DNA from: Sphingomonas jinjuensis
GTDB lineage: Bacteria; Pseudomonadota; Alphaproteobacteria; Sphingomonadales; Sphingomonadaceae
Length of the DNA: 64,000 bases
Direction: 5' to 3'
Assembly: GCF_014197105.1 (NCBI RefSeq)
Contig: NZ_JACIEV010000009.1
Coordinates: 1-64,000 of the forward strand
The notes below the pieces were generated by a model that was not told where the DNA came from, made no database searches, and was given only the letters and a program-made list of their open reading frames with translations. The position numbers and the translations under genes are program-made. This document shows, piece after piece, positions 1 through 64,000 of this stretch (its first letter is position 1; every line of letters starts with the position of its first letter).

Positions 1-85
1 CGCCATCGCCACCCGATATGACAAGCGAGCCGTCGCCTTCCTCGGCGCCGTCCATCTCGTCGCGGCCTTCATCACACTCAAGTGA
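1..85 (+). pseudogene. IS5-family transposase, C-terminal end (cut by window edge)
   Basis: The frame open from base 2 encodes 27 residues beginning AIATRYDKRAVAFLGAVHLV and ends at TGA 83-85. The ATRYDK...FL.A.HL.A pattern is the well-known C-terminus of IS5/IS427-group DDE transposases. Only the tail is inside the window, so I cannot say whether the element is intact. The DNA just after the stop (TGATGACACGCCC, 83-95) could be the right terminal inverted repeat, but the left end is outside. It lies about 220 bp upstream of a TonB-dependent receptor in the same direction, so read-through from the element could affect that gene. Family assignment is by motif recognition only. Confidence 0.75.
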
Positions 86-308
86 TGACACGCCCTTGTT
101 TCAGGATCTCGCGATAGAGAGCACGCCTTCTTGGCGAGATGCTGAACCAAACTCAGCATGACGGCCCGAGGCGTCGCCCTCCCCACCCAGCAAACTTATG
201 TCACAATAGCGACATAATACCCCCCTACCGGCCCCTCGGACATGAGGGGTGACAACGCCCCCGCATCAACCATTTGGGGCGGCGACACGGCCGCGGGGGA
301 CACTATCG
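86..308. other. Intergenic region between IS fragment and TonB receptor
   Basis: There is no gene here. It holds the possible IS right end (to about 95), a 7-bp inverted repeat ATGCTGA/TCAGCAT (139-145/153-159) that resembles a partial palindrome at about 14,706-14,733, and a 7-bp operator-like dyad (196-217, listed separately). A purine-rich GGGGGA at 295-300 is a plausible ribosome-binding site for the receptor start at 309. Confidence 0.5.
196..217. promoter_or_regulatory. Operator-like dyad upstream of TonB receptor
   Basis: TTATGTC (196-202) and GACATAA (211-217) are perfect inverted arms around an 8-bp spacer. The dyad is about 92 bp upstream of the receptor start and is AT-rich against a GC-rich background, as expected of a regulator binding site. 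It may control the receptor gene. No regulator gene is adjacent, so its identity is unknown. Confidence 0.35.
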
Positions 309-2618
309 ATGACGACTATCCGCCACCTGCTCGCAGGCGCCTGCCTCGCTGCGCTCTCGATCACCGCGCCCGCCGCCGCGCAGGAAACCCCTGCCGAGCC
401 CGCGCCCGGCCAGGATACCGAGCAGCCCGCCGATGGCGTCGGCGACATCATCGTCACCGCCGAGCGCCGCTCGGAAAACCTCCAGCGCGTGCCCGTCTCG
501 GTCGGCGTCGTCGCCGGCGACCAGCTGCGCACCTTCCAGCAAGGCGGCGAGGACATACTGGCGCTCGGCGGCCGCGTCCCCGGCCTTTATACGGAAACGA
601 CCACGGGCCGCATCTTCCCGCGCTTCTACATCCGCGGCCTCGGCAACATCGACTTCTACCTCGGCGCCTCGCAGCCGGTGTCGATCATCCAGGACGACGT
701 CGTCCTCGAGCATGTCGTGCTGAAGTCCAACCCCGTCTACGACGTCGCCCAGGTCGAGGTTCTGCGCGGGCCCCAGGGCTCGCTGTTCGGACGCAACACC
801 ACCGCGGGCATCATCAAGTTCGACACGAACAAGCCGACGTTCGACTGGCAGGGCCGCGGCCAGATGTCGGTCGGTAGCTACAACACCGTCAGCGGCGACT
901 TCGGCGTCGGCGGCCCGATCAGCGACAAGGTCGCATTCCGCCTGTCGGGCCTGATCCAGCATCGCCAGAACTGGGTCGACAACACCTTCTCGGGCACCAG
1001 CGCCGACCTGACCGCCACCCCGCGCAAGAATGCGATGGGCGGCTTCGACGAGCGCGACGTCCGCCTCCAGGTGTTGCTCCAGCCGACCGACGCCTTCTCG
1101 GTCGACGTGTCGGGCCACGCCCGCTGGTACGACGGCACCTCGACGCTGTTCCATCGCGCCGCGCTGAAGAAGGGTTCAAATTCGGTCGCCGCCGAACCGC
1201 GCGATCGTGTCGCCTATGACGAGGGCAACGACAACCCCCAGTCCTACGACACCTATGGCTGGTCGGTGCGCGGCGCCTATGACTTCGGCGGCGTCACGCT
1301 GACCTCGATCAGCGCGTACGAGACGACCGAAGGCTGGAGCCGCGGCGACACCGACGGCGGCGCGGCCGCACTGTTCCCGGTCAACGGCGTCGCCAACGGC
1401 TTCGGCCAGAGCCAGGGCAACATCCGCGACCTCGACCAGGTGACGCAGGAAGTCCGCCTCGCCAGCGACGGCACCAGCCGCTTCAAGTGGCAGGTCGGCG
1501 GCTTCTACTTCAACGAGAACAACACCACCGATTTCTATCAGCGCGCCTTCTTCCTGCGCACCGCCGCGCGCAATCCGAACAACTGGGTGCGGCTGCACAA
1601 CGTCAACATCAGCTATGCGCTGTTCGGGCAGCTGAGCTACGAGATCGCGCCGCGGCTGACGATCACCGTCGGCGCCCGCGAGACGCAGGACACGAAGAAG
1701 ACGCGGCTGCTGAAGACCGCCAACACCGTCGCCAACGTCGCGACCTACACCGGGCGTCGCTACGTCCGCCTGGCGGATCGCGAGCCCAGCTTCGACGTGT
1801 CGGCGCTCTATGCCGCCAGCGACGACGTCAGCCTCTACGCCCGCGTCGCGCGCGGCTTCCGCGGCCCCACCATCCAGGGCCGCTCGGCGGTGTTCAACTC
1901 CGACTTCACCACCGCCAATTCCGAGACGATCATGTCGTATGAGGGCGGCTTCAAGAGCAAGCTGTTCGGCGACACGCTACGCCTCAACGCGACCGGATTC
2001 TTCTACCGCGTCAACGACATCCAACTCAACGGCAACGACTCGAACGGCAACGGCGTCCTCTTCAACGCCGACCATGCCGAAGCGTACGGCATGGAAGCCG
2101 ACGCCGAGTGGCGCCCGCTGCCCCGCCTGACCTTCACCGCCGGGCTCAGCCTGCTGCACAGCGAGATCAAGGACAAGCGCGTCTATGCGCAGGTCTGCGC
2201 GCTCAACGGCGTCGTCGTCTGCACCGTCGAGAACCCGACGATCAGGATCGGCACCAACACCTTCGCGCAGATCGACGGCGAGCCGCTGCCCAACGCGCCG
2301 CAGTATCAGGCGAACGCGACGGCCCGTTACGAAGCGCCGCTGTCGAACGGCGGCCATGCGTTCATCGCCACCGACTGGAATATCCAGGGCTATACCCAGT
2401 TCGTGCTGTACCGGACTAAGGAGTTCACCTCGAACGGCAATTTCGAGGGCGGCCTGTCGATCGGCTATCGCGCGCCCGGCGATGCGTGGGAACTGTCGGC
2501 CTTCGCGCGCAACATCACCAACGAGAAGAACCTGAAGGGCGTGATCGAGAACTACATGGCCGCGGTGTTCAACGAACCGCGGATCATCGGCGTCTCGCTG
2601 TCGGGCAAGTTCCGCTGA
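309..2618 (+). CDS. TonB-dependent outer-membrane receptor
   Basis: A 769-aa outer-membrane active transporter driven by TonB-ExbBD. The start at 309 is chosen over 249 because it gives a clean signal peptide (MTTIRHLLAGACLAALS, cleavage after AAAQ) and has GGGGGA 8 bases upstream. A TonB-box-like segment (DIIVTAERRSEN) is followed by a plug domain with the hallmark VEVLRGPQGSLFGRNTTAG. The C-terminal two thirds are alternating aromatic beta-barrel strands ending NEPRIIGVSLSGKFR, so the last aromatic is penultimate. Length and architecture match large sphingomonad receptors for siderophores, glycans or oligomers. There is no adjacent hydrolase or permease, so the substrate cannot be named. 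Confidence 0.93.
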   Translation: MTTIRHLLAGACLAALSITAPAAAQETPAEPAPGQDTEQPADGVGDIIVTAERRSENLQRVPVSVGVVAGDQLRTFQQGGEDILALGGRVPGLYTETTTGRIFPRFYIRGLGNIDFYLGASQPVSIIQDDVVLEHVVLKSNPVYDVAQVEVLRGPQGSLFGRNTTAGIIKFDTNKPTFDWQGRGQMSVGSYNTVSGDFGVGGPISDKVAFRLSGLIQHRQNWVDNTFSGTSADLTATPRKNAMGGFDERDVRLQVLLQPTDAFSVDVSGHARWYDGTSTLFHRAALKKGSNSVAAEPRDRVAYDEGNDNPQSYDTYGWSVRGAYDFGGVTLTSISAYETTEGWSRGDTDGGAAALFPVNGVANGFGQSQGNIRDLDQVTQEVRLASDGTSRFKWQVGGFYFNENNTTDFYQRAFFLRTAARNPNNWVRLHNVNISYALFGQLSYEIAPRLTITVGARETQDTKKTRLLKTANTVANVATYTGRRYVRLADREPSFDVSALYAASDDVSLYARVARGFRGPTIQGRSAVFNSDFTTANSETIMSYEGGFKSKLFGDTLRLNATGFFYRVNDIQLNGNDSNGNGVLFNADHAEAYGMEADAEWRPLPRLTFTAGLSLLHSEIKDKRVYAQVCALNGVVVCTVENPTIRIGTNTFAQIDGEPLPNAPQYQANATARYEAPLSNGGHAFIATDWNIQGYTQFVLYRTKEFTSNGNFEGGLSIGYRAPGDAWELSAFARNITNEKNLKGVIENYMAAVFNEPRIIGVSLSGKFR

Positions 2619-2682
2619 TCTAGCGCCAAAGCCCGATCGTCATGGCGACCCCGGCAAACGTCGGGTCGCCATGGCGATCGCG

Positions 2683-3015
2683 CTATCCCCATGGCCCCCG
2701 CGACGGGGCCGGCGGCGGTGCGGGTGCTGGCGCCGGGCTCATCGCCCCCACCTCGCCGTCCAGCGCCGCCAGCGGCAGCGGCTCGTCGAGCGATCCGCCC
2801 TCGATCAGCCGTGATACCAGCAGCGCGATATCCGCCGCCTCGTCCGCGTCGACGATGCGATGGGCGATGTCGACGACCTTGCCGACCCGCCATCGGTCAT
2901 CACCCGCCAGCGCCAGATGATGGCCGATCGCCGGCACCACATCGACGGTGACGTCTCCCGCCATCTCGGCATCTTGCCAGCGATCCCCCTGGAACAGCCG
3001 CACCCGCGTCGCCAT
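2683..3015 (-). CDS. Hypothetical protein with Ala/Pro-rich tail
   Basis: A 110-aa protein I do not recognise. The start at 3015 (MATRVRLFQGDRWQDAEMAG) is supported by GGGAGAA a few bases upstream; the frame stays open further upstream but without a better start. Residues 1-85 look like a small alpha/beta cytoplasmic domain; the last 20 are low complexity (PAPAPAPPPAPSRGPWG). It has no signal peptide, membrane segment or catalytic motif. It is convergent with the TonB receptor and divergent from the phosphatase that begins about 115 bp away. Confidence 0.6.
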   Translation of the reverse strand: MATRVRLFQGDRWQDAEMAGDVTVDVVPAIGHHLALAGDDRWRVGKVVDIAHRIVDADEAADIALLVSRLIEGGSLDEPLPLAALDGEVGAMSPAPAPAPPPAPSRGPWG

Positions 3016-3129
3016 CGTTCGTTCTCCCGTTAACGCCGCTATCGATCTATCCCCGGAAAAGCGCAAATGCGCATCGCCCGGCGCTACGATCCCGCTGGAA
3101 AATTCCGCGCGCCGCTTCATAAGGTGCGG

Positions 3130-3909
3130 ATGCGACCGCTAATGCCCCGGTTCGTCGGCCGCCGCCGACGCGCACCCGCCCTGCCGGCGGGAACGCGCGT
3201 CTATGCGATCGGCGATGTCCACGGCGAGGCGCTGCTGCTGTCGCGGCTGCTGGCGCGAATCGAGGACGACAATGCCGCGCGCGGTCCGTCCGACACCGCG
3301 ATCGTCCTCGTCGGCGACGTCATCGATCGCGGACCGTTCGGCGCCGAGCTCGCCACCGCGCTGTCCCGCCTCACCGACCCGCGCTTCACCGTGCTGAAGG
3401 GCAATCACGAAGCGGCGATGGTCGCGGCGTGGGACGGTGACGAAGAGGCTGCCATCCACTGGCTTCGCCATGGCGGCGATGCGACGCTCGCGGGCTTCCT
3501 GGGCGGGCCGGCACCCTCGATCGATGCGGAGCCGGCGCTGATCTGGTCGACGATCCGCGCGGCGGTGCCGCTCGGCGTGATCAACTGGATGCGCGAACTG
3601 CCGCTGACGCTGACGCTGGGCGACTATCTGTTCGTTCACGCGGGGGTTCGCCCCGGCGTATCGATCGATCGCCAGCATCCCGCCGACCTGCTGCGCATCC
3701 GCGAGCCGTTCCTGTCGAGCCCGCGCGCGCACGGCCGCATCGTCGTCCACGGTCATTCGAAGACCGACGGCCAGATCGACTTCCGCGACAATCGCATCGG
3801 CATCGATACCGGCGCCTACGACACCGGCGTGCTCACCGCGCTGGGCCTCGAAGGCGAGGAGCAGTGGACGCTGTCGGTCGGCATCGACGAGGTCGCGCTC
3901 GCCGCCTGA
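3130..3909 (+). CDS. Metallophosphatase (PPP/ApaH-like serine/threonine phosphatase family)
   Basis: A 259-aa cytoplasmic calcineurin-fold phosphoesterase. Metal-binding motifs appear in order: GDVHGE, GDVIDRG, GNHE, then a downstream HAGVRPG and VHGHSK, the full set for a dinuclear metal site. Length fits the bacterial PrpE/ApaH-like group acting on phosphoproteins or dinucleoside polyphosphates; the substrate cannot be decided from sequence. The start at 3130 is chosen because AAGG lies just upstream; 3142 and 3067 are alternatives. It converges on the GT4 gene with only 17 bp between stops. Confidence 0.85.
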   Translation: MRPLMPRFVGRRRRAPALPAGTRVYAIGDVHGEALLLSRLLARIEDDNAARGPSDTAIVLVGDVIDRGPFGAELATALSRLTDPRFTVLKGNHEAAMVAAWDGDEEAAIHWLRHGGDATLAGFLGGPAPSIDAEPALIWSTIRAAVPLGVINWMRELPLTLTLGDYLFVHAGVRPGVSIDRQHPADLLRIREPFLSSPRAHGRIVVHGHSKTDGQIDFRDNRIGIDTGAYDTGVLTALGLEGEEQWTLSVGIDEVALAA

Positions 3910-3926
3910 TTGCCGGGATCGAGTGC

Positions 3927-5105
3927 TCAGGCCGCTCGGGCCAGTCGCCGATCGATCACGCTCTGATAATGCGCGATCAATTCCGCCGCATGGTCCTCGT
4001 CGCTGCGCACCCGCGCCGCCGCGACGCCCGCCGCACGGCGCAGCAACGCCGGATCGCGCGCGAAGAAGCGCTTGATCGCGGCCGCGCAGCTGTGCGCATC
4101 GCGCCCGGTATAGGTCTCGGCGAACAGCGGATCGGCGACCTCTGCCATCCCGCCGGTATCGGGGACGATCATCGGCGCCCCGCTCGCCAGCGCCTCGTAC
4201 CCGACCAGGCCGAACGGTTCTGCGTCCGATCCGTGGATGAAGCCGTCGACGCTGGCCATGATCTCGGCCAGCCGCGCGCGGTCGTAGACCGGGCGGAACA
4301 GCCGGATGTGCGGGCTGTCGCCGATCCGCCGCTCGATCGCACGGGTGTCGAGCCCCTGGCCCAGGATCACCAGCCCCACCGGCAGCGCGGCGCCCGCCCG
4401 CTGCACCGCGTCGATCACGACCGGCCAGCGCTTCTCGGGATGGTGGCGGCCGATCCCCAGCAACAGATGCCCGTCCGCGGGCAGCCCGCATTGCGCCAGC
4501 AGAGCGGTTCGCAGCCGGGGGTTGCGCAACTCGGGCGAGAAATGGCGCCGGTCGATCCCCAGCGTCATCGTCGCGTCGACGCGCACACCGCGTCGCCGTA
4601 GCCGCTCGGTCATCGCCGGGCCGTTGGTCACCACCGTGTCGTGACGATCGAGGAACCGCTGCTGATAGCGGTCGTACCAAGCGCAGGCGCGCTCGATCCG
4701 CTCGCCGGACGCCACGCCCGACAGCCAGCGCTTGGCATAGGCCTCGACATTGTCGTTGTGAACGAAGAACGACTTGATCGCGCGCCCCTGCCACTCGGCG
4801 ACGAACCAGGCGGGGCGCCACGGCGAGCAATTCTCGACGACATCGGGATCGTAGTGGTCGAGCACGTCGTGGATCGCGCCTCGGTCCCAGAACAGGCCGT
4901 AGTTCTTGTCGAACGGCATCCTCGGCGACTTGAGATAATGGATCCGCCCGCCGCCCGGCCGCTCCTCGACCCGATCCTCCCGGCCGCAGGCGACGACGAT
5001 CAGCTCGTGCCCCATGTCGGCCAGGATCGCCATCTTGCGATCGCAATAGGTGCGCACGCCGCCACCGGTCGGCGAGTAGAATTCGTTGACATCGACGATG
5101 CGCAT
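3927..5105 (-). CDS. Glycosyltransferase family 4 (GT-B fold)
   Basis: A 392-aa retaining GT-B glycosyltransferase. The N-terminal acceptor domain starts MRIVDVNEFYSPTGGGVRTY, the Gly-rich loop typical of GT4. The C-terminal nucleotide-sugar domain carries ILGQGLD and the E(x)7E motif EPFGLVGYE. No signal peptide, so it acts at the cytoplasmic face. It is the last gene of a minus-strand group with the DUF2141 gene (6-bp gap) and a flippase-like membrane protein, with another GT4 gene divergent from them. This suggests an envelope glycolipid or exopolysaccharide. Donor and acceptor are unknown. Confidence 0.88.
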   Translation of the reverse strand: MRIVDVNEFYSPTGGGVRTYCDRKMAILADMGHELIVVACGREDRVEERPGGGRIHYLKSPRMPFDKNYGLFWDRGAIHDVLDHYDPDVVENCSPWRPAWFVAEWQGRAIKSFFVHNDNVEAYAKRWLSGVASGERIERACAWYDRYQQRFLDRHDTVVTNGPAMTERLRRRGVRVDATMTLGIDRRHFSPELRNPRLRTALLAQCGLPADGHLLLGIGRHHPEKRWPVVIDAVQRAGAALPVGLVILGQGLDTRAIERRIGDSPHIRLFRPVYDRARLAEIMASVDGFIHGSDAEPFGLVGYEALASGAPMIVPDTGGMAEVADPLFAETYTGRDAHSCAAAIKRFFARDPALLRRAAGVAAARVRSDEDHAAELIAHYQSVIDRRLARAA

Positions 5106-5111
5106 GGCGGG

Positions 5112-5627
5112 TCAGTTTCCGATCGGGCCGAAGCCGCCGAGGCCGCGCAGATACTGCAGCCGTATCGGCACTCGCGTCACGCCGTTCCCGACCTCCACGA
5201 TCGCGGCGGTCACCTTGGGCTTCGACGCACCGAGCTTGGCGTTGCTGGAAAGGCCAGCGCCGTCCTGCCAGATGCTGAACTTGTTCTTGCCGTCGCGATT
5301 GTGCGTCGCCAGCAGCGCATAGCGCCCTGGGCCGGGCACGCGAATGCACATCGACACCGGACCCGATGGGGGCGTCGGCACGTGGACACGGCGGAAAAGC
5401 TTGCCTTCCTTGATGAGATCGCGGTCGTCTTTCAGAAAGTCCTCCGCGGTCGCCGGGTAAAGCTCCAGCTTCACCTCACCCTTACGATCCTTGAACCCTT
5501 CCAGTTCCACCTCGATCGATGGCTGCCGCGCGGCGCAGGCCGCCGCATCGCTGCCCAGCACCTCGGCCCGCGCGGCCGCAGGCGCCGCGACGACCAGAGC
5601 CGTCGCCATCATCGTCAGATATGTCAT
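5112..5627 (-). CDS. DUF2141 family secreted protein
   Basis: A 171-aa protein with signal peptide MTYLTMMATALVVAAPAAARA, then a DUF2141-type beta-rich domain: SIEVELEGFKDRKGEVKLELYP, a central stretch with CIRVPGPGRYALLATHNRDG, and a conserved end with KPKVTAAIVEVGNG. The family is periplasmic or surface-associated with no defined biochemical role. The start at 5627 overlaps the stop of the upstream membrane-protein gene (ATGA, 5624-5627), implying translational coupling. Four cysteine-containing positions could allow disulphides in the periplasm. Confidence 0.85.
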   Translation of the reverse strand: MTYLTMMATALVVAAPAAARAEVLGSDAAACAARQPSIEVELEGFKDRKGEVKLELYPATAEDFLKDDRDLIKEGKLFRRVHVPTPPSGPVSMCIRVPGPGRYALLATHNRDGKNKFSIWQDGAGLSSNAKLGASKPKVTAAIVEVGNGVTRVPIRLQYLRGLGGFGPIGN

Positions 5628-6508
5628 GCACGCTTCCGCCGCTGAATGAGATCGCCGATCGCGAAGACGACGATCAGCAGGACGTGGACCAGCAACACCG
5701 CCGCGGCGACGAACGCAATCAATTCCGACAGCGCCGCGTCCTCGCCGATCACCAGGATCGCGAAATTGGCGAACAGCAGGTCCTTGTTGGGCAGCAGCGG
5801 CAGGCGCGAGAACAGCAGCCGGCCCGCCGACAGGAACAGCCACATGCTCACCGACACGCCCGGCAACCCGAAATGCCACGCCATCGCCAGCGCCACCGTG
5901 CCGACCAGCAGCCGGCTGACCTGCATCGCGAACACGTACCACAGCTCGCTTCGCGACAGCGAGAATACCCGCCGCGAGAAGACGAGGAAGGGGATCGAGG
6001 TGCCGAAAATCACCGCCAGCGACCCGTACATGTACCGGGTCATGTCGGGCGGGATCAGGTGGAAACCGAACGGCAGCGCCAGGACGATCATCGTCAGCGT
6101 CACGGCGTTGCCCGCGATCGCCGACAGGATCGACACGTCCTTCACCGCGCCGAACGGTGCCGCAACGATATGCGCCCGCTGCCGCGCCCAGGCATAGAAA
6201 TACGCCTCGCCCGAATAGCCGAGCACGACGTCGTTCGCGATCCGCTTCTTCACCAGCGCGATCAGCCCGGCGAGCGGAATCGCCCACAGCCGGCGGAAGA
6301 TCAGGAAGTCGAACACCGGCGGCGCCAGGTACAGGACGATGAACGCCAGGTAGAACAAGGGGCTGCGCGGCACGGCGCGATCGAGCCCGGCGAGTCCGGC
6401 GCCCAGCAGCTCATGGCCCAGCCCCGCGATCATCGCGAGGCTCAGCACCGCGCCAATGATCGCCGGCCAGCGCCGCTTGATCGTGCGCAACGGCTCGATA
6501 CCCGTCAT
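5624..6508 (-). CDS. Polytopic membrane protein, LPG-synthase/flippase-like
   Basis: A 294-aa integral membrane protein with about seven hydrophobic segments and basic loops, in the style of the lysylphosphatidylglycerol synthase transmembrane (UPF0104-like) superfamily that accompanies lipid-sugar pathways. I see no catalytic domain, so a role in lipid or glycolipid translocation is inference from context. The start at 6508 (MTGIEPLRTIKRRW) places positive charges before the first helix. A longer start at 6589 would add 27 residues, and neither has a strong ribosome-binding site. It is first in the minus-strand trio and ATGA-coupled to the DUF2141 gene. Confidence 0.7.
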   Translation of the reverse strand: MTGIEPLRTIKRRWPAIIGAVLSLAMIAGLGHELLGAGLAGLDRAVPRSPLFYLAFIVLYLAPPVFDFLIFRRLWAIPLAGLIALVKKRIANDVVLGYSGEAYFYAWARQRAHIVAAPFGAVKDVSILSAIAGNAVTLTMIVLALPFGFHLIPPDMTRYMYGSLAVIFGTSIPFLVFSRRVFSLSRSELWYVFAMQVSRLLVGTVALAMAWHFGLPGVSVSMWLFLSAGRLLFSRLPLLPNKDLLFANFAILVIGEDAALSELIAFVAAAVLLVHVLLIVVFAIGDLIQRRKRA

Positions 6509-6651
6509 GTCGGACGCCGGGGGAACTGAAAGTCCCGGGCGCGAGGTGAGCTGGTCGATGGGGATAATCCGGACGGTGAGCGCTGGCATTCCATAGCGAT
6601 GCCGTCGCTTTGTTGCACGCGATTATCGCCGGGTTGCGACAGGTTGCGACA

Positions 6652-7728
6652 ATGTGGCAACCGACGCCCCCTGTCATGCCGGCCGAGCACATCCTGATTT
6701 ACGCCCGCACTCTGGAAGGCGGCGGCGTCGAGCGCGCAATGCTGCGGCTCGCGCGCGGCTGGCGGGCGGCGGGGCGGCGGGTCACGCTGGTCACCGGCGC
6801 GGCAACCGGCCCGCTCGTCGCCGAGATACCGCCGGGGATCACGCTGATCGACCGCGGCGATCCGCGCTGGCGTTCGCTGCTCGCGCTGCCCGCGATCGTC
6901 GACGAGGTGCGGCCCGACGTGATCTTCTGCCCCGGCAACTACTATACCGTCCACGCGCTGTGGCTGCGTGCGCGGCTCGGCCGGCGCTGCCCGCCGATCG
7001 TCGCCAAGCTGTCGAACAGCCCGCAACGCGGTGACCATGGGTGGCTGTTCGACCGCGTGCATCGTCGCTGGCTGTCGCTGCACCGCCGCTTCCTCGACCG
7101 GCTGGTGGCGATGACCCCAGCCTCGGCGGCGCAGGCCGAGGCGCTGTACGACATGGCCGGCCGGATCGACGTCATCGCCAACCCGCCTGCGCTGCCGATC
7201 GCCGGCGCCCGGCCGGTCCCGCTGCCGCCGGGCCGCATCGTCCTGGGTGTCGGCCGGCTGCGTGAGCAGAAGCGCTGGGATCGCCTGGTCGCCACCCTGC
7301 CCCGCCTGCCCTCCGACGTCTCGCTCGTCATCCTCGGCGAGGGCCCGTTGCGCCCGGCCCTGGAAGCGCAGGCCGCCGCCCTCGGCGTCGCCGATCGGCT
7401 GCACCTGCCGGGCCATGTCGCCGATCCGCTGGCGACGATGCCGCACGTCGCGGTGCTGGCGCTGGTGTCGGACTATGAGGGCGTGCCCGGTGTCCTGCGC
7501 GAGGCGCTGTCGGTCGGCACCCCCGTCGTCACCACCCGGTCGAGCGTCGCGATCGACGAGATCGTCACTACACCCACGCTCGGCACCATCGTCGCCGCCG
7601 ACGACACCGATGCGCTGGCGGATGCGCTCCGCCATTGGCTCACCGCGCCCCGCCCCGCCCCGGTACCGCCGCCCGGTGCCGATGCGGCGGTGCGCTATCT
7701 AGGCGTGTTCGACTCGCTCGTCGCCTGA
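6652..7728 (+). CDS. Glycosyltransferase family 4 (GT-B fold)
   Basis: A 358-aa GT4 enzyme. N-terminal domain: ILIYARTLEGGGVERAMLRL, with the glycine-rich acceptor loop. C-terminal domain: GVGRLREQKRWDRL, VILGEGPLRPALE, and E(x)7E in EGVPGVLRE followed by ALSVGTPVV. The pattern resembles WaaG/PimB-type transferases adding a sugar to a lipid or polysaccharide acceptor. The start at 6652 is chosen for AGGTT upstream; 6610 and 6676 are alternatives. It diverges from the flippase-like gene and overlaps the AI-2E permease gene tail to tail by 30 bp. Confidence 0.87.
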   Translation: MWQPTPPVMPAEHILIYARTLEGGGVERAMLRLARGWRAAGRRVTLVTGAATGPLVAEIPPGITLIDRGDPRWRSLLALPAIVDEVRPDVIFCPGNYYTVHALWLRARLGRRCPPIVAKLSNSPQRGDHGWLFDRVHRRWLSLHRRFLDRLVAMTPASAAQAEALYDMAGRIDVIANPPALPIAGARPVPLPPGRIVLGVGRLREQKRWDRLVATLPRLPSDVSLVILGEGPLRPALEAQAAALGVADRLHLPGHVADPLATMPHVAVLALVSDYEGVPGVLREALSVGTPVVTTRSSVAIDEIVTTPTLGTIVAADDTDALADALRHWLTAPRPAPVPPPGADAAVRYLGVFDSLVA

Positions 7729-8781
7729 CGCCTCGTCCTTCTCGCCCTCGCGCTCGGCACTGCGTTCGAGCGCGGTCTTGACCATCGCGGTCATGGGATC
7801 CGCCAGCGCCAGCCCCAGCACGCCGAACAGCGCGCTCGCCATGATCTGCGCGGTCAGCGTCAGCGCCGGCGGCAGGTCGACCGTCCGCCGCGCCACCATC
7901 GGAATGACGACATAGCCGTCGAAGGTCTGGACGATGACATAGGTCGCCGCCGCCCACATCGCCTTGTCGGTCCCCGCGCTGAAGCCGACCGCGATCATCA
8001 GCACGCCGGTGATGAAGGCGCCGATGTTGGGGATGAAGGCCAGCACGCCCGCGATGATCCCCAGCAGCATCGCCATCGGCACCCCGCCGATCGCCAGCAC
8101 CACCCAGGTCAGCACGCCTTCGAACGCCATGCCGATCAGCCGCCCGGCGAGCAGCCGCCGCTGCACCTGACCCATCCGGTCGAGCGTGATCGCGAACTCG
8201 CGGCGATATCGGCTCGGCGACAGCCATACGAGGCCACGCGCATAGGTGCCCGGCTCCATCGCCAGGAACAGCCCCAGCACCAGGATCATGAACATCGTCG
8301 TGACGCTGCCGATCGCGGTGCCGACCCACGACGTCAGCCGCCCGACCGATCCCAGCGCCTGCCGCGCCAGCCCCGCCATGTCCGACGTCTTGGGCATCAG
8401 GCCGTTGTCGGCGAGCCAGCCGCTCAGCCGCATCGCCTGCATTTCCAGCGTCGATCGCAGCTGCGTGAACTGCTGCGTCACCTGCACGCCGGTCAGGTAG
8501 AAGGTGCCGACCAGGAACAGCACGACCAGCAGCACGACGATCAGCAACCGCCACCCGCGCCCGATCGGGAGTACCTTGCCCAGCAGTCGGACGCCGCCGT
8601 CGAGCAGCGCCGCGAAGACGATGCCCGCGAACAAGACCAGCAGCGGCTGGATCAGCAGCACCGTGATGGCGATGGCGCCGATCATCCCCAGCCACACCGC
8701 CGCCCGCTTCGCCTCGCGCCGGACGAGCTGGTCGCGAAACTCCAGCGGTGCCGGATCGTCGACCAGCGGCGGATTGCTCAC
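7699..8781 (-). CDS. AI-2E family transporter (PerM/TqsA-like permease)
   Basis: A 360-aa inner-membrane permease with about eight helices: a hydrophobic N-terminal pair (MIGAIAITVLLIQPLLVLF), a soluble middle with conserved VTQQFTQLRSTLEM, then helices including the typical GVLAFIPNIGAFITGV loop and a conserved LADPMTAMVK end. Family members export small solutes or ions; few have a proven AI-2 role. The GTG start at 8781 is chosen because it overlaps the lepB stop (GTGA, 8778-8781); an in-frame extension to 8841 would run inside lepB. It is the last gene of the pdxJ/acpS/lepB run. Confidence 0.9.
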   Translation of the reverse strand: MSNPPLVDDPAPLEFRDQLVRREAKRAAVWLGMIGAIAITVLLIQPLLVLFAGIVFAALLDGGVRLLGKVLPIGRGWRLLIVVLLVVLFLVGTFYLTGVQVTQQFTQLRSTLEMQAMRLSGWLADNGLMPKTSDMAGLARQALGSVGRLTSWVGTAIGSVTTMFMILVLGLFLAMEPGTYARGLVWLSPSRYRREFAITLDRMGQVQRRLLAGRLIGMAFEGVLTWVVLAIGGVPMAMLLGIIAGVLAFIPNIGAFITGVLMIAVGFSAGTDKAMWAAATYVIVQTFDGYVVIPMVARRTVDLPPALTLTAQIMASALFGVLGLALADPMTAMVKTALERSAEREGEKDEASGDERVEHA

Positions 8782-9725
8782 GACGGCGTACGATCGGGAT
8801 GGAGCGACGTGCCAGAGCGGCCGGCGCGCAGCGATCCCCACCAGGTCAGCGGGTTGAGCGTCGCATCGCCGTCGAGGCTGAAGGTCACGAACTCGGCCCG
8901 CCCACCCAGATTCTCATACGGCACCGGCCCGCCCAGCCCCAGTTGCGACAGCGCGAAACGGCTGTCGGCCGAGCGGTCGCGGTTGTCGCCCATCAGGAAG
9001 ACGTGGTTGGCCGGGATCTTCACCGGCCCGTAATCGTCGCCGGGGCTCCACCCCAGCTCGACCGTGTCGTAGCGGCGGCCGTTGGGCAGCGTCTCGGTGA
9101 CGATCGGCAGGTGGCAGACCATCCCCTTGCCCGGCATATCGATCCGCGCGCCGAGATATTCGTCGTCGCGGCACGGGCTGTTGGTGTCGACGGGAATGTC
9201 GACATAATGGATCGGCCCACGGGTGACGGCACGGCCGTTAAGGATCACCGTTCCCTGCCGCACTTCCAGCGTATCGCCCGGCAGGCCGATGACGCGCTTG
9301 ATGTAATCGTTGCGGCGTCCCGGCGGCGTGACGATCACGACGTCGCCGCGCTCGGGCAGCGATCCGAACAGCCGTCCGTGCATGAACGGCAATCCGACGA
9401 TCCAGCTCTCCTCGGGCTTTTGCAGCACCAGGCTGTTGAACACCGCGACCGGATTGGGGATCGTCGGCGACACGAACGACCAACCATAGGCGAACTTCGA
9501 CACCACCAGCCGGTCGCCGATCCGCAGTCCCGGCAGCATCGATTCGCTGGGGATGTAGAAGGGCTTGGCGATGAAGCTGTGAAAGCCGAGCACGATCAGC
9601 ACCAGCCAGAAGATGCCCTTCACCTCGGCCCACCAATCGGTGCCCTTGCGCGCGGGCGTCGCGTCGGCGGTGGCCGTCGTCTCCGGCTTGGCGTCGCTGC
9701 CGTCCAACACCGCTTCCTTCGTCAT
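8778..9725 (-). CDS. lepB: Signal peptidase I
   Basis: A 315-aa type I leader peptidase that removes Sec and Tat signal peptides at the periplasmic face. A charged cytoplasmic N-terminus precedes one membrane helix (about residues 36-52). Box B with the catalytic serine is [10 protein letters not shown] (Ser62). The general-base lysine is in [12 protein letters not shown] (about Lys143), and the signature [12 protein letters not shown] is present. It is linked to acpS by an ATGA overlap (9722-9725) and to the permease by GTGA. In many alphaproteobacteria acpS-lepB precede rnc-era; here those two genes do not follow. Confidence 0.97.
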
Positions 9726-10123
9726 TGCTTGAGCGCCTCGATGATGACGAACGCCTGCGCCCAGGGATGATCGTCGGTCATGGTCAGGTGGATGTGGGCG
9801 ACGTGGCCTTCGGGGATCATGGCGTCAAGCCTCGCCTTGGCACCGCCCGTCAGCGCCAGCGTCGGCGCACCCGACGGCAGGTTGACGACACCGATGTCGC
9901 GCATGAACACCCCGCGCTTGAACCCCGTTCCCACCGCCTTGGAAAAGGCTTCCTTGGCGGCGAAGCGCTTGGCCAGCGTGCCCGCCTTGGTGAACGGCCG
10001 CCGCGCCGCCCGCGCCAACTCGACGTCGGTAAAGACGCGATTCTCGAACCGCTCGCCGAACCGCGCCAACGACGCCTCGATCCGCTCGATATTGCACAGG
10101 TCGGAACCCAGGCCGATGATCAT
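9722..10123 (-). CDS. acpS: Holo-[acyl-carrier-protein] synthase
   Basis: A 133-aa 4'-phosphopantetheinyl transferase that converts apo-ACP to holo-ACP using CoA, needed for fatty-acid synthesis. It begins [16 protein letters not shown], where the aspartate and downstream glutamate in [16 protein letters not shown] bind magnesium. The C-terminal [16 protein letters not shown] strand is typical. Length matches the family. It overlaps lepB (ATGA) and follows pdxJ after a repeat-filled gap; pdxJ-acpS-lepB is a widespread order in proteobacteria. Confidence 0.97.
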
Positions 10124-10130
10124 CTTATCA

Positions 10131-10267
10131 TTCCTCCCCCAGCTTGCTGGGGGAGGGGGACCACCCGGCGCAGACGGGCGGTGGAGGGGCCGGTCCTACG
10201 ATCGCCCCTCCACCACCGGCCTGCGGCCGGCGGTCCCCCTCCCCGAGCCGAGCTCGGGGAGGATTCT
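10131..10267. repeat. Composite palindromic repeat (family A) between acpS and pdxJ
   Basis: The region is a set of nested inverted repeats. A left hairpin TCCCCCAGC/GCTGGGGGA starts near 10136. A perfect 10-bp pair GGTGGAGGGG (10180-10189)/CCCCTCCACC (10205-10214) sits in the middle. A right hairpin CTCCCCGAGC/GCTCGGGGAG runs to about 10262. The outer ends also match each other inverted. The structure is MITE-like and shares the TCCTCCCCC core with repeats at 40,971, 54,519, 57,916 and 59,315. Confidence 0.75.
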
Positions 10268-10272
10268 CCATG

Positions 10273-11004
10273 TCAGCCCCGCGCCGCATCCATCGCCTCG
10301 CGCATCGCCCGCACGCTCTCGTCCAGCCCGACGAAGATCGCCTCGCCGATCAGGAAATGCCCGATGTTCAGCTCCCGCACCTGCGGGATCGCCGCGATCG
10401 GGCCGACATTGTCGTACGTCAGCCCATGCCCGGCATGCACCTCGATCCCGTTCTTCGCCGCCAGCGCCGCCGCATCGGCCAGCCGCCGCAGCTCCTGCGC
10501 CCGCGCCTCACCGTCCAGCTCGGCATAGCGCCCGGTGTGCAGCTCGACGACCGGCACGCCCAGCCGAACCGCCGCATCGATCTGCCGCGCATCGGGCTCG
10601 ATGAACAGCGACACCCGCACGCCGGCTGCACCCAGCTCGCGCACCATCGGCGCCAGGTGATTGTGCTGCCCGGCTGCGTCCAGCCCGCCCTCGGTCGTCC
10701 GCTCCTCGCGCTTTTCGGGCACGATACAGGCCGCATGGGGACGATGGCGCATGGCGACACCCAGCATCTCCTCGGTCGCCGCCATCTCCAGGTTGAGCGG
10801 GATCGTCAGCTCCGCCGACAGCCGCGCGATATCGTCGTCGGTGATATGCCGCCGATCCTCGCGCAGATGCGCCGTGATCCCGTCGGCGCCCGCGTCCGCC
10901 GCCACCAACGCCGCGCGCACCGGATCGGGATAGACCCCACCCCGCGCGTTCCGGACGGTCGCGACATGGTCGATGTTGACGCCCAGGCGAAGATGGTCCG
11001 TCAT
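10273..11004 (-). CDS. pdxJ: Pyridoxine 5'-phosphate synthase
   Basis: A 243-aa TIM-barrel enzyme condensing 3-amino-2-oxopropyl phosphate with 1-deoxyxylulose 5-phosphate to form pyridoxine 5'-phosphate, the last ring-forming step of DXP-dependent vitamin B6 synthesis. Recognisable blocks are [57 protein letters not shown] and [11 protein letters not shown]. The start at 11004 overlaps the pyrE stop (ATGA), so the two are translationally coupled. Confidence 0.97.
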
Positions 11005-11582
11005 GCCGCACGGCTCCCCGGCTTGATCGCCGGGATCGCCGCCAGTTCGGGCGGGACCGCATCGGGTTCGTAGGTCGGCACGTCTAGGCGGATCAGCGGG
11101 AAGAACGGCACGCCCAGGTCGACCGTCCCGTTCGACCGATCGACCAGCGTGCCCGCCGCGATCACGCGCCCGCCCGCCGCCTCGATCGCGAGGATCGCCT
11201 CGCGGCTCGACAGGCCGGTGGTGACGACGTCCTCCATCATCAGCACCTCGGCCCCCGGATCGAGGCGGAAGCCGCGGCGTAGCTCGAAGGTGCCGGTCGG
11301 CCGCTCGACGAACATCGCCGGCATGTCCAGCGCGCGGCCCATCTCGTGGCCGACGATCACCCCGCCCATCGCCGGCGACACCACCGCGGCGATCCGGCCG
11401 CGCAGTTCGCCGGGGATGCGCGCCGCCAGCGCCTCGGCCAGCCGTGCCGCGCGCCGCGGGTCCATCAGCACCCGGGCGCATTGCAGATAGCGGGGACTGC
11501 GTAGCCCCGACGACAGGATGAAGTGCCCTTCCAACAGCGCCTCGGCGGCGCGGAATTCGGCAAGCACCTCTTCGTCGGTCAT
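11001..11582 (-). CDS. pyrE: Orotate phosphoribosyltransferase
   Basis: A 193-aa type I phosphoribosyltransferase that makes orotidine 5'-phosphate from orotate and PRPP in pyrimidine synthesis. It shows [15 protein letters not shown], the [12 protein letters not shown] segment and the PRPP loop [14 protein letters not shown]. The start at 11582 ([10 protein letters not shown]) is chosen because GGGGGA lies upstream and it matches the family length; an in-frame ATG at 11642 would add 20 unconserved residues. It is the first gene of the pyrE-pdxJ pair. Confidence 0.96.
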
Positions 11583-11673
11583 GTCGTCCCCCAAGCTGTC
11601 GTCGATCGGCCGCGCCATAGGCGCTCGACCCGCCGTCGCCAAGCACCGGCGGGGGAATCGTCACGGGCACGGC

Positions 11674-11702
11674 TTGAGGCTGGGGAAACCCGCGCGTATA
11701 GG
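11674..11702 (+). promoter_or_regulatory. Predicted promoter for coxBA
   Basis: TTGAGG (11674-11679) and TATAGG (11697-11702) are separated by exactly 17 bp, a good housekeeping-sigma-like match. It lies 86 bp upstream of the coxB start in the gap divergent from pyrE. Assigned by pattern only. Confidence 0.5.
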
Positions 11703-11787
11703 CCTGAGTCAAAGTCGGTACATGTCTCGTGTGCCGCACGCTCCGCCGCATGGAGCAATCATCGATGGGACGGGGTGACGATAAGAG

Positions 11788-12936
11788 ATGCGCAACAGGT
11801 TCAAGGGATTGGCGATCGCCGCAGGCCTCGCGTTAGCTGGCCTGGGGACGGCCGGCTATGCGACGCAGCCGTCGCCTCAGGCCGCAGCCGCGCCGGCTGG
11901 TGCGACCGCCACGGCGCCGACCACGGCGAACGCCACGGCGCCGGCTGCCCCCAACAGTCCTGAACTCGCCATGGATGGCGCGCCCGTCATGACCGCGCAG
12001 CCCGGCATCGGTCAGCCGGTCAACGGCCGGTTCGGCATTCAGCCGCAGGTGACGGAAAACGGCAAGTTCGCGCATTGGATGCATGACAGCATCCTGTTCC
12101 CGCTCATCACCGTCATCTGCATCTTCGTCTTGGCGCTGCTGATCTGGGTCGCGCTCCGCTATCGCCAGGCAGCCAATCCGATCCCGTCGAAGACCAGCCA
12201 CAACACCTTCATCGAGGTGGTGTGGACGCTCGTCCCGGTGCTGATCCTGGTCGCGATCGCGATCCCGTCGATCGGTCTGCTGTCGGCGCAGTTCAAGCCG
12301 GCGCCCGCCGGCGCGATCACGCTGAAGGCGATCGGCAACCAGTGGTATTGGAGCTACCAATACCCCGACAACGGCGGGTTCGAGATCACGGCCAACATGC
12401 TCAAGGAGCGCGACCAGGTCGGCGCGGGCGAGCGTTTCCGCACCGATGCCGATGGCCCGCGTCTGCTCGCCACCGACAATCGCGTCGTTCTGCCGGTCGG
12501 CGTGCCGATCCGCCTCATCACCACCTCGCAGGACGTGATCCACAGCTGGGCGATGCCGGCGTTCTGGATCAAGCTCGACGCCGTTCCCGGACGCCTCAAC
12601 GAGACCAGCTTCACCATCCAGAAGCCGGGCCTCTACTTCGGCCAGTGTTCCGAGCTGTGCGGCGCGCGCCACGCGTTCATGCCGATCGCGGTCGAGGCCG
12701 TGCCGCCGGCGCAGTTCGCCGCCTGGGTCCGTGCCAAGGGCGGCACGATGCCGACCCCGGGCAAGCCGAGCGACAAGGTGATCCCGCAGCCGGGCGCCGA
12801 GGGTTCGGCCGCCAAGCAGGCAGAGGGCAACGCCGCAGATGCCGCGACCGGTCCGACGCAGAACGTCACCGTCGCCCCCGCCACCTCGCCGCAGGGCGCC
12901 ACCAACAACCCCGCCACCGGGACTGCTGGACAGTAA
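11788..12936 (+). CDS. coxB: Cytochrome c oxidase subunit II
   Basis: A 382-aa periplasm-facing subunit that receives electrons from cytochrome c through the CuA centre. A signal-like N-terminus ([20 protein letters not shown]) and an Ala/Pro-rich linker are followed by two helices (about 100-125 and 142-166) and a cupredoxin domain. CuA ligands are visible in [12 protein letters not shown] (Cys287, Cys291, His295, Met298). The aromatic WYWSYQYP electron-entry strand is present. The tail after about residue 320 is a low-complexity Ala/Pro/Thr extension. coxA begins one base after its stop. Confidence 0.97.
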
Positions 12937-12937
12937 G

Positions 12938-14617
12938 ATGACAGACACCGCTCTCAATCCGTCCGCTTTCCAGGCGCACGACGATCACGCGCATCATCAC
13001 GATGCCGATCACAAGCCGGGCTTCTTCGCCCGCTGGTTCATGTCGACTAATCACAAGGACATCGGCACGCTGTACCTGATCTTCGCGATCGTCGCGGGGA
13101 TCATCGGCGGGTCGATCTCCGGCCTGATGCGTGCCGAGCTCGCTCACCCGGGGATCCAGTATCTCCAGGGCTGGGCCGGCATGCTCCACGGCGGCGCCGC
13201 CAGCCTCGATGAATCGCTCCACCTGTGGAACGTCCTCATCACCGCGCACGGCCTCATCATGGTGTTCTTCATGGTGATGCCGGCGATGATCGGCGGCTTC
13301 GGCAACTGGTTCGTGCCGATCATGATCGGTGCGCCGGACATGGCGTTCCCGCGGATGAACAACGTCAGCTTCTGGCTGCTCATCCCGTCGTTCACGCTGC
13401 TCCTCGCCTCGCCCTTCTTCGGCGGCGCGGGTAACGGCTGGACGCTCTACGCGCCGCTCTCGACCTATGGCGAGCCGGGACCGTCGACCGACATGGCGAT
13501 CCTGTCGCTCCACCTCGCGGGCGCGTCGTCGATCCTCGGTGCGATCAACTTCATCACCACCATCTTCAACATGCGTGCGCCGGGCATGACCCTGCACAAG
13601 ATGCCGCTGTTCGTGTGGTCGGTGCTGGTCACCGCCTTCCTGCTGCTGCTGGCCCTCCCGGTCCTCGCCGCGGCGATCACGATGCTGCTCACCGACCGCA
13701 ACTTCGGCACCACCTTCTTCGATCCGGCCGGCGGCGGCGATCCGATCCTCTACCAACACCTGTTCTGGTTCTTCGGCCACCCCGAAGTGTACATCATGAT
13801 CCTCCCCGGCTTCGGCATCGTCAGCCAGATCATCGCCACATTCAGCCGCAAGCCCGTCTTCGGCTATCTCGGCATGGCCTATGCCATGGTCGCGATCGGT
13901 GTCGTCGGCTTTATCGTGTGGGCCCACCACATGTTCGTCACCGGCCTCAGCGTGAACGTGAAGATGTACTTCACCGCCGCGACGATGGTCATCGCGGTGC
14001 CGACCGGCATTAAGATCTTCTCGTGGATCGCGACGATGTGGGGCGGTTCGCTTCGCTTCCCGACCCCGATGGTCTGGGCGATCGGCTTCATCTTCATGTT
14101 CACCGTCGGCGGCGTCACCGGCGTCGTGCTCGCCAACGGCGGCATCGACGACTATATGCAGGACACCTATTACGTCGTCGCGCACTTCCACTACGTGCTG
14201 TCGCTCGGCGCGGTGTTCTCGCTGTTCGCCGGCTTCTACTACTGGTTCCCGAAGATGTCGGGCCGCATGTACAGTGAGCTGCTTGGCCAGTTGCACTTCT
14301 GGGTGTTCTTCATCGGCGTGAACGTATTGTTCTTCCCGATGCATTTCCTGGGCCTGCAGGGCATGCCGCGCCGCTATCCGGACTATCCGGACGCTTATGA
14401 GCACTTCAACACGCTGGCGACGCACGGCTATGAGATTATGGCTGCCGGCATGGCGATCTTCTTCGTCAACGTGATCTGGTCGCTGCTGGCGGGCAAGAAG
14501 GCGCCCGACAACCCCTGGGGCGAGGGTGCGACCACGCTCGAGTGGACGCTGTCGAGCCCGCCGCCGTACCACCAGTTCGAGACGCTGCCGGTCATCGGCG
14601 ACGATCACCACCACTGA
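12938..14617 (+). CDS. coxA: Cytochrome c oxidase subunit I
   Basis: A 559-aa heme-copper oxidase core subunit with twelve helices, reducing O2 to water and pumping protons. Signature segments are the heme a ligand region [15 protein letters not shown], the CuB/Tyr block [22 protein letters not shown] and [12 protein letters not shown]. The start at 12938 lies immediately after the coxB stop; the long in-frame extension upstream overlaps coxB and is not used. The N-terminus has a His-rich stretch ([13 protein letters not shown]), also seen at the C-terminus (DDHHH). No ctaB, ctaG or coxC follows. Confidence 0.98.
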
Positions 14618-14642
14618 TCGCGTGTCCCGAGCGGACTGACAG

Positions 14643-14675
14643 AAAAGCCCCGGGCGACACCGCCCGGGGCTTTTT
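14643..14675 (+). terminator. Rho-independent terminator after coxA
   Basis: The inverted repeat GCCCCGGGCG/CGCCCGGGGC (14647-14656/14661-14670) is followed by TTTTT and preceded by AAAA. It lies about 26 bp past the coxA stop and marks the end of the coxBA transcript. It could also work in reverse because of the flanking A run. Confidence 0.9.
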
Positions 14676-14787
14676 CGTTGCCGGTCGTCCGTCACGTCAG
14701 CCGTCGTACTGAACTCGTTTCAGCATCTCATGCGACCGTGCGTGACGTCGACAGATGCGGAACGACGGATGGGGCGGGCCGCCGCCC

Positions 14788-15459
14788 TCAGTGCCGGACG
14801 AACAGGCTCAACGACGCCACATGATTGACCCGCGTCACCGCCCCCTGGTCGATCACCTGGTTCAGATACCCCGCCTCGACCGTCGACTTGCCGCCGACCG
14901 GCACCTCCGCCCCCACGAAGCTGCGCAACTGGTCGAAACCCTTGCGTGCGCCCCAATCCGTCTCGTTGAAGCCGACGAACAGCTCGGCATGCGCCAGCGC
15001 ACGGACGCCCTGCCCCGACGCCGCCAGCGCATATTCTCCGCGAACCATCTGGCGCATGCGAACCCCCACGCCGTCACCATCGTTGCGCCAACGCTCTTCC
15101 AGCCGGCTACGCAGCTGCACCTCGCCACGCCGCGACGGCGGCAGCGTCCATGTCAGCTGCTGGAACGGCCGGCTCTCCGCACGATCGCGTCCGCCATCGA
15201 CCGGCGAGATTACCCGGGCGAAGCCCTGATAGATCGACACCCGCGGGCTGATCCGCCACCCGATCGCGGGACGCAGCAACAGCATGTCGAGCCGCGAGAC
15301 ACCGTCGCCGAACCGCGGCTGCACCTCGGCGAAATAGATCAGGTCGCCCTTGACCGATCCCATGGCGGTCAGGTTGATCCACAGCTGTTCGTCCTCGCGC
15401 GTTTCCGCACCGACAGGCCCCGCCAGCATCGCGCCCGCCAGTGCCAGCCATCGCTTCAT
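14788..15459 (-). CDS. DUF2490 family outer-membrane beta-barrel protein
   Basis: A 223-aa protein with signal peptide MKRWLALAGAMLAGPVGA, then DUF2490 features: EDEQLWINLTAMGSVKGDLI near the N-terminus, RPAIGWRISPRVSIYQGF in the middle, and repeated amphipathic beta strands ending VNHVASLSLFVRH. The family is predicted to form small barrels; function is unknown. The start at 15459 has AGGGA upstream and overlaps the stop of the preceding 100-aa gene (ATGA, 15456-15459), so both are probably made together. Confidence 0.88.
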   Translation of the reverse strand: MKRWLALAGAMLAGPVGAETREDEQLWINLTAMGSVKGDLIYFAEVQPRFGDGVSRLDMLLLRPAIGWRISPRVSIYQGFARVISPVDGGRDRAESRPFQQLTWTLPPSRRGEVQLRSRLEERWRNDGDGVGVRMRQMVRGEYALAASGQGVRALAHAELFVGFNETDWGARKGFDQLRSFVGAEVPVGGKSTVEAGYLNQVIDQGAVTRVNHVASLSLFVRH

Positions 15460-15758
15460 GATGTCGTTCCCTTTCCACGCCACGCCAGCGAGCGCCGGTT
15501 AAGCGCCGCCAGATCCCCGCCGCCCGCGATCACCGCCTTGCCAAGCGCTACCGCACGGGCGAGCATCGCCGCATCGGCATGGGCATAGGCGGGGCGGCCA
15601 CTCACCACCGCGTACCAGCATTGGCCCGCCACATTGTCGAGGAGGACGCGTTGGAAGCAATGATCCGACACAATCGGCCAGCCACGATCCCGCGCCATGC
15701 CGGGCATGGTGACGCGGGTCAGGTGCAGCCATTCCTGCTCGAGGGCGTGACGATCCAT
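15456..15758 (-). CDS. Conserved small protein of unknown function (100 aa)
   Basis: The protein (MDRHALEQEWLHLTRVTMPG at the start) contains the block SDHCFQRVLLDNVAGQCWY and ends DLAALNRRSLAWRGKG. I recognise this as a small family common in alphaproteobacteria, sometimes loosely named as acetyltransferase-related, but I see no acetyl-CoA motif and assign no function. No signal peptide. Its start codon (15758) overlaps on the opposite strand the start codon of the serine-hydrolase gene at 15757. Its stop overlaps the DUF2490 start. Confidence 0.75.
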   Translation of the reverse strand: MDRHALEQEWLHLTRVTMPGMARDRGWPIVSDHCFQRVLLDNVAGQCWYAVVSGRPAYAHADAAMLARAVALGKAVIAGGGDLAALNRRSLAWRGKGTTS

Positions 15759-16920
15759 GCCGGGTAAAGCCGCCGCGCTCCTCGCCTGTTCCCTCGCGCT
15801 CGCCGGTTGCGCGACCCGCCCGGCCGCGGTCCGCATCGCCTTCAGCACCGACTCCGTCACCCATATCCGCGCCCATGGCCTCGCCGACCGCGCCACCGGC
15901 CGCCGCGTGACGGCCGATAGCGATGTGCGGGTCGCCAGCATCTCCAAGCTGGTCGTCGCGCTCGGCGTGATGCGCCTGGTCGAGGCGCGCCGGCTCGATC
16001 TCGACCGCGACGTCTCGGCCTATCTCGGCTGGCGCTTGCGCAATCCCGGCTTTCCCGACACCCCGATCACGCTGCGGCTGTTGCTGAGCCATCGATCGAG
16101 CCTGACCGACGGCGCCGACTATCTGATTCCGCTCGGCGACACGCTGCGCGCCCGCGTCGCCGATTCCCGGGCGTGGGATGCCGAGCACCGGCCGGGCAGC
16201 TTCTTCCGCTACACCAATCTCAACTTCCCCGTCGTCGCTTCGGTGATCGAGCGCGTGACCGGCGAGCGCTTCGACCGCGCCATGCAGCGTCTGGTCATCG
16301 CGCCGCTCGGAATCGACGCCTGTTATGGCTGGGCGACGTGCAGCAACGGGGCGATCGCCGAGGCAGTCGTGCTCTATCGCGCCAATGGCGCCGTCGCGAC
16401 CGACGACCTTCACGGCCGCCCACCGCCCTGCCCCGTAATCGCGCCCAGCGGCTGCGATCTTTCGCTCTACCGGCCCGGCGACAATGGCGCGCTCTTCTCG
16501 CCACAGGGCGGCCTTCGCATTTCGACACGAGGGCTCGCGCGGATCGGGCAGATGCTGCTTCGTAAGGGGGATGGCTTCCTGTCGGCGGGATCGATCGACG
16601 AGCTTGAGCGGGTTGTCTGGATCTATGACGGCAGCAACGGCGCCACCGCGGAGGGGCCGGGCGGCGGTTTCTTCTGCCGCTACGGTCTCGCGATGCAGAC
16701 GCTGCCGACATCCCGCAGCGGCTGCCGCGACGATCTGTTTGGCGACGGCCATCAGCATGTCGGCCACGCCGGCGATGCCTACGGATTGAAGTCCGGCCTG
16801 TGGATCGATCGCCGGGCCGGAACGGGGGTCGCCTATGTCGTCACCGCCGTGCCGGAGGACTCGCGAGGGAGGCATTCCGCCTTCTCGCGCGAGGAAGAGC
16901 GGATGGCGCTGGGTCGCTGA
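15757..16920 (+). CDS. Beta-lactamase-fold serine hydrolase, lipoprotein
   Basis: A 387-aa penicillin-binding-protein-like serine hydrolase. The N-terminus MPGKAAALLACSLALAGC is a lipoprotein signal with lipobox LAGC (Cys18). The catalytic SxxK is SISK (Ser61/Lys64), YxN appears as FRYTNLNF, and a C-terminal HAGDAYGLKSG is in place of the classical KTG. Length fits class C beta-lactamase/esterase EstB-type enzymes; the substrate may be peptidoglycan, an ester or a D-amino-acid peptide. Confidence in a true beta-lactam role is low. Its ATG (15757-15759) overlaps the divergent start codon of the neighbour. Confidence 0.87.
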   Translation: MPGKAAALLACSLALAGCATRPAAVRIAFSTDSVTHIRAHGLADRATGRRVTADSDVRVASISKLVVALGVMRLVEARRLDLDRDVSAYLGWRLRNPGFPDTPITLRLLLSHRSSLTDGADYLIPLGDTLRARVADSRAWDAEHRPGSFFRYTNLNFPVVASVIERVTGERFDRAMQRLVIAPLGIDACYGWATCSNGAIAEAVVLYRANGAVATDDLHGRPPPCPVIAPSGCDLSLYRPGDNGALFSPQGGLRISTRGLARIGQMLLRKGDGFLSAGSIDELERVVWIYDGSNGATAEGPGGGFFCRYGLAMQTLPTSRSGCRDDLFGDGHQHVGHAGDAYGLKSGLWIDRRAGTGVAYVVTAVPEDSRGRHSAFSREEERMALGR

Positions 16921-16955
16921 TCCGGCACTCCACAGAGGTCACGTGCCCCTCCACG

Positions 16956-16984
16956 GACGTCATGGGAGTGAATCCCATGACGTC
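16956..16984. terminator. Perfect 12-bp inverted repeat downstream of serine hydrolase
   Basis: GACGTCATGGGA (16956-16967) and TCCCATGACGTC (16973-16984) flank a 5-base loop, giving a strong stem between two convergent genes. There is no T run, so termination would be inefficient or Rho-assisted. A protein-binding site is the alternative. Confidence 0.5.
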
Positions 16985-17010
16985 GGACGCGGCCTAAGCC
17001 GCGCCGGCCG

Positions 17011-17062
17011 ATCTGATCGCCGATGCGCGCTGCAGCATTGCTGCAGCGACGCGCGATCAGAT
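17011..17062. terminator. Nested inverted repeats at the 3' end of lpd
   Basis: The outer arms ATCTGATCGC (17011-17020) and GCGATCAGAT (17053-17062) enclose inner arms CGCTGCAGCA (17028-17037) and TGCTGCAGCG (17039-17048). The outer right arm overlaps the last codons of lpd (stop at 17057). The structure probably ends or stabilises the suc operon transcript. It lacks a T tract. Confidence 0.55.
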
Positions 17063-18457
17063 GTGGATCGGCTTCCCCGTCACCGCCATCGCGGCTTCCT
17101 TCATCGCCTCGGCATGTGTCGGATGCGCATGGCACGTGTAGGCGATGTCTTCGCTGGTAGCCCCAAACTCCATCGCCACCGCCGCCTCGGCGATCATCGT
17201 CCCCGCCAGGCTCGCGACGATCCACACGCCCAGCACGCGATCGGTCTCGGCATCGGCGATCACCTTGACGAAGCCATCGGTGTCGCGGTTCGTCTTGGCC
17301 CGGCTATTGGCCATCATCGGGAACTTGCCGACCTTGATCGCGCCGCGCTCCTTGGCCGCCTCTTCCGACAGGCCGACGCCCGCGATCTCGGGCATGGTGT
17401 AGACGACCGAGGGGATCACGTCGTGGTTCACGATGCCGGTCTGGCCCGCGATATTCTCCGCGACCGCGACGCCCTCGTCCTCGGCCTTATGCGCCAGCAT
17501 CAGCCCCGGCGCGACGTCACCGATCGCCCAGATGCCGTCGACGTTGGTGCGGAAGTCGTGATCGATGCCAACCTGCCCGCGCTCGGTGAGCTTGACGCCT
17601 GCCACTTCAAGGTTGAGCCCGTCGATGTTGGGCTTGCGCCCGATCGCGACCAGCACTGCATCGGCGTCTAGCGTCTCGGCCGCGCCGCCTGCCGACGGCT
17701 CCACCGACACCGTAGCCCGGCCGCCCTCGACGGTGACGCCGGTCACCTTGGTCGAGGTCTTGATCTCCATGCCCTGCTTCTTGAACAGCTTGGCGGATTC
17801 CTTGCGCACCTCGCCATCGAAGCCCGGCAGGATCTGGTCGAGATACTCGACCACCGTCACCTTCGCCCCCAGGCGGCGCCACACGCTGCCGAGTTCGAGC
17901 CCGATCACACCGCCGCCGATCACCACCAGATGCTCGGGCACCTTGGGCAGCGCCAGCGCGCCGGTCGAATCGATCACCACCTGCTGGTCGATCTCAACAC
18001 CCGGCAGCGGCGTCACCGACGATCCGGTCGCGATGACGATATTCTTGGCGGTGACCGTCTCGCCGCCGACGTCGACGCTGTGCGCGTCCTTGAAGGCAGC
18101 GCGGCCCTTCAACCACGTCACCTTGTTCTTCTTGAACAGGAATTCGATGCCGCCGGTCAGCTCCTTGACCGCCTTCGCCTTTTCGGCGTGCATCTGGTCG
18201 AGGTCGAGCGCGACATTGTCGAACTTGATGCCGAACTTCGCCAGCGCGCCGTGGCTCGCTTCCTCGTAGATCTCCGACGCGTGGAGCAGCGCCTTCGACG
18301 GAATGCACCCGACGTTGAGGCAGGTCCCGCCCAGCGTCTCGCGGCTCTCGGCGCAGGCGGTCTTCAGCCCTAGCTGCGCCGCCCGGATCGCGGCGACATA
18401 GCCGCCGGGGCCGGCGCCGATCACGAGGACGTCATAGTCGTAGGTCTGGTCTGCCAT
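17057..18457 (-). CDS. lpd: Dihydrolipoyl dehydrogenase (E3)
   Basis: A 466-aa flavoprotein that reoxidises dihydrolipoamide with NAD+. FAD site VIGAGPGGYVAA; redox-active cysteines in GGTCLNVGCIPSK (Cys46, Cys51); second dinucleotide site IGGGVIGLELGSVW; FAD/interface block GRKPNI...AIGDVAPG; catalytic dyad HAHPTHAE near the C-terminus. The start at 18457 (MADQTYDYDV) is chosen over 18463 because GGAG lies 6 bases upstream of it. It is the last gene of the suc cluster, so it serves 2-oxoglutarate dehydrogenase and possibly the glycine cleavage complex encoded at 36-40 kb. Confidence 0.97.
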   Translation of the reverse strand: MADQTYDYDVLVIGAGPGGYVAAIRAAQLGLKTACAESRETLGGTCLNVGCIPSKALLHASEIYEEASHGALAKFGIKFDNVALDLDQMHAEKAKAVKELTGGIEFLFKKNKVTWLKGRAAFKDAHSVDVGGETVTAKNIVIATGSSVTPLPGVEIDQQVVIDSTGALALPKVPEHLVVIGGGVIGLELGSVWRRLGAKVTVVEYLDQILPGFDGEVRKESAKLFKKQGMEIKTSTKVTGVTVEGGRATVSVEPSAGGAAETLDADAVLVAIGRKPNIDGLNLEVAGVKLTERGQVGIDHDFRTNVDGIWAIGDVAPGLMLAHKAEDEGVAVAENIAGQTGIVNHDVIPSVVYTMPEIAGVGLSEEAAKERGAIKVGKFPMMANSRAKTNRDTDGFVKVIADAETDRVLGVWIVASLAGTMIAEAAVAMEFGATSEDIAYTCHAHPTHAEAMKEAAMAVTGKPIHI

Positions 18458-18468
18458 CTTCATCTCCG

Positions 18469-18571
18469 TTCCCCGGCGGAGGCCGGGGCCCAGTTCCGGA
18501 GCGGCATATGGTGATCGCCGCGCCTTTTTACATTGGCCTTCCCAAAGGGCCCCGGCCTCCGCCGGAGAACA
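18469..18571. repeat. Inverted pair of palindromic repeats (family D) between sucB and lpd
   Basis: CCGGCGGAGGCCGGGGCCC (18473-18491) and its exact reverse complement at 18547-18565 are separated by 55 bp. Each arm is itself nearly palindromic (CCCCGGC...GCCGGGG). The same doublet structure occurs at 37,475-37,538 and, enclosing a GIY-YIG gene, at 23,917-24,288. Confidence 0.85.
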
Positions 18572-18583
18572 GGCCTCACAAGG

Positions 18584-19807
<1,224 letters not shown>

Positions 19808-19820
19808 TTCCGCTTCTCCG

Positions 19821-19881
19821 CCCCGGCATTTCGTCCGGGGTGCAATTACACCATCCACCATCCCGGCCAACCGGCCGGGAC
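19821..19881. repeat. Degenerate palindromes between sucA and sucB
   Basis: CCCCGGCATTTCGTCCGGGG (19821-19840) and TCCCGGCCAACCGGCCGGGA (about 19861-19880) are two imperfect hairpins facing each other. They look like a decayed copy of the family D doublet but are less regular. Overlap with the ribosome-binding region of sucB is possible. Confidence 0.5.
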
Positions 19882-19887
19882 CCGCTT

Positions 19888-22818
19888 TTACTTACCCTTC
19901 ACCCGCCGCACTTCGCCGCGTACCGAGTGGCCGAGCGCATCGGCGACGAGCGCCGCCTGCTCCAGCGTATGCCGCTTCATCAGGCCCGTCGCCGGGCTGG
20001 CCGACGCCGCGCGACCCGCGAAGCGCGGCCGCTTCGGCGACGTGCCGGCATCGATCATCGCGGCCTCGACGAAGGGTTCGACGAAGGTCCAATAGCCCTG
20101 GTTCTTCGGCTCTTCCTGCGCCCAGATCACCTCTTCGAGCTTGGGCATGCGCGCCATGCGCTTCGCCAGCGCCTCGACCGGGAAGGGATAGAGCTGCTCG
20201 ACGCGGACGATCTGCGTCTCGGTATCACCCGCCGCATCGCGCGCCTCGATCAGGTCGTAGGCGACCTTGCCCGTGCACAGCACCAGCCGCTTCGTCGCCT
20301 CGTCGGGCGCGCCGTTGGTATCCGACAACAGGCGGCGGAAGTGGCTGTCGCCGTGGAATTCCGCCGCGGTCGACACCGCCATCTTGTGGCGCAGCAACGA
20401 CTTGGGCGTGAACACCACCAGCGGCTTGCGGAAGCCGCGATGCATCTGGCGGCGCAGCAGGTGAAAATAGTTCGCCGGCGTCGTGCAGTTGGCGACCTGC
20501 ATATTGTCGCCCGCGCACAGCTGCAGGAAACGCTCGGGCCGTGCCGACGAATGCTCCGGCCCCTGGCCTTCGTATCCATGCGGCAACAGCATCACCAGCC
20601 CGTTGGCGCGCAGCCACTTGGCCTCGCCCGACGCGATGAACTGGTCGATCATGATCTGCGCGCCGTTGACGAAGTCACCGAACTGCGCCTCCCACAGCAC
20701 CAGCGTCTTGGGATCGGCCAGCGCATAGCCATACTCGAAACCGAGCACGCCATATTCGCTGAGCGGACTGTCGAGCACCTCGAACGCGCCATGCTCGACC
20801 GTCGACAGCGGCACATATTTATGCTCATCGGTTTGATCGACCCATACCGCATGCCGCTGGCTGAACGTCCCGCGGCCCGAATCCTGGCCCGACAGTCGCA
20901 CGCCATAGCCTTCCGACAGCAGAGACCCGAACGCCAGCGCCTCGCCAGTCGCCCAGTCGAAGCCCTTGCCGCTCGCGAACATCTCGCGCTTGGCATCGAG
21001 CACGCGCGCCAGCGTCTTGTGGATTGCCAGCCCGTCGGGAACCGTCGTCAGCGTCCGGCCGAGCGAATCGAACAGCTTGGGGCTGAGCCCGGTATCCGCG
21101 GTTCGGCGCGAATCCTCGCCATCGACTGGCGCATGCAGCCCCGACCAGCGCCCGGCGAACCAGTCGGCGCGGTTCGGCTTGTAGCTCGCCCCCGCCTCGA
21201 ACTCGCCTTCCAGCAGCGTCGTGTACTGCTTGACGTTCTCTTCCAGCCACTGCTGGTCGATCACGCCCTCGTCTTTCAGCCGCTTGGCATAGACGTCGCT
21301 GACCGCCGGATGGCCCTTGATGACCTGGTACATCAGCGGCTGGGTGAAGCTCGGCTCGTCACCCTCGTTGTGACCAAAGCGGCGATAACACCACATGTCG
21401 ATCACGATGTCGCGGTGGAAGGTCTGGCGGAATTCCATCGCCATCTTCGTCGCGAAGGTCACCGCCTCGGGATCGTCGCCGTTGACGTGGAAGACCGGCG
21501 CCTGGACGCCCTTGGCGACGTCCGACGGATAGGGCGACGAGCGCGCGAACTGCGGGCTGGTGGTGAAGCCGACCTGGTTGTTGATGATGAAGTGGACGCA
21601 ACCGCCGGTGTTGTAGCCACGGATACCCGAAAAGCCGAGGCATTCCCACACGATACCCTGCCCCGCGAAGGCCGCGTCGCCATGGATCAGCACGGGCAGC
21701 GAGCGGCTGTGGTCGTCGAGATCGCCCGCCAGCGTCTGGATCGCGCGCGTCTTGCCGAGCACGACGGGATCGACCGCCTCGAGGTGGCTGGGGTTGGCGA
21801 CCAGCGACATATGGACCTTGTGCCCATCGAACTCACGGTCCGACGAGGTGCCGAGGTGGTACTTCACGTCGCCCGATCCGCCGATCTCGTCGGGATTGGC
21901 GCTGCCGCCCGCGAACTCGTGGAAGATCACGCGCAGCGGCTTGCCCATGACGTTGGCGAGCACGTTCAGGCGGCCGCGGTGGGCCATCCCGAACACGATC
22001 TCGTTGACGCCCATCTGGCCGCCGTACTTGATCACGCTTTCCAGTGCCGGGATCATGCTTTCGCCGCCGTCCAGGCCGAAGCGCTTCGTGCCGACGTACT
22101 TGCGGCCGAGGAACTTCTCCCACTGCTCGGCCTCGATCACCTTGTTCAGGATCGCCTTCTTGCCGAGCGGGGTGAACTCGATCGCCTTGTCCTGGCCCTC
22201 CATCCGCTCCTGGAGGAAGCGGCGCTCCTCGACATCGGCGATGTGCATATATTCCAGGCCGACCTTGCCGCAGTAGTTTTTGCGCAGCGTGTCGACGAGC
22301 TGGCGGATCGTCGCCCATTCCATGCCCATCGTGCCGCCCAGGAACACCGGGCGGTCGATGTCGGCATCGGAAAAGCCGTAATATTCGGTCTTCAGATCAG
22401 CTGGCAGCTCGCGCGACATGCGGCCCAGCGGGTCGATGTCGGCGGCCAGGTGACCGCGAACGCGATAGGTGCGGATCAGCAGCTGCGCGCGAATGGCATC
22501 GCTGGCGGCGCGGGCGACTTCCGCGTCCGAGGGCGCGGCGGCGGCGGGAGCGGCGGCAGGCTTGCCCTTCTGCGGCTTGGGCGCCGGCTCCATCTGCGTC
22601 GGATCGAGCGCGGCGGTCAGGTCGTCGGTGGTCGACAGCGGCCAGGCGGCGCGCGCCCAGCTCGGGCCCGACATCGAACCCTCCAGCCCCTCGAAGAACG
22701 ACTGCCAGCCCGGCTCGACGCTCGACGGCGATTGACGGTAGCGCTCGTAGAGCGTTTCGACGAACGCCGGGCTGACGCCCGCCGCGATATCGCTGAAATC
22801 CTGGCCTTCGTAGCCCAT
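19888..22818 (-). CDS. sucA: 2-oxoglutarate dehydrogenase E1 component
   Basis: A 976-aa thiamine-diphosphate enzyme that decarboxylates 2-oxoglutarate and succinylates E2. The N-terminal tail ([20 protein letters not shown]) contacts E2/E3. [12 protein letters not shown] and HLGTSSDRE are typical of the core. The ThDP motif starts GDAAFAGQG at about residue 377 and ends [16 protein letters not shown] follows, and the C-terminal third carries [16 protein letters not shown]. Length is normal for alphaproteobacterial SucA. It lies downstream of sucD, separated by a MITE-like repeat. Confidence 0.98.
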
Positions 22819-22825
22819 ATCGACT

Positions 22826-23010
22826 CCCTCCCTCTCCCCTTGTGGGAGAGGGTTGCGTAGACTTAGGCCCGCAGGGCCTTAGTCGGAGCTGGGTGAGGGG
22901 GTGGCCGTGCACGGCACGGAGCGAGCCTGCGGCTCGCATACCCCTCATCCAACTACGCCTAGGCAGCGAGCTGCCAAGGCTTCGTATCCTTCTCCCACAA
23001 GGGGAGAAGA
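22826..23010. repeat. MITE-like element (family E) between sucD and sucA
   Basis: TCTCCCCTTGTGGGAGA (22833-22849) and its perfect 17-bp reverse complement (22991-23007) bound an element of about 175 bp. Further inside, GGTGAGGGGG and CCCCTCATCC pair imperfectly, so the whole unit could fold into one long hairpin. No coding capacity. It sits inside the operon, so it is presumably transcribed. Confidence 0.8.
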
Positions 23011-23017
23011 TGTGCCA

Positions 23018-23902
23018 TCAACCCTTCAGCACCTCGAGCAGGGTCGAACCCAGCTCCGACGGGCTCGCCGCCACCTTGATGCCGGCGGCTTCCATCGCCG
23101 CGATCTTGTCCTCGGCGCCGCCCTGGCCGCCCGACACGATCGCGCCGGCGTGGCCCATACGGCGGCCAGGAGGCGCCGTGCGGCCCGCGATGAAGCCGGC
23201 CATCGGCTTCCTGCGACCCTTCTTCGCCTCGTCGCGCAGGAACTGAGCGGCTTCCTCTTCGGCCGAGCCGCCGATCTCGCCGATCATGATGATGCTCTCG
23301 GTGGCATCGTCGGCCAGGAACAGCTCGAGCACGTCGATGAAATTGGTGCCGTTGACGGGATCGCCGCCGATGCCGACCGCGGTCGTCTGGCCAAGCCCGG
23401 CATTCGACGTCTGGAACACCGCTTCATAGGTCAGCGTACCCGAGCGCGAGACGACACCGACCGAGCCCTTCTTGAAGATGCTGCCCGGCATGATGCCGAT
23501 CTTGCACTCGCCCGGCGTCAGCACGCCCGGGCAGTTCGGGCCGATCAGCCGCGACTTGCTGCCCGACAGCGCGCGCTTGACGCGAACCATGTCGAGCACC
23601 GGAATGCCCTCGGTGATCGCAACGATCAGCGGCACCTCAGCGTCGATCGCCTCGAGAATCGAATCCGCGGCGAAGGGCGGCGGGACATAGATCACGCTGG
23701 CATTGGCGCCGGTCTTGCTCACCGCCTCGGCGACGGTGTCGTACACCGGCAGGTCGAGGTGGGTGGTGCCGCCCTTGCCGGGCGTGACGCCGCCGACCAT
23801 CTGCGTGCCGTACTCCAGCGCCGCCTTGGTGTGGAAGCTGCCGGTCTCGCCGGTCATGCCCTGGGTGATGACCTTGGTATTCCGGTCGACGAGGATGCTC
23901 AT
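23018..23902 (-). CDS. sucD: Succinyl-CoA ligase, alpha subunit
   Basis: A 294-aa subunit that binds CoA and carries the phosphohistidine, making ATP or GTP from succinyl-CoA. Features: [21 protein letters not shown] start, [31 protein letters not shown], and the active-site histidine segment [13 protein letters not shown]. Length is normal. The beta subunit gene sucC, usually directly upstream between mdh and sucD in alphaproteobacteria, is absent here; a GIY-YIG gene and repeats occupy the position. Confidence 0.97.
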
Positions 23903-23916
23903 TTCATCTCCTTGTT

Positions 23917-24288
23917 CCCCGGCGACGGCCGGGGCCCAGTTGGGAAGACAGTCATGGCAGCGCGATACGATCGTACAGGTCTTCCCAATCCGGGTTCAGC
24001 CCTTCGATCTCCCGCAACTTCCAGGCCCGCTTCCACTCCTTCATCTGCAGCTCGCGCTGCCGCGCTGACTTGATGCTGCCATGTGCCTCGTACCAGACCA
24101 GGGACTTGCAGCCGTATTTCTTCGTAAACCCGCCAACGACGCCGTTCCGATGCTCCCAGACGCGCTTCGCCAGATTGCTGGTCACGCCCAGATAGATCGT
24201 CCCATTCCGTCCGCTCGCCATGATGTAGACATAGCCGGACGTCATCATCGCGAACGCGCTTCCTTCTGGACCCCGGCCTTCGCCGGGG
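23917..24288. repeat. Inverted palindromes (family D) enclosing a GIY-YIG gene
   Basis: The left palindrome CCCCGGCGACGGCCGGGG (23917-23934) followed by CCCAG faces the right palindrome CCCCGGCCTTCGCCGGGG (24271-24288), preceded by CTGGA. In reverse complement the right copy matches the left with one mismatch in the palindrome, and the flanking CCAG also matches. The 372-bp unit contains one gene and looks like a long form of the doublets at 18,469 and 37,475. Confidence 0.75.
23952..24248 (-). CDS. Small GIY-YIG nuclease family protein
   Basis: A 98-aa single-domain GIY-YIG protein. The two signature strands are GYVYIMAS and GTIYLGVTS, followed by the catalytic-arginine helix [12 protein letters not shown]. 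The metal-site glutamate probably lies in [12 protein letters not shown]. It ends [17 protein letters not shown]. The fold is found in UvrC, homing endonucleases and many small orphan proteins; the role of this subgroup is not established. It sits between mdh and sucD inside a palindrome pair, which suggests it is a mobile or repeat-associated gene rather than a metabolic one. The start could be M1 or M2. Confidence 0.88.
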
Positions 24289-24294
24289 TGGTCA

Positions 24295-25266
<972 letters not shown>

Positions 25267-25288
25267 CTAAGGGTCTGATGGGTTCAGC

Positions 25289-25317
25289 CGCATAGGCGGG
25301 TTCGACCGATGGCACAA
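25289..25317 (-). promoter_or_regulatory. Predicted promoter for mdh-suc operon
   Basis: On the minus strand TTGTGC (25317-25312) and TATGCG (25294-25289) are 17 bp apart, about 30 bp upstream of the mdh start. This is a moderate match to a sigma-70-like promoter and the only good candidate in the 119-bp gap. Confidence 0.4.
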
Positions 25318-25376
25318 CCTCCAATCGTCACGAAAACCGGGCCTTAACGATAATGGTTCGCATCAGCGATAAGACG

Positions 25377-26558
25377 TTAACGCTTTATCCGACGACGCCG
25401 ACGCCACGTGAAGACTGCCGACATCGCGTAATTCCACACCGTCGTCACCGCGACGCCGGCCAGTGCCGACAGCACCCAGTATGACTGGTGGACGAACAGC
25501 CAGCGGGCAACGCCGACATTGGCCAGCGCGCCGATGACGCATACGATGTTGAAGCTGATCCATCCGGTCAACAGGTCGAAGCCCTTCAGCCGCTGGTCGC
25601 GATAGGTGAGCACGTTGTTGAGGAAGAAGTTGCTCGACGTCGCCACCAGCGTCGCCACCACCTGGCTCTTCGAAAAGCTGGTGCCGAACGCCTTGTAGAG
25701 CGTCGTCAGCACCGCGAAGTGAACCGCGACGCCGACCATGCCAACCATCGCAAAGCTGACGAAGCGGACGGGCACCAGATGCCCGATCATCTTGTCGATC
25801 AGCAGCTGCAGGTAATCCCACAGTACCAGCGCATCGAGCTTGCTCTCGCCATGCTGGCGCAGGCGGAAGGTATAGGGCACCTCGGCCACGCGCAGCGGCT
25901 TCGGCGAACTGGCGGCGATGTCGAGCAGGATCTTGAAGCCCACGCTCGACAGCCCCGGCAGCGCCGCCAGGAAGGCGTCGCGACGCAGCATGAAAAAGCC
26001 GCTCATCGGGTCGCTGATCGGCGTCCGCGTCAGCCGCGTCGCCAGGCGGGTCGCCAGCCGGCTCATCGCCGCGCGCCCCTTGCTCCAGTCGCCGATGCCG
26101 CCGCCCTCGACATAGCGACTGCCGACGACGAGATCGACGTCGCCCTGCCCGATCCGCGCGAACATTGCCGCCAGGATGCGCTCGTCATGCTGCATGTCGG
26201 CGTCCATCACCGCCACCACGGGCGCCGTCGTGGCCTGAATCCCCTCGACGCAGGCCGACGAGAGGCCGCGGCGGCCGTAACGGTGCAGCAGTCGCACGCG
26301 CGGATCGCGGCGGGCGACCTCACGAACGTGCGCCGCGGTGCCGTCGGGCGAATTGTCGTCGACGATCACGACTTCCCATCGGACGCCCTCGAGCGCGCGG
26401 TCGATCGCGGCGACGAGGATATCGATGTTGGCGACCTCGTTGAACGCCGGCACGACGATCGCAAGGTCCGCCGGCAGCATCGCTGGCGCCTGCGGCGGCG
26501 CCACGGCCAGCGCATCGGCGAGAAAACGGCCCGACATATCGTTCATGGACTCAACCAT
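25377..26558 (-). CDS. Glycosyltransferase family 2 with GtrA domain (polyprenyl-phosphate sugar synthase type)
   Basis: A 393-aa two-domain protein. The N-terminal GT2 domain (about 30-250) resembles dolichol-phosphate mannose synthases: LAIVVPAFNEVANIDILV, VIVDDNSPDGT, the metal-binding VMDADMQHD, and SDPMSGFFMLRR. The C-terminal GtrA domain (about 265-390) has four helices, including FVSFAMVGMVGVAVHF, SNFFLNNVLTYRD and a final helix ending in a basic tail. It would make and perhaps flip a polyprenyl-phosphate sugar for envelope modification. Start at 26558 chosen; ATGs at 26546 and 26537 are alternatives. It follows zapE with a gap of about 40 bp. Confidence 0.9.
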   Translation of the reverse strand: MVESMNDMSGRFLADALAVAPPQAPAMLPADLAIVVPAFNEVANIDILVAAIDRALEGVRWEVVIVDDNSPDGTAAHVREVARRDPRVRLLHRYGRRGLSSACVEGIQATTAPVVAVMDADMQHDERILAAMFARIGQGDVDLVVGSRYVEGGGIGDWSKGRAAMSRLATRLATRLTRTPISDPMSGFFMLRRDAFLAALPGLSSVGFKILLDIAASSPKPLRVAEVPYTFRLRQHGESKLDALVLWDYLQLLIDKMIGHLVPVRFVSFAMVGMVGVAVHFAVLTTLYKAFGTSFSKSQVVATLVATSSNFFLNNVLTYRDQRLKGFDLLTGWISFNIVCVIGALANVGVARWLFVHQSYWVLSALAGVAVTTVWNYAMSAVFTWRRRRRIKR

Positions 26559-26599
26559 GGCGCAACCATGGTTGACGCGGCGTAAACGATTGCCCGGCT

Positions 26600-27694
26600 T
26601 CACGCATCGACGCCATGCCCCTGCGCCAGGTAATCGTCCGACCGCATTTCCTCCAACCGGCTGACGGTCCGCTGAAATTCGAAGCGTCCGTCCCCCTTCG
26701 GATACAGCATGTCCGGCTCCGCATCGGCGGCGGCGAGCAGCTTCACCTTATACTCGTACAGCGCATCGATCAGCGACACGAACCGCGCCGCCTCGTTGCG
26801 CTGCGCCGGGCCGAGCACGGGAATGCCGACCAGGATGACGGTGTGATAACGGCGCGCGATCGCCAGATAGTCGGCACTCCCCCGCGCCTCGCCGCACAAT
26901 CGCTTGAAGCTGAACACCGCGACGCCCTTGAAGGCGCGCGGCACGTGGAGCGTGCGTCCCTGCACGACCAGATCCTCGCTCGGCACATGCTCGCGATCTT
27001 CGGGTGGATGGTCGGTCAGGCGATAAAAGGCGGCGGACAACGCCATGGTCGCTTCCGGCCCGTTCGGCACCAGCCACGTGTCCTGCTGACCCAGCCGATC
27101 GCGGCGATAATCGACCGGGCCGTTGAGCGCCAGAACGTCCATCTCCTCTTCGATCAGCGCGATGAAGGGCAGGAAATGCTCGCGATTGAGCCCGTTCTTG
27201 TACAGGTCGCGCGGCGGCCGGTTCGACGTCGCGACGATGGTCACGCCCGCCGCCATCAGCGCGGTGAACAGCCGCGACAGGATCATCGCATCGGGACTGT
27301 TCGTCACCATCATCTCGTCGAAGGCAAGCAGCCGCAGTTCGCTCGCGATCGTCGCCGCCACCGCGCTGACGGGATCGCCCGCCTCGCGCCGGCGCTCCTC
27401 GGCCAGCCGGGCATGCACTTCGAGCATGAATTCGGCGAAATGCACCCGCCGCTTCGCCGCGATCGAAACCTGCGCGAAGAACAGATCCATCAGCATCGAC
27501 TTGCCCCGGCCGACATCACCCCACAGATAGACGCCGCGCGCCGGGACGATCTTGCGCCGCAACAGCCCGCTCCGCCGCGGCTGCTGCAGCTCACGCGCCA
27601 GCACGCCCAGCCGTACCGCCGCCGCCGCCTGCTCGGCATCGGGGCGAAGCTCGCCCGCGGCGATCAGCGCGTCATAGGCGGCGACGACGGTCAT
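26600..27694 (-). CDS. zapE: Cell division protein ZapE (AFG1-like ATPase)
   Basis: A 364-aa P-loop ATPase. Walker A is GDVGRGKSMLMDLF (about residues 58-71), Walker B LLAFDEMMVTN, followed by sensor-like IVATSNRPPRDLY and the family block LNREHFLPFI. ZapE associates with the Z-ring in E. coli; alphaproteobacterial homologues are often near sdh or mdh, as here. It overlaps the upstream thioesterase gene (ATGA, 27691-27694). Confidence 0.94.
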   Translation of the reverse strand: MTVVAAYDALIAAGELRPDAEQAAAAVRLGVLARELQQPRRSGLLRRKIVPARGVYLWGDVGRGKSMLMDLFFAQVSIAAKRRVHFAEFMLEVHARLAEERRREAGDPVSAVAATIASELRLLAFDEMMVTNSPDAMILSRLFTALMAAGVTIVATSNRPPRDLYKNGLNREHFLPFIALIEEEMDVLALNGPVDYRRDRLGQQDTWLVPNGPEATMALSAAFYRLTDHPPEDREHVPSEDLVVQGRTLHVPRAFKGVAVFSFKRLCGEARGSADYLAIARRYHTVILVGIPVLGPAQRNEAARFVSLIDALYEYKVKLLAAADAEPDMLYPKGDGRFEFQRTVSRLEEMRSDDYLAQGHGVDA

Positions 27695-28155
27695 GACCGA
27701 AGCGACGGCGGCGGGGTCGACTTGCGCAGCGTGCCCGTGAAGCTCGCAATGACCGGCGTATCGTCCTGGACGATCAGCCCGCGCAGGAACAGCATCCGGC
27801 TTGTCTCGCGCAGCAATTCGATCCGCGCCTCCAGCGGCTCGCCGATCCGCCCCCCGCCGATGAACTGCGCCGACAGGTCGAGCGTCACCGCCCCGCCCGC
27901 CGACAGAACACCGAGCCCGCGCGCCGCCGCGAACAGCGCCACATCCATGAAGCCGAGCAGCGCGCCGCCATGCACGTTCTCGCGCATGTTCGAATGCTGA
28001 TGCTCGGGCAGCATCCGCACCCGCGCAGCACCGTCCTCGATACGGACGTGGAGCGGGCCGAGGAACGCGTTGAAGCGCGTGTCGTCACGCAACTGCCAAC
28101 GCTTCCACCCGGGCAGCGCGGGATCATCGTCGTAGGTGAACAGGCTATCCGCCAT
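27691..28155 (-). CDS. PaaI-type hotdog-fold thioesterase
   Basis: A 154-aa single-domain hotdog protein with the family block MRENVHGGALLGFMDVALF, in which the HGG turn and downstream aspartate form the acyl-CoA thioesterase site, and a conserved VTLDLSAQFIGGGRIGEPL strand pair. The substrate is probably an aryl- or medium-chain acyl-CoA. The start at 28155 (MADSLFTYDDD) is chosen; an in-frame ATG 42 bases upstream lies in the adjoining repeat. It is translationally coupled to zapE. Confidence 0.87.
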   Translation of the reverse strand: MADSLFTYDDDPALPGWKRWQLRDDTRFNAFLGPLHVRIEDGAARVRMLPEHQHSNMRENVHGGALLGFMDVALFAAARGLGVLSAGGAVTLDLSAQFIGGGRIGEPLEARIELLRETSRMLFLRGLIVQDDTPVIASFTGTLRKSTPPPSLRS

Positions 28156-28163
28156 TGATACCC

Positions 28164-28244
28164 CCGTTCGTCCTGAGCCTGTCGAAGGACGTGCCACTGG
28201 CGAGACGCCCGGAACACGTGCTTCGACAGGCTCAGCACGAACGG
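28164..28244. repeat. Inverted repeat (family C) between sdhB and thioesterase
   Basis: The left arm starting CCGTTCGTCCTGAGCCTGTC (28164-28193) pairs with the right arm ending CAGCACGAACGG (28215-28244) with few mismatches, leaving a loop of about 21 bp. The TTCGT(C/G)CTGAGC...GTCGAAG core recurs at 33,322, 35,811 and 52,015. It may terminate sdh transcripts. Confidence 0.8.
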
Positions 28245-28268
28245 AAATTTTCGGTCACCTCTACCGGA

Positions 28269-29054
28269 TCAAACGATCCGCTCGGCTTCCATCTTCTTGA
28301 TCTCCGCGATCGCCTTGGCAGGCGACAGCCCCTTGGGGCAGGCGTTCGCGCAGTTCATGATCGTGTGGCAGCGATACAGGCGAAACGGATCCTCCAGCTC
28401 GTCGAGCCGGTCGCCGGTCATCTCGTCGCGGCTGTCGGCCAGCCAGCGATAGGCCTGAAGCAGGATCGCCGGGCCCAGGAACTTGTCCGAATTCCACCAA
28501 TAGCTGGGGCACGAGGTCGAGCAGCAGGCGCACAGGATGCACTCGTACAGCCCGTCGAGCTTCTCACGATCCGCCGGCGACTGGAGCCGCTCCTTGCCCG
28601 AGGGCGGGGGCGTGACCGTCTGCAGCCACGGCTTGATCGACGAATATTGCGCGTAGAAATGGGTGAAGTCGGGGACCAGGTCCTTGATGACCTCCATGTG
28701 CGGCAGCGGCGTGATCCGCACGGTGCCCTTCACATCCTCGATCGCGGTGGTGCAGGCGAGGCCGTTCTTGCCGTCGATATTCATCGAGCACGATCCACAG
28801 ATGCCCTCGCGGCACGAGCGGCGGAAGGTGAGCGACGAGTCCTGCTCGCCCTTCATCTTGATCAGCGCGTCGAGCACCATCGGCCCGCAATTGTCGAGAT
28901 CGACCTCGAACGTGTCGTAGCGCGGGTTCTCACCCTTGTCGGGGTCGTAGCGATAGACCTCGAACTTCTTGACGCGCTTCGCATCGGCGGGGGCGGCGTG
29001 CTTCATGCCCTTGCCGCTGATCTTGCTGTTCTTGGGCAGAGTGAATTCGGCCAT
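28269..29054 (-). CDS. sdhB: Succinate dehydrogenase iron-sulfur subunit
   Basis: A 261-aa subunit carrying three Fe-S clusters that pass electrons from FAD to quinone. The 2Fe-2S ligands are in [15 protein letters not shown] with a later Cys; the 4Fe-4S and 3Fe-4S ligands are in [17 protein letters not shown] and [17 protein letters not shown]. Quinone-site residues are expected near SYWWN. It follows sdhA with a one-base gap and is the last gene of sdhCDAB. Confidence 0.98.
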
Positions 29055-29055
29055 G

Positions 29056-30858
29056 TCAGTAGACCCGCTTCTTGGGCTTGATGTACTCGACCTCGTCGGT
29101 CAGCGTGTAGTCGTGGACCGGGCGGTAATCGATCGCGGTCTTGCCGCCCTCGCCGCCCCAGCCTTCGAACGTCGCGATGGTGTGTTTCATCCAGTTCGCG
29201 TCGTCGCGGTCGGGATAATCCTCGTTGACGTGGGCGCCGCGCGATTCCTTGCGGTTCGCCGCCGAGTCCATCGTCACCATCGCCTGCGCGACGAGGTTGT
29301 CGAGCTCCAGCGTCTCGACGAGGTCGGTGTTCCAGATCATCGAGCGATCCTTGATCCCGACATCGGCCATCCGCTTGTAGATGCCGGTGATCCGCTCCTG
29401 CCCTTCGGTCAGCAGCGCATTGTCGCGGAACACCGCGCAATGCTTCTGCATCGTCCGCTGCATGTCGAGCCGGATCTCGGCGGTCGGCGCGGCGCCGTCG
29501 GCGTGGCGGAACCGGTCGAGCCGGGTCAGCGCCGCCTCGTCCGCAGCGGTCGATGCCGCCGCATGTGGGGCATCCTTGCGCTGAATGTCTGCGATCCGCT
29601 TGCCGGTCGCGCGGCCGAACACGACGAGGTCGATCAGGCTGTTCGAGCCGAGGCGGTTGGCGCCATGGACGCTGACGCATGCCGCCTCGCCGACCGCGAA
29701 CAGGCCCGGCACCACCGCATCGGGGTTGCCGTCGACCAGGTTCACGACCTCGCCGTGGAAGTTCGTCGGAATGCCGCCCATGTTATAGTGGACGGTCGGC
29801 GTCACCGGCAGCGGCTGGCGCGTCAGGTCGACGCCCGCGAAGATCTTGCCCGTTTCGGTAATGCCCGGCAGCCGCTCGTGGAGCACCTTGGGATCGATGT
29901 GGTCGAGGTGGAGGAAGATGTGGTCCTTATGCGGCCCCACCCCGCGACCCTCGCGCATTTCCATCGCCATCGAGCGCGACACGACGTCGCGCGATGCCAG
30001 GTCCTTCGCCGACGGGGCATAGCGCTCCATGAAGCGCTCGCCCTCGGAATTGGTCAGGTAACCGCCCTCGCCGCGCGCACCCTCGGTGATGAGCACGCCG
30101 GCACCATAGATGCCGGTCGGGTGGAACTGGACGAACTCCATGTCCTGGAGCGGCAGGCCGGCACGCAGCACCATGCCGCCGCCGTCGCCGGTGCAGGTGT
30201 GCGCCGACGTCGCCGAATAATAGCAACGGCCATAGCCGCCCGTCGCCAGCACCGTGTTGTGGCTGCGGAACCGGTGGATGCTGCCATCCTCCATGCACAG
30301 CGCGATCACGCCGCGGCACTCGCCGTCGACCATGATCAGGTCGAGCGCGAAATATTCGATGTAGAAGTCTGCGTCGTAGCGCAGCGACTGCTGGTACAGC
30401 GTGTGGAGCATCGCGTGCCCCGTGCGGTCCGCTGCGGCGCAGGTACGCTGCGCGGGCGGGCCTTCGCCCATGTTCTGCATCATGCCGCCAAACGGACGCT
30501 GATAGATGCGCCCCTCGTCGGTCCGGCTGAACGGCATGCCGGCATGTTCCAGCTCGTAGACCGCGGCCGGCGCCTCGCGCACCATATACTCGATCGCGTC
30601 CTGATCGCCGAGCCAGTCCGACCCCTTGACGGTGTCGTACATATGCCAAGTCCAGTGGTCCGGCCCCATGTTGCCGAGGCTGGCGGCGATGCCGCCCTGC
30701 GCCGCGACGGTATGGCTGCGGGTCGGAAACACCTTGGTGATGCAGGCGGTCTTCAGCCCCGACTGGGCGCATTCCATGACGGCGCGCAGGCCCGACCCGC
30801 CGGCGCCGACGACCACCGCGTCATAGACATGGTCGACGATCTGATAGGCAGCAGGCAT
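29056..30858 (-). CDS. sdhA: Succinate dehydrogenase flavoprotein subunit
   Basis: A 600-aa catalytic subunit oxidising succinate to fumarate at the inner face of the membrane. FAD site [15 protein letters not shown]; covalent FAD histidine in [11 protein letters not shown] (His49); active-site region [21 protein letters not shown]-terminal substrate residues in HNMGG-like [10 protein letters not shown] and [15 protein letters not shown]. The start at 30858 shares one base with the sdhD stop (TGATG). Normal length. Confidence 0.98.
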
Positions 30859-31238
30859 CAGGCAGCTCCGAGCGCGACCTTCACGATCGCGAAGAGGGCG
30901 GTAGCGCCGAGCGCCACCACGAAGAAGTTGAGAAGCAGCAGCGCGGCGACCCGCTGCTCACCGTGCAGATAGTCCTCGATCAGCACCTGGAGCCCCAGGC
31001 GGAAATGATAGAAGACCGAAACGACGAGCAGCGCCATCGGCACCGCCGCCCAGCCCGACGACAGCCAGCTGCGCACGCCGGCATAGTCGTAACCCGGCAG
31101 CCGCGCGACCGACACCATCAGCCACAGCATCAGGAACAGGTTCGCTCCGGCGGTGACGCGTTGCAGCCACCAGTGATGCGCGCCTTCCTTGGCGCTGCCC
31201 AGGCCGCGGACGCGACCGAGTTCGGTGCCGGAACCCAT
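30858..31238 (-). CDS. sdhD: Succinate dehydrogenase membrane anchor subunit D
   Basis: A 126-aa membrane anchor with three helices: [21 protein letters not shown], a second around [16 protein letters not shown], and a C-terminal helix [20 protein letters not shown]. The heme b axial histidine is probably in [16 protein letters not shown]. The N-terminal [10 protein letters not shown] segment is typical of the alphaproteobacterial type. The start at 31238 shares one base with the sdhC stop (TAATG), indicating coupling. Confidence 0.94.
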
Positions 31239-31651
31239 TACTTCACCCCGATGATGTAGAACCAGAACAACGCCGTCAGCAGCGCGCCGCCGGCCATCGC
31301 CAGTCGCGCCGACAGGCGATTGCCCTTCAGCTCGTAGTTGGCGCCCGTATCCAGCACCAGGTGCCGGATCCCCGAACACATGTGCTGGAACAGGGCCCAG
31401 GTCAGGCCGATGCCGAACACCCAGCCGACGACGTTCAATCGTCCGTCGCTCAGCGTGAACACGTCGAGGAACGTCGCATAGGCCTCGCCACCCGCGGCGA
31501 TCGCCGCCAGCCACCACACCAGCAGGAGGCTGCCCAGCGTGGCCATGCCGTCGCCGGTCGCACGATGCAGGATCGACACCAGCATGTGCGGCCCCCAGCG
31601 ATAGATGCCGAGATGGGGGCTGATCGGACGGGAAGGCGTTCGGGATGCCAA
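31238..31651 (-). CDS. sdhC: Succinate dehydrogenase cytochrome b556 subunit C
   Basis: A 137-aa heme-binding anchor with three helices. The family signatures are RPISPHLGIYRWGPHMLVSILHR, with the quinone-site serine and arginine, and the heme ligand histidine in FQHMCSGIRHLVLD. The start is TTG at 31651 with GAGGA 8 bases upstream; the next ATG would cut off the conserved N-terminus. It is the first gene of the operon, with a candidate promoter about 50 bp upstream. Confidence 0.95.
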   Translation of the reverse strand: MASRTPSRPISPHLGIYRWGPHMLVSILHRATGDGMATLGSLLLVWWLAAIAAGGEAYATFLDVFTLSDGRLNVVGWVFGIGLTWALFQHMCSGIRHLVLDTGANYELKGNRLSARLAMAGGALLTALFWFYIIGVK

Positions 31652-31921
31652 GGCAAGGGTCCTCGAGATTGACAGACGTCGAAAGACGGATGCGACGACC
31701 TATTAGGCCGACTGTGCTGCGATGCAAGCAACCACGTGCGGCCAAGATGGGGGCTCGCGGGCGCCGTGAACAGGGCCGTGACGGATCAAATTTTCCAACG
31801 GTCTTCGCACGTTGGCGCCAGGGCGGCGCGGCCCGCCGGACGCCCGCTCTAACGGCCTCTTAACCTTTTTCCCGCTATTCAGCACGCCAGCGTACCACAT
31901 GATGCCAGCGGAGCTTCTGCC
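31652..31921. promoter_or_regulatory. Divergent promoter region of sdhCDAB and chemoreceptor
   Basis: The 270-bp gap has no gene. On the minus strand TTGCAT (31727-31722) and TAATAG (31705-31700), 16 bp apart, form a reasonable sdh promoter 49 bp upstream of the TTG start. A GGAG at about 31909-31912 may serve the chemoreceptor's TTG start at 31922. No clear promoter is visible for the plus-strand gene. Confidence 0.4.
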
Positions 31922-33280
31922 TTGACCGTCAACGACTTGCCTGTCCCCGGATCGATTGCCGCCGGCATCGACATCGGCGTCCGCGTCGCCTCGTTCGATG
32001 TCGACGGTACGTTGCAGGCGACCGCGCGCGAACTGTGGACGCTGATCGAGAGCGATGCGCACGAGATCGTCGAGGCCTATTGGGACCAGTGGCAGCGCGA
32101 AAATCCGGGCGAGCGTCACTGGATCAAGCACGAGCGCGAGAAGCGCATGGAACTGGGCATCGCCTATCTGCGCGCGCGCTTCTGCCATGTCAGTGGGCGC
32201 GACTGGATCGAATCGATGGAACGCTCCGTCGCTGCCGGTTACATCGCCGGAATCAAGACGATGGCGATGCTGTCGATGACCTGCGCCAGCGACCGCGTGG
32301 CGCTGGAACTGCTGCTCCGCAAGCTTCCCGCCGGCGACACGCGCCTCGCCAGCTTCACCGACGCGCTGATGCGACTGTTCGGCATGGAATGCGAGATCAC
32401 CGTCGAGATCTACAACGGCTTTCTCGCCCATACCGCGCGGCTCGAGCGCGAGCGGCTGGCGGGCGAGTTCCGCGCCAACATCGGCACGTCGCTGGCCTCG
32501 GTATCGGAAGAGAGCGGCACGCTGAAGCGCCAGGGCGACAAGACCTCGCTGCTGACCCGCGGCATGCTGGGCAAGACATCCGAGGTCGCCGCCGCCGCCG
32601 AACAGTCGGCGGTCGCGATGCGCGAGGCCGCACAGACGGCCGCCGGCCTGATCCGCGCCATCGAGGACGCGCGCAGCGAGGTGGAGGCCGCCGCCGACAT
32701 CGCCACCCGCGCCTCGTCGCAGGCGGGCCGTGCGGTCGGCATGTCGGAGGCGCTGTCGGATCACGCCCAGTCGATCGAATCGATCCTCGGCCTGATCCGC
32801 GACATCGCCGGCCAGACCAACCTCTTGGCGCTCAACGCCACGATCGAGGCGGCGCGCGCCGGTGACGCCGGCCGCGGCTTCGCGGTGGTCGCGCAGGAGG
32901 TGAAGAGCCTCGCCAACCAGACCGCGCGCGCGACCGACGACATCGCCGCCAAGATCGCCGCGATCCAGTCGGCGACCCGCGACACCGTCCATACCAACGC
33001 CTCGATCAAGGCAACGGTCGCCGAGGTTCAGGAAAGCGCCGACCGGATCCGCTATGCCATGGAGGCGCAGGCCGAAACCGTGACCGCGATCACCGCCGCG
33101 GTCGACGAAACCGCGCTCGCCGCCGATTCGATGTCGTCGACCATCGCCGCGATCCGTCAGGATACCGAGACGGTCGCGTCCGAGATCGAGGGCGTCGGTC
33201 GCGGCTTCGACCGGCTGGAGGAGCGGCTGGCGTCGCTCAAGGGCAGCGCCGGCGACTTCGTCGGCAAGGTCGCGGCGTAA
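31922..33280 (+). CDS. Soluble methyl-accepting chemoreceptor with protoglobin-like sensor
   Basis: A 452-aa cytoplasmic receptor without membrane helices. Residues about 30-185 are all-helical and resemble the protoglobin sensor of globin-coupled transducers ([39 protein letters not shown]). The place of the proximal heme histidine reads [14 protein letters not shown], so heme binding is doubtful. Residues about 200-445 form the MA coiled coil with hairpin tip [20 protein letters not shown] and [16 protein letters not shown]. The start is TTG. It would signal through CheA/CheW, not encoded nearby. It sits divergent from sdhCDAB, hinting at an energy or redox sensor. Confidence 0.85.
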
Positions 33281-33321
33281 GCGCTCCGGTTCCGTAGCAG
33301 CCAGACAGCGGCCCACTGGCC

Positions 33322-33478
33322 CCGTTCGCCCTGAGGAGAGAGGCTCAGCGAAGTCGAAGCCTCGTCTCGAAGCCTGTCCTGAGCGCCTGCCTTGGCAGGC
33401 AGTCGAAGGGGGTGGGTCACGCCACCTGTGCTTCGAGACGGCGCTTCGCTCCGCTCAGCGCCTCCTCAGCTCGAACGG
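33322..33478. repeat. Composite inverted repeat (family C)
   Basis: The ends CCGTTCGCCCTGAGGA (33322-33337) and TCCTCAGCTCGAACGG (33463-33478) are inverted copies with one mismatch plus a small offset. Inside, GTCGAAGCCTCGTCTCGAAG and several AGTCGAAG/CTTCGAGAC segments repeat in both directions. It fills the gap between the convergent chemoreceptor and DUF1453 genes and has no coding capacity. Confidence 0.75.
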
Positions 33479-33488
33479 CAAGTCTAAA

Positions 33489-33998
33489 TCACGCCGTGAT
33501 CCTGCTCGCCAGCATCCGCCGACCGCGCAGATACATCTCCAGACGCTGGGCGGCGAACAGCCCCAGGGCCAGCGCCATCAGCATATCGGTGACCGCCATC
33601 GCGTTGAGGTGAAGCATGTTCTCGTCGGTCAGCGCCGCACGGGCGCCGCTGCGGAACGCGACGAGGACCAGGATGAACAGCACCGCGGCGGGCGACGACG
33701 TCTGGTTGAGCGTATGCGTCGCGGGATCGAGCGTGATCCGCATCAGCTTGCCGCGCTGCCACCCCAGCGCCGCGCCGAGCCCCAACGCCACCGTGCAGAA
33801 TGCCCAGCCCCAGCCCTGCGGCGGAAACTGGCTGAACATCACCACGACGACGACCGCATAGATCGCGGGAAACACCCACAATCGCTCCAGCTTGAGCGGG
33901 CGAACGCGGCTCATCCGCTTCCAGCGGATCGCCATCACCACGGCGATGACGATCGCGGTGATGGCATAGGTGATGAGCGGATTCGCCTGATGCTGCAT
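33489..33998 (-). CDS. CcdC-like (DUF1453) membrane protein
   Basis: A 169-aa integral membrane protein with about five helices. The N-terminal helix LITYAITAIVIAVVMAIRW is followed by the characteristic RMSRVRPLKLERLWVFPAIY segment, then helices around YAVVVVVMFSQF, FCTVALGLGAALGWQRGK, AAVLFILVLVAFR and MLMALALGLFAAQRLEM. This matches the DUF1453/CcdC family; the Bacillus namesake lies in a cytochrome c maturation locus, but no such genes are adjacent here, so function is open. Confidence 0.8.
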   Translation of the reverse strand: MQHQANPLITYAITAIVIAVVMAIRWKRMSRVRPLKLERLWVFPAIYAVVVVVMFSQFPPQGWGWAFCTVALGLGAALGWQRGKLMRITLDPATHTLNQTSSPAAVLFILVLVAFRSGARAALTDENMLHLNAMAVTDMLMALALGLFAAQRLEMYLRGRRMLASRITA

Positions 33999-34069
33999 AT
34001 GGGGCCTCTTTTGCCGCGATGATGGCGTGCGGCTTGCCCGAAGACAATCGATCCGGCACCCTCCCCGTC

Positions 34070-35797
34070 ATGATCGCCGCCCTGCTCCTCGCCGCCGCCA
34101 CGCCCACTTCCGCCGACGCCGCCTTCGCCGCCGTATGGAAGCCCGAATGGCAAGCCCGCGTTGCCGAGAACATCGCCGACGACGGCGCCGAAAATGCCGA
34201 CGCGGTCAGCGACCACCTGCCCGACGTCTCCGCCGCCGCCCATGCCCGCCGTGCCGCCCGTTGGCAGGCCGCGATCGCGAAGCTCGACGCGATCGACCAG
34301 CGCCGGTTGTCGCCCGAGACGCGGGTCGACTTCCAGGTCTATCGCGCCCAGCTCACCGGCTTCCTTGAGGACGAGCGGTTCCGCGAATGGGAAAAGCCGG
34401 TCAACGGCGACAGCGCCTTCTGGTCCGACGTCCAATATGCGCCGCGCCAGCAGTTCAGGAACGGCGAGCGCGACTATCGCCGCTACCTGACCTGGCTCGG
34501 CGACATTCCGCGCTATTTCGCCCAGCAGCAGGCGAACCTGTCGCTCGGCCTCGCTCGCGGCTTCACCCCGCCGGCGATCGTCATGCAGGGTCGCGACAAG
34601 CCGGTGGCGCAGGTGGCCGAGGCGACCGATCCGACCAAGACCGTCTTCTACGAGCCCTTCACGAAGATGCCGCCGACGATCGCGCCCGCCACCCGCGCTG
34701 CGCTGCAGGCGGAGGCGAAGCGGATCATCGCCGCGCAGGTCATCCCGGCCAACAGGACGCTGCTCGCCTATCTGCGCACGACCTATCTTCCCGGCCTCCG
34801 CCAGCAGCTCGACGCCGCCAGCTATCCCGATGGCCTCGCTTATTATCGCAGTCGCATCCGCCTCTACACGACGACGGACATGACGCCCGATGCGATCCAC
34901 CAGCTCGGCCTGTCGGAAGTCGCACGGATCAAGGGCGAGATGGAGGCAGTGCGCCGCGAGGTTAAGTTCGCCGGCGATCTTCCCGCCTTTCTGACGTTCC
35001 TGCGCACGGATCCGCAATTCTACCCCAAGACCGCTGACCAGCTGCTAAAGGAAGCGGCATGGGAGGCCAAACGCTTCGACGGCATGGCCGCGCTGTGGTT
35101 CGGGCGCCTGCCCCGCCGCCGCTTCGCGATCGTCCCCGTCCCCGCCGACATCGCGCCCTTCTACACCGCGGGGCGCGGCGGGCCGGGGACCTATCTGGTC
35201 AACACCTACGACCTGCCGTCACGCCCGCTGTTCCAGCTGCCGGCGCTGACGCTCCACGAAAGCGCGCCGGGACATGCGTTCCAGATGCCGCTCGCCGCCG
35301 AGAACACGGGGCTGCTGCCGTTCCGGCGCAACAGCTACATCTCTGCCTATGGCGAAGGCTGGGCGTTGTATTGCGAGCGGCTCGGCGACGAGATGGGCTT
35401 CTATCAGACGCCCTACGAGCGGTTCGGCATGCTCAGCTACCAGATGTGGCGGGCGGCGCGGCTGGTGGTCGACACCGGCGTCCATACCAAGGGCTGGTCG
35501 CGCGAGCAGGCGCAGGCGTTCCTGCGCGACAATACCGCGCTGTCGAACCAGGAGGTCACGACCGAGGTCGATCGCTACATCGGCTGGCCCGGGCAGGCGC
35601 TGAGCTATTATCTCGGCGAACTGGCGATCCAGCGCGCCCGCGCCAAGGCGGAGAAGGCGCTCGGTGCGAAGTTCGACATCCGCGCCTTCCACGACACGGT
35701 GCTCAGCCTGGGATCGGTGCCGCTGCCGGTGATGGAGGCGCGGGTCGACCGTTTCATCGCCGAGGGTGGGAAGAGCCCGTATCCGGAGGGGTCTTAA
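34070..35797 (+). CDS. DUF885 family exported metallohydrolase
   Basis: A 575-aa protein with signal peptide MIAALLLAAATPTSADA, so likely periplasmic. It has the DUF885 zinc-hydrolase signature LTLHESAPGHAFQMPL (HExxxGH-like), plus SAYGEGWALYCERLGDEMGFY and a C-terminal YYLGELAIQRARAKAE block, all usual for the family. Some members are carboxypeptidase-like; the substrate here is unknown. The start at 34070 is chosen because it makes the signal peptide; 34019 would place 17 uncharacteristic residues before it. It is convergent with gcvPB across a family C repeat. Confidence 0.88.
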   Translation: MIAALLLAAATPTSADAAFAAVWKPEWQARVAENIADDGAENADAVSDHLPDVSAAAHARRAARWQAAIAKLDAIDQRRLSPETRVDFQVYRAQLTGFLEDERFREWEKPVNGDSAFWSDVQYAPRQQFRNGERDYRRYLTWLGDIPRYFAQQQANLSLGLARGFTPPAIVMQGRDKPVAQVAEATDPTKTVFYEPFTKMPPTIAPATRAALQAEAKRIIAAQVIPANRTLLAYLRTTYLPGLRQQLDAASYPDGLAYYRSRIRLYTTTDMTPDAIHQLGLSEVARIKGEMEAVRREVKFAGDLPAFLTFLRTDPQFYPKTADQLLKEAAWEAKRFDGMAALWFGRLPRRRFAIVPVPADIAPFYTAGRGGPGTYLVNTYDLPSRPLFQLPALTLHESAPGHAFQMPLAAENTGLLPFRRNSYISAYGEGWALYCERLGDEMGFYQTPYERFGMLSYQMWRAARLVVDTGVHTKGWSREQAQAFLRDNTALSNQEVTTEVDRYIGWPGQALSYYLGELAIQRARAKAEKALGAKFDIRAFHDTVLSLGSVPLPVMEARVDRFIAEGGKSPYPEGS

Positions 35798-35810
35798 CCA
35801 CAATCTCCGT

Positions 35811-35873
35811 TCGTGCTGAGCGAAGTCGAAGCACAGGCCCTTGGCCAGGGTGCTTCGACTTCACTCAGCACGA
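35811..35873. repeat. Inverted repeat (family C) between convergent genes
   Basis: The 23-base arm TCGTGCTGAGCGAAGTCGAA(GCA) at 35811-35833 pairs with 35851-35873 with a single mismatch around a 17-base loop. Lying between the convergent DUF885 and gcvPB stops, it probably acts as a bidirectional terminator. Confidence 0.8.
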
Positions 35874-35887
35874 CCAGTCGGGGTCTA

Positions 35888-37462
35888 TTATTCCGCCGCT
35901 TCGGCCACCGGCGCGGGCTCCTTCCACACCAGCACCGGCTTGCGCGCTGCGAGCGTCTCGTCGAGGCGGCTGCGGGGCGCGAAGTGCGGCGCCGTCTTCA
36001 GGCTGGCGTCGCCCGCCTTGGCCCGCTCCGCCACCGAGCGCAGCGCGCCGATGAACTGGTCGAGGCCAGCCTTCGATTCGGTCTCGGTCGGCTCGACCAG
36101 CATCGCGCCGTGGACGACCAGCGGGAAGTACATGGTCATCGGGTGGAAGCCCTCGTCGATCAGCGCCTTGGCGATGTCGATCGTCGAGAAGCCGGCGGCG
36201 AGGCCGGCGTCGCTGAAGATCGCCTCGTGCATGCATGGTCCGCTGCCCGCGAACGGCGCGTCGAGCGTGTCCGCCAGGCTGCGCAGGATGTAGTTGGCGT
36301 TGAGCACCGCATCCTCGGCGACCTGCTTCAGCCCGTCGGCGCCGTGGCTGAGGATGTAGGTCAACGCACGGGTGAACATCCCCATCTGGCCGTGGAACGC
36401 GGTCATCCGGCCGAAGCTGTCGGGATGGCGATCGTCCACGCTCTCTTCCTCGACCAGCGTGATGTGGCCGTCGGCATAGCGCTCGGTAAACGGCAGCGGC
36501 CCGAATGGAGACAGCGCCTCCGACAGCACCACCGGCCCCGAACCCGGCCCGCCGCCGCCGTGCGGGGTCGAGAAGGTCTTGTGGAGGTTGATGTGCATGG
36601 CATCGACGCCGAGGTCGCCGGGACGCACCTTGCCGACGATCGCGTTGAAGTTCGCGCCGTCGCAATAGACATAGCCGCCCGCGGCATGGACCGCATCGCT
36701 GATGCGCTTCAGGTCACGCTCGAACAGCCCGCAGGTGTTCGGGTTGGTGATCATCACCGCCGCGACGTCCGGCCCCAGCCGCGCCTCGAGCGCCTCGGTG
36801 TCGACCCGGCCCTCGGCCGTCGCCGGAATGTCCTCGACGGTGAAGCCGGCGAAGGCTGCCGTCGCCGGATTGGTGCCGTGGGCGCTTTCGGGCACCAGCA
36901 CGACCTTGCGATGCCCCTCGCCGCGCTTCTCCAGCGCCGCCTTGATGCACAGGATGCCGCACAGCTCGCCATGTGCGCCGGCCTTGGGGCTCATCGCGAC
37001 GCCATGCATGCCGGTCAGCTTGATCAGCCACACCGCCAGCTCGTTGATGACGCCGAGCGCGCCCTGCACCGTGTCGACCGGCTGGAGCGGGTGGATGTCG
37101 GCGAAGCCGGGCAGCCGCGCCATCCGTTCGTTGAGGCGCGGATTGTGCTTCATGGTGCACGAGCCGAGCGGGAACAGGCCCAGGTCGATTGCATAGTTCT
37201 GGCGCGACAGCCGGGTGTAGTGGCGCACCGTCTCCGGCTCCGACAGGCCGGGCAGGCCGATCGGGCTTTTCCGCGTCAGGTTGCCGAGCCGCGACCCGGC
37301 GACGTCGCCGGGGGCGAAATCGACGCCGGTGGTGTGCTCGTCACCGATCTCGAAGATCAGCGCCTCTTCCAGCATCAGTGCCTTGTTGCCGGTATGGGTC
37401 GCCGCCACGCCCTCGCCCTGTTGGGGTGCGCTCGGACGCCAGCCGCTCTGGTTCAGTGCCAT
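35888..37462 (-). CDS. gcvPB: Glycine dehydrogenase (decarboxylating) subunit 2
   Basis: A 524-aa half of the P-protein of the glycine cleavage system. It carries the pyridoxal phosphate lysine in DAMHINLHKTFSTPHGGGG, and upstream LGLFPLGSCTMKHNPR, AGAHGELCGILCIKAALE and PESAHGTNPATAA. With gcvPA it decarboxylates glycine and moves the aminomethyl group to lipoyl-GcvH. The start at 37462 (MALNQSGWRPS) has GGAGGAG upstream; 30 more in-frame codons run into a palindromic repeat and are not used. Last gene of the gcv operon. Confidence 0.97.
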   Translation of the reverse strand: MALNQSGWRPSAPQQGEGVAATHTGNKALMLEEALIFEIGDEHTTGVDFAPGDVAGSRLGNLTRKSPIGLPGLSEPETVRHYTRLSRQNYAIDLGLFPLGSCTMKHNPRLNERMARLPGFADIHPLQPVDTVQGALGVINELAVWLIKLTGMHGVAMSPKAGAHGELCGILCIKAALEKRGEGHRKVVLVPESAHGTNPATAAFAGFTVEDIPATAEGRVDTEALEARLGPDVAAVMITNPNTCGLFERDLKRISDAVHAAGGYVYCDGANFNAIVGKVRPGDLGVDAMHINLHKTFSTPHGGGGPGSGPVVLSEALSPFGPLPFTERYADGHITLVEEESVDDRHPDSFGRMTAFHGQMGMFTRALTYILSHGADGLKQVAEDAVLNANYILRSLADTLDAPFAGSGPCMHEAIFSDAGLAAGFSTIDIAKALIDEGFHPMTMYFPLVVHGAMLVEPTETESKAGLDQFIGALRSVAERAKAGDASLKTAPHFAPRSRLDETLAARKPVLVWKEPAPVAEAAE

Positions 37463-37474
37463 GTTACTTCTCCT

Positions 37475-37538
37475 CCCCGGCGAAGGCCGGGGCCCGGTTG
37501 CGGGCCGTTCGTTGCTCGACCCCGGCCTTCGCCGAGTC
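37475..37538. repeat. Inverted pair of palindromic repeats (family D) between gcvPA and gcvPB
   Basis: CGGCGAAGGCCGGGG (37479-37493) and its perfect 15-bp reverse complement CCCCGGCCTTCGCCG (37520-37534) face each other across 26 bp. The palindrome is the same as that bounding the GIY-YIG gene and the sucB-lpd junction. Confidence 0.85.
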
Positions 37539-37555
37539 GGTGGTGATGACATTGC

Positions 37556-38914
37556 TCACGCCAGTGCCGCCTCCAGCGCCGTCGCCAGCGCCTCGACGTC
37601 GTCGTCGCTCGATGTCTCGGTCACCGCGACGATCAGGCCGTTCGCCAGCGCGTCCGCGCCCGGATAGAGGCGGCCGAGCGAAACGCCCGCCAGCACGCCC
37701 TGATCGGCGAGCGCGCGAACGATCGGGCGCGCCTCACGGCCCAGATCGAGCGTGAACTCGTTGAAGAAGCTGTCGTTGACCAGCGTCACGCCCGGCACCT
37801 TCGCCAGCCGGTCGGCGGCACGGCACGCGGCGGCGTGATTGATCCCCGCCAGCCGACGCAGCCCCGCCTCGCCAAGCAGCGTCATGTGGATCGAGAAGGC
37901 GAGCGCACACAGCCCGGAGTTGGTGCAGATGTTGCTCGTCGCCTTCTCGCGGCGGATATGCTGCTCGCGGGTCGACAGCGTCAGCACAAAGCCGCGGCGG
38001 CCATCGGCATCCTTGGTCTCGCCGCACAGCCGTCCCGGCATCTGGCGGACATACTTGTCCTTGCAGCCGAACAGACCGACGTAAGGCCCGCCGAACTGAA
38101 GCCCGACGCCGATCGACTGGCCCTCGCCGACGACGATATCGGCGTCCATCTCGCCCGGCGAGACGATCGCGCCCATCGCGACCGGCTCGGTCACCACGGC
38201 GATCAGCAGCGCCTTCTTCGCATGCGCCGCATCGGCGAGCGGACGCAGGTCGGCGATGCGACCGAGGATGTCGGGATATTGGACGACGACGCACGACGTA
38301 TCGTCGTCGATCGCCGCGATCAGCGCGTCGAGATCGGTGTCGGCGCTCAGCGTCGGCAGCGCGGTTTCCAGCTGGTCGCCGGTGTACTTCGCCATCGTCT
38401 TGGCGACCGACACGTAATGCGGGTGGAGCCCGCCCGACAGGATCGCCTTGCCGCGCTTGGTGATTCGGCGCGCCATGCCGATCGCTTCCCAACAGGCGGT
38501 CGAGCCGTCGTACATCGAGGCATTGGCGACATCGGTGCCGAGCATGCGCGCGACCTGCGTCTGGAATTCGAACAGCATCTGCAGCGTGCCCTGCGCGATT
38601 TCCGGCTGATAGGGCGTGTAGGCGGTCAGGAACTCGCCGCGCTGGATCAGATGGTCGACCGACGCGGGGACATGGTGGCGATAAGCGCCGGCGCCGAGGA
38701 AGAAGGGTACCTCCCCCGCGACGGTGTTCTGCCGCGCGAGCCGGGTCATGTGGCGCTCGACCGCCATCTCGCTGGCGTGGAGCGGCAGGCCGTGGATCGG
38801 GCCGTCGAGCCGAGCCTCCTCGGGCACGTCGACGAACAGCGCGTCGATGTGGGGGGCGTCGATGGTCGCCAGCATGTCGGTGCGGTCATGGCCGGTCAGG
38901 GGCAGGTAGCGCAT
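37556..38914 (-). CDS. gcvPA: Glycine dehydrogenase (decarboxylating) subunit 1
   Basis: A 452-aa half of the split P-protein, homologous to the PLP fold but without the PLP lysine. Features: MRYLPLTGHDRTDML start, FLGAGAYRHHVPASVDHL, YTPYQPEIAQGTLQMLFEFQT, MYDGSTACWEAIGMARR, and the C-terminal NICTNSGLCALAFSIHM. Forms a heterotetramer with gcvPB. It lies between gcvH and gcvPB, each gap filled with palindromic repeats. Confidence 0.97.
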   Translation of the reverse strand: MRYLPLTGHDRTDMLATIDAPHIDALFVDVPEEARLDGPIHGLPLHASEMAVERHMTRLARQNTVAGEVPFFLGAGAYRHHVPASVDHLIQRGEFLTAYTPYQPEIAQGTLQMLFEFQTQVARMLGTDVANASMYDGSTACWEAIGMARRITKRGKAILSGGLHPHYVSVAKTMAKYTGDQLETALPTLSADTDLDALIAAIDDDTSCVVVQYPDILGRIADLRPLADAAHAKKALLIAVVTEPVAMGAIVSPGEMDADIVVGEGQSIGVGLQFGGPYVGLFGCKDKYVRQMPGRLCGETKDADGRRGFVLTLSTREQHIRREKATSNICTNSGLCALAFSIHMTLLGEAGLRRLAGINHAAACRAADRLAKVPGVTLVNDSFFNEFTLDLGREARPIVRALADQGVLAGVSLGRLYPGADALANGLIVAVTETSSDDDVEALATALEAALA

Positions 38915-38926
38915 TTGTCGTCCTTC

Positions 38927-39056
38927 TCCCCTCCCTGCAAGGGAGGGGTCGGGGGTGGGTCGGGCGTCCTGGTGGCATGGTCAGCATCGTGCGGAACGGC
39001 AGTCGTCGCGCGAGCACTCACCCACCCCCAGCCCCTCCCGCAAGCGGGAGGGGAGC
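38927..39056. repeat. Composite palindromic repeat between gcvH and gcvPA
   Basis: The left end CTCCCCTCCCTGCAAGGGAG continues into GGGGTCGGGGGTGGGT. The right end ACCCACCCCCAGCCCCTCCC continues into GCAAGCGGGAGGGGAG. The ends are inverted copies of each other and each contains its own hairpin. About 130 bp, non-coding and MITE-like, related to family A by its C5-6/G5-6 cores. Confidence 0.75.
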
Positions 39057-39060
39057 AAGG

Positions 39061-39432
39061 TCACAGCTTCGCGACGAAGGCCTCGTACGCGGTCTCGTCC
39101 ATCAGGTCTTCGAGGTCGCCGGTGTCGGCGAGCGTCAGCTTGAAGAACCAGCCCTCGCCCTCGGGGTCGGAATTCACCAGCGCGGGCTCGTCCTCCAGCG
39201 CGGCATTGCCTTCGACGACGGTGCCCGCGACCGGGCAATAGACGTCCGACGCGGCCTTGACCGATTCGACCGTCGCGGCCTCGTCGCCCTTGGCGAAGCG
39301 GCGGCCGGCGGCGGGGACGTCGACGAACACGATGTCGCCGAGCTGCTGCTGCGCATAATCGGAAATGCCGACGGTGCCGACGTCGCCATCGACGTCGATC
39401 CACTCATGATCCTCGGTGAAGTAACGGGGCAT
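39061..39432 (-). CDS. gcvH: Glycine cleavage system H protein
   Basis: A 123-aa lipoyl carrier protein that shuttles the aminomethyl group between P, T and L proteins. The lipoylation site is in [17 protein letters not shown] (Lys59). The start [12 protein letters not shown] and [19 protein letters not shown] are diagnostic. GAGGAG lies upstream of the ATG. It is 11 bp downstream of gcvT. Confidence 0.97.
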
Positions 39433-39443
39433 GAAAAAACTCC

Positions 39444-40637
39444 TCAGCGGACGTATCGGTGGGGAACGAAGGGCATGGCCGCGACAGTGGCGCGGTGCAG
39501 CTTGCCGCGCTGGGCCAGCGTCACGACCGTGCCGGGAACGGCGAGCGCGGCGGGGACATAGGCCATTGCGATCGGCGCACCGATCGTCGGCGCGAAGCCG
39601 CCCGAGGTGACGCGGCCGATCTCGACACGATCGTCGCCGACCACCAAGGCGCCCTCGCGCACCGGCTGGCGACCCTCGACCATCAGGCCGACACGCTTGG
39701 TGGCGGGGCCGTTCTCACGTTCCGACACGATGCGCTCGGCGCCGACGAAGTCCTTCGCCTCGCGCCGCCTCTTGGCCAGCGCGAAGCCAAGGTCCGCCAT
39801 CACCGGCGTCGTGTCGGGATCGAGATCGTGGCCGTAGAGCGGCAGTCCCGCCTCCAGACGCAGCGAATCGCGCGCGCCGAGGCCGATCGGCTTGACCTCG
39901 GGCTGCTCGGTCAGCGCATCGGCGAAGGCCGCGGCGACATCGCCGGGGATGGAGATTTCGAACCCGTCCTCACCGGTATAGCCCGACCGGCTGATCCACA
40001 GCGGCGTGCCGTTCCACTCGAACGCGCCCGCCGTCATGAACACCAGGCGATCGACGCCCGGCACCAGCCGCGCGAGCGCGGTCACCGCCTCTGGCCCCTG
40101 CAGCGCGAGCAGCGCCTGCTCGTCGAGCAGGCTCATCGTGATCGCGTCGGGCAGCACGTCGAGGAGGTAACCGATGTCGTCGTATTTGGTCGCACCGTTG
40201 ACGACCATGTAGATCGCCGGGGCCTCGCCCTCGCCGTCATGGAACGGGCCGGTGGCAGGCAGGCGCGTGACCATCAGGTCGTCGACGATGCCGCCATCGT
40301 CGTTGAGGAGCAGCGAATAGCGCATGCGGCCTTCGCCGAGACCCTTGATATCGCCGGGCAACACCGCCTCGAGCGACTGGTCGACCCCGGCGCCGGTGAA
40401 CAGCAGCTGGCCCATATGGCTGACGTCGAACAGCCCGGCATGCTCGCGGGTCCACAGATGCTCGGCCATGATGCCGTCGTACTGGACGGGCATTTCATAG
40501 CCGGCAAAGGGCACCATGCGACCGCCGCGGGCGCGGTGCCAGGCATCGAGCGGCAGCAGCTGGATCGGCGCGTCCTCGCCGCCATCGGGATCGCCCGACA
40601 GTTCGACATCACGCGCTTCGGTCATCGTCTCGCTCAT
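39444..40637 (-). CDS. gcvT: Aminomethyltransferase (glycine cleavage T protein)
   Basis: A 397-aa tetrahydrofolate-dependent enzyme releasing ammonia and forming 5,10-methylene-THF. Core motifs: [37 protein letters not shown]-like [50 protein letters not shown]. The N-terminus has about 25 extra acidic residues before the conserved start. It is first in the operon, 50 bp downstream of a tandem glycine riboswitch. The ATG at 40637 has GGAG 9 bases upstream; 40625 is an alternative. Confidence 0.97.
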
Positions 40638-40687
40638 CGGCCGTCTCCACAGGGGGTCGCAGCGGCGAAGGCGCCGCCTTGATCCAA

Positions 40688-40890
40688 ACCCCCTCTGTCA
40701 CGGAACCTGAGAGCTTTCCCCCGCGGCCTTGCCCGCGCGGTTACCCCTTCGGTGGGCGACGGCTGAAAGCCGGGCCGCTTTCCAGAGTGTCGTCGGCGCC
40801 GCGCGGTCCTGGCTGCCTGAGAGATTCCGGGGTGGTTGCTCCTTCGGCGCTTCGGGCTCAGCGGCTCGAAGTCTCTCCCGCGCGTGCCCA
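40688..40890 (-). promoter_or_regulatory. Tandem glycine riboswitch controlling gcvT-gcvH-gcvPA-gcvPB
   Basis: Read on the minus strand, two aptamers follow each other. The first (about 40,889-40,812) contains GGGAGAGACT, GCGCCGAAGGAGCAACC and ATCTCTCAGGCA. The second (about 40,796-40,690) contains CACTCTGGAAAG, GCCCACCGAAGGGGTAACC and GCTCTCAGGTTCCGTGACAG. These are the conserved glycine-aptamer elements (GAGAG, the CCGAAGG core, CUCUCAGG), and the tandem layout 50 bp before gcvT is classic. It is expected to switch the operon on when glycine is high. Confidence 0.95.
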
Positions 40891-40970
40891 TGAGAGTCGC
40901 CTCGCATCGACGGGACACGCAGTGGCGGCACGTGGGTCCCAAGTCAACGCCTGAAGGCGTGCTGGCTTCC
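40891..40970. other. Region upstream of the glycine riboswitch
   Basis: This should hold the gcv promoter (minus strand). A TTGACT is present at 40947-40942, but no convincing -10 element sits 16-18 bp from it, so the promoter is not assigned. No coding capacity. Confidence 0.3.
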
Positions 40971-41106
40971 GATCCTCCCCCGCCAGGGGGAGGTGGCAGC
41001 GCGTCAGCGCTGACGGAGGGGGCGGAAGCACGGCGCTAACGAGAGCCCCCAGCTCACCTCCCCCTCCGTCAGCTTCGCTGCCACCTCCCCCCTCGCGGGG
41101 GAGGCT
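40971..41106. repeat. Composite palindromic repeat (family A)
   Basis: The left end CCTCCCCCGCCAGGGGGAGG is followed by TGGCAGCG; the right end CGCTGCCACC is followed by TCCCCCCTCGCGGGGGAGG. The ends are inverted copies, and each forms its own hairpin. The middle has CAGCGCTG and CCTCCGTCAGC pairing with CTGACGGAGG. MITE-like, about 135 bp, between the gcv leader and the lipoprotein gene. Confidence 0.75.
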
Positions 41107-41116
41107 TGAACGTGCC

Positions 41117-41755
41117 TCACCGCGTGGCGTTGTACTTCAGCTGGGCGTCGGTCACCTGAAAGCCGACCAGCGCCTCGAACGTGGCGCGGAGCACCGCCTG
41201 GCGGATTTCGGGCCGGCTGAGCGGATCGACCGCGGCGTCTTCCTCACCCGCCTTGCGCTTGCGGGTCAGCTGCTGGCGGACCGCGTCGGGGATCGTCGCG
41301 GCGCTGCGGGCGACCTGAGTCTCGGCGGTGCCGCTGGCGGTGGCGCGTGCCTGGCCGGCGTCGAAGTGGAGGTTCACGGTCGCAATCCGCTTCGCCACCA
41401 CCGCGCCGCCGCCACGGACGATGGTGATGAAATAGGGCAGCTGGACGTCGCGGGCGCCATCGGTGCGGGTGCGCAGGCCGTGGACGTCGAACGTCACCGA
41501 TGTCACGATCTGATCGCCGGCATCGTTGCAGGTCGAGCGCACGTTGGTCATCGCCGCGGTGACGTCGATCGCGCTCGCATCGGTGCTGGTGGCGGGATCG
41601 AACAGCGTCACGTCGCCGGTGTTGGCGGGGACGGCGACGGTCGGGCAGGCGCTGCGCACCGCGGTGATGCCGCCGGTCGCGTCGATCTCTCCCTTGCCGG
41701 CGCATCCGCCGAGGACGAGCGAGAGAACGGCGAGAGCGGGGATCGTGGCTTTCAC
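41117..41755 (-). CDS. Putative lipoprotein of unknown function
   Basis: A 212-aa protein with a lipoprotein signal [18 protein letters not shown] (lipobox LGGC). The mature part contains two further cysteines spaced as in ACPTVAVP and [11 protein letters not shown], beta-rich segments and a charged, Arg/Lys-rich stretch ([16 protein letters not shown]) near the C-terminus. I do not recognise a characterised family. It is divergent from ispH with about 120 bp between starts. Confidence 0.75.
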
Positions 41756-41874
41756 GGGAACGCGTACCTTTGCCTTCGGGCCGGCGACGCCAGATGGGGC
41801 GGGCCGGCGAATGGATCGGGCAGGTCATAGGAACCGGCTTCACCCCGTGCAAGCAATCGCGTACACGGCGCGCC

Positions 41875-42831
41875 ATGACACCCAGCGACAAGCCGGCTCT
41901 CGAGCTGCTCATCGCGGCGCCGCGCGGCTTTTGCGCCGGCGTCGACCGCGCCATCCGCATCGTCGAGCTGGCGATCGAGAAGCACGGCGCCCCCGTCTAT
42001 GTCCGGCACGAGATCGTCCATAACAAGTTCGTCGTCGACTCGCTGAAGGCGCAGGGCGCGGTGTTCGTCGAGGAATTGGACGAGGTGCCCGACGGCGCCC
42101 CGGTGGTGTTCAGCGCGCACGGCGTGCCCAAGTCGGTGCCCGCCGACGCCGAGCAGCGCGGGCTCGACTATCTCGACGCCACCTGCCCGCTGGTCAGCAA
42201 GGTCCATCGCCAGGCCGAGCGGCTGGTGGCGGCGGGGCGCCATATCCTGTTCATCGGCCACGCCGGCCATCCCGAGGTGATCGGCACGCTCGGCCAGGTG
42301 CCCGAAGGATCGATGACGCTGATCGAGACGGTCGAGGACGTCGACGCGCTCGTGCCGGCAGACCCGGCGAACCTCGCCTTCCTGACCCAGACGACGCTGT
42401 CGGTCGACGACACCGCCGCGATCATCGACGCACTGCTTCGCCGCTTTCCCATGGCCCAGGCGCCGCGCGGCGAGGACATCTGCTACGCGACGTCGAACCG
42501 CCAGGCGGCGGTGAAGGTGATCGCGCGGCAGTGCGATGCAGTGCTGGTGATCGGCGCGCCCAATTCGTCGAATTCGGTCCGCCTGGTCGAGGTGGCGGAG
42601 CGCGAGGGAACGCGCGCGATGCTGATCCGGCGCGCCGCCGACCTCGACTGGCAATTCCTGGACGGCGTCCGCACGCTCGGCCTCACCGCAGGCGCCTCGG
42701 CGCCCGAACTGTTGGTGCGGGAGCTGGTCGACCTGCTCGCCACGCGCTTCGACATCACCGAGCGCGAGGAGGAGACGACGCGCGAATCGATCTCGTTCAA
42801 GCTGCCCCGCGGGCTCGAGGCGGCGGCCTGA
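41875..42831 (+). CDS. ispH: 4-hydroxy-3-methylbut-2-enyl diphosphate reductase
   Basis: A 318-aa iron-sulfur enzyme giving IPP and DMAPP in the last step of the MEP isoprenoid pathway. The three cluster cysteines are in [12 protein letters not shown] (Cys20), [11 protein letters not shown] and [18 protein letters not shown] and [11 protein letters not shown] are also diagnostic. The start at 41875 gives the normal length; the in-frame stretch from 41770 is unconserved. It begins the ispH-thrB-rnhA group, an order recurrent in alphaproteobacteria. Confidence 0.97.
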
Positions 42832-42841
42832 TTCGAATACG

Positions 42842-42947
42842 CCGTCATCCCGGCGAGCCGGGATCCATCGTTCGGCACGCGGCTCAGCAAGATCGCTAGA
42901 CGGTCGCTCGCGGCAGCATGGATCCCGGCTCGAGACCGGGATGACGG
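42842..42947. repeat. MITE-like inverted repeat (family B) between ispH and thrB
   Basis: The left arm CCGTCATCCCGGCGAGCCGG (continuing GATCCA) at 42842-42867 pairs with the right arm at 42919-42947, which ends CCGGGATGACGG, with small mismatches. About 105 bp, non-coding. A second copy of the same family with different inner sequence lies at 63,664-63,772. Confidence 0.85.
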
Positions 42948-43015
42948 AGTTGGCTTGCGATTTCCCGGCCGCGCACGCTACCGCCGCCCTGTCTTCAATA
43001 ACCAGGGAACGCGCC

Positions 43016-43987
43016 GTGGCGGTCTATACCCATGTCTCGGCCGAGGCGCTGACGACGTTTCTCGCGCGCTACGACGCCGGCACGCTGGTGTCGGCGAAGG
43101 GCATCGCCGAGGGGGTGGAGAACAGCAACTATCTGGTCGATACCACGACCGCGCGCTACATCCTGACGCTGTACGAAAAGCGCGTGGCGGAGGGCGACCT
43201 GCCCTTCTTCATGGACCTGCTCGACCATCTCGCCGCGCACGGCCTGCCGGTGCCGCCCGCGATCAAGGACCGGCAGGGCGCGACGATCCAGCAGCTGGAG
43301 GAGCGGCCTGCCTGCCTGATCCGCTTCCTGTCCGGGGTGTCGCTGTCGAACCCGACGCCGACGCAGGCGCGCGCTGCCGGCGAGGCGCTGGCCGCGCTTC
43401 ACGCCGCGGTCGCCGATTTCGAACCGCAACGGCTCAACAGCATGGGCGTCGACACCTGGCGACCTCTGTACGAGCGATGCGGCGAGAGCCTGGACCGGAT
43501 CGCCGTCGGCTTCCATGCCGACCTCGGCCGCGCCCTGGATGCGGTGGTGGCGCGCTGGCCGGGGGCGGGCGACATCGACCGCTGCGTGATCCACGCCGAC
43601 CTGTTTCCCGACAACGTGCTGATGCTGGGCGACACGATCACCGGACTGATCGACTTCTATTTCGCCTGCACCGACTTCCGCCTCTACGACCTGGCGATCA
43701 TGCACGCCGCGTGGTCGTTCGACGCGAGCAGCGAGGATCATGATGCGGCGGTGGGCGACGCGCTGATCGCGGGCTATCAGTCGCGCTTCCCCTTCACCGA
43801 CGCCGACCGCCGCCATTTCGACGACCTCGCGGCGGGCGCCTGCATCCGCTTCACCCTGTCGCGGGCATGGGACTGGATCAACACGCCGGCCGACGCGATG
43901 GTGACGCGCAAGGACCCCCTCGCCTTCTGGCGGCGGTTGAGGGTTTACGATCCCGACCTCGCGTCGCTACTGCCGACGCTGTCATGA
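43016..43987 (+). CDS. thrB: Homoserine kinase (ThrB type II, APH-like fold)
   Basis: A 323-aa kinase phosphorylating homoserine in threonine synthesis. It has the aminoglycoside-phosphotransferase-like fold: [15 protein letters not shown], the catalytic loop [13 protein letters not shown] and the metal-binding [12 protein letters not shown]. The start is GTG at 43016 with AGGGAA 8 bases upstream; the ATG at 42941 lies in the palindromic repeat and would add 25 unconserved residues. The stop overlaps the rnhA start (ATGA). Confidence 0.95.
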
Positions 43988-44430
43988 CAGGAATGCTGGT
44001 CGAAATCGCCACCGACGGTGCGTGCAAGGGCAACCCGGGGCCGGGCGGCTGGGGCGCGCTGATCCGCTATGGCGAGCACGAGAAGGAACTGGCGGGGGGC
44101 GAGCCGGTCACCACCAACAACCGCATGGAACTGACCGCCGCGATCGAGGCGCTGAAGGTGCTGACGCGGCCGTGTACGATCAAGCTGTCGACCGACAGCA
44201 AATATGTGATGGACGGGCTGACCCGCTGGATCCACGGCTGGCGCAAGAACGGCTGGCGCACCGCCGACAAGAAGCCGGTCAAGAACGCCGAGCTGTGGCA
44301 GGAACTGTTCGTCCTGTCGCAGCGCCACCAGATCGAATGGATCTGGGTCAAGGGCCATGCCGGCCATCCCGACAACGAGCGCGTCGACAAATTGGCGAGC
44401 GATGCAGCGGTCGCGGCGGGGAAGGGCTGA
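43984..44430 (+). CDS. rnhA: Ribonuclease HI
   Basis: A 148-aa nuclease degrading RNA in RNA-DNA hybrids. All four acidic catalytic residues are present: Asp in [11 protein letters not shown], Glu in NNRMELTAA, Asp in [11 protein letters not shown], Asp in [11 protein letters not shown]. The basic-protrusion region [20 protein letters not shown] is also intact. Translationally coupled to thrB. Confidence 0.97.
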
Positions 44431-44506
44431 GATCGGCGGCGCTGCGCGCGTCGTTCGTAAGACCCTGTGTCACATGCCGTTAAACTCTGGCGGCTAGCGT
44501 TCCGCC

Positions 44507-46309
44507 ATGGTTTCCGCTCCGTTCACCATGGCATCGCGCAGCATCACGATGCGGCTGATGACACCCGTCGTCCTCATGCTGCTGCTGGCGGTTTTCATGG
44601 AGATCGTCAGCATCTCGACCCGCGAGCGGATCGTTTCCGCCTATGACGCGATCGAGCGCAGCCGGACGCTGCAGCTCGATCTGATGGAACTTCGATCGCT
44701 GAGCCGTTCGCTCCAGCGGGATGCACTCAATCTGGCGATTGAGCCCGAGGCGTCGGAGCGCCGGATCATCCGCGACAAATTCGTCCATCGGTTGAGCGAC
44801 ATGCGCGCCCGGCTCGCAGCGCTGGAGCGCTCGCCCGGCTTCGATCGAGGTGCCGACGACCGCCGTTACCTGGCCGGCCAGCACAAGGTGGTCGAACGCC
44901 TCGCCGCGGTCGTCGCCGCCAGCGAGCGCGGTAATCGGCAGCGCGCGCTGGCCATGTTCCGTGCCGATGTCCGCCCCGTTGAGCGCGCCGCATCGACCGC
45001 GGCCGATACCCTCATCGCAGGTCAGGAACGCGCGGTAGACGCCTTGCGGGCGGAGGCCGACTCGATCGAACGCCGCGAACTGGCAGTTGGCATCGGCGCC
45101 GCGCTGCTGCTGCTGGCGTCGAGCATCGCCGCCACCCAAATGATCATCCGGCGCTCGGTGGTGTCGCCGCTGCTCGATATCGAGGAGGCGATGACGCGGC
45201 TGGCGGCAGGCGATGCCGCCGGTATCACGCCGCATGCCGGTCGAGAGGACGAGATCGGCGCGATGGCGCGCGCGATCGAGGTGTTTCGCACCGCCGCGAT
45301 CGAGCGCCAGGCGCTGGAGACGGAACGCAGCGCGATGATCGCCAGGCAGATGCGCGCGCAGCTCGACGAGGAGCGCCGGCTGCGGCAGCAGGACGAGGCG
45401 GAAGCCGCCCGCAGCCGCCAGCTGGGCGATTCCGCCGCCGCGCTCGAGGCACGCGCAGGCGTTGCGGTCGACCGACTGCGGGTGTCGTCACGCAACCTGC
45501 TTGACGCCGCCGCCGCGATGAAGACGCGGGCGATCGCTGCGCGGACCAACCTGGTCGACGTGGGCGACGCGGTATCGCGCGCGGCGACCGGGGCGACCGA
45601 CATCGCCGCCGCCACCGACCAGTTCATGACCGTGCTCGGCACCGCGGGCGACCGCACCCGATCCTGCGCCGACCTGAGCGCAGCCGCCGCCGGGCAGACC
45701 GCCGAGCTGGCCGAACGGATGCGCCGCGTCCAGGACGACGCGGCGCGCGTCGGCACCGTCATCGACATCATCGGCGGGATCGCCAAGCAGACGAGCATGC
45801 TCGCGCTCAACGCCGGGATCGAGGCGGCGCGGGCCGGCCCCGCCGGGCACAGCTTCGCGGTGGTGGCGCAGGAGGTGAAGGCGCTCGCCGCGCAGACCGC
45901 CCGCTCGACCGGCGAGATCGCGGATCAGATCGGCGCGATGCAGCGTGCCTCGGTCCAGGCCGGCCACAGCCTCGACGAAATGGGCGCGACGATTGCCGCG
46001 GTCGCCCGCTATGCGCAGGACCTGGCAGACGCGATCAGCGAACAGGCGACGCAGGGCCGGATCATCAGCCACAACGTCTCCAGCGCCGCCAACGACCTCG
46101 ACCTGATCGCCACCCGGATCGACAGCGTCGCGGTGATCGCCGCCGACAACGGCCACCAGGCTGAGGCGCTCGACGACGATGCCAAGGCGATCGACGCCGA
46201 TGCGGGGACGATCGATGGCGCCCTCACCGCCTTCTTTGCCGGCCTTCACGCCACCCGCGGCGACGCGCGCCCATCGGGCCCAACTTATGTTGAGCGATCC
46301 GTAGGTTGA
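44507..46309 (+). CDS. Methyl-accepting chemotaxis protein, transmembrane
   Basis: A 600-aa receptor. Membrane helix 1 is about residues 18-34 (VVLMLLLAVFMEIV), followed by a periplasmic helical bundle of about 150 residues, helix 2 about 190-212 (GIGAALLLLASSIAATQMII), a HAMP domain (VSPLLDIEEAMTRLAAGD), then a coiled-coil MA domain. The hairpin tip is IAKQTSMLALNAGIEAARAG with [23 protein letters not shown] replaces the usual TNL, and His replaces the arginine of GRGF. It may bind CheA/CheW less well or signal through another partner. Ligand unknown. Confidence 0.9.
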   Translation: MVSAPFTMASRSITMRLMTPVVLMLLLAVFMEIVSISTRERIVSAYDAIERSRTLQLDLMELRSLSRSLQRDALNLAIEPEASERRIIRDKFVHRLSDMRARLAALERSPGFDRGADDRRYLAGQHKVVERLAAVVAASERGNRQRALAMFRADVRPVERAASTAADTLIAGQERAVDALRAEADSIERRELAVGIGAALLLLASSIAATQMIIRRSVVSPLLDIEEAMTRLAAGDAAGITPHAGREDEIGAMARAIEVFRTAAIERQALETERSAMIARQMRAQLDEERRLRQQDEAEAARSRQLGDSAAALEARAGVAVDRLRVSSRNLLDAAAAMKTRAIAARTNLVDVGDAVSRAATGATDIAAATDQFMTVLGTAGDRTRSCADLSAAAAGQTAELAERMRRVQDDAARVGTVIDIIGGIAKQTSMLALNAGIEAARAGPAGHSFAVVAQEVKALAAQTARSTGEIADQIGAMQRASVQAGHSLDEMGATIAAVARYAQDLADAISEQATQGRIISHNVSSAANDLDLIATRIDSVAVIAADNGHQAEALDDDAKAIDADAGTIDGALTAFFAGLHATRGDARPSGPTYVERSVG

Positions 46310-46438
46310 TAGATACCAACCTAGCCGCTGACGCAGGAACCCTGCCCCATTCGCCTTCGTCTTCCAGATGATTGGAGCGGTATCGAAACGACCCCGAACA
46401 ACCGGGGGGGCTGCCGCTTCATCGGAGGGAGAATTTTC

Positions 46439-46762
46439 ATGGCATATGCTAACGATGAACGTGTGGTCGTCGAACGCCGCAGCAACACGGGCCGCATCCT
46501 GGCCGCGATCGTCGGCGTCATTCTGCTGATCGTGCTGATCCTGTTCGCGACCGGCTTCTGGTCGGCGAAGGTCGAGAAGACGGGCGCGCTGCCCGACGTC
46601 GACATCAGCGCCAAGGGCGGCGAGCTGCCCAAGGTGGATCTCGATTCCAAGAAGGTCGTGGTCGGTGCCAAGGACACGTCGATCGAGGTGCCCAAGGTCA
46701 CGACCGAGAAGGAAAAGGTCGCGGTTCCGGTCGTCGGCGTCACCGACGGCAAGAAGGACTGA
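46439..46762 (+). CDS. Small single-pass envelope protein of unknown function
   Basis: A 107-aa protein. An N-terminal cytoplasmic stretch (MAYANDERVVVERRSNTGR) precedes one helix (about 20-42, AAIVGVILLIVLILFATGFW). The periplasmic tail is Lys/Asp/Val-rich and quasi-periodic (GALPDVDISAKGGELPKVDL; SIEVPKVTTEKEKVAVPVVG), suggesting a beta or extended repeat. No catalytic motif. The start has GGAGGG about 10 bases upstream. Not recognised beyond resemblance to small sphingomonad hypotheticals. Confidence 0.75.
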   Translation: MAYANDERVVVERRSNTGRILAAIVGVILLIVLILFATGFWSAKVEKTGALPDVDISAKGGELPKVDLDSKKVVVGAKDTSIEVPKVTTEKEKVAVPVVGVTDGKKD

Positions 46763-46772
46763 TCTTCGCTAC

Positions 46773-46801
46773 ACCCGCGTTCGGCGTATCGGAACGCGGG
46801 T
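46773..46801. terminator. Hairpin downstream of the small envelope gene
   Basis: ACCCGCGTTC (46773-46782) and GAACGCGGGT (46792-46801) are perfect 10-bp arms with a 9-base loop, 11 bp past the stop. No T tract follows. Confidence 0.5.
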
Positions 46802-46832
46802 ACCGGGCGGCTCCCATGCCCGGCCTCGCGCT

Positions 46833-46864
46833 CCTTTTCCGCAGGGGGTCGTCTGCGGAAAAGG
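46833..46864. terminator. Second hairpin, 12-bp perfect stem
   Basis: CCTTTTCCGCAG (46833-46844) and CTGCGGAAAAGG (46853-46864) flank an 8-base loop GGGGTCGT. It lies 62 bp before the oxidoreductase start. It may be a second terminator or a leader structure. Confidence 0.5.
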
Positions 46865-46926
46865 GGCGTAGAGGCGCGGGATGACTGCCCCTCGCGCTTC
46901 GTCCGCGGCGACGCTACAGCCGCGCG

Positions 46927-48549
46927 ATGCTTCGGCTTTCCAACCTGACCCTGCCGCTCGACCATGAAGCCGGTGCGCTCGCGCCTGCGATCTGCACGCG
47001 GCTGGCCATCGCCGCCGACGATCTGATCGGGTTCGATATCGTCCGCCGCGGCAATGATGCGCGCAAGAAGAGTGCGATTCTGCTCGTCTACACGGTCGAC
47101 GTCACGCTGCGCGACGAGGCATCGGTGCTGGCGCGCTTCGCCGGCGATACCAACGTCCGCCCGACCCCCGACACCGTCTATCGCCACGTCGTCGGCGAGG
47201 TGCCCGCCGGCACGAAGCGACCGGTCGTGATCGGGGCCGGCCCGTGCGGCCTGTTTGCCGGGTTGATCCTGGCGCAGATGGGATTTCGCCCGATCATCCT
47301 CGATCGCGGCAAGGTGGTGCGCGAGCGGACCAAGGACACCTGGGGCCTGTGGCGGCGCGGCGTGCTCGATCCCGAATCGAACGTCCAGTTCGGCGAGGGC
47401 GGCGCCGGCACCTTTTCCGACGGCAAGCTCTACAGCCGGATCAAGGATCCACGCCATCTCAACCGCAAGGTGCTGATCGAGTTCGTGAAAGCCGGCGCGC
47501 CCGAGGATATCCTGACCGAGGCGCATCCCCACATCGGCACGTTCCGCCTGGTGACGATGGTCGAGAGCATGCGCGCATCGATCGAGGCGCTGGGGGGCGA
47601 GTATCGCTTCGGCACACGCGTCGACGGGATCGATGTCGAGACCGACGGCAGCGGCCAGCGCCGGGTGCGCGGGCTGCACACGCATGACGGCGGCTACATC
47701 GAGGCGGATCGGGTCGTGATGGCGGTCGGCCACAGCGCGCGCGATACCTTCGCGATGCTTCACCAGGCCGGCGTGTTCGCCGAGCCCAAGCCCTTTTCGA
47801 TCGGCGTTCGGATCGAGCATCCGCAAAGCTGGATCGATCGCGCGCGGTTCGGCGCCAATGCCGGCAACCCGATCCTGGGCGCGGCGGAATATCACATCTC
47901 GCACCACTGCTCGAACGGGCGCACGGTCTACAGCTTCTGCATGTGCCCGGGCGGCACCGTCGTCGCGGCGACGTCGGAGGAAGGCCAGGTCGCGACCAAC
48001 GGCATGAGCCAATATTCGCGCAACGAGCGCAACGCCAATTCGGGCTTCGTCGTCGCGATCGATCCGGCGCGCGACTATCCCGGCGACGCGCTGGCGGGCA
48101 TCGCGCTGCAACGGCATTGGGAAAAGCGCGCCTTCGTCGCCGGCGGATCGGATTATCGCGCACCGGCGCAGCGGGTCGGCGACTTCCTGGCCAAGCGCGC
48201 GTCGAGCGACCTGGGGTCGATCGTGCCCTCGTATCGGCCGGGGGTGCGACCGACCGATCTGGCCGACTGCCTGCCCGACTATGCCGTGGAGGCGATGCGC
48301 GAGGCGCTGCCGGTGTTCGGGCGCCAGATCGCCGGCTACGACCATCCCGACGTGGTGATGACCGGCGTCGAGACGCGCACCTCGTCGCCCGTCCGCTTCA
48401 CGCGCGGCCCCGATTTCCAGAGCCTCAACACCATCGGCCTCTACCCCGCCGGCGAAGGGGCTGGCTATGCCGGCGGCATCCTGTCGGCGGCGGTCGACGG
48501 CATCAAGGTGGCGGAGGCGGTCGCGACGAGCCTGTGCGCCGCCGGCTGA
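46927..48549 (+). CDS. FAD-dependent oxidoreductase (COG2509-type dehydrogenase)
   Basis: A 540-aa flavoprotein. An N-terminal domain of about 90 residues (ICTRLAIAADDLIGFDIVRR, SAILLVYTVDVTL) precedes the dinucleotide-binding site VVIGAGPCGLFAGLILA. Further blocks: FGEGGAGTFSDGKLYSRIKD, HPHIGTFRLV, SFCMCPGGTVVAATSEEG and the C-terminal YPAGEGAGYAGGILSAAVDG. This is the conserved 'uncharacterised FAD-dependent dehydrogenase' family, with no defined substrate. The 3' end overlaps the RNase H-like gene by 16 bases. Confidence 0.9.
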   Translation: MLRLSNLTLPLDHEAGALAPAICTRLAIAADDLIGFDIVRRGNDARKKSAILLVYTVDVTLRDEASVLARFAGDTNVRPTPDTVYRHVVGEVPAGTKRPVVIGAGPCGLFAGLILAQMGFRPIILDRGKVVRERTKDTWGLWRRGVLDPESNVQFGEGGAGTFSDGKLYSRIKDPRHLNRKVLIEFVKAGAPEDILTEAHPHIGTFRLVTMVESMRASIEALGGEYRFGTRVDGIDVETDGSGQRRVRGLHTHDGGYIEADRVVMAVGHSARDTFAMLHQAGVFAEPKPFSIGVRIEHPQSWIDRARFGANAGNPILGAAEYHISHHCSNGRTVYSFCMCPGGTVVAATSEEGQVATNGMSQYSRNERNANSGFVVAIDPARDYPGDALAGIALQRHWEKRAFVAGGSDYRAPAQRVGDFLAKRASSDLGSIVPSYRPGVRPTDLADCLPDYAVEAMREALPVFGRQIAGYDHPDVVMTGVETRTSSPVRFTRGPDFQSLNTIGLYPAGEGAGYAGGILSAAVDGIKVAEAVATSLCAAG

Positions 48550-48902
48550 AGATCTTCTTCGATGGCGGATCGCGGGGCAATCCGGGGTCGATCGAGGTCG
48601 CGGTGGTGGCCGGCGGACGTGCAATTGTCCGCACCGATCTGGGCGAGGGCAGCAGCGCCGACGCCGAATGGCTGGCGCTGATCTACGCGGCGGAGACGGC
48701 GCGCGAGATCGGCGGCGAGGTCGTGCTGCTGGGCGATTCCGCGGATGTGATCGCCAAGGCGAACGGCAGGGTGGCCTGCCGCGGCGAGGCGGCCGCCTAT
48801 CGCGAGCGCTTCCTGTCGGTGGCGGGCGCGCTGCCCGTCCGGCATATCGGGCGCACGCAGAACCTGGCGGGCATCGCGCTGGCGCGGCGACATCCGCGAT
48901 GA
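48534..48902 (+). CDS. RNase H-like protein, diverged
   Basis: A 122-aa RNase H-fold protein. It begins VRRRLKIFFDGGSRGNPGSI, with the first catalytic Asp in FFDGGSRGNPG, Glu in ADAEWLALIYAAE and Asp in LLGDSADVIAKANG. The usual last Asp motif (NxxADxLA) reads QNLAGIALAR, so the fourth acidic residue is missing. GTG at 48534 is the best start and overlaps the oxidoreductase; CTG at 48546 is possible. The canonical rnhA is 4.1 kb upstream. It may be a weak nuclease or a nucleic-acid-binding relative. Confidence 0.75.
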   Translation: MRRRLKIFFDGGSRGNPGSIEVAVVAGGRAIVRTDLGEGSSADAEWLALIYAAETAREIGGEVVLLGDSADVIAKANGRVACRGEAAAYRERFLSVAGALPVRHIGRTQNLAGIALARRHPR

Positions 48903-48942
48903 CTCGCGTTGCGCGAGAGCGGCGAATGAGGAAGGCGAGCGC

Positions 48943-49614
48943 ATGACCCTGTCGATACGCGAGGCGGTGGCGGCGCGGCGCTCGGTGCGCGGGTTCCTGC
49001 CCGACCCGGTGCCGCTCGACACGCTGCGCCGCATCGCGATCGAGGCGGGACGCGCGGCGACTGGTGGCAATCTGCAACCGTGGCACGTCGATATCGTCAC
49101 CGGCGACGCGCTCACGGAGTTAAAGGCGGTCATGGCGGATCGCGTCGCCAGCGGCGGCGCCGAGACGCCTGGCTATGCGATCTATCCGCCGGACCTCGAC
49201 GGGCCCTACGACGAGCGCCGCCGGGCGATGGGGGAGCTGCTGTACAATCACCTCGGCATCCCGCGCGAGGACAAGGCGGCGCGACGGGATTGGTTCGCAC
49301 GCAACTTCCAGCTGTTCGGCGCGCCGGCGGCCTATTTCGTGACGGTCGACCGCCGCATGGGGCCGCCGCAATGGGCCGACCTTGGCATGTACCTGCAAGC
49401 GCTGATGCTGCTGGCGGTCGACGTAGGCCTCGCCACCTGCGCGCAGGAGGCATGGGCGCTGTATCCCGAGACGGTGGCCGGTTTCCTCGGCACACCGGCG
49501 GAGCGACTGCTGTTCTGCGGCGTCGCGATCGGGCTGGAGGATCCCGCCGATCCGGCCAACCGGACGCGAAGCGAACGGGCGCCCGACCATGAGTGGCTGA
49601 CGATCAGGGGCTGA
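48943..49614 (+). CDS. Nitroreductase family protein
   Basis: A 223-aa FMN-dependent NAD(P)H oxidoreductase of the nitroreductase fold. It begins MTLSIREAVAARRSVRGFLP, the FMN-phosphate-binding Arg/Ser segment, followed by AGRAATGGNLQPWHVDIV. The middle DLGMYLQALMLLAVDVGLAT and C-terminal FCGVAIGLEDPADPANRTRS complete the FMN site. It could reduce quinones, nitroaromatics or enones. AGGAAGGCGAG precedes the start. Confidence 0.92.
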   Translation: MTLSIREAVAARRSVRGFLPDPVPLDTLRRIAIEAGRAATGGNLQPWHVDIVTGDALTELKAVMADRVASGGAETPGYAIYPPDLDGPYDERRRAMGELLYNHLGIPREDKAARRDWFARNFQLFGAPAAYFVTVDRRMGPPQWADLGMYLQALMLLAVDVGLATCAQEAWALYPETVAGFLGTPAERLLFCGVAIGLEDPADPANRTRSERAPDHEWLTIRG

Positions 49615-49730
49615 TACGCAATTGACCTGCGATATGAACGGCTAACAAAATTGCGACGAGGCGGCAGTTTTTTGCCGTAATTCGTTTCTACTGTTGCGTT
49701 CATGACACACCGAATCAGCCGCCGGCGCTC

Positions 49731-51992
49731 ATGAAGATCGCAGCCCTCCTCGCCGCCGCAGCCTGGGCGCAGGACGCGCCGCCCCAGACCAGCGATACCG
49801 GGGCCGACACCGAAGGCGAGGCGGTCGTCGTCACTGCCAAGCGCGCCTATGGATCGGCGATCGCCGACATTCCCCCGGTGCTCGAGCTCGATCGCAATGC
49901 GCTCGACGCACTCGGCGCAACCAAGATCAGCGAGCTGATCCAACGCCTCGGTTCGTCCACCCGCTCGTTCACCGGCGAGGCCAGCGGCATTCTGCTCAAC
50001 GGCCGCCGCGTCGCCAGCGAGCAGGACGTGTACGGCATCCCGCCCGAGGCGATCGAGAAGGTCGAGGTGCTGAGCGAGCGCGATGCCGCGCGCTTCGGCT
50101 TCTCGCCGACGATGCGCGTCACGAACTTCATCACCAAGAAGCAATTCCGCGCACTCGCCACCCAGCAGCTCGCCGGTGCGGCGACCGAGGGCGGCGGCGG
50201 CACCAATTACACCGAAGCGAACAGCACCCGGATCGACGGCAACCGGCGACTGACCGTCACCGCCAGCTATTTGCGCCAGAACCCCGTCTTTGAAACCCAG
50301 CGCGACATCGCGCCGGTGATCGACGCCGCGCGCGGCATCAACTTGTCGCCCTATCGCACGCTCAACCCGCTGTCCGACAAGGTGTCGCTCGACGGCACGC
50401 TGGCCGCGCCGGTGTCGGGCAAGATCGACGGATCGCTCAACGTCACCATGGAGGCGGAACGCACGCGGGGGCTGATCGGCCTTGCCACCGATCCGCTGCC
50501 GACCGGCGCGCCCGACATCCTGCGCCAGCGTACGACCCGGCTGTCGCTCCACGCCGGCGGCACGCTGCAGGGCTATGTCGGCAGCTGGTCGTGGAACGCG
50601 ACGTCGAGCTACGACCGGCTCGACCGCGCCGCCCTGTCGCGCGGCGACGATGCCACCGTGCCGCCGATCGACCGCAGCCGCACGACCGCCGACACCGTCG
50701 CGGGCAAGCTGGTGGCGAGCGGCCCGGTGCTGACGCTGCCCGCGGGCGCGGCGCGGGTCACGCTCTCGGCCGATTATGGCCGGTCAAACAGCAATGGCGT
50801 CGCCTTTCGCGGGACCGACGGCTTCGACTTCGCGCGCACGGTGCGCAGCGCCGCGGTCAACGCCACCGTGCCGATCATCTCGCCCGATGGCCCCGCTCTC
50901 GCCTTTGCGGGGCGGTTGTCGGCGACCGGCGAGATCGGCGTGTCCGACGTGTCGGGATCGGGCCAGCTGCTTCGCTCCACCTATGCGCTCACCTGGGTGC
51001 CGCGGCCGATCGTCGACTTCAACCTGTCGGTGAACCGCACCCAGACCCCGCCCGACATCGCGCTGCTCAACGCGCCCGTGCAGACGACGCCCAACGTCCC
51101 CTTCTTCGACTTCGTGCGCGGCCAGAGCGATCTCGTCACCACGGTCGCGGGCGGCAATCCCGGGCTCGACCCCGAACGGCGGCGGATCACGACCGCCGGC
51201 ATCGGGCTGAATCCGATCAAGAACACCAGTTTCCGCCTCGCCCTCGACTATATCGACACCGACATCCGCAACCTCACCGCAGTGCCGAGCGGCGCGACGT
51301 TGCCGATCCAGCGGGCGTTTCCCGACCGCTTCGTCCGCGACGCCAGCGGCGCGCTGGTGTCGGTCGATTTCAGCTCGGTCAACATCGCCCGCGAGCGCGA
51401 GCGCAAGCTGCGGCTCAGCACCAACCTGTTCACCAAGCTCGGCAAGTCGCCGCCGCCGCCGCCCGCGCCCACGCCGGGAGCGAAGCCCGACGCCGCCGCC
51501 CCGCCGCCCCGCCCCGTCAAGCGACCGCCGGTCCTGTTCATGAACGCCAGCGCGACCTATCGCCTGGCCGATGCGATCACGCTGCGCCCCGGCCTCGCCC
51601 CGCTTGACCTGCTCGACGGCGCGACGCTCGACGGCACCGGCGGTCGCGCGCGGTGGGAAGCGGATGGGACGATCGGGCTCGGCTATGGTCCGGTGAACAT
51701 CGGCACCTATTCGCGGCTGCAGGGGCCGACGCGCATCCGCAGCGAGCTGCCCGGTTCCGACCTTCGCTTCTCGGAACGGACCTGGATCGTCCTCTACAGT
51801 TTCGTCGATGTGTCGAAGCTGGTGAAGGCGCCGTGGACGCAGAAGATGTCGCTCCAGTTCACTGTCGAGAACCTGCTCAACGATCGCGTCGACGTCCGCG
51901 CCGCCGATGGCCGGACGCCAACGCGCTACCAGAGCGCCTATCTCGATCCGCTCGGCCGTTCGGTCCGCATCGGCGTCCGCAAGCTGTTCTAG
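49731..51992 (+). CDS. TonB-dependent receptor-like protein with Pro-rich insertion
   Basis: A 753-aa outer-membrane protein. A short signal peptide (MKIAALLAAAAWAQ) is followed by EAVVVTAKRAYGSAIAD and a plug (ISELIQRLGSSTRS, PPEAIEKVEVLSERDAARFG) in which the common GPQG signature is absent and is replaced by GFSPTMRVTNFITKKQF. The beta-barrel is interrupted at residues about 574-604 by a Pro/Ala-rich stretch (PPPPPAPTPGAKPDAAAPPP), probably an extended loop. It ends SVRIGVRKLF. It resembles a receptor subgroup common in sphingomonads. Substrate unknown. Confidence 0.87.
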   Translation: MKIAALLAAAAWAQDAPPQTSDTGADTEGEAVVVTAKRAYGSAIADIPPVLELDRNALDALGATKISELIQRLGSSTRSFTGEASGILLNGRRVASEQDVYGIPPEAIEKVEVLSERDAARFGFSPTMRVTNFITKKQFRALATQQLAGAATEGGGGTNYTEANSTRIDGNRRLTVTASYLRQNPVFETQRDIAPVIDAARGINLSPYRTLNPLSDKVSLDGTLAAPVSGKIDGSLNVTMEAERTRGLIGLATDPLPTGAPDILRQRTTRLSLHAGGTLQGYVGSWSWNATSSYDRLDRAALSRGDDATVPPIDRSRTTADTVAGKLVASGPVLTLPAGAARVTLSADYGRSNSNGVAFRGTDGFDFARTVRSAAVNATVPIISPDGPALAFAGRLSATGEIGVSDVSGSGQLLRSTYALTWVPRPIVDFNLSVNRTQTPPDIALLNAPVQTTPNVPFFDFVRGQSDLVTTVAGGNPGLDPERRRITTAGIGLNPIKNTSFRLALDYIDTDIRNLTAVPSGATLPIQRAFPDRFVRDASGALVSVDFSSVNIARERERKLRLSTNLFTKLGKSPPPPPAPTPGAKPDAAAPPPRPVKRPPVLFMNASATYRLADAITLRPGLAPLDLLDGATLDGTGGRARWEADGTIGLGYGPVNIGTYSRLQGPTRIRSELPGSDLRFSERTWIVLYSFVDVSKLVKAPWTQKMSLQFTVENLLNDRVDVRAADGRTPTRYQSAYLDPLGRSVRIGVRKLF

Positions 51993-52014
51993 CGTTCGAT
52001 GACGTCAGCCTGGG

Positions 52015-52097
52015 CCGTTCATGCTAAGCGCAGTCGAAGCACATGCCCCGAGCGCATTCGCCTGTGGCCTGTCCTTCGACGTCGCTCAGGACGAACG
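52015..52097. repeat. Inverted repeat (family C) downstream of second TonB receptor
   Basis: Arms CCGTTCATGCTAAGCGCAGT (52015-52043, continued) and the segment ending CTCAGGACGAACGG (52069-52097) pair with a few mismatches. It lies between convergent genes and probably terminates both. Confidence 0.7.
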
Positions 52098-52116
52098 GAA
52101 TAGAGGCGAGCCCGAA

Positions 52117-52581
52117 TTATAAGGTCGAACGACGCGCTTTCACCAGCGCGGCGTCGAGTGCCGACAGGAAGCGCGAGCGGTCCTCGCGGCTGAAGGGCGG
52201 CGGACCGCCGATGCGGTCGCCGCCGGCGCGCAGGTCGCTCATGATCGCGCGAACCGCGACCGCATTGCCGATCGACGCGGTGGTGAAGGGCTTGCCGTTG
52301 GGCGCGATCACCGCCGCCGCACCCGCCTTCAGGCAGCGATCGGCAAGCAGGATGTCCGCCGTCACCACGACGCAGTGGGCATCGATCCGCTCGGCGATCC
52401 AGTCGTCGGCGGCATCGAAGCCGTCGCTGACGACGACGCGCTCGACCAGCGGATGCTGCGGCACGCGGAAGTGGGCATTGCTGACGACGGTCACGGGCAC
52501 CTCGAGCCGCCAGGCGACGCGATAGATCTCGTCCTTGACCGGACAGGCATCGGCATCGACCAGGATATGCGGCTGGACCAT
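52117..52581 (-). CDS. DUF188 (YaiI/YqxD) family PIN-like protein
   Basis: A 154-aa protein with the DUF188 signature ILVDADACPVKDEIYRVAWR, conserved VVSDGFDAADDWIAE, VVTADILLADRCLKAGA and a C-terminal GGPPPFSREDRSRFLSALD. The fold is PIN/NYN-like with clustered aspartates, suggesting metal-dependent nuclease activity, but no activity is established. The start at 52581 matches the family length. It is convergent with the TonB receptor and divergent from the monooxygenase. Confidence 0.93.
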   Translation of the reverse strand: MVQPHILVDADACPVKDEIYRVAWRLEVPVTVVSNAHFRVPQHPLVERVVVSDGFDAADDWIAERIDAHCVVVTADILLADRCLKAGAAAVIAPNGKPFTTASIGNAVAVRAIMSDLRAGGDRIGGPPPFSREDRSRFLSALDAALVKARRSTL

Positions 52582-52646
52582 CGCCGCCCCATCGCATGGC
52601 GGCGACCGTACACGCAACGGAAGCGACGGTGCCGGGTTGAGCGCCG

Positions 52647-53861
52647 ATGGCAAAGAACATCCTAATCACCGGCGCCAGCGTCGCCGCCAATACCGCCGCC
52701 TTTTGGCTGGGCCGCGGCGGCTGCGCCGTGACCGTGGTCGAGCGGGCGCCGTCCTTTCGCGACGGCGGCCAGAACGTCGACGTCCGCGGTGTCGGACGCG
52801 AGGTGCTCCGCCGCATGGGGCTGGAACAGGCAGCGCTCGCCCAGGGGACCGGCGAGGAGGGCACGGCATGGGTCGATGGCGAAGGCCGGCCGGTCGCCGA
52901 ATTCCGCACCGACGAGATGGCGGGCGACGGCCCGACCGCCGAGATGGAGATCCTGCGCGGCGATCTGGCGCGGCTGCTGTACGAGGCGGCACGCGATCGC
53001 GCCGACTATCGCTTCGGCGACCATGTCACGCACATCGTGCAGGACGGTGATGGCGCGGCCGTCACCTTCGCTAGCGGCGGCACCGAGCGGTACGACGCCG
53101 TCGTGGTCGCCGAAGGGGTCGGCTCGACGACGCGCGAACTGGCCTTTCCGCAAGAGAACGACCCGCGCTGGATGGACCTGACCATCGCCTATTTCACCAT
53201 CCCGCCCACGCCGGACGACGATCGGATGTGGCGCTGGTACAATGCCACCGGTGGCCGAAGCATCTCGCTGCGTCCCGACCGGCACGGCACGACACGTGCG
53301 ATGCTGTCGGTCCAGAAGCCGCCCGAGGGGGAGCAGGACTGGTCGCGCGATCGCCAGCGCCAGTGGCTGGCGGAGCGGTTCGCCGACGCCGGCTGGCAGG
53401 CGGCACGGGTGCTGGAGGGGCTGGCGACGACCGACGACTTCTACTTCGACGTCCTGCGCCAGGTGCGGATGCCGCGCTGGTCGAACGGCCGCGTCGCGCT
53501 GACCGGCGATGCCGCCTGGTGCGCGACGCCGATCGCGGGGATCGGCACGACGCTGGCGGTGACGGGCGCCTATGTGCTGGCGGCGGAGCTGCTGCGCCAC
53601 GACGATCCGGCGACCGCATTCGCCGCCTATGAACGCGCGATGCGGCCGATGGTCGAGGAGGGACAGGGCGTTCCCAAGATCGCGCCGCGCCTGATGAACC
53701 CGCACAGCCGGCTCGGCATCCGGCTGCTCCACGGCGTCCTCGGCATCGCCAGCACGCCGGCGCTCCGCGACGCCGCCGCAAAGCTGTTCGCGCGGCCGCC
53801 CAAGCAGCCGGACCTGTCCGGCTATCCGACTGACGTAGCCGCGGTCGCAGTGGCTCGATAG
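52647..53861 (+). CDS. FAD-dependent monooxygenase (PHBH/TetX-type)
   Basis: A 404-aa class A flavoprotein hydroxylase. The N-terminal FAD motif is ILITGASVAANTAAFWLGRG, with TVVERAPSFRDGG binding the ribose. The second FAD motif is VALTGDAAWCATPIAGIGTT. The DG fingerprint region is DAVVVAEGVGSTTR. It resembles TetX-like and aromatic-ring hydroxylases; the substrate is unknown. No membrane segment or signal peptide. The cyclophilin gene starts 30 bp downstream, so the two may be co-transcribed. Confidence 0.88.
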   Translation: MAKNILITGASVAANTAAFWLGRGGCAVTVVERAPSFRDGGQNVDVRGVGREVLRRMGLEQAALAQGTGEEGTAWVDGEGRPVAEFRTDEMAGDGPTAEMEILRGDLARLLYEAARDRADYRFGDHVTHIVQDGDGAAVTFASGGTERYDAVVVAEGVGSTTRELAFPQENDPRWMDLTIAYFTIPPTPDDDRMWRWYNATGGRSISLRPDRHGTTRAMLSVQKPPEGEQDWSRDRQRQWLAERFADAGWQAARVLEGLATTDDFYFDVLRQVRMPRWSNGRVALTGDAAWCATPIAGIGTTLAVTGAYVLAAELLRHDDPATAFAAYERAMRPMVEEGQGVPKIAPRLMNPHSRLGIRLLHGVLGIASTPALRDAAAKLFARPPKQPDLSGYPTDVAAVAVAR

Positions 53862-53890
53862 ACTGGGCGACAATCAGCCGGAGCCCTTCG

Positions 53891-54517
53891 ATGCGCCAGA
53901 CCCTCACCGCCCTCCTCCTCGCCACGCTCTCGCTGGGCAGCCCCGCCGCCGCGCAGACCCTGGCCCCCACCCCGGCCCCCGTCGCCACCCCGCAGCCGGG
54001 CGAGGTGCGCGTGGTGCTGACGACCAGCGCCGGGCCGATGACGATCGCGGTCGATCCCGTCCATGCGCCGCTGACGGCCAAGAACTTCCTTCGCTACGTC
54101 GATGCCAGGCGGCTCGACGGCACCATCTTCTACCGCGCGATGAAGCTGGGCGACGGCGCTGGCCTGATCCAGGGCGGGGTGCAGAACGACCCCAAGCGGC
54201 TCTATCCCCCCGTCGCGCACGAACCGACGACGCTGACCGGGCTGAGCAACAGGGACTTCGCGATCTCGATGGCGCGCGACGTGCCGGGCAATGCGACGGC
54301 GGACTTCTTCATCTCGGTCGGCGACCTCACGTCGCTCGATGCCAAGCCCGGCGACCCGGGCTTCGCGGTGTTCGGGCGCGTCGTCGACGGCACCGACACC
54401 GTGCGCAGCATTCTGGGCATGCCGACGACCGCCACTGCCCGCAATCCCGCGATGAACGGGCAAATGCTGGCGGAACCGGTGAAGATACTGACCGCGCGGC
54501 GGGCGGTTCCCTCATAA
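53891..54517 (+). CDS. Peptidyl-prolyl cis-trans isomerase, cyclophilin type, exported
   Basis: A 208-aa protein with signal peptide MRQTLTALLLATLSLGSPAAAQ, then a Pro/Ala linker and a cyclophilin domain: APLTAKNFLRYVDARRLDG, IQGGVQNDP, ISMARDVPGNATADFFISVG and FAVFGRVVDG. The catalytic arginine usually found in FHR is replaced by FYRAMKLG, common in bacterial periplasmic forms. It should assist folding in the periplasm. Confidence 0.92.
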   Translation: MRQTLTALLLATLSLGSPAAAQTLAPTPAPVATPQPGEVRVVLTTSAGPMTIAVDPVHAPLTAKNFLRYVDARRLDGTIFYRAMKLGDGAGLIQGGVQNDPKRLYPPVAHEPTTLTGLSNRDFAISMARDVPGNATADFFISVGDLTSLDAKPGDPGFAVFGRVVDGTDTVRSILGMPTTATARNPAMNGQMLAEPVKILTARRAVPS

Positions 54518-54518
54518 G

Positions 54519-54539
54519 TCCTCCCCCGGAGGGGGAGGA
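54519..54539 (+). terminator. Palindrome TCCTCCCCC/GGGGGAGGA (family A)
   Basis: A perfect 9-bp stem with a 3-base loop GGA directly after the cyclophilin stop. It likely terminates transcription or is a family A repeat; no T run follows. Confidence 0.55.
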
Positions 54540-54588
54540 TTTGATCGCCCTTCCCTCACCCGGATCATGCGTTAAGGTGCGCCGACCT

Positions 54589-55047
54589 ATGCCGACCGTC
54601 TACGCCGTTTCCACCATCGCCCAGACGATCCAGCTGTCGTTGAGCCCGGTCTTCATGCTGGCCGGCATCGCCGGGCTGCTGAACGTGCTCGCCGGACGAT
54701 TGTCGCGCGTGGTCGATCGCGCCCGTGCGCTCGAAGCGCTGCATCCGCGCTCGACCGGGGCCGAGCACGAACGCCACGTCTGGGAACTGCGCCGGCTCGA
54801 CCGACGGGTGACGATCATCAACGCCTCGCTGTTCCTGGCGGTGGCGAGCGCGATCATGACCTGCCTGGTCGTCGCGCTGCTGTTCGTCGCCAATCTCGCC
54901 AAGCTGCATATCGGCACCATCGTCGCCCTGTCGTTCATCATGGCGATGGTGCTGCTGGTCGCCTCGCTGATCTCGTTCCTGGTCGAGGTCCGCGTATCGC
55001 TGCGCGCAATCCACGTCCGCGCCGAGCTGCTCGAGCGGCGCCCCTGA
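54589..55047 (+). CDS. DUF2721 family membrane protein
   Basis: A 152-aa membrane protein with three helices: an N-terminal TIAQTIQLSLSPVFMLAGIAG, a middle INASLFLAVASAIMTCLVVA and VALSFIMAMVLLVASLISFL. Between helix 1 and 2 is the family's basic loop LAGRLSRVVDRARALEAL. The start at 54589 (MPTVYAVST) is chosen because it gives the usual DUF2721 length. Function unknown. Confidence 0.88.
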   Translation: MPTVYAVSTIAQTIQLSLSPVFMLAGIAGLLNVLAGRLSRVVDRARALEALHPRSTGAEHERHVWELRRLDRRVTIINASLFLAVASAIMTCLVVALLFVANLAKLHIGTIVALSFIMAMVLLVASLISFLVEVRVSLRAIHVRAELLERRP

Positions 55048-55067
55048 TCGACCGGTAGCGGCCACGG

Positions 55068-56606
55068 TTACCGAACCGGGTCCAACCCCGGCCCCGCATC
55101 CGCCGTCGAAAGATAGCGCGGCGCGACCCTCTGCTTGGCACGCTGCTCATAGGCATAGCCCGCACCCAGCACGGTCGCGTCGCCGCCCCTGGTCGCGATG
55201 AACGACAGCCCGGCGGGCAGGCCGCGGACCAGTCCCATCGGCACCGTCAGGTTGGGATAGCCCGCCACCGCCGGCAAGGTCGACGAGCTGGGGCCGCCAT
55301 ATTGGTCGCCATAGACGGGATCGCTCAGCCAGGCCGGGCCATAGGTCGGCTCGACGAGCACGCGCGCCCTCGCCTTGGCAAGCAGCGCGTCGATCGCCCC
55401 GCTGGCCTGCGCCAGCGACTTGGCGCGCGCCGCCTTGTAGGCCGGATCGTCGAGGCCCTTGGTCCTGGCCGCCGCCAGGAACGTCTCCTGTGCGAAGAAC
55501 GGCATCTCGGTGGCGGCATTGGCCTCGTTGAAGGCGATGACCTGATCGAGTGTCCGGGTACGCACGCTCGCCGGCGTGGTCGCCAGATAGGCGTCGAGAT
55601 CGGCTTTGAGCTCGGTCTGGAGCACCAGCAGCTCCGCCTCGCCCAGCCCCGGCAGCTTGGGCGCCTCGACCTCGACCAGTTCCGCGCCCGCCGCCTTCAG
55701 CACCGCCAGCGCGGCGTCGTAGCGGGCGGCGAGATCGGCGGTCATCTCCGGTCGCAGCACCGCGATCCGCATGCCCGACAAGGCGCTGGTCGACAGGCCC
55801 GCGGCATAATCGACATTCGCCCCGCCGGTCGCCATCGCCGACAGCATCAGCGCCGCGTCGCGCACGCTGCGCGCCATCGGCCCCGGCGTGTCCTGCGAAT
55901 GGCTGATCGGCACCACGCGCTCGCCGCTGACCAGCCCGATCGTCGGCTTCAGCCCGACCAGCCCGTTGATCGACGAGGGGCATACCACCGACCCGTCGGT
56001 TTCGGTCCCCACCCCCGCCGCGGCGAAGCTGGCCGCGATCGCGCTGCCCGACCCCGACGACGAACCGCAGGCGGTGCGATCGAGCGCATACGGATTGCGC
56101 ACCAATCCGCCGACCGCGCTCCAGCCGCTCATCGACCGGGTCGAGCGGATGTTGGCCCATTCGGACAGGTTGGTCTTGCCCAGGATCACCGCCCCCGCCG
56201 CGCGCAGCCGCGCCACCAGCGGTGCGTCGCGTCGAGTGACATTGTCCTTCAGCGCGAGGCTGCCCGCGGTCGTCGCCATCGGATCGGCGCTTTCGATATT
56301 GTCCTTGATGAGCACCGGCACGCCATGCAGCGGCCCGCGCACCCGTCCGGCCCGACGCTCGGCATCGAGCGCGCGCGCCTGCGCCAGCGCGTCGGGATTT
56401 ATTGCGATGATGCTGCGCAGCATCGGCCCCTTGCGGTCCATCGCCGCGATTCTCTTTTCATACGCGCGGACCAGATCGACGCTCGTCGCGCGCCCGGCGG
56501 TCATCGCCGCCTGCAGATCGTCGATCGATCGCTCCTCGACCGGCACCTCACGGGCCCCGATCGGCGCGGCGACAGCCAATAAACCCACGAGAATCAGATG
56601 CTTCAT
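55068..56606 (-). CDS. Exported amidase (amidase signature family)
   Basis: A 512-aa enzyme with signal peptide MKHLILVGLLAVAAPIGA, so periplasmic. The Ser-Ser-Lys catalytic triad is visible: Lys in VLIKDNIE, the cis-Ser and nucleophile Ser in GSSSGSGSAIAASFAAAGVG followed by TETDGSVVCPSS. The family hydrolyses amides from fatty-acid amides to small carboxamides; specificity is not readable. Start at 56606 chosen for AAGGG upstream; 56621 is an alternative. Divergent from the MBL-fold gene, with 128 bp between starts. Confidence 0.93.
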   Translation of the reverse strand: MKHLILVGLLAVAAPIGAREVPVEERSIDDLQAAMTAGRATSVDLVRAYEKRIAAMDRKGPMLRSIIAINPDALAQARALDAERRAGRVRGPLHGVPVLIKDNIESADPMATTAGSLALKDNVTRRDAPLVARLRAAGAVILGKTNLSEWANIRSTRSMSGWSAVGGLVRNPYALDRTACGSSSGSGSAIAASFAAAGVGTETDGSVVCPSSINGLVGLKPTIGLVSGERVVPISHSQDTPGPMARSVRDAALMLSAMATGGANVDYAAGLSTSALSGMRIAVLRPEMTADLAARYDAALAVLKAAGAELVEVEAPKLPGLGEAELLVLQTELKADLDAYLATTPASVRTRTLDQVIAFNEANAATEMPFFAQETFLAAARTKGLDDPAYKAARAKSLAQASGAIDALLAKARARVLVEPTYGPAWLSDPVYGDQYGGPSSSTLPAVAGYPNLTVPMGLVRGLPAGLSFIATRGGDATVLGAGYAYEQRAKQRVAPRYLSTADAGPGLDPVR

Positions 56607-56734
56607 CAATAGACCCTTCATATCGCGGCGATGCTAGCCGGCACACCGTCGCGCGCAAGCGGAACCCCGCGCCTTCCCGATCGCTCGTTCGCCATGCTTG
56701 CCACCGTCTCGCCGTCGATCCACACCGCCCGCTG

Positions 56735-57913
56735 ATGGCGACCGTCCTGAAGTTCTTGGGCCGTGCGGTGCTCCTGGTGCTCATCCTGCTGGCGCTGGCG
56801 ATCGCGCTCGTTCCGCGCTTCCTCGACCGCCTTTATTACGAAGGGCCGGCAAGCGACCATTTCGACGGCCAGCGCTTCTTCAACCCCGATGGAGACGCCG
56901 ATACGCTGCGCTCGCCAACCGGCGGACGTGGTGGGCGGGCCGGATTCTTCTGGCGCTATCTCAGCGGCAACGACGGGCGTCCCGTCTGGCCCGATCGGGT
57001 GACGGTCGCGCAGGCGACGCCCGCGGCGCGGGTCGAGGGCACGCGGATGGTCGCGACCTGGGTCGGCCACGCCACGGTGCTGGTCCAGACGCAGGGCCTC
57101 AATATCCTGACCGACCCGATCTACGCCGACCGCGCCGGTCCGCTAGGGTTCGGGCCCAAGCGCGTCGCGGCGCCCGGCATCGCGTTCGACAAGCTGCCGA
57201 AGATCGACCTCGTCCTCGTCAGCCACAACCACTACGACCATCTCGACCTGACGACACTCGAGCGGCTTTGGGAGCGCGACCGGCCGACGATCGTCACCAG
57301 CCTGGGCAACGACAGCGTCATCGGCCAGGTCGGTGCGAAGGCGACCGCGCTCGACTGGCGCCAGCGGCTGACGGTGCGGCCGGGCGTCGAGGTGGCGGTG
57401 ACGCGCAACCACCATTGGGGCAGCCGCTGGTTCGCCGACCGCAATCGCGCGCTCTGGTCCAGCTTCGTCGTCCGCCTGCCGAGCGGCGGCAACCTGTTCT
57501 TCGCCGGCGACACCGGCTTCGGCGATGGCCACTGGCCAGCGGAGGCGGCGGCGCTGGGGCCGATCCGCCTCGCCCTGATCCCGATCGGCGCGTTCCGCTT
57601 CGCGCCCGGCCAGATGGGGGCCGGCAGCCACATCGGCCCGCTCGATGCGGTCGAGGTCTATCGCCGCCTGGGCGCGGCGCACGGGCTGGCGATCCACTGG
57701 GGGACGTTCCGCCTGTCGTACGAGGCATACGACACGCCGCCCAGGCTGCTGGCGGCGGCGATGGCATGTACGCGGCAGACGGGGTTCACCGGCGTGCCGA
57801 TCGGCATGCCGCAGGACGTGCCGCTGTATCGCGCGCCGGCCCCGGTGCCCGCGATGACGCGCGAGCAGCGGCTGGCGTGCCTGGACACGCCAGCGGTGCG
57901 CGCGCTTCGATAA
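56735..57913 (+). CDS. MBL-fold metallo-hydrolase, NAPE-PLD-like, membrane-anchored
   Basis: A 392-aa protein. The N-terminal helix (FLGRAVLLVLILLALAIALV) anchors or exports it. The metallo-beta-lactamase domain shows WVGHATVLVQTQGLNILTDP, the zinc motif SHNHYDHLDL, VTRNHHWGSRW, FFAGDTGFGD and a final AIHWGTF. The HATVLVQ...LTDPIY and FGPKRVAAPGI blocks match the N-acylphosphatidylethanolamine phospholipase D family. The substrate is inferred to be an N-acylated phospholipid-like compound but is unproven. It lies between a periplasmic amidase and an exported M20 hydrolase. Confidence 0.88.
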   Translation: MATVLKFLGRAVLLVLILLALAIALVPRFLDRLYYEGPASDHFDGQRFFNPDGDADTLRSPTGGRGGRAGFFWRYLSGNDGRPVWPDRVTVAQATPAARVEGTRMVATWVGHATVLVQTQGLNILTDPIYADRAGPLGFGPKRVAAPGIAFDKLPKIDLVLVSHNHYDHLDLTTLERLWERDRPTIVTSLGNDSVIGQVGAKATALDWRQRLTVRPGVEVAVTRNHHWGSRWFADRNRALWSSFVVRLPSGGNLFFAGDTGFGDGHWPAEAAALGPIRLALIPIGAFRFAPGQMGAGSHIGPLDAVEVYRRLGAAHGLAIHWGTFRLSYEAYDTPPRLLAAAMACTRQTGFTGVPIGMPQDVPLYRAPAPVPAMTREQRLACLDTPAVRALR

Positions 57914-57915
57914 GG

Positions 57916-57944
57916 CGATCCTCCCCCGCCAAGGGGGAGGATCG
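57916..57944. terminator. Bidirectional palindrome (family A) between convergent genes
   Basis: CGATCCTCCCCC (57916-57927) and GGGGGAGGATCG (57933-57944) form a perfect 12-bp stem with a 5-base loop, 3 bp after the MBL stop and 3 bp before the M20 stop. It likely terminates both. Confidence 0.7.
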
Positions 57945-57946
57945 AA

Positions 57947-59269
57947 TTAGGCCTGATCCAGCAGATCCAGCACCGCCGCGGTCATCGCCACCGTCCCCGT
58001 CACCACCACCGCTTCGGGATCGACCTTGAACAGCGGCGAGTGATGCGACGGCACCGCAGGCCCGCCCTTCGCTGCCGCCGCGATCGTTGCGGCGGGTGTG
58101 CCGCCGACCGCGAAATAATAGCCCTTCACCCCGCTGTCGGGCTGGACGAGATAGGCGAAGTCCTCCGCGCCCATGCCCTTCTGCTCGAAGGGGATGACGT
58201 TCTCGCGTCCCAGCGTCTTCACCATCACCGCATTGAGCCGGCGGGCGAGCGCGGCGTCGTTGGTCGTCGTCGGCGTGCCTTCGGTCACGGTCACGATGGG
58301 CATCTTGTCCTCGGGCATGCCATTCATCACGCCGACGCCGCGGGCGACGCGCTTGATCCCGGCGAGCAGCTGCGCCCGCGTCGCCTCGTCATTGGCGCGC
58401 ACGGTCACCTGCAGCTTCGCCTGGTCGGAGATGATGTTATGCTTCAGCCCGGCGTGAAAGCTGCCGACGGTGATGACGCCGGGATCGAGCGGCATCCGCT
58501 CGCGGCTGATGAGCCCCTGCAACGCGATCACCAGCTGCGACGCCATATAGACCGGATCCTTGCCGGCATGCGGGCTGGCGCCGTGCGCGCCGATGCCGGG
58601 GACGGTGATGTCGACCGAATCAGACGAGGAATATTGGATCCTCTCCGACGCCGACACCGTCCCGCTCGCGCCTTCCGAATTGCTGTGGAAGGCGAGCGCA
58701 TAGTCGGGCTTGGGGAAGCGCGTGTAGAGCCCGTCCTTCAGCATCGCGCTGGCGCCCATCACCCGCTCCTCGCCGGGCTGGGCGATGAAGACGACGGTGC
58801 CGTGCCAGCGATCCTTCAGCGCCGCGAGCCGCCGTGCGGTCGCGACCAGCGCGGTGATGTGGGTGTCGTGGCCGCAGGCGTGCATCACCGGCGCCTCCAC
58901 ACCGTCGAGCCCAATCTGACGCGCCGTGGAGGCATTGGCCAGGCCCGACTTCTCCTCGACGGGCAGGCCGTCCATGTCGGCGCGCACGAGCACGACCGGT
59001 CCGGCGCCATTCTTGAGCACGCCGACCACGCCGGTAGTGCCGACCTTCTCGGTCACCTGCATCCCCGGCACCTTGCGCAGCTCGGCCGCCATCCTCGCCG
59101 ACGTCTTGTATTCGCGCATCGACAGCTCGGGATTGCGGTGGAACCAGTCCCACATCGCACCCAGGCTCTGGCGATAATCGGCGCGAACCGCCGCGGCATA
59201 ATCGGGCTCGGCAGCCAGCGCCGGCGTGGCGGTGGACAGCAGCAGCGCGGCGGCGAGCAGGTGACGCAT
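57947..59269 (-). CDS. Exported M20 amidohydrolase/aminoacylase
   Basis: A 440-aa zinc hydrolase with signal peptide MRHLLAAALLLSTATPALA. Features: VRADMDGLPVEEKSGLANAS, the metal-binding MHACGHDTHITALVA, VVFIAQPGEERVMGA, and a dimerisation domain with GAHGASPHAGKDPVYMASQL. The C-terminal GAEDFAYLVQPDSGVKGYYF and HHSPLFKVDPEA complete the metal site. It resembles IAA-amino-acid and N-acyl-amino-acid hydrolases (hippurate-hydrolase type) that split N-acyl amides. Confidence 0.94.
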   Translation of the reverse strand: MRHLLAAALLLSTATPALAAEPDYAAAVRADYRQSLGAMWDWFHRNPELSMREYKTSARMAAELRKVPGMQVTEKVGTTGVVGVLKNGAGPVVLVRADMDGLPVEEKSGLANASTARQIGLDGVEAPVMHACGHDTHITALVATARRLAALKDRWHGTVVFIAQPGEERVMGASAMLKDGLYTRFPKPDYALAFHSNSEGASGTVSASERIQYSSSDSVDITVPGIGAHGASPHAGKDPVYMASQLVIALQGLISRERMPLDPGVITVGSFHAGLKHNIISDQAKLQVTVRANDEATRAQLLAGIKRVARGVGVMNGMPEDKMPIVTVTEGTPTTTNDAALARRLNAVMVKTLGRENVIPFEQKGMGAEDFAYLVQPDSGVKGYYFAVGGTPAATIAAAAKGGPAVPSHHSPLFKVDPEAVVVTGTVAMTAAVLDLLDQA

Positions 59270-59314
59270 GTGTCAGGAATCCCCCTTGTGGTTCCCGCAC
59301 CTTAGCCACCCTTC

Positions 59315-59338
59315 ATCCTCCCCCGCCAGGGGGAGGAT
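59315..59338. terminator. Palindrome ATCCTCCCCC/GGGGGAGGAT (family A)
   Basis: A perfect 10-bp stem with loop GCCA immediately downstream of the fpr stop (59345, minus strand) and upstream of the M20 start. Probable terminator of fpr transcription. Confidence 0.6.
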
Positions 59339-59344
59339 TGCGGT

Positions 59345-60166
59345 TCAATCGACGAACGCGCGCTCGATCACGAACTGCCCGGGCTTGGCGTTGGAGCCTT
59401 CCTCCAGCCCCGCCGCCTCGAGCAGCCCCGCCGTTTCCTTGATCATCGCGGTCGAGCCGCAGAGCATCACGCGGTCGATCTCGGGATCGAACCGTGCCGG
59501 CCCCTCGACCGGCGCGCCGAACAGGCGGCCGTCGGCGATCAGGTCGGTGATGCGCCCCGTGGTCGCGAACGGCTCGCGCGTCACCGTCGGGATATAGTGG
59601 AACTGCGTCTGCGCCTGGTCGCCGACCAGGGGATCGTCCGCTAGCTGCGCACTCAGCTCGTCGTGATACGCCAGGTCCGACACGCGGCGCGTGCCATGGA
59701 CGACGATGATCTGCGAGAAGCGGTCATACACCTCGGGGTCGCGCGCCAGGCTGAGGAACGGCGCCAGCCCGGTGCCGGTCGACAGCATCCACAACCGCTG
59801 CCCGCCGAGCAGCGCGTCGCACACCAGCGTGCCGGTCGGCTTGCGGCCGAGATACAGCTGATCGTCCGCCTGGATCATCTGCAGCCGCCCGGTCAGCGGG
59901 CCATCCTGGACCTTGATCGACAGGAACTCGAGCTCGTCCGAATAGGCCGGGCTGGCGATCGAATAGGCGCGCATGATCGGCTTGCCGCCATCCTCGCCCG
60001 GCAGGCCGAGCATCACGAACTCGCCCGAGCGGAAGCGGAACGACGGCGGCCGGTCGACCGCGAAGGAAAACAGATGCTCGTTCCAGTGCCGAACCCATTT
60101 GACGGTCGCGGTCTGGAAAGCAGTGTGATCAGGAATGAGCGCCGGCGGACGCGTCAGCATGTTCAT
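59345..60166 (-). CDS. fpr: Ferredoxin-NADP reductase
   Basis: A 273-aa flavoprotein exchanging electrons between NADPH and ferredoxin or flavodoxin. The FAD domain contains RFRSGEFVMLGLPG and the RxYS motif IMRAYSIASPAY. The NADP domain contains LSTGTGLAPFLSLARD and MLCGSTAMIKET. The C-terminal VIERAFVD is typical of bacterial subclass I enzymes. The start at 60166 (MNMLTRPPALIP) is chosen for conserved length. A consensus TTGACA lies about 80 bp upstream. Confidence 0.95.
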   Translation of the reverse strand: MNMLTRPPALIPDHTAFQTATVKWVRHWNEHLFSFAVDRPPSFRFRSGEFVMLGLPGEDGGKPIMRAYSIASPAYSDELEFLSIKVQDGPLTGRLQMIQADDQLYLGRKPTGTLVCDALLGGQRLWMLSTGTGLAPFLSLARDPEVYDRFSQIIVVHGTRRVSDLAYHDELSAQLADDPLVGDQAQTQFHYIPTVTREPFATTGRITDLIADGRLFGAPVEGPARFDPEIDRVMLCGSTAMIKETAGLLEAAGLEEGSNAKPGQFVIERAFVD

Positions 60167-60221
60167 CGGTCTTCGCCAAATGGACTGAGAGAAGGGCGCA
60201 CGGCCCCTATGAAAGCGCGTC

Positions 60222-60249
60222 GCACTATCGCCGCTACCCCCGGTGTCAA
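60222..60249 (-). promoter_or_regulatory. Predicted promoter for fpr
   Basis: On the minus strand a perfect TTGACA (60249-60244) is followed after 16 bp by TAGTGC (60227-60222). The -35 element is excellent, the -10 weak. It is about 56 bp upstream of the fpr start. Confidence 0.4.
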
Positions 60250-60326
60250 CGCGCAAGCGGCAAACTTTATCTTTACACGGGCGGGGGCATTCATGACACC
60301 CTTCATTTTTGCAATGGACGTTCCCC

Positions 60327-61394
60327 ATGGTCGAGACGGTCACGCTGAGCCCGTGGAGGCGCGCTCTTCCCATCATCGCGCGCGTAAGGGGCAAGGCCGG
60401 CCTGGGACGCACCTACCGGGACCATGCCGAGGCGATCGAACTGGCGCCCGCCGAACGAATCTATTCGCCCGGCATCCTGTCGCTGCCCGGCGAATCCGAG
60501 CGGGCAACGGGTACGATGCCCCACACCACGGTCGACGAGATCAGGCAGCTCGAAAACGAGGGTGAGTTTTCCCACGGCGCCACCCTGGCCTATCGGATCG
60601 ACAATGCCCTGTTGGCGGACGGCTGCGTCTATTATGGCTATGACTATAACGTCGTCACCCCCGGGATTTCGCGCGCACCCTTTATCCCCGGGCATGTCGA
60701 TCGTCACGGCGAGGCGCAATTGTCCAGCGACACGTCGTCCGAAATGTATTTCGGGCATTGGCTGCTCGATGGGCAGAGCACCGAGCTGTTGGCGGCAGAT
60801 CGCGGGCTCGACGCGCTGGCGTTTGGCCCGCCCGCAACCCATCACAAGGCGGAATATCGGAGCGTCAGCGGACTCGATGTCCGGCCGGTGCGCTATGCGG
60901 CGGTGGACCGACTGTGGGTCATCGACGATCGTGGCCTGAACAGCGCGCGCAACGAACGCTGGGCGCGGCTGCGCGACAGGGTCAGGGCGCTGGCCGCCCC
61001 GCCGTCATCGCCGGAGCGCGTCTATCTGGTCCGGTCTGGCGGCACCAGCGGCCGCAGCGTGAACAACGCGGACGCGTTCGAGGCTGCGCTCGCCCGCCAC
61101 GATTTCGCCTCCGTCGATCCAATGAAGCATTCGGTCGCGGAGATCGCGGGACTGCTGTCACGCGCCAAGCTCGTCGTGTCGATCGAGGGCAGCCATCAGA
61201 GTCACGCGTTGATGGCGATGCCGCCCGGCAGCACGCTGCTCACCATCCAACCGGCAGACCGATTCCTGCACAGCTATCTGTTCTTCGCCAATGTCGCCGG
61301 GATCCGGTCGGCCTATACGATCGCCGAGCAGGAATGCGCGGGCTATCGGGTGGACCTCGACCGGCTGGAAAGGACGCTCGACCTGATCGGCTGA
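60327..61394 (+). CDS. Glycosyltransferase family 61 protein (DUF563)
   Basis: A 355-aa protein with the GT61 features: an N-terminal stretch of low conservation, MYFGHWLLDGQSTELL (HWLLD-like box), a middle VRYAAVDRLWVIDDRGLNSA, YLVRSGGTSGRSVNN resembling the conserved YISR..., and VVSIEGSHQSHALMAMPPGS near the C-terminus, the SxxGsq/h..n block of the family. It probably adds sugar to a capsule, LPS or exopolysaccharide. The ATG at 60327 is chosen over TTG at 60309. It is an isolated gene between fpr and uvrB. Confidence 0.8.
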   Translation: MVETVTLSPWRRALPIIARVRGKAGLGRTYRDHAEAIELAPAERIYSPGILSLPGESERATGTMPHTTVDEIRQLENEGEFSHGATLAYRIDNALLADGCVYYGYDYNVVTPGISRAPFIPGHVDRHGEAQLSSDTSSEMYFGHWLLDGQSTELLAADRGLDALAFGPPATHHKAEYRSVSGLDVRPVRYAAVDRLWVIDDRGLNSARNERWARLRDRVRALAAPPSSPERVYLVRSGGTSGRSVNNADAFEAALARHDFASVDPMKHSVAEIAGLLSRAKLVVSIEGSHQSHALMAMPPGSTLLTIQPADRFLHSYLFFANVAGIRSAYTIAEQECAGYRVDLDRLERTLDLIG

Positions 61395-61442
61395 TCGCAT
61401 GAGGCGAGTTGCGGGTGGCGCCGCCGCCACCATATTCCCACC

Positions 61443-63638
61443 ATGGCGATCCAGATCCGTACCAACCTGGCCGAACCCGAGACCGGCGACACCTTCGTCC
61501 CCCATCGGCCGCAGCGACCCGCCAAGGTAGAGGGCGGCAAGCGGTTCGAGCTGGTCAGCGACTATGAACCCTCGGGCGACCAGCCGACCGCGATCGCCGA
61601 GCTGGTCGGTGCGGCGAGGGAGGGCGAGCGCGATCAGGTGCTGCTGGGTGTCACCGGATCGGGCAAGACCTTCACCATGGCCAAGGTGATCGAGGCGATG
61701 CAGCGCCCCGCGCTGATCCTGGCGCCAAACAAGATCCTGGCGGCGCAGCTGTACGGCGAGTTCAAGTCGTTCTTCCCCAACAACGCGGTCGAGTATTTCG
61801 TTAGCTATTACGATTACTACCAGCCCGAGGCCTATGTCCCGCGGTCGGATACCTACATCGAGAAGGAAAGCTCGGTGAACGAGTCGATCGACCGTATGCG
61901 CCATTCGGCGACGCGGTCGTTGCTGGAACGCGACGACGTCATCATCGTCGCCTCGGTCAGTTGCCTGTACGGTATCGGCTCGGTCGAAACCTATTCGGCG
62001 ATGATCTTCGACCTGAAGAAGGGCCAGACCGTCGACCAGCGCGAGATCGTCCGCAAGCTCGTCGCGCTTCAGTACAAGCGCAACGACGCCGCGTTCCAGC
62101 GCGGCAATTTCCGCGTCCGCGGCGACACGCTGGAAATCTTTCCCTCACACTATGAGGACAGCGCCTGGCGCGTGTCGTTCTTCGGCGACGATATCGAGGA
62201 GATCGTCGAGTTCGATCCGCTGACCGGCCAGAAGGTCGCAAGCCTCAACAGCGTGCGCATCTACGCCAATTCGCACTATGTCACGCCCGGTCCGACGATG
62301 AAGCAGGCGACCGAGGCGATCAAGCACGAGCTCAGCGAGCGGCTGAAGGAGCTGGAGATCGAGGGCAAGCTGCTCGAACGCCAGCGGCTGGAGCAGCGCA
62401 CCAACTTCGACCTGGAGATGATCGCGGCGACCGGCAGCTGCAACGGCATCGAGAATTACAGCCGCTTCCTGACCGGCCGCCTGCCGGGCGAGCCGCCGCC
62501 CACGCTGTTCGAGTATCTGCCGGAAAACGCGCTGCTGTTCGTCGACGAGAGCCACCAGACGGTGCCGCAGATCGGCGCGATGGCGAAGGGCGATCACCGC
62601 CGCAAGATCACGCTGGCGGAATACGGTTTCCGCCTGCCGTCGTGCATCGACAATCGCCCGCTCCGCTTCAACGAATGGGACGCGATGCGCCCGCAGACCG
62701 TCAGCGTGTCGGCGACCCCCGGATCTTGGGAGATGGAGCAGAGCGGCGGCGTCTTCGCCGAGCAGGTCATCCGCCCCACCGGCCTGATCGATCCGCCGGT
62801 CGAGATCAAGCCGGTCGAGGAGCAGGTGCAGGACTGCATCGTCGAATGCCGCAAGACCGCGGAGGCGGGCTATCGCACGCTCGTCACCACGCTGACCAAG
62901 CGGATGGCGGAGGACTTGACCGAATATATGCACGAGGCGGGGATCAAGGTCCGCTACATGCACTCCGACGTCGAGACGCTGGAACGCATCGAACTGATCC
63001 GCGATCTTCGCCTGGGGGTCTATGACGTGCTGGTCGGGATCAACCTGCTGCGCGAAGGCCTGGACATTCCCGAATGCGGGCTGGTGTGCATCATGGACGC
63101 TGACAAGGAAGGCTTCCTGCGCTCTGAAACGTCGCTGATCCAGACGATCGGCCGCGCCGCGCGCAACGTCGACGGCCGCGTCATCCTCTATGCCGACCGC
63201 ATCACCGGCTCGATGGAGCGGGCGATGAACGAGACCGCGCGTCGTCGCGAAAAGCAGATGGCGTATAATGCCGAACACGGCATCACGCCGACGACGATCC
63301 GCCGTCAGATCGGCGACATCATCGCCCATGTCGCATCGAAGGATCAGGTCACCGTCGAGATCGACGACGAGCGGCCGCACATGGTCGGCCACAACCTGCG
63401 CGCGTACATCGAGGAGCTGGAGAAGAAGATGCGCAAGGCCGCATCGGACCTGGAGTTCGAGGAAGCCGGCCGCCTGCGCGACGAGATCCGCAGCCTCGAG
63501 CAGGAAGAGCTCGGCCTCCCCGTCGAGCAGCACAAGGCGCCGCTCATGGGCCGCAGCAACGAGGGCAAGCCGGGGACGCGCAAGACGCGCTACGGCAAGC
63601 AGCAGAAGATGCGGATGGGGGGGAAGCGGAGCCGGTAG
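61443..63638 (+). CDS. uvrB: Excinuclease ABC subunit B
   Basis: A 731-aa nucleotide-excision repair helicase-like subunit that receives damaged DNA from UvrA and recruits UvrC. Walker [14 protein letters not shown] (about 67-79); beta-hairpin [20 protein letters not shown]; Walker [11 protein letters not shown]; helicase motifs [12 protein letters not shown] and [25 protein letters not shown]-terminal UVR motif [16 protein letters not shown], which binds UvrC. The final 45 residues form a basic tail. Normal length. Confidence 0.98.
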
Positions 63639-63663
63639 CAGCTCCGGGCCTTTCGCCCTGCTT

Positions 63664-63772
63664 CGTCATCCCGTCCTCGAGCCGGGATCCAGCTTGCCAC
63701 GGGCGGCTGACCTCAACCACCAGATCAGGCGCTTTCGGCACCCATGGATCCCGGCTCAAGGCCGGGATGACG
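63664..63772. repeat. MITE-like inverted repeat (family B)
   Basis: CGTCATCCCGTCCTCGAGCC (63664-63691, continued GGGATCCA) and the segment starting TGGATCCCGGCTC and ending GGGATGACG (63745-63772) form imperfect 28-bp arms. The ends match the 42,842-42,947 element; inner sequences differ. It separates convergent uvrB and the partial receptor. Confidence 0.8.
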
Positions 63773-63777
63773 GAGTA

Positions 63778-64000
63778 TCACCGCTTACCGAACCGCACCC
63801 GGACGCCGGTGTAGTAGTACCGCCCGACCGGCGAGATCGGCACGTTGGTGGAAAAGCCGATGTCCGGCTTCTGATCGCCGATATTGTTGACGCCGAGATA
63901 GAAATCGAACCGCTCGCCGGCGGCGATCTGCGCCTGGACGTCGTGCTGCCACAGCTCCTTGTAGCGGAAATACTGTGGGTCGACGTAGCTCGCGTTGCCG
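63778..64000 (-). CDS. TonB-dependent receptor, C-terminal end (cut by window edge)
   Basis: The minus-strand frame open at the edge encodes 73 residues ending at TGA (63778-63780). It contains NASYVDPQYFRYKELWQHDV, FDFYLGVNNIGDQKPDIGFS and a final YYYTGVRVRFGKR. FYLGVNNIGDQKP is the 'penultimate strand' motif (xNLxDxxP) of TonB-dependent receptors, and the last strand YYTGVRVRF is the usual end. The start and most of the barrel are outside the window. Confidence 0.85.
   Translation of the reverse strand, partial: GNASYVDPQYFRYKELWQHDVQAQIAAGERFDFYLGVNNIGDQKPDIGFSTNVPISPVGRYYYTGVRVRFGKR

Follow-up and report, generated by a model that had tools for sequence, protein, structure and literature searches.

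A GIY-YIG nuclease gene enclosed by inverted palindromes in Sphingomonas: a candidate REPIN-like system built on CGTC-type repeats

In a 64,000-nucleotide stretch of Sphingomonas jinjuensis DNA (hereafter the window), the gap between mdh and sucD is filled by a small GIY-YIG nuclease gene and the inverted palindromes that bound it. Relatives of this gene in many other genomes are likewise enclosed by palindromes of the CGTC REP type, genomes that carry the gene hold more of these repeats, and the sequence of the palindrome tracks the lineage of the protein. Our interpretation, drawn from sequence comparison, is that gene and palindromes probably form one system, in which a structure-selective nuclease would be dedicated to the CGTC-type REPs of its own lineage, much as RAYTs are to REPINs. 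Because so many related genes are enclosed in this way, the protein is a candidate enzyme partner for a widespread type of repeat that has been reported without one.

The element in its window and genome

A sequence-only reading of the window had described a gene for a 98-amino-acid GIY-YIG protein bounded by inverted palindromes, two shorter gene-less doublets of the same palindrome, and no tyrosine transposase; each of these observations was borne out. The motif CCCCGGCGAMGGCCGGGGYCCAG occurs exactly at 23917-23939 (+) and 24266-24288 (-), an arrangement found in 0 of 100 dinucleotide shuffles. When up to three mismatches are allowed, the window contains five matches against none in the 100 shuffles, the further three (18471-18493, 37475-37497 and 37515-37537) lying in the two gene-less doublets (Table 1); the second arm of the sucB-lpd doublet is at 18550-18567. 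The palindrome has a loop of 4 nt and a stem of 7-8 bp that does not start with AT, and the heads of its family are GTT or ACCA. One end of the element lies at the mdh stop and the other just before the apparent ribosome-binding site of sucD. The window also holds two canonical CGTC doublets, made of GTCATCCCG...GGGATCCA units (42844-42945 and 63665-63771), whose family differs from that of the GIY-YIG element.

Table 1. Position of the GIY-YIG element, its parts, its neighbours and the related gene-less doublets in the window
Feature	Coordinates	Strand	Remark
Whole element: head, palindrome, tail, GIY-YIG gene, then tail, palindrome, head inverted	23914..24293	.	mdh stop to sucD ribosome-binding site
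Left palindrome unit, head GTT, tail CCA (GTTCCCCGGCGACGGCCGGGGCCCA, then GTTGGGA)	23914..23938	+	
Right palindrome unit, inverted (GACCACCCCGGCGAAGGCCGGGGTCCA)	24267..24293	-	
98-aa GIY-YIG nuclease gene	23952..24248	-	ORF and Pfam domain
mdh, upstream neighbour of the GIY-YIG gene	24295..25257	-	name from own translation
sucD, downstream neighbour of the GIY-YIG gene	23018..23902	-	name from own translation
Gene-less inverted doublet, same palindrome as the GIY-YIG element, sucB-lpd gap	18468..18571	.	
Gene-less inverted doublet, 63-bp class, same palindrome as the GIY-YIG element	37475..37538	.	

The protein matches the Pfam GIY-YIG family (PF01541) with an E value of 3.7e-14, exceeding the curated cut-off, and residues Y8, Y19, R29, H33, E66 and N85, which we take to be its nuclease residues (the Tyr, Tyr, Arg and Glu having a catalytic role), are invariant or nearly so in alignments of its relatives. 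The enzyme is presumably active as a nuclease, to judge from its sequence. An AlphaFold2 model (mean pLDDT 93.6) gave as best match in a fold search a UPF0213 structure (E 2.7e-4, TM 0.55), followed by weak matches to a second UPF0213 structure and to Slx1 and UvrC domains. Sequence profile and fold both point to the UPF0213 structures BH0048 (1zg2) and EF2693 (1ywl), of which only 1zg2 has E < 0.001 in the fold search; these are the solved structures closest to the protein by either measure, and their titles give either 'hypothetical' or just a target name. Among NCBIfam models none attained its cut-off, and the family libraries supplied no functional name. Slx1 and the N-terminal nuclease of UvrC share the GIY-YIG fold (fold-search E about 0.05 or worse). 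Both are larger repair enzymes, for which we know of no repeat flanks.

The palindrome is multicopy in the genome of the strain (3.85 Mb, 33 contigs), with 125+112 matches at up to two mismatches against 53+64 for a reversed-pattern control, and 29 exact copies among the matches listed. Once neighbouring arms were merged, the 21 listed loci included 16 head-outward inverted pairs, namely the gene element, 14 short doublets and one pair spanning 142 bp; two other adjacent pairs, one with inward heads and one in the same direction, have an arm with three mismatches each, and the rest are single arms. There are thus at least 14 gene-less short doublets, which span 63 (three), 81-82 (two) or 97-98 bp (nine) when measured on the 18-bp palindrome, with variable spacers. 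Three doublets fold well beyond shuffled sequences (folding z -5 to -11). A search of the whole genome for Y1_Tnp (RAYT-type) transposases gave no match at E <= 1e-5.

Four loci of this genome match the 98-aa protein. Two of them, the window gene (L001) and L003, stand inside inverted palindromes. Immediately before L002 lies a complete CGTC doublet, and nothing was detected behind it. L004, a distant match with 34% identity, has no enclosing pair and one weak unit 291 bp off. The copy at L003 1501-1779 (G000:C4:243222-243500) carries an in-frame TGA, and inverted CGTC palindromes still enclose it.

Enclosure and repeat load in other genomes

We examined 192 genomes of the window's class, taken as Alphaproteobacteria, in 57 of which a relative of the protein was found at E <= 1e-8 (up to 10 copies per genome). 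In a first look, the inverted match between the two flanks beat the best of 50 mononucleotide shuffles at 25 of 32 loci, and a direct match was stronger still at seven of those 25. Repeat units were then detected as a GTC-like head, a stem-loop and a CCA-like tail with one mismatch in all, so that variants of head or tail are missed. Mechanical ORFs of the same stretches served as controls, some of them neighbours of the gene that have one palindrome in common with it. Inverted CGTC-type REPs enclosed 33/108 gene copies within 150 bp, against 2/494 other ORFs and 0/226 short ORFs, and 29/109 genes within 100 bp against 0/515 control ORFs. Within 300 bp, head-outward units stood on both sides of 39/108 copies (upstream of 51, downstream of 53). 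The detector found no such double enclosure for the other 69/108, some of which have palindromes of other orientation or with variant tags and others none detected. Pairs with inward heads enclosed 10/108 copies against 1/494 control ORFs, and some copies may count in both orientations.

A search of named genomes, made with an alignment from a closer set of relatives, gave a similar picture: among the best 80 of 581 confirmed loci, 37/74 were enclosed within 150 bp against 2/315 control ORFs, and 40/74 within 250 bp. By taxon group, as assigned from the titles of records that are mostly metagenome-assembled, the latter figure for these best 80 of 581 is 15/24 in Alpha-, 5/11 in Beta-, 2/6 in Gamma- and 3/5 in Deltaproteobacteria; 2/3 in Omnitrophota, 2/2 in Nitrospirae, 2/2 in Calditrichota and 2/4 in Chloroflexi; 3/5 in Patescibacteria, 1/1 in Flavobacteriaceae and 3/5 in unassigned bacteria; and 0/3 in both Planctomycetes and other groups. 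Eleven of the best 80 of 581 bear the title of an isolate. Units flank the gene on both sides in four of them (Niveispirillum lacus, Sphingomonas sp. Leaf412, Erythrobacter colymbi and Caenimonas soli) and on a single side in two (Methylomonas sp. SURF-2 and Halopseudomonas pachastrellae); in five they do not (three Caulobacter, Roseibium and Tistlia). Most other enclosed loci listed have a GTC head, which the detector favours.

A plasmid collection contained 34 records with a relative, six of which were chosen by hand and read. The detector placed head-outward units on both sides in three of the six (Neisseria gonorrhoeae, Azospirillum lipoferum and Rhizobium sp. CIAT894), only upstream in the Sinorhizobium meliloti record, and nowhere in those of Novosphingobium aromaticivorans and Planktothrix; by eye, palindromic repeats are present on both sides in the last three species. 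The Azospirillum copy, located between sufB and sufC, is bordered on either side by a doublet, and the gonococcal copy is flanked by GTCATTCCCGCGCAGGCGGGAATC units that look like dRS3 repeats. This gonococcal relative (L371, 51% identity) sits amid dRS3-like repeats, and its record, filed as a plasmid, has the size of a chromosome. The relative on a Planktothrix agardhii plasmid (L376 1200-2070) has a restriction-modification gene on one side and DISARM drmA on the other; the GTCATTCTGAGTGAAACGAAGAATC repeats that surround it are of a type missed by the detector.

The idea that any small GIY-YIG gene will do was rejected: none of seven such genes from other subfamilies (L004, identical with L142; L143-L146, L155 and L156), one of them in the S. 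jinjuensis genome, had an enclosing pair.

Repeat load differs with the presence of the gene. We counted a generic CGTC pattern in the 192 genomes; the reversed control gave at most two matches per strand and genome, and as the pattern makes no demand on pairing, low counts may be due to chance. The 57 genomes with the gene hold a mean of 27.4 units (median 8) and the 135 without it a mean of 2.5 (median 0); at least 8 units are present in 31/57 against 9/135. There are exceptions on both sides, as these nine gene-less genomes hold up to 92 units, and in 16/57 genomes with the gene the generic pattern finds fewer than 3. The difference is significant in three of four genome-size classes (p < 0.001 below 4.5 Mb) and not among genomes of 4.5-7 Mb (8/15 against 4/16, p 0.15). 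The presence of Y1_Tnp shows no link with CGTC load across the 192 genomes (means 10.9 and 9.6, p 0.37). Within the genus (101 genomes, taken as Sphingomonas or close to it), an exact 16-mer of the family occurs at least 5 times in 33/42 genomes that have a relative at >=65% identity and in 13/59 others, identities being taken from the matches listed, best first. Here too exceptions go both ways: 46 units were counted in G244, which lacks a relative at E <= 1e-8, and a single unit in G217, which carries the gene.

The repeat-rich genomes G066, G072, G097 and G168 contain small GIY-YIG genes; those tested belong to another subfamily, and the genomes therefore remain exceptions. In the CGTC-rich G089, G078 and G179, the sole PF01541 match lies in a long open frame taken as UvrC; these genomes may have lost the gene or may use another partner.

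Palindrome sequence, site occupancy and doublet structure

The palindrome sequence tracks the protein lineage. Across 87 doubly flanked loci (87/95 kept after de-duplication), the left and right units of a locus are identical at 0.90 of 13 nt, and units of different loci at 0.65. Protein identity predicts palindrome similarity among pairs with less than 70% protein identity (r 0.44, reached in 0/999 permutations), a correlation that ignores the host tree. The cross-phylum subset stands apart from this limit: pairs from different phyla (39 loci, 537 pairs) give r 0.43 (0/1999 permutations), with phyla assigned from record titles and most records metagenome-assembled, so that misbinned contigs may inflate the value.

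Different lineages in one genome can also have different palindromes. In G231, for instance, CCCCGGCG at mdh-sucD stands beside CTCCTGCG at sucB-lpd, where the GIY-YIG genes are of different lineages, and none of the seven within-genome pairs listed below 70% protein identity (six distinct) reaches a palindrome similarity of 0.92. At 50-60% protein identity, palindrome similarity is 0.73 within a genome (four pairs) against 0.67 between genomes; at 60-70% it is 0.77 (three pairs) against 0.79, and the 12 within-genome pairs compared include repeats. Same-genome pairs are thus not less alike in palindrome at equal protein identity and sharing a genome adds little, which indicates, within these small numbers, that the palindrome follows the protein and not the host.

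The two gaps that carry copies of the window's palindrome, mdh-sucD and sucB-lpd, were compared between the window and 40 stretches from 39 genomes. At mdh-sucD (41 stretches), 19 have the gene, 15 a gene-less gap of 26-124 bp and seven other, longer sequence. Inspected by eye, all but one of the 19 genes carry the CCCCGGCG-type palindrome at either end, in most cases with tails like CCAGTTGG; the exception, L234, shows a different doublet at one of its ends. At sucB-lpd, the 33 readable stretches comprise 13 GIY-YIG genes, 18 gaps under 140 bp and two with other sequence. These 13 genes belong to other lineages, and most have palindromes of their own by eye; of the 18 short gaps, eight hold doublets of the family by eye, the window's included, and two measure 31 and 40 bp. 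Since mdh-sucD is found gapped or gene-filled, and sucB-lpd empty, doublet-filled or gene-filled, gene-less and gene-bearing forms share places.

Doublet structure was studied in two sister genomes, G281 and G259, over 400 kb each (L331-L350 and L351-L370). The 73 pairs of units less than 130 bp apart comprise 63 head-outward pairs, 10 inward and none in the same direction, and eight of the 10 inward pairs sit between two complete neighbouring doublets. The 63 doublets, mainly from four families, cluster at lengths of 47, 71-73 and 97-99 bp; two measure 86 bp. Length here steps by about 25 bp across palindrome families, and the S. jinjuensis genome has 63, 81-82 and 97-98 bp instead. One doublet of 98 bp directly follows a stop codon in one sister genome and is absent from the other (158 against 25 bp), and at two sites the doublets of the two species belong to different families (G281 180647 against G259 180560; G281 198702), as if one doublet had replaced the other. 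Across the 63 doublets, complementarity between the heads dwindles 5-6 bp beyond the stem and from there on is near chance. No clear direct repeat was seen at their edges, identity reaching at most 0.45 over 8 nt, and 0.57 over 2 nt in one family, by a comparison made without a formal null.

A predicted mechanism, its rivals and known systems

The sequence-only reading had gone further and proposed a candidate REPIN-like system with the gene as possible mobiliser. Its layout and its link between gene and repeats are strongly supported: copies elsewhere are flanked, doublets are not equally abundant in genomes without the gene, and relatives have empty sites in the form of gene-less short gaps at mdh-sucD. 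The role of mobiliser stands in part, because cleavage and movement are steps that we infer, because 69/108 copies are not doubly enclosed and 9/135 gene-less genomes have at least 8 units, because gene copies hardly multiply within a genome, and because causality may be reversed, with the gene homing into existing doublets.

The mechanism we propose is as follows. The 98-aa protein would be a structure-selective nuclease, with a UPF0213-like fold and Slx1 next nearest. When a doublet is exposed as a single strand, or is extruded into a hairpin or cruciform, its nuclease would recognise the cognate palindrome in its hairpin form and nick the palindrome base, between the head (GTC, GTT or CCA) and the CCAG tail. 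Host repair or replication would re-insert the doublet into intergenic DNA, by nick-primed copying or end capture. Short doublets would then be non-autonomous passengers amplified in trans, and the gene-bearing copy would rarely be duplicated, like RAYTs. GIY-YIG enzymes hydrolyse DNA without a covalent protein-DNA intermediate, which would leave re-insertion to the host, and the strand-transfer step of RAYTs would not apply. Re-insertion by host repair or replication is consistent with the lack of a clear target-site duplication. As to duplication of the gene, only 1/92 pairs of intact copies within one genome have at least 90% identity, and no palindrome was detected at this pair (L103/L109), so that no recent move of a palindrome-flanked gene is seen. 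With copies that hardly multiply within a genome, the gene is at most RAYT-like and not an ordinary IS.

GIY-YIG is a classical homing domain. Homing is the serious rival among the three readings that follow: CGTC doublets would spread by other means, and a free-standing GIY-YIG gene would cut, and insert in or next to, its cognate doublets. The role of the domain in homing appears in the abstract of the 2006 survey of the family (PMC1564403); gene-less doublets far outnumber gene copies, repeat-rich genomes without the gene exist, and a larger number of targets would also yield a correlation between gene and repeats. A homing gene is expected to lie inside its own recognition site and to convert empty sites; gapped and gene-filled states of the same sites are seen here. 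However, in L227, L242 and L373 the gene lies between two complete doublets and not inside one spacer, palindromes track the protein lineage, and the gene is rare per genome despite its many targets. We consider homing rather unlikely.

That another enzyme mobilises the palindromes, the nuclease gene being cargo that has gained their ends, appears quite improbable. IS elements are reported to target REPs (PMC1525189), and repeat-rich genomes without the gene would fit; but the enclosure recurs with locus-specific palindromes, Y1_Tnp is no predictor of repeat load, and the portions seen of the 2013 survey report no associated transposase, apart from a few associations that are fortuitous (PMC3733652). 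It is very improbable that the nuclease acts as a guard that resolves or removes repeat hairpins and is kept nearby by selection, with no spreading: the repair nucleases Slx1 and UvrC are the nearest solved folds after UPF0213, yet repeats are more and not fewer in gene-bearing genomes, and the palindromes frame the gene. Coincidence, by which short genes fall by chance between common intergenic repeats, has a negligible probability and was rejected, for although repeat-rich genomes hold many doublets, control ORFs contradict it (0/515 and 2/494 enclosed, and 2/315 at named loci, best 80 of 581), as do the 0/7 enclosed genes of other small GIY-YIG subfamilies. A hidden tyrosine transposase partner was also rejected, none being found in the S. 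jinjuensis genome and no link across the class.

Our preferred reading, a dedicated nuclease and its doublets, works like REPIN-RAYT and is nonetheless no member of it, as no tyrosine transposase was found in the S. jinjuensis genome and the heads do not have the GTAG tag. With REPINs, as described in passages of PMC3116915 and PMC3733652, the doublets share an inverted and intergenic arrangement, hairpins, a preferred spacing with variable spacers, and the presence of several families per genome; with RAYTs, whose copies within a genome are described as distinct (PMC3116915), the gene shares its nuclease-type product, its distinct and mostly unduplicated copies, and the flanking cognate palindromes. 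The enzyme differs, being a GIY-YIG nuclease and not an HuH tyrosine (Y1) transposase, as do the tags, with GTC, GTT or CCA (GTCA) heads and a CCA(G) tail here. MITEs of DDE insertion sequences resemble the short doublets in sharing ends with a gene-bearing copy; unlike them, the present element has no DDE transposase and no clear target-site duplication.

The closest known repeats are the CGTC REPs. Di Nocera et al. 2013 (PMC3733652, seen in part) define them as a superfamily, mostly in Alphaproteobacteria and present in five phyla, that includes neisserial dRS3 (CGTC-1) and rickettsial RPE-4 and RPE-6; they are apparently without a dedicated transposase, and their mover is left open. Their hallmarks are a palindrome with a tagged head, terminal CGTC (or TGTC or CCTC), a stem of 8-9 bp that begins with AT pairs, a loop of 4-5 nt, a CCA tail and dimers. 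The CCA tail and the dimers are found here, and the window family is a variant, with a GTT or CCA head and a stem of 7-8 bp lacking the initial AT pairs. Where the 2013 paper has no associated transposase, we propose a gene partner.

No link of GIY-YIG genes to REPs, REPINs or CGTC repeats was found in titles, abstracts and passages of a literature that includes few subscription journals and excludes bioRxiv, nor in the available parts of the 2006 GIY-YIG survey (PMC1564403), a 2025 REP survey (PMC12306157) and a paper on Bradyrhizobium REPs (PMC5082802). GIY-YIG and 'rayt' are separate rows of a gene table in PMC9465073, and 'rayt' is an author name in PMC10928387. We rate the GIY-YIG/palindrome pairing as a new kind of system, whose parts are known and whose function is predicted.

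More tentatively, and with somewhat less than even confidence, we suggest that such mobile repeats may form a class found across bacteria, in which a GIY-YIG nuclease on its own, with no transposase, spreads the doublets of its lineage. Such a nuclease could be the missing partner of CGTC REPs, perhaps of the dRS3 type too, since the gonococcal copy is flanked by repeats of dRS3 appearance, and the class would be a second, independently evolved counterpart of REPIN-RAYT. Our confidence in so wide a distribution is lowered by the cases outside Proteobacteria, which come mainly from uncultured genomes.

With a specific 98-aa candidate and its cognate substrates, the question of what moves CGTC REPs becomes directly testable. 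If our reading is true, small GIY-YIG proteins, a widespread family, would gain a probable function, and REPIN-like sequence populations would have arisen twice, with unrelated enzymes.
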